From Deltaproteobacteria bacterium (GTDB taxonomy: Bacteria > Desulfobacterota > Syntrophia > Syntrophales > UBA2210), in the NCBI GenBank assembly GCA_016935935.1, contig JAFGPZ010000110.1, positions 1-6,761 of the forward strand: DNA of 6,761 nucleotides, given 5' to 3'. A model generated the notes under the pieces. The model did no database searches. It saw nothing but the letters and a program-made list of their open reading frames with translations, and was not told the DNA's origin. Positions 1 through 6,761 of the stretch are shown one piece after another; position 1 is the first letter of the stretch, and each line of letters opens with the position of its first letter. The position numbers were made by a program, and so were the translations under genes.

Positions 1-1
1 A

Positions 2-106
2 CTCTATCAAGAACAGTTCAGGGAATCAGGTCTCCGGGACATTACCGTTAAAAAATTATTCCTGGAAACGCCATTTTTTATCGCAACTGCAAAGAAAAGT
101 GTATGA
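2..106 (+). CDS. C-terminal fragment of a probable class I SAM-dependent methyltransferase (5' end outside window)
   Basis: An open frame enters from the left edge and ends at TGA 104-106, leaving 34 residues. The visible tail has a 'ESGLRDITVKKL' stretch followed by 'TPFFIATAKK'. This pattern, a glycine after a short helix, a beta strand and a final strand ending in alanine-lysine, is common at the C-terminus of class I (Rossmann-fold) methyltransferases of the UbiE/Methyltransf_11 type. The SAM-binding glycine motif lies outside the window, so the family call rests on the tail alone. It is 28 bp upstream of the first radical SAM gene and in the same direction, so it may be the preceding gene of the same operon. 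An unrelated protein with a similar last strand cannot be excluded. Confidence 0.5.
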   Translation, partial: LYQEQFRESGLRDITVKKLFLETPFFIATAKKSV

Positions 107-127
107 CCTCCAGACGTTTTAATAAAG

Positions 128-133
128 TATAAT
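128..133 (+). promoter_or_regulatory. Perfect TATAAT box directly before the first radical SAM start codon
   Basis: TATAAT occupies 128-133 and the ATG begins at 135. The best -35-like match is ATGACC at 103-108 (4 of 6), but the spacing of 19 bp is long and it overlaps the stop codon of the upstream gene. No Shine-Dalgarno sequence precedes the ATG. If this box were a real -10, transcription would begin inside the coding region, which argues against it being the promoter for the annotated start. Chance AT-richness is a good alternative. Confidence 0.15.
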
Positions 134-134
134 A

Positions 135-1247
135 ATGAGAATCAGAATATACAACCTGCATAACATGTGTGAAAATAACACCCTTTTCCTCTCCAGAGCC
201 TGGCGCTATTTCCAGCTCAACGGTCACACCGTTACGGATGAGTGGCGAGATGTTGATCTGGTATTCGTGGGTGGCTGCGCCGTAACGGATCTGATGCGCT
301 CACGGTGTGAACGGGCGATAATGAAATCCATGCGACAGATGAGGGAAGCACGCTTTGTCATCTTTGGATGCCTGGCCGCCTTTCCGGAGGGCTTCCGATC
401 CATAGAACATCAAGAAGCTGATCGTCTGAACATCATTCCGTATCAGGCAAGTCATGAACTGGACGAACTGATAAAGGCGCGAATCCCATATAAGACGGTC
501 AGTGTCAGTCAACTGAAAGGACACGTTCCCTATCAACCTTCCATGGGTCCTGACGATTTCTATGTGATGATCGCCCAGGGTTGCGTCAATGATTGCAGTT
601 ACTGCAACATAAAAAAGGCGAAAGGTAATATCAGGAGCCGAAGGGAAGAAGAGATTGAGACCGAAGTGAGGAATTTATACGGCCTTGGGGTCCGGACCAT
701 AACCCTTTTGGCAGACGACTGCGGCTCTTATGGTCTCGATCAGGGATCGGCCCTGCCGAAGTTAATTGCGCGGCTCAGCCGTATAGCGCCGGATTTGCGT
801 TACAAACTCTACACTGTTTTCCCTTTCCTCTTTCTAAAATATGCTGAAGAACTTGAGCCGTTCTTTGCCCAGCGACGGATACCATATGTGTGTCTCCCGG
901 CTCAGTCGGCAGCCCCGCGAATCCTTGACCTGATGAACCGGCGTTATGATCCATATATCCTGGAAGAGACAATCGCCCGAATAAGGTCCCTGGATCCAGG
1001 ACTCTTTGTCTACTCCCATTTCATCTTTAACTTTCCAACGGAGACCTGGGATGAATTTGAACAAAGTATTGCTTTTGCCCGGCACTTCGACCATTGTGTA
1101 TTCATCGGCTATGGCGAAAACAGCTCGACACGGGCAGCGGCAATTTTCCCGAAGTGCGGCAATCGCGCATTACAGGCCAAGGCGCAGCGCCTTGACGAAT
1201 TGGTTAAACGCAGGGAATTGGCGGCATTCGTTGTCGCCTCTCCTTAA
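135..1247 (+). CDS. Radical SAM methylthiotransferase-like protein lacking a TRAM domain (MiaB/RimO family homologue, copy 1)
   Basis: This 370-residue protein has the two-domain core of methylthiotransferases. The N-terminal UPF0004-type domain (about 1-120) keeps the three cysteines that in the family bind an auxiliary 4Fe-4S cluster: C12, C48 (in GGCAVT) and C79 (in FGCLA). The radical SAM domain has C150-C154-C157 in QGCVNDCSYCNIK, and the later PAQSAAPRILDLMNRRY segment matches the family PvQSGs-MnR signature. Known members insert sulfur and a methyl group into tRNA or ribosomal protein S12. The protein ends soon after the radical SAM barrel, where MiaB and RimO would carry a TRAM domain, so the usual substrate-recognition module is missing. 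The substrate is therefore unknown. The start at 135 is the only ATG after the in-frame stop at 123-125 that retains C12 with its normal lead-in; no good ribosome site is visible. Its paralogue lies 151 bp downstream. Confidence 0.88.
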   Translation: MRIRIYNLHNMCENNTLFLSRAWRYFQLNGHTVTDEWRDVDLVFVGGCAVTDLMRSRCERAIMKSMRQMREARFVIFGCLAAFPEGFRSIEHQEADRLNIIPYQASHELDELIKARIPYKTVSVSQLKGHVPYQPSMGPDDFYVMIAQGCVNDCSYCNIKKAKGNIRSRREEEIETEVRNLYGLGVRTITLLADDCGSYGLDQGSALPKLIARLSRIAPDLRYKLYTVFPFLFLKYAEELEPFFAQRRIPYVCLPAQSAAPRILDLMNRRYDPYILEETIARIRSLDPGLFVYSHFIFNFPTETWDEFEQSIAFARHFDHCVFIGYGENSSTRAAAIFPKCGNRALQAKAQRLDELVKRRELAAFVVASP

Positions 1248-1398
1248 CCTTTATGTCAGAATGGCCGTGGTCGGCGCCGGCGTTGAGGCAGGGAGGTTTT
1301 TCGGGAATTGCCTTACAGGATTAAATTCAAGATACTCATTAAGTATGTGAGAATAGAAATATTTTTTTGACGAAAGTCCGACAGACAAAGAGAAACCC
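1248..1398 (+). other. Intergenic gap between the two methylthiotransferase paralogues, with two weak small ORFs
   Basis: This 151-bp gap contains two overlapping short ATG frames: 1253-1324 (23 residues, beginning MSEWPWSAP) and 1261-1350 (29 residues, beginning MAVVGAGVEAG and containing one cysteine). Neither has a Shine-Dalgarno sequence, so I do not call either as a gene. A weak inverted repeat (ATACT 1332-1336 with AGTAT 1342-1346) lies before a run of seven T at 1362-1368, but about 15 bp separate them, unlike a standard terminator. Nothing else is clear here. Confidence 0.4.
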
Positions 1399-2577
1399 AT
1401 GATGTTACCACACAGACATGACAATCGGCGTGAAATGATCTTTATAATTGATCAGAGCAAGCGTTGTGAACCCAGCGCCTTCCTTTTCACCAGAGTGGTA
1501 AAGTTTCTCCTGGTGAATGGCTATAACATCACAAATGATATCGACAAGTGCGAAACGATCCTGGTGAATACCTGCTGTGTTACGGAAGACAAGATAGCCG
1601 CCTCCAGGGCGGGCCTTAATTTCGCCAGAGACCGGGGGAAGGGTAAGAGGATAATACTTTTCGGATGCATGGCCAGTCTGCCTCTTCCGAGTTTAAACCG
1701 AGAGGATCTGATCTGTATCGGTCCCAAGAATATAGATGAGCTGGATGCTCATTTCCCCCACCACAGTTCCATTAATGATATCCCGGTTAATCGATTGTTG
1801 CCGGAGCTGTATGAGCCGGGACAGGGTCTCGGGTATGGAGACTACTTTATAATGATTGCCCAGGGCTGCTCCAACAGATGTTCCTACTGCAACATCAAGC
1901 GGTCCAAGGGAGACGTAAGGAGCGAACCTTTCGAAACTATTCTCCCGCAGATACTAAGCGGTATTTCCATGGGGGTGCGGGAATTCGCCCTTTTGGCAGA
2001 CGACTGCGCGAGCTATGGGCATGATCTTGGGACTGATCTCGTGCGACTTATCGAACAGCTCTTCGCCGCAGGGCCCGATTTCAAGCTGAAGCTGGGGTAT
2101 ATTTTTCCACAATTCCTCATAGAGCACTTTGATGGATTAAAGGCGGTCTTCAGGACAGGGCGAATCAGGTATGTAAATATTCCGGTGCAGTCCGGCTCAC
2201 AAAGAATCCTCGGACTAATGAACCGCCGATACTCCATTGGCGGTGTTATGGAAGCCGTAAAGAAGTTGCGTGATATCGTAACGCAGACGATATTCTGTAC
2301 ACATATCATGCTAAACTTTCCCACAGAGTCCCATGATGACTTTCTTATGTCGCTTGCGATTGCAGATCGTTTTGACGAGGTACTCTTCCTGCATTACTCC
2401 GACAATCAGGATACAGCCGCTGCCGGAATCTTTCCCAAAGTGCCCATATTGGAAGTCCGCAGACGGCTGGACATGGCCTCAGATTATGCTAATCGATGCA
2501 AGGGCGGGCGCGGCGCTGTCATCAAAGATTTTAACTGTGACATTCCATATAACCTGACAGGAACCATCGGGAAATAA
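1399..2577 (+). CDS. Radical SAM methylthiotransferase-like protein lacking a TRAM domain (copy 2)
   Basis: This 392-residue protein is a clear paralogue of the gene at 135-1247. The N-terminal domain keeps C23, C59 (in NTCCVT) and C90 (in FGCMA) for the auxiliary cluster. The radical SAM motif is C157-C161-C164 in QGCSNRCSYCNIK, and IPVQSGSQRILGLMNRRY is the canonical methylthiotransferase signature. As in copy 1, the chain stops where a TRAM domain would begin, so tRNA or S12 modification in the usual manner is unlikely. The start is ambiguous. ATG 1399 has a weak purine-rich site at 1387-1393. ATG 1435 (MIFIIDQSKRC) reproduces the length before the first cysteine seen in copy 1 and is supported by alignment. 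C59-C60 are adjacent; by alignment C59 is the ligand position. The gene ends 3 bp before the next radical SAM gene, suggesting translational coupling. Confidence 0.88.
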   Translation: MMLPHRHDNRREMIFIIDQSKRCEPSAFLFTRVVKFLLVNGYNITNDIDKCETILVNTCCVTEDKIAASRAGLNFARDRGKGKRIILFGCMASLPLPSLNREDLICIGPKNIDELDAHFPHHSSINDIPVNRLLPELYEPGQGLGYGDYFIMIAQGCSNRCSYCNIKRSKGDVRSEPFETILPQILSGISMGVREFALLADDCASYGHDLGTDLVRLIEQLFAAGPDFKLKLGYIFPQFLIEHFDGLKAVFRTGRIRYVNIPVQSGSQRILGLMNRRYSIGGVMEAVKKLRDIVTQTIFCTHIMLNFPTESHDDFLMSLAIADRFDEVLFLHYSDNQDTAAAGIFPKVPILEVRRRLDMASDYANRCKGGRGAVIKDFNCDIPYNLTGTIGK

Positions 2578-2580
2578 GAC

Positions 2581-4119
2581 ATGCCTTTGCCTTTGATAAA
2601 AATTGTGCAGCTAACAGTGACGAATAGGTGCCAATGTAATTGTGTACATTGTGGTGTCTCAAAGCTCCGGAAAGTGATCAAGGGCGAACCAACAGTGGCA
2701 CAGATCAATTCCATGTTTCGCGACTTCAAGCTTGCCGGATGTCTGCTTGTGGATTTATTCGGGGGCGAACCTACCCTGCGCCGTGACCTGTTCGATATAA
2801 TTATACTGGCAAAATCCTATGGGTTTAGAGTGTCGTTGGAGACGAACGGATATGTTATCGATTCGGCTTACATGGAACGGCTCTGCGCGAGCGGACTTGA
2901 CCAGATTTACCTGAGCCTTGATGACTATCGGGCTGAGTACCATGACAAAACGCGACGGAAGCGTGGATGCTTCGAACGGGCTGTCCATGCCCTGGAGCTT
3001 GGAGCAAGGACGGATATACTAATGCATGTTTCAATTGTTCCCCAGACGCGTGAGTTTTTCACAAATGGGGATATGAATCGGTTTATGGAATTTGTTTTGG
3101 AGCACGGTGCGGAGAAGGTCCGTCTTTTATTGCCCCGATTTGTCGGAAGTTCCATTCGTGAGGATAGTGGCCCCATGTGTTCCGGTGTAGAGAGGGAACT
3201 CTTTTCCCATGTATCTCCCCGTTATAAAAATTTTATTTATGTGCATACCCCGGGCACGCCCCTTGGAGAGACGAATGTGTGCACAGCAAAGCAGGTTTTC
3301 TGCCATGTAATGAGTAACGGGTTGGTTGCCCCCTGCCCTTATTTCCCGCTGGTCTTTGGAAATGTAATGCGAGAGCCCATCGTTGATATCTTTGAACGAA
3401 TACATGTACATCCCCTGGTGCGACTTGGGGGCGACTATTGCCCCATGAGAAATGAGGAGTACATAGAAAGCCATATCCGGGGGCTCGGACTGGATCGACC
3501 GTTTTTCCCCATAACGGTCGAAAACCAGATTGATCTTGGTGCCCCTTGTAGGGCAGGATGCCCCGATTGTGTTCCTGGAAGCCGGCTTACTCCGAGGCCG
3601 GCACATGAAATTGTCCGGGAGCTAAGAGATGTTTCTCCAGAGTATTCCCGCATAGAGTTCTATGGAGGTGATGCATACCTGAGGCATGATCTTTTTGAGA
3701 TTCTCGACCAAGTTCCTCCGTTAAAAAAGATTACCCTATGGTCCACGTGCAGCAGAGAGCCGAAGGACCCGGCTTTCATGGAACGCTTGCGCTTTTATCC
3801 CATTGAGGCTGTCAAGGTTCACCTTCCTTTACAGTTTATGGACGACATTGCGCACCCCAATGGTAAACGCAGGCTTGGAGAGGCATTGAGGGAAATGAGT
3901 TCAAAGGGTGCCCGTAAGTATCCTATCCATCTCTATGTGCCTATGGATCGCATGGAGGAATTCCACGCTGCCTTCTCGAAAAGTGTCTACCAGTTGGGTG
4001 TGGAAAGGCTCTACACTTTTACCAGAGAACTTTACCACCCCCTGGTTAATTCCGTTGCCTGCTTCGGCAGAGAACTGGGCATTGTGAGGCTCCTGTGGGC
4101 CGAAAAGAGAAATCCGTGA
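2581..4119 (+). CDS. Radical SAM/SPASM-like protein with a second, degenerate radical SAM half
   Basis: This 512-residue protein begins with a standard radical SAM core: C17-C21-C24 in TNRCQCNCVHCG, the GGEP motif at 61-64 and ETNG at 87-90. Residues about 225-290 look like a SPASM or twitch region, with C234, C241, the NGLVAPC pattern ending at C252, and C287; such regions bind auxiliary Fe-S clusters, often in peptide-modifying enzymes. From about 311 the pattern restarts: C323-C327-C330 in APCRAGCPDC, then IEFYGGDAYLRHDLFEIL, which lines up with VDLFGGEPTLRRDLFDII of the first half. I infer an internal duplication or fusion. In the second half an aspartate sits where an aromatic residue usually precedes the last cysteine, so it may bind a cluster without SAM chemistry. 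The start is 3 bp after the preceding stop, with GGGAA at 2569-2573 as a weak ribosome site. Substrate unknown. Confidence 0.87.
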   Translation: MPLPLIKIVQLTVTNRCQCNCVHCGVSKLRKVIKGEPTVAQINSMFRDFKLAGCLLVDLFGGEPTLRRDLFDIIILAKSYGFRVSLETNGYVIDSAYMERLCASGLDQIYLSLDDYRAEYHDKTRRKRGCFERAVHALELGARTDILMHVSIVPQTREFFTNGDMNRFMEFVLEHGAEKVRLLLPRFVGSSIREDSGPMCSGVERELFSHVSPRYKNFIYVHTPGTPLGETNVCTAKQVFCHVMSNGLVAPCPYFPLVFGNVMREPIVDIFERIHVHPLVRLGGDYCPMRNEEYIESHIRGLGLDRPFFPITVENQIDLGAPCRAGCPDCVPGSRLTPRPAHEIVRELRDVSPEYSRIEFYGGDAYLRHDLFEILDQVPPLKKITLWSTCSREPKDPAFMERLRFYPIEAVKVHLPLQFMDDIAHPNGKRRLGEALREMSSKGARKYPIHLYVPMDRMEEFHAAFSKSVYQLGVERLYTFTRELYHPLVNSVACFGRELGIVRLLWAEKRNP

Positions 4120-4215
4120 GTTTATCCCGATATGACCAGGTGCTAAAAGGTGCGGAATGACGAGTTTATGAGCCGATAAATCCAGTGGCAAAACAAACCC
4201 AAGAGAGCCACCATT

Positions 4216-5451
4216 ATGAACTTTGGTAAAAATCGAGTATTGTTATTATACCCTGCAGCCGAAGCTGAGCAAGTTAGCCTCATACCGCTGTCGCTGCTGT
4301 ATGTCGCTCAGCCTCTCATCGAAGACACTTTTGATGTGGAAATCATTGATCAAAGGTTTGAAAATGACTTCTTCGCCAGTATACGTCAACGAATAGGCCC
4401 GGACCTGATCTGCATTGGAATAAGCTGTATCACGGGGCCTCAGATATTACAGGTCCTCAGAATTTCCGAATTCATCAGAAAGATGACAGATACTCCAATA
4501 GTCCTTGGAGGGCCCCATGCCACCCTTTTGCCCCATCAGACTCTCGAATCAGAAATTATCGACTATGTTGTGATCGGGAAAGGTGAAGCCCCTTTTTTAA
4601 ACCTTGTTAGAGCCCTGAAAATGAATGAATCGATTGAGGGTATTTCAAGGGTGGGGTACAAGGCAAATGGAAGGATTTTTATCAATATGGGTTCGGTTCC
4701 GGACATCAATGTTCGCAGAATACCCTATTTCCTTATTTCCAGGTATGGCAGATTTTCGACGGTTCCCATCGTCTCCTCCTATGGCTGTCGGTATAATTGT
4801 TCCTTTTGTGTAGAAAGGGTCCTCCATCCGGAATACTATGAGATCCCCATACTTGATGTCTTGTTCATGGTGGAGGATGCTTTGCGTTTAAGGCCCCGAT
4901 TTATTAACTTTATTGATGATAATTTTCTCCTAAACCAAGCAAGGGTCATGGAAATTTTTTCACTGTTTCGGCAGAATGGCCTGAATTTCCGTTGGATATG
5001 CACGGGCAGAATTGATGAGGTTATAAGCCTGGGTGATGATGCCCTTCGGTTTCTGAAGGAAAGAGGTCTATTTTCAATATATTTTGGCATAGAGTCAGGG
5101 TCCTTAAGGATATTGAAATTGATTCGTAAAGGGATAACACCGGAGATGGTTCTGAAAATAAACTCAAGACTAAAAAAGGAGGGAATTATACCACATTATA
5201 GCTTTATGGCCGGGTTCCCAACAGAAACGAAAGAAGATATCGAAAAGACGGTCAAATTCATGTATCAATTGAAACAGGAAAATCCTCAGGCCGTTATCTG
5301 GAAAATAAATACATACACTCCTTACCCGGGCACTGACTTATTCGATCTGGCCGTAAAAAATGGTTTCAAGCCTCCAGAAACACTTGGAGAATGGAGTCGT
5401 GTTCATTTTTACTCTAAAGAATATACCGCGCCTCACGATGTCTATCTTTAG
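4216..5451 (+). CDS. Cobalamin-binding-domain radical SAM protein (class B methyltransferase-like)
   Basis: This 411-residue protein has the two-part build of B12-dependent radical SAM enzymes. Residues about 6-135 form a Rossmann-type cobalamin-binding-like domain: NRVLLLYP strand, IPLSLLYVA, DLICIGIS strand, and the GGPHAT loop at 98-103 followed by VIGKGE. The DxHxxG motif that coordinates B12 in methionine synthase is absent, which is usual for this radical SAM class. The radical SAM barrel carries C191-C195-C198 in SYGCRYNCSFCVER, then FIDDNF, GIESGS at 291-296, GFPTET at 333-338 and YTPYPGTDLF near the end. Members include methyltransferases acting on unactivated carbon or phosphorus, but others do not methylate, so the reaction is open. 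A weak ribosome site (AAGAGAG, 4201-4207) lies 8 bp before the ATG. A 96-bp gap separates it from the previous gene; it is probably the last gene of the radical SAM block. Confidence 0.9.
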   Translation: MNFGKNRVLLLYPAAEAEQVSLIPLSLLYVAQPLIEDTFDVEIIDQRFENDFFASIRQRIGPDLICIGISCITGPQILQVLRISEFIRKMTDTPIVLGGPHATLLPHQTLESEIIDYVVIGKGEAPFLNLVRALKMNESIEGISRVGYKANGRIFINMGSVPDINVRRIPYFLISRYGRFSTVPIVSSYGCRYNCSFCVERVLHPEYYEIPILDVLFMVEDALRLRPRFINFIDDNFLLNQARVMEIFSLFRQNGLNFRWICTGRIDEVISLGDDALRFLKERGLFSIYFGIESGSLRILKLIRKGITPEMVLKINSRLKKEGIIPHYSFMAGFPTETKEDIEKTVKFMYQLKQENPQAVIWKINTYTPYPGTDLFDLAVKNGFKPPETLGEWSRVHFYSKEYTAPHDVYL

Positions 5452-5490
5452 AAGAGTGGCTCTTGAGGCGAATAACTGTTCGCATTTTAT
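5452..5490 (+). terminator. Two small hairpins after the B12 radical SAM gene, possible weak terminator
   Basis: Immediately after the TAG stop come AAGAG-TGG-CTCTT (5452-5464) and then GCGAAT-AACT-GTTCGC (5468-5483, one G-T pair), followed by ATTTTAT. The second stem is 6 bp with a 4-base loop. The stems are short and the T run is only four, so termination would be weak; the position at the end of a gene block is the main support. Confidence 0.3.
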
Positions 5491-5506
5491 GAATTATGAT
5501 TTATTA

Positions 5507-5539
5507 TATAATAGATGATACAAGTTATTATCCACTTGT
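5507..5539 (+). promoter_or_regulatory. Candidate promoter with palindromic operator upstream of the DUF3467 genes
   Basis: A perfect TATAAT (5507-5512) sits in an AT-rich stretch. The expected transcription start, about 7 bp downstream, falls at the left edge of a perfect inverted repeat ACAAGT-N8-ACTTGT (5520-5539). No good -35 is found at 16-18 bp, so the promoter may depend on an activator or another sigma factor, or be weak. A palindrome at the start point is a typical place for a repressor. It would give a leader of about 150 bases before the ATG at 5669. Confidence 0.4.
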
Positions 5540-5559
5540 TATTGTTTAAAAATAATGAT

Positions 5560-5573
5560 ATCCATGTATGGAT
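5560..5573. repeat. Short palindrome ATCCAT-GT-ATGGAT in the DUF3467 leader
   Basis: This is a perfect 6-bp inverted repeat with a 2-bp centre, downstream of the candidate promoter. It could be an operator half-site pair or a small RNA hairpin (5 bp with a 4-base loop). An ATG at 5568 within it opens an 85-codon frame that overlaps the DUF3467 gene out of frame; I regard that frame as spurious. Confidence 0.3.
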
Positions 5574-5653
5574 GTAAACCCAACAAAGGTAATCCTTTTG
5601 GGGAGCATATGTAATTTAAATCACTTTAAAAGCGCCGATAGGCGGAAATTTAA

Positions 5654-5660
5654 AAGGAGG
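5654..5660 (+). promoter_or_regulatory. Strong Shine-Dalgarno site of the first DUF3467 gene
   Basis: AAGGAGG lies 8 bp before ATG 5669. It is the only strong ribosome binding site in the window and fixes the start of the first DUF3467 gene. It also suggests higher translation of that protein than of the upstream enzymes. Confidence 0.85.
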
Positions 5661-5668
5661 ATGATTGA

Positions 5669-6007
5669 ATGGCTAAGGAAACAGAAAACAAAGAAGATAA
5701 GGGGGCAGCAAGCGCCCCGGCCCAGCAGGTCGGTGGTCAGCCGAGAATTCTGTGGGACAGCAGCAATATGCGGAGCGCCTATTCAAACGTGTTTAATGTA
5801 TCCGGAGCACGTGAAGAGTTCGTAATGCTGTTTGGTATGAATCAGGCCTGGGATGCAGGCCAGAAGGAATTAAAGGTCCAGCTTTCTGATCGAATTGTCA
5901 TGAGCCCTTTTGCGGCAAAACGGTTCGCAACCCTCCTGAACAATGTTATCAAGGATTATGAAAATCGTTTTGGTGTTATCGAGATTGAGAGCCCACAGGG
6001 TGCATAA
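5669..6007 (+). CDS. DUF3467 family small protein (copy 1)
   Basis: This 112-residue protein has no signal peptide or membrane segment and is expected to be cytoplasmic. Residues 1-24 are a charged, alanine- and glutamine-rich tail that looks disordered. From about 25 the conserved DUF3467 pattern follows: AYSNVFNVSGAREEFVMLFG, a DRIVMSPFAAKR block and the ending DYENRFGVIEIE. The family is a small domain of unknown biochemical role. The next gene encodes a second copy, identical at roughly 48 of 85 aligned residues by hand count, including a 17-base identical stretch (5953-5969 and 6331-6347), so a tandem duplication is likely. The start is fixed by AAGGAGG at 5654-5660. The tail is missing from copy 2, so the two may bind different partners. 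I do not assign a function. Confidence 0.85.
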   Translation: MAKETENKEDKGAASAPAQQVGGQPRILWDSSNMRSAYSNVFNVSGAREEFVMLFGMNQAWDAGQKELKVQLSDRIVMSPFAAKRFATLLNNVIKDYENRFGVIEIESPQGA

Positions 6008-6070
6008 TAGATTTCAGATTATTTTCTCCAACATGGTGCTGTCGAGTTACCAAGGGCTGCAGAAGAAAAT

Positions 6071-6400
6071 ATGACAATAGATAGAGACGGCAAAGAAATA
6101 AAACCGGATGGTTCGCAACCGAGAATAAAATGGGACGGGTCAAAGATGCGAACCACCTATGCCAATATCTTTAATGTCGCTTTGGGGAGAGAGGAGGTGG
6201 TCCTCTTTTTTGGAACAAGTCAATCTTGGGATCCAAAGCAGCAGCAAAGTAAGGTGAAGCTGATGGATCGCATAATCATGAATCCATTCGCGGCAAAGCG
6301 TCTTTCCCGTCTGATCAATAAAGTAATAACGGATTATGAAAATCGTTATGGCACTTTGGATGTTGAAGGCTCCAAACCGGAAACCTCGACCCTTCATTAG
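6071..6400 (+). CDS. DUF3467 family small protein (copy 2)
   Basis: This 109-residue protein is a paralogue of the gene just upstream. The core runs from QPRIKWDGSKM (about residue 16) through YANIFNVALGREEVVLFFG and DRIIMNPFAAKRLSRL to DYENRYGTLDVE. The N-terminal tail is shorter and lacks the alanine-rich segment of copy 1, while the C-terminus has a short polar extension (SKPETSTLH). The ribosome site is poor (AGAAGAA, 6061-6067), so it is probably made from the same transcript as copy 1 at a lower level. The 63-bp gap between the copies contains no terminator. Conservation of both copies over nearly the whole domain suggests both are functional, perhaps as a heteromer; that is inference. 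Confidence 0.83.
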   Translation: MTIDRDGKEIKPDGSQPRIKWDGSKMRTTYANIFNVALGREEVVLFFGTSQSWDPKQQQSKVKLMDRIIMNPFAAKRLSRLINKVITDYENRYGTLDVEGSKPETSTLH

Positions 6401-6459
6401 AAGATTTAAAAAGGGAAAGAGTACCGTGATCTAAAAATAGGGATTTATCTTATAGTGAT

Positions 6460-6761
6460 ATGAACAGGATTCCCCCAGATCGCGAAGAGGATAAACCTAT
6501 TCTTCAAGCGGCAGAAGGAACAACGGAAGGCGGCGACCCGGACCCGGATCGTCTCTTCTGGCGGCAGTTTGCAGAGGCCACCACACAAAACAGTTTCTGC
6601 CGGAGCTGGCTGTTCCTTCAATGCCGTTATCTAACAGGGGTGAGGTGTGCCATGCTTCTTCTGGGGCAACCGGACACAGGCCCCTACACCCCTATCGCGT
6701 TCTGGCCGGATTCCAAACTTAATATGACCCACCTGACAGGAGCGGTTGAGCGTGCCCTTAA
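6460..6761 (+). CDS. N-terminal part of an unidentified protein, possibly a GAF-containing HlyD-type export adaptor (3' end outside window)
   Basis: The frame opens at ATG 6460 and stays open for 100 codons to the window edge; an in-frame TGA at 6427 and the lack of other start codons between them fix this ATG as the first possible start. Residues 1-31 are acidic and proline-rich, with no signal peptide. From about 32 the pattern is 'LFWRQFAEAT', then 'SWLFLQCRYLTGVRCAML', then 'PYTPIAFWPD' and a helix ending 'AVERAL'. This resembles the GAF-like N-terminal region seen in some large HlyD-type (membrane fusion) proteins of diderm bacteria. I recognise this from memory of the pattern only; the lipoyl/HlyD part would lie outside the window. 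It lies 59 bp after DUF3467 copy 2 and could be cotranscribed with it. No clear ribosome site is present. Confidence 0.5.
   Translation, partial: MNRIPPDREEDKPILQAAEGTTEGGDPDPDRLFWRQFAEATTQNSFCRSWLFLQCRYLTGVRCAMLLLGQPDTGPYTPIAFWPDSKLNMTHLTGAVERAL

Follow-up and report, generated by a model that had tools for sequence, protein, structure and literature searches.

The radical SAM genes and their flanks

The window, i.e., the whole stretch of 6,761 nucleotides analyzed here, carries eight genes or gene parts, all located on the + strand. The first is the 3' end of an O-methyltransferase gene (OMT, 2..103, 34 residues), which is of the PF00891 type in its relatives: this tail scored higher than all 500 shuffles against each of nine OMT C-termini from related loci. 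It is followed by the consecutive genes A (135..1247, 370 aa), B (1399..2577, 392 aa), C (2581..4119, 512 aa), and D (4216..5451, 411 aa), separated by gaps of 151, 3, and 96 bases, respectively. According to the list of open reading frames and the Pfam Radical_SAM matches (E-values of 2e-16 in A, 7e-18 in B, 7e-26 in C, which has two stretches, and 5e-23 in D), the genes at positions 135-5451 are all radical SAM genes. A possible terminator hairpin (5468..5483) was picked up after D by a pattern scan in which hairpin-type sites numbered 12 in the window vs. a mean of 6.3 in shuffles. The next two genes, E (5669..6007; PF11950, E 2e-23) and F (6071..6400; PF11950, E 4e-20), encode DUF3467 proteins which are 57% identical over 86 residues. 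The end of the window cuts the last gene, G (6460..6761), at the start of a GAF-HlyD membrane-fusion protein (HG): the fragment itself has no Pfam match, two full relatives have both HlyD and GAF matches, and it shows 27-59% identity over 52-74 residues with the GAF-HlyD proteins of export loci.

The gene content thus agrees with the original prediction, which was that of two methylthiotransferase-like enzymes, a SPASM-like double-domain enzyme, and a B12-type enzyme encoded in a row on one strand, with a probable methyltransferase just upstream. The CxxxCxxC motif was correctly said to occur in all four proteins, its total number being five rather than four, since C has one motif in each of its radical SAM halves (nucleotides 582, 1867, 2629, 3547, and 4786). 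At least one such motif arose by chance in 0.05-1.5% of the shuffles (20,000 per protein, A to D), and two arose in C in 0.01% of 20,000. None of the four proteins reaches a cut-off in the curated NCBIfam collection.

A and B show 34% identity over 340 residues. The N-terminal methylthiotransferase domain UPF0004 was identified in B (34.9 vs. a Pfam cut-off of 27) and scored just below the cut-off in A (25.1), while the family model TIGR00089 scored 167 bits in A and 183 bits in B, below its cut-off of 251. The match of A stops at model position 362 of 429, and the matches of the A/B-type proteins in nine genomes stop at positions 341-362, apart from one stopping at 321; no Pfam match to TRAM, an RNA-binding domain, was obtained in A or B at E-values up to 1. 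The N-terminal cysteines 12, 48, and 79 and the radical SAM cysteines 150, 154, and 157 of A are invariant in 9/9 relatives, and the corresponding residues of B (23, 59, and 90; 157, 161, and 164) are invariant in 104/104 sequences, i.e., those of at least 370 aa among the 120 matches listed of 190, the B protein of the window being included. Each protein has an additional conserved cysteine within its radical SAM domain (196 in A, 203 in B). Judging from these features, A and B look like protein modifiers of the RimO type, RimO being the enzyme that acts on S12, minus the RNA-binding domain.

C consists of a radical SAM half with a SPASM-like region, which falls just short of the Pfam cut-off (20.7 vs. 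21.5), followed by a second radical SAM half with a weak match to YydG, an epimerase (E 5e-6). In the 35 sequences aligned, out of 208 matches, both CxxxCxxC motifs are conserved: cysteines 17, 21, 24, 234, 252, 287, 323, 327, 330, and 494 were found to be invariant, and cysteine 241 was present in 34 of the 35. The possibility that C may be an antiviral viperin was rejected, as pVip scored 63 bits on the radical SAM core only and other radical SAM families scored up to 106. D combines a B12-binding domain (Pfam, E 3e-18) with a radical SAM domain, the pair expected of a B12-dependent radical SAM methylase, and resembles PhpK, HpnJ, and BchE.

The larger module in related genomes

Scanning the GTDB genomes yielded 43 loci. 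The open reading frames were compared in all of them, and ten loci were examined (L001-L007, L019, L021, and L022); L001-L007 were taken to be family members, and the other 33 loci gave weaker, mostly partial matches. C is full-length in L001-L004, lacks its second half in L005 and L006, and occurs as divergent copies in L007; genomes G422 and G451 were added by genome searches. The genomes compared are mostly fragmentary MAGs. Those carrying C are rare (2/395 in a phylum sample, 3/155 and 3/141 in two orders, and 3/76 in a family, the same genomes recurring in these overlapping counts). In the databases, 77 proteins other than that of the window (P0002-P0078) show 54-85% identity to C over 81-100% of its length. 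C was unmatched at 1e-30 in 72,556 plasmid and 50,697 phage records, and a phage or plasmid cassette was therefore rejected; 21 partial matches with 22-38% identity were obtained in viral contigs.

In all nine related genomes tested, C is accompanied by at least one of the TRAM-less proteins A and B, which were found in 9/9 genomes with C and 0/2 without C in a TIGR00089 search on 11 genomes; G002 has only A. A B-type methylthiotransferase is fused to C in P0084, P0089, and P0090 (40-43% identity to B and 32-35% to A), and another B-C fusion, interrupted by a contig end, occurs in G010. Among the 78 C entries, including that of the window, 36 have a longest contig equal in size to one among the 109 B entries (35/66 when only contigs of at least 3 kb are considered), which suggests, but does not prove, that C and B entries share contigs. 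A relative of D was found next to B-C-A in G004 (53% identity) and another one in G007 (27% identity), and none occurred near the module genes in the stretches of G001, G002, G003, G422, and G451. The retained core therefore consists of C plus A and/or B, and D is optional. The joint conservation of all four genes, which the original prediction proposed as support for a pathway, was thus observed for C with A and/or B but does not extend to D; conversely, the scattering of homologues without any shared gene order, named there as a refutation, does not apply to A, B, and C and applies in part to D.

The genes recurring around C encode R5, another radical SAM enzyme of about 310 aa, X289, OMT, EA, an E-type DUF3467 protein, GAF-HlyD, M50-HlyD (MH), a short SecA-like protein, and a small HlyD, along with an outer-membrane channel in some loci. 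The most complete row was that of G451: giant protein, EA, R5, X289, A, B, C, OMT, E, HG, MH, SecA-like, HlyD. The order OMT-A-B-C-D-E-F-HG in the window resembles this plan, and its own EA, R5, X289, and giant protein can be predicted from the relatives. In G003 and G422, ABC occupy a different contig from R5/X289/EA/OMT/E/HG; as each of the two contigs exceeds 300 kb in G422, the genome retains both sets although they are not neighbors. R5 did not appear in the stretches of G005, nor OMT in those of G006 and G007. A to D are one layer of this larger module, which accompanies an export system for giant proteins, as seen in the relatives, beyond the window. The module is very probably real: the unassigned pathway of the original prediction corresponds to a conserved, unassigned tailoring locus, the four radical SAM proteins of which all score below the NCBIfam cut-offs, but these four are neither a fixed set nor self-contained.

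X289 (about 290 aa) has no Pfam match, and no Pfam domain was found among the 120 listed of its 1,113 database relatives. Of the 11 genomes in which it was sought, 9 have it (G001-G007, G422, and G451, each of which carries C or half of it), i.e., 9/10 genomes with a C-type sequence; it was not found in G009, which has only a weak C match, or in G010, which has the B-C fusion; G135 and G396 carry X289 without C at an E-value of 1e-60. EA consists of a DUF3467 part, the predicted structure of which has a pLDDT of less than 50, and a second domain without any Pfam assignment. EA-type sequences occur in G001-G005, G422, and G451 and were not found in G006 and G007. X289 and the second domain of EA are both predicted to form a ten-stranded barrel of alpha-beta-beta-alpha repeats (ABBA/PT-barrel), and both carry invariant Lys, Arg, and Tyr residues in the alignments. 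They match aromatic/peptide prenyltransferases in terms of their predicted folds only, the best fold matches of X289 including the small-molecule enzymes AmbP3, FamD1, and EpzP; comparing the profile of EA with those of X289 and the G006 prenyltransferase did not bring to light any similarity. The OMT relative in G004 is a Methyltransf_2 protein (PF00891, with a dimerisation domain), and OMT resembles FlxJ and BchU.

Several variants of this pattern were observed. In G001 and G004 (L001:15513-19527 and L004:10414-14557), the EA-type domain forms the C-terminus of a protein of 1,024-1,108 aa, the N-terminal part of which we take from its motifs to be a peptidase-U32/UbiU-like barrel, and an additional radical SAM gene lies upstream. 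A 678 aa protein in G135 (L089:5484-7520) contains DUF3467 followed by what appear to be two tandem EA-type domains. In G006 (L082:5535-8305), B and C are followed by a PatF-like protein and by one of 639 aa in which Fer4_12 matches three stretches and radical SAM gives a weak match. G007 (Marinamargulisbacteria) carries R5-X289-A-C (L081:3618-8058) and C-C-A-D (L084:3-5395) on separate contigs, with three divergent C copies. Genes for a P-loop kinase lie between the module genes at L057:14001-14630 and L061 (about 15860-16220), and kinase-related DNA occurs in L062 (about 3400-4720) and L078 (about 14370-15095); the kinase is PRK/uridine kinase-like according to Pfam in G451 only, and its P-loop was recognized by eye in G002. 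It might supply a phosphorylated donor.

The original prediction also expected a precursor peptide or scaffold enzymes to lie beyond the window, and no precursor gene was found in the relatives: none was detected in cis among the 667 open reading frames of 25-159 aa outside the called genes in 18 stretches. The short frames shared were segments of the kinase-gene region and two matches of 15-18 residues (E 0.006-0.009). One short frame common to the OMT-C/X289 interval was rejected as a precursor because it overlies the P-loop kinase gene, mostly in antisense; in Pfam, the G451 copy matches PRK at the cut-off and two others have no match. The leader-binding domain PqqD weakly matched the N-terminal part of a single M50-HlyD (E 0.011, 16.4 bits vs. 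a cut-off of 23.4).

The export system and the giant proteins

The export system consists of GAF-HlyD, M50-HlyD, a SecA-like protein, HlyD, and often DUF3467; in the window, the start of GAF-HlyD and the two DUF3467 genes are its visible part. M50-HlyD was found in 10/12 genomes (8/9 with C, G396, and, as a fragment, G010) and not in G007 or G135. In the phylum sample, which is centered on G003, itself included, and also contains G002, known beforehand, it was present in 20/395 genomes at 1e-60, ten of the matches being below 1e-250, and the association of X289 with the exporter had a P of 1.4e-3 when G003 was left out. Ten stretches around M50-HlyD (L101-L110) were compared, six of which contain DUF3467. 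L101, L103, L104, and L107 show a giant protein, DUF3467, GAF-HlyD, M50-HlyD, and the SecA-like protein; L102 has a giant protein, DUF3467, M50-HlyD, the SecA-like protein, and an EA-type protein; in L105 and L110, the SecA-like gene is followed by that of a LEPR-bearing protein; L109 begins within the system of G003, at the end of a contig. No giant protein or DUF3467 was found around M50-HlyD in L106 and L108 (G006). The exporter of G006 is located on a separate contig from the module, and none was found in G007. In G212, where no X289 or C was found, the gene directly 3' of the SecA-like one (L102:13344-15170) encodes an EA-type protein that also matches DUF3467, so that the predicted prenyltransferase fold occurs here on a bare exporter.

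Based on coordinates, with frames matched across adjacent stretches, the giant proteins amount to about 5,650 aa in G342, 9,780 in G261, 10,550 in G371, and 10,790 in G422, and to at least 14,950 aa in G002, where the start was not reached. The latter corresponds to an uninterrupted frame of 44.8 kb or more (contig C1, 95002-139866) lying 5' of the DUF3467 pair and the exporter. All six giants whose start was reached have a LEPR-XLL-like start: it is above the LEPR-XLL cut-off (NF012209) in G422 and reads LEPR in G342, G394, and G396, LESR in G371, and LEKR in G261, the signal itself having helped to recognize the giants of G394 and G396. The G002 giant has a tail similar to those of the giants in G371, G212, G261, and G217 (E 2.6e-11 to 1.3e-5). 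A giant adjoins the exporter or the module in G002, G003, G422, and G451, and G001 has a repeat fragment of 1,800 residues; none was seen in the stretches of G004-G007 examined. No feature of the giants marks the systems bearing ABC; their tails look similar whether or not the module is present.

DUF3467 was found in G002, G003, and G009 and gave no match in G001, G004-G008, and G010. In G002 and G003, it is part of a fusion with EA, and G135 and G212 have it fused to EA-type proteins. Comparisons with the PDB sequences gave five matches with antibodies, which were attributed to chance.

Proposed role, alternatives, and known systems

These data suggest a system built up in three layers. The first would be the export system for giant exoproteins of the LEPR-XLL type, the second a prenyltransferase-fold/radical SAM/O-methyltransferase module (EA, X289, R5, and OMT) placed upon the exporter, and the third and outermost, found in a smaller number of genomes, C together with A and/or B and sometimes D. 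Within the second layer, the exporter with EA would be one step and the addition of R5, X289, and OMT the next. As this layering suggests that sets of enzymes were added to an exporter, the cargo is the simplest common target. A to D may therefore belong to a RiPP-like tailoring cassette acting on an exported giant protein, a reading to which we give rather less than an even chance; that the giant protein itself is the substrate of the module is likewise put somewhat short of even. The cytoplasmic enzymes would then modify residues of the protein in RiPP style prior to export: X289 and EA would attach prenyl groups; A and B would introduce methylthio groups (or sulfur) at C-H positions of the protein, in the way RimO acts on S12; and one or two further radical steps would fall to C, a methylation to D, and an O-methylation to OMT. 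DUF3467, where present, might be an adaptor joining EA with the cargo or the exporter, a role which cannot be a general one, since DUF3467 gave no match in G001, G004, G005, G006, and G007. M50-HlyD, the SecA-like protein, and HlyD with the outer-membrane channel (HlyD/OEP) would then cleave and export the product.

The main alternative is that the module makes a small prenylated, methylated, and perhaps methylthiolated metabolite or a short peptide, the proximity of the exporter being a matter of convenience or HlyD/OEP exporting the metabolite. We regard this as a serious possibility, somewhat below the probable: the OMT type and the AmbP/EpzP-like fold matches of X289 suit a small aromatic product equally well, and the R5-X289-A/B-C stretches of G006 and G007 are devoid of exporter genes. 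Also against a giant substrate are the missing EA and OMT in these two genomes, the B-C fusion without X289 in G010, and the X289 genome G135, in which M50-HlyD has no match. The five C genomes lacking DUF3467 and the four with no visible giant weigh against the giant substrate and the DUF3467 substrate considered below and in favor of the small molecule. A short-peptide or metabolite product fits less well with the lack of any conserved precursor frame in cis and with the fact that EA adjoins giant or exporter genes in G002, G003, G005, G135, G396, G422, and G451, as does the EA-type protein following the SecA-like gene in G212, although no X289 was found there.

The two DUF3467 proteins, E and F, located directly 3' of D and paired both here and in G002, might instead be substrates or carriers for the radical SAM enzymes, and the fusions of this domain to EA are in keeping with such a role. 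It is nevertheless very improbable, as five genomes with C-type sequences have no match to DUF3467, the latter also occurs in export loci without these enzymes, and no alignment column separates the seven sequences from ABC systems from the eight others. Even less credible is the idea that A and B, which do fall within the MiaB/RimO superfamily, are ordinary methylthiotransferases of tRNA or ribosomal proteins adjoining C and D by chance: TRAM is missing, the family cut-off is not reached, the gene order recurs, fusions with C exist, and each of the 11 genomes has additional canonical enzymes scoring above the TIGR00089 cut-off (three in each case, four in G451). A to D are dedicated tailoring enzymes, not housekeeping ones.

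The set of modifying enzymes to which A-D belong is rare and apparently undescribed. Nothing on the module was found in the literature searched; subscription journals lie largely outside this literature, which makes it weak evidence of absence. The present data provide a group of unassigned radical SAM enzymes with a genomic context and the X289 family with a predicted fold, and link DUF3467, in part of the genomes, with the export system for LEPR-XLL-type giants. It is less likely than not, but conceivable, that radical SAM, methylthiotransferase-like, and prenyltransferase-fold enzymes act as a RiPP-like set with which bacteria decorate exported proteins many thousand residues long. A giant substrate would mean that post-translational modification by radical and prenyl chemistry is not confined to short peptides but reaches the largest proteins of bacteria. 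Giant exoproteins would then be seen for the first time to mature in this manner, and A and B would be, to our knowledge, the first protein-directed methylthiotransferases besides RimO.

The module shows partial similarities to several known systems. A and B share the UPF0004-type N-terminus, the three conserved cysteines, and the radical SAM core of the MiaB/RimO/MtaB enzymes (TIGR00089), from which they differ in the lack of TRAM, the scores below the cut-off, the location next to C, and the extra cysteine. The first half of C is like the SPASM maturases (AhbD, NirJ, and those of the mycofactocin, PqqE, and GeoRSP types), from which C differs in its second radical SAM half, and C scores far below the cut-off of every family listed. 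X289 and the second domain of EA have a predicted fold in common with the cyanobactin-type prenyltransferases (PatF, LimF, KgpF, and PagF) and with DMATS, and G006 has a relative of the cyanobactin type at the sequence level, just below the cut-off; the present system differs in the fusion of EA with DUF3467, seen in several genomes, and in that no short precursor gene was found. In the case of daptide and epipeptide (YydFGHIJ) maturation, the M50-HlyD of G001 resembles the HExxH protease of the former (156 bits vs. a cut-off of 300) and YydH/LiaK of the latter (35 bits vs. 225), and the second half of C is weakly like YydG; all these matches are below the cut-offs, and the cargo here would be a giant protein rather than a short peptide. 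As regards the LEPR-XLL giants (NF012209), for which no account of an exporter or of tailoring enzymes was found in the literature searched, NCBIfam names the signal only; the G422 giant is above the cut-off of this model, and five more giants have LEPR or LE.R starts.
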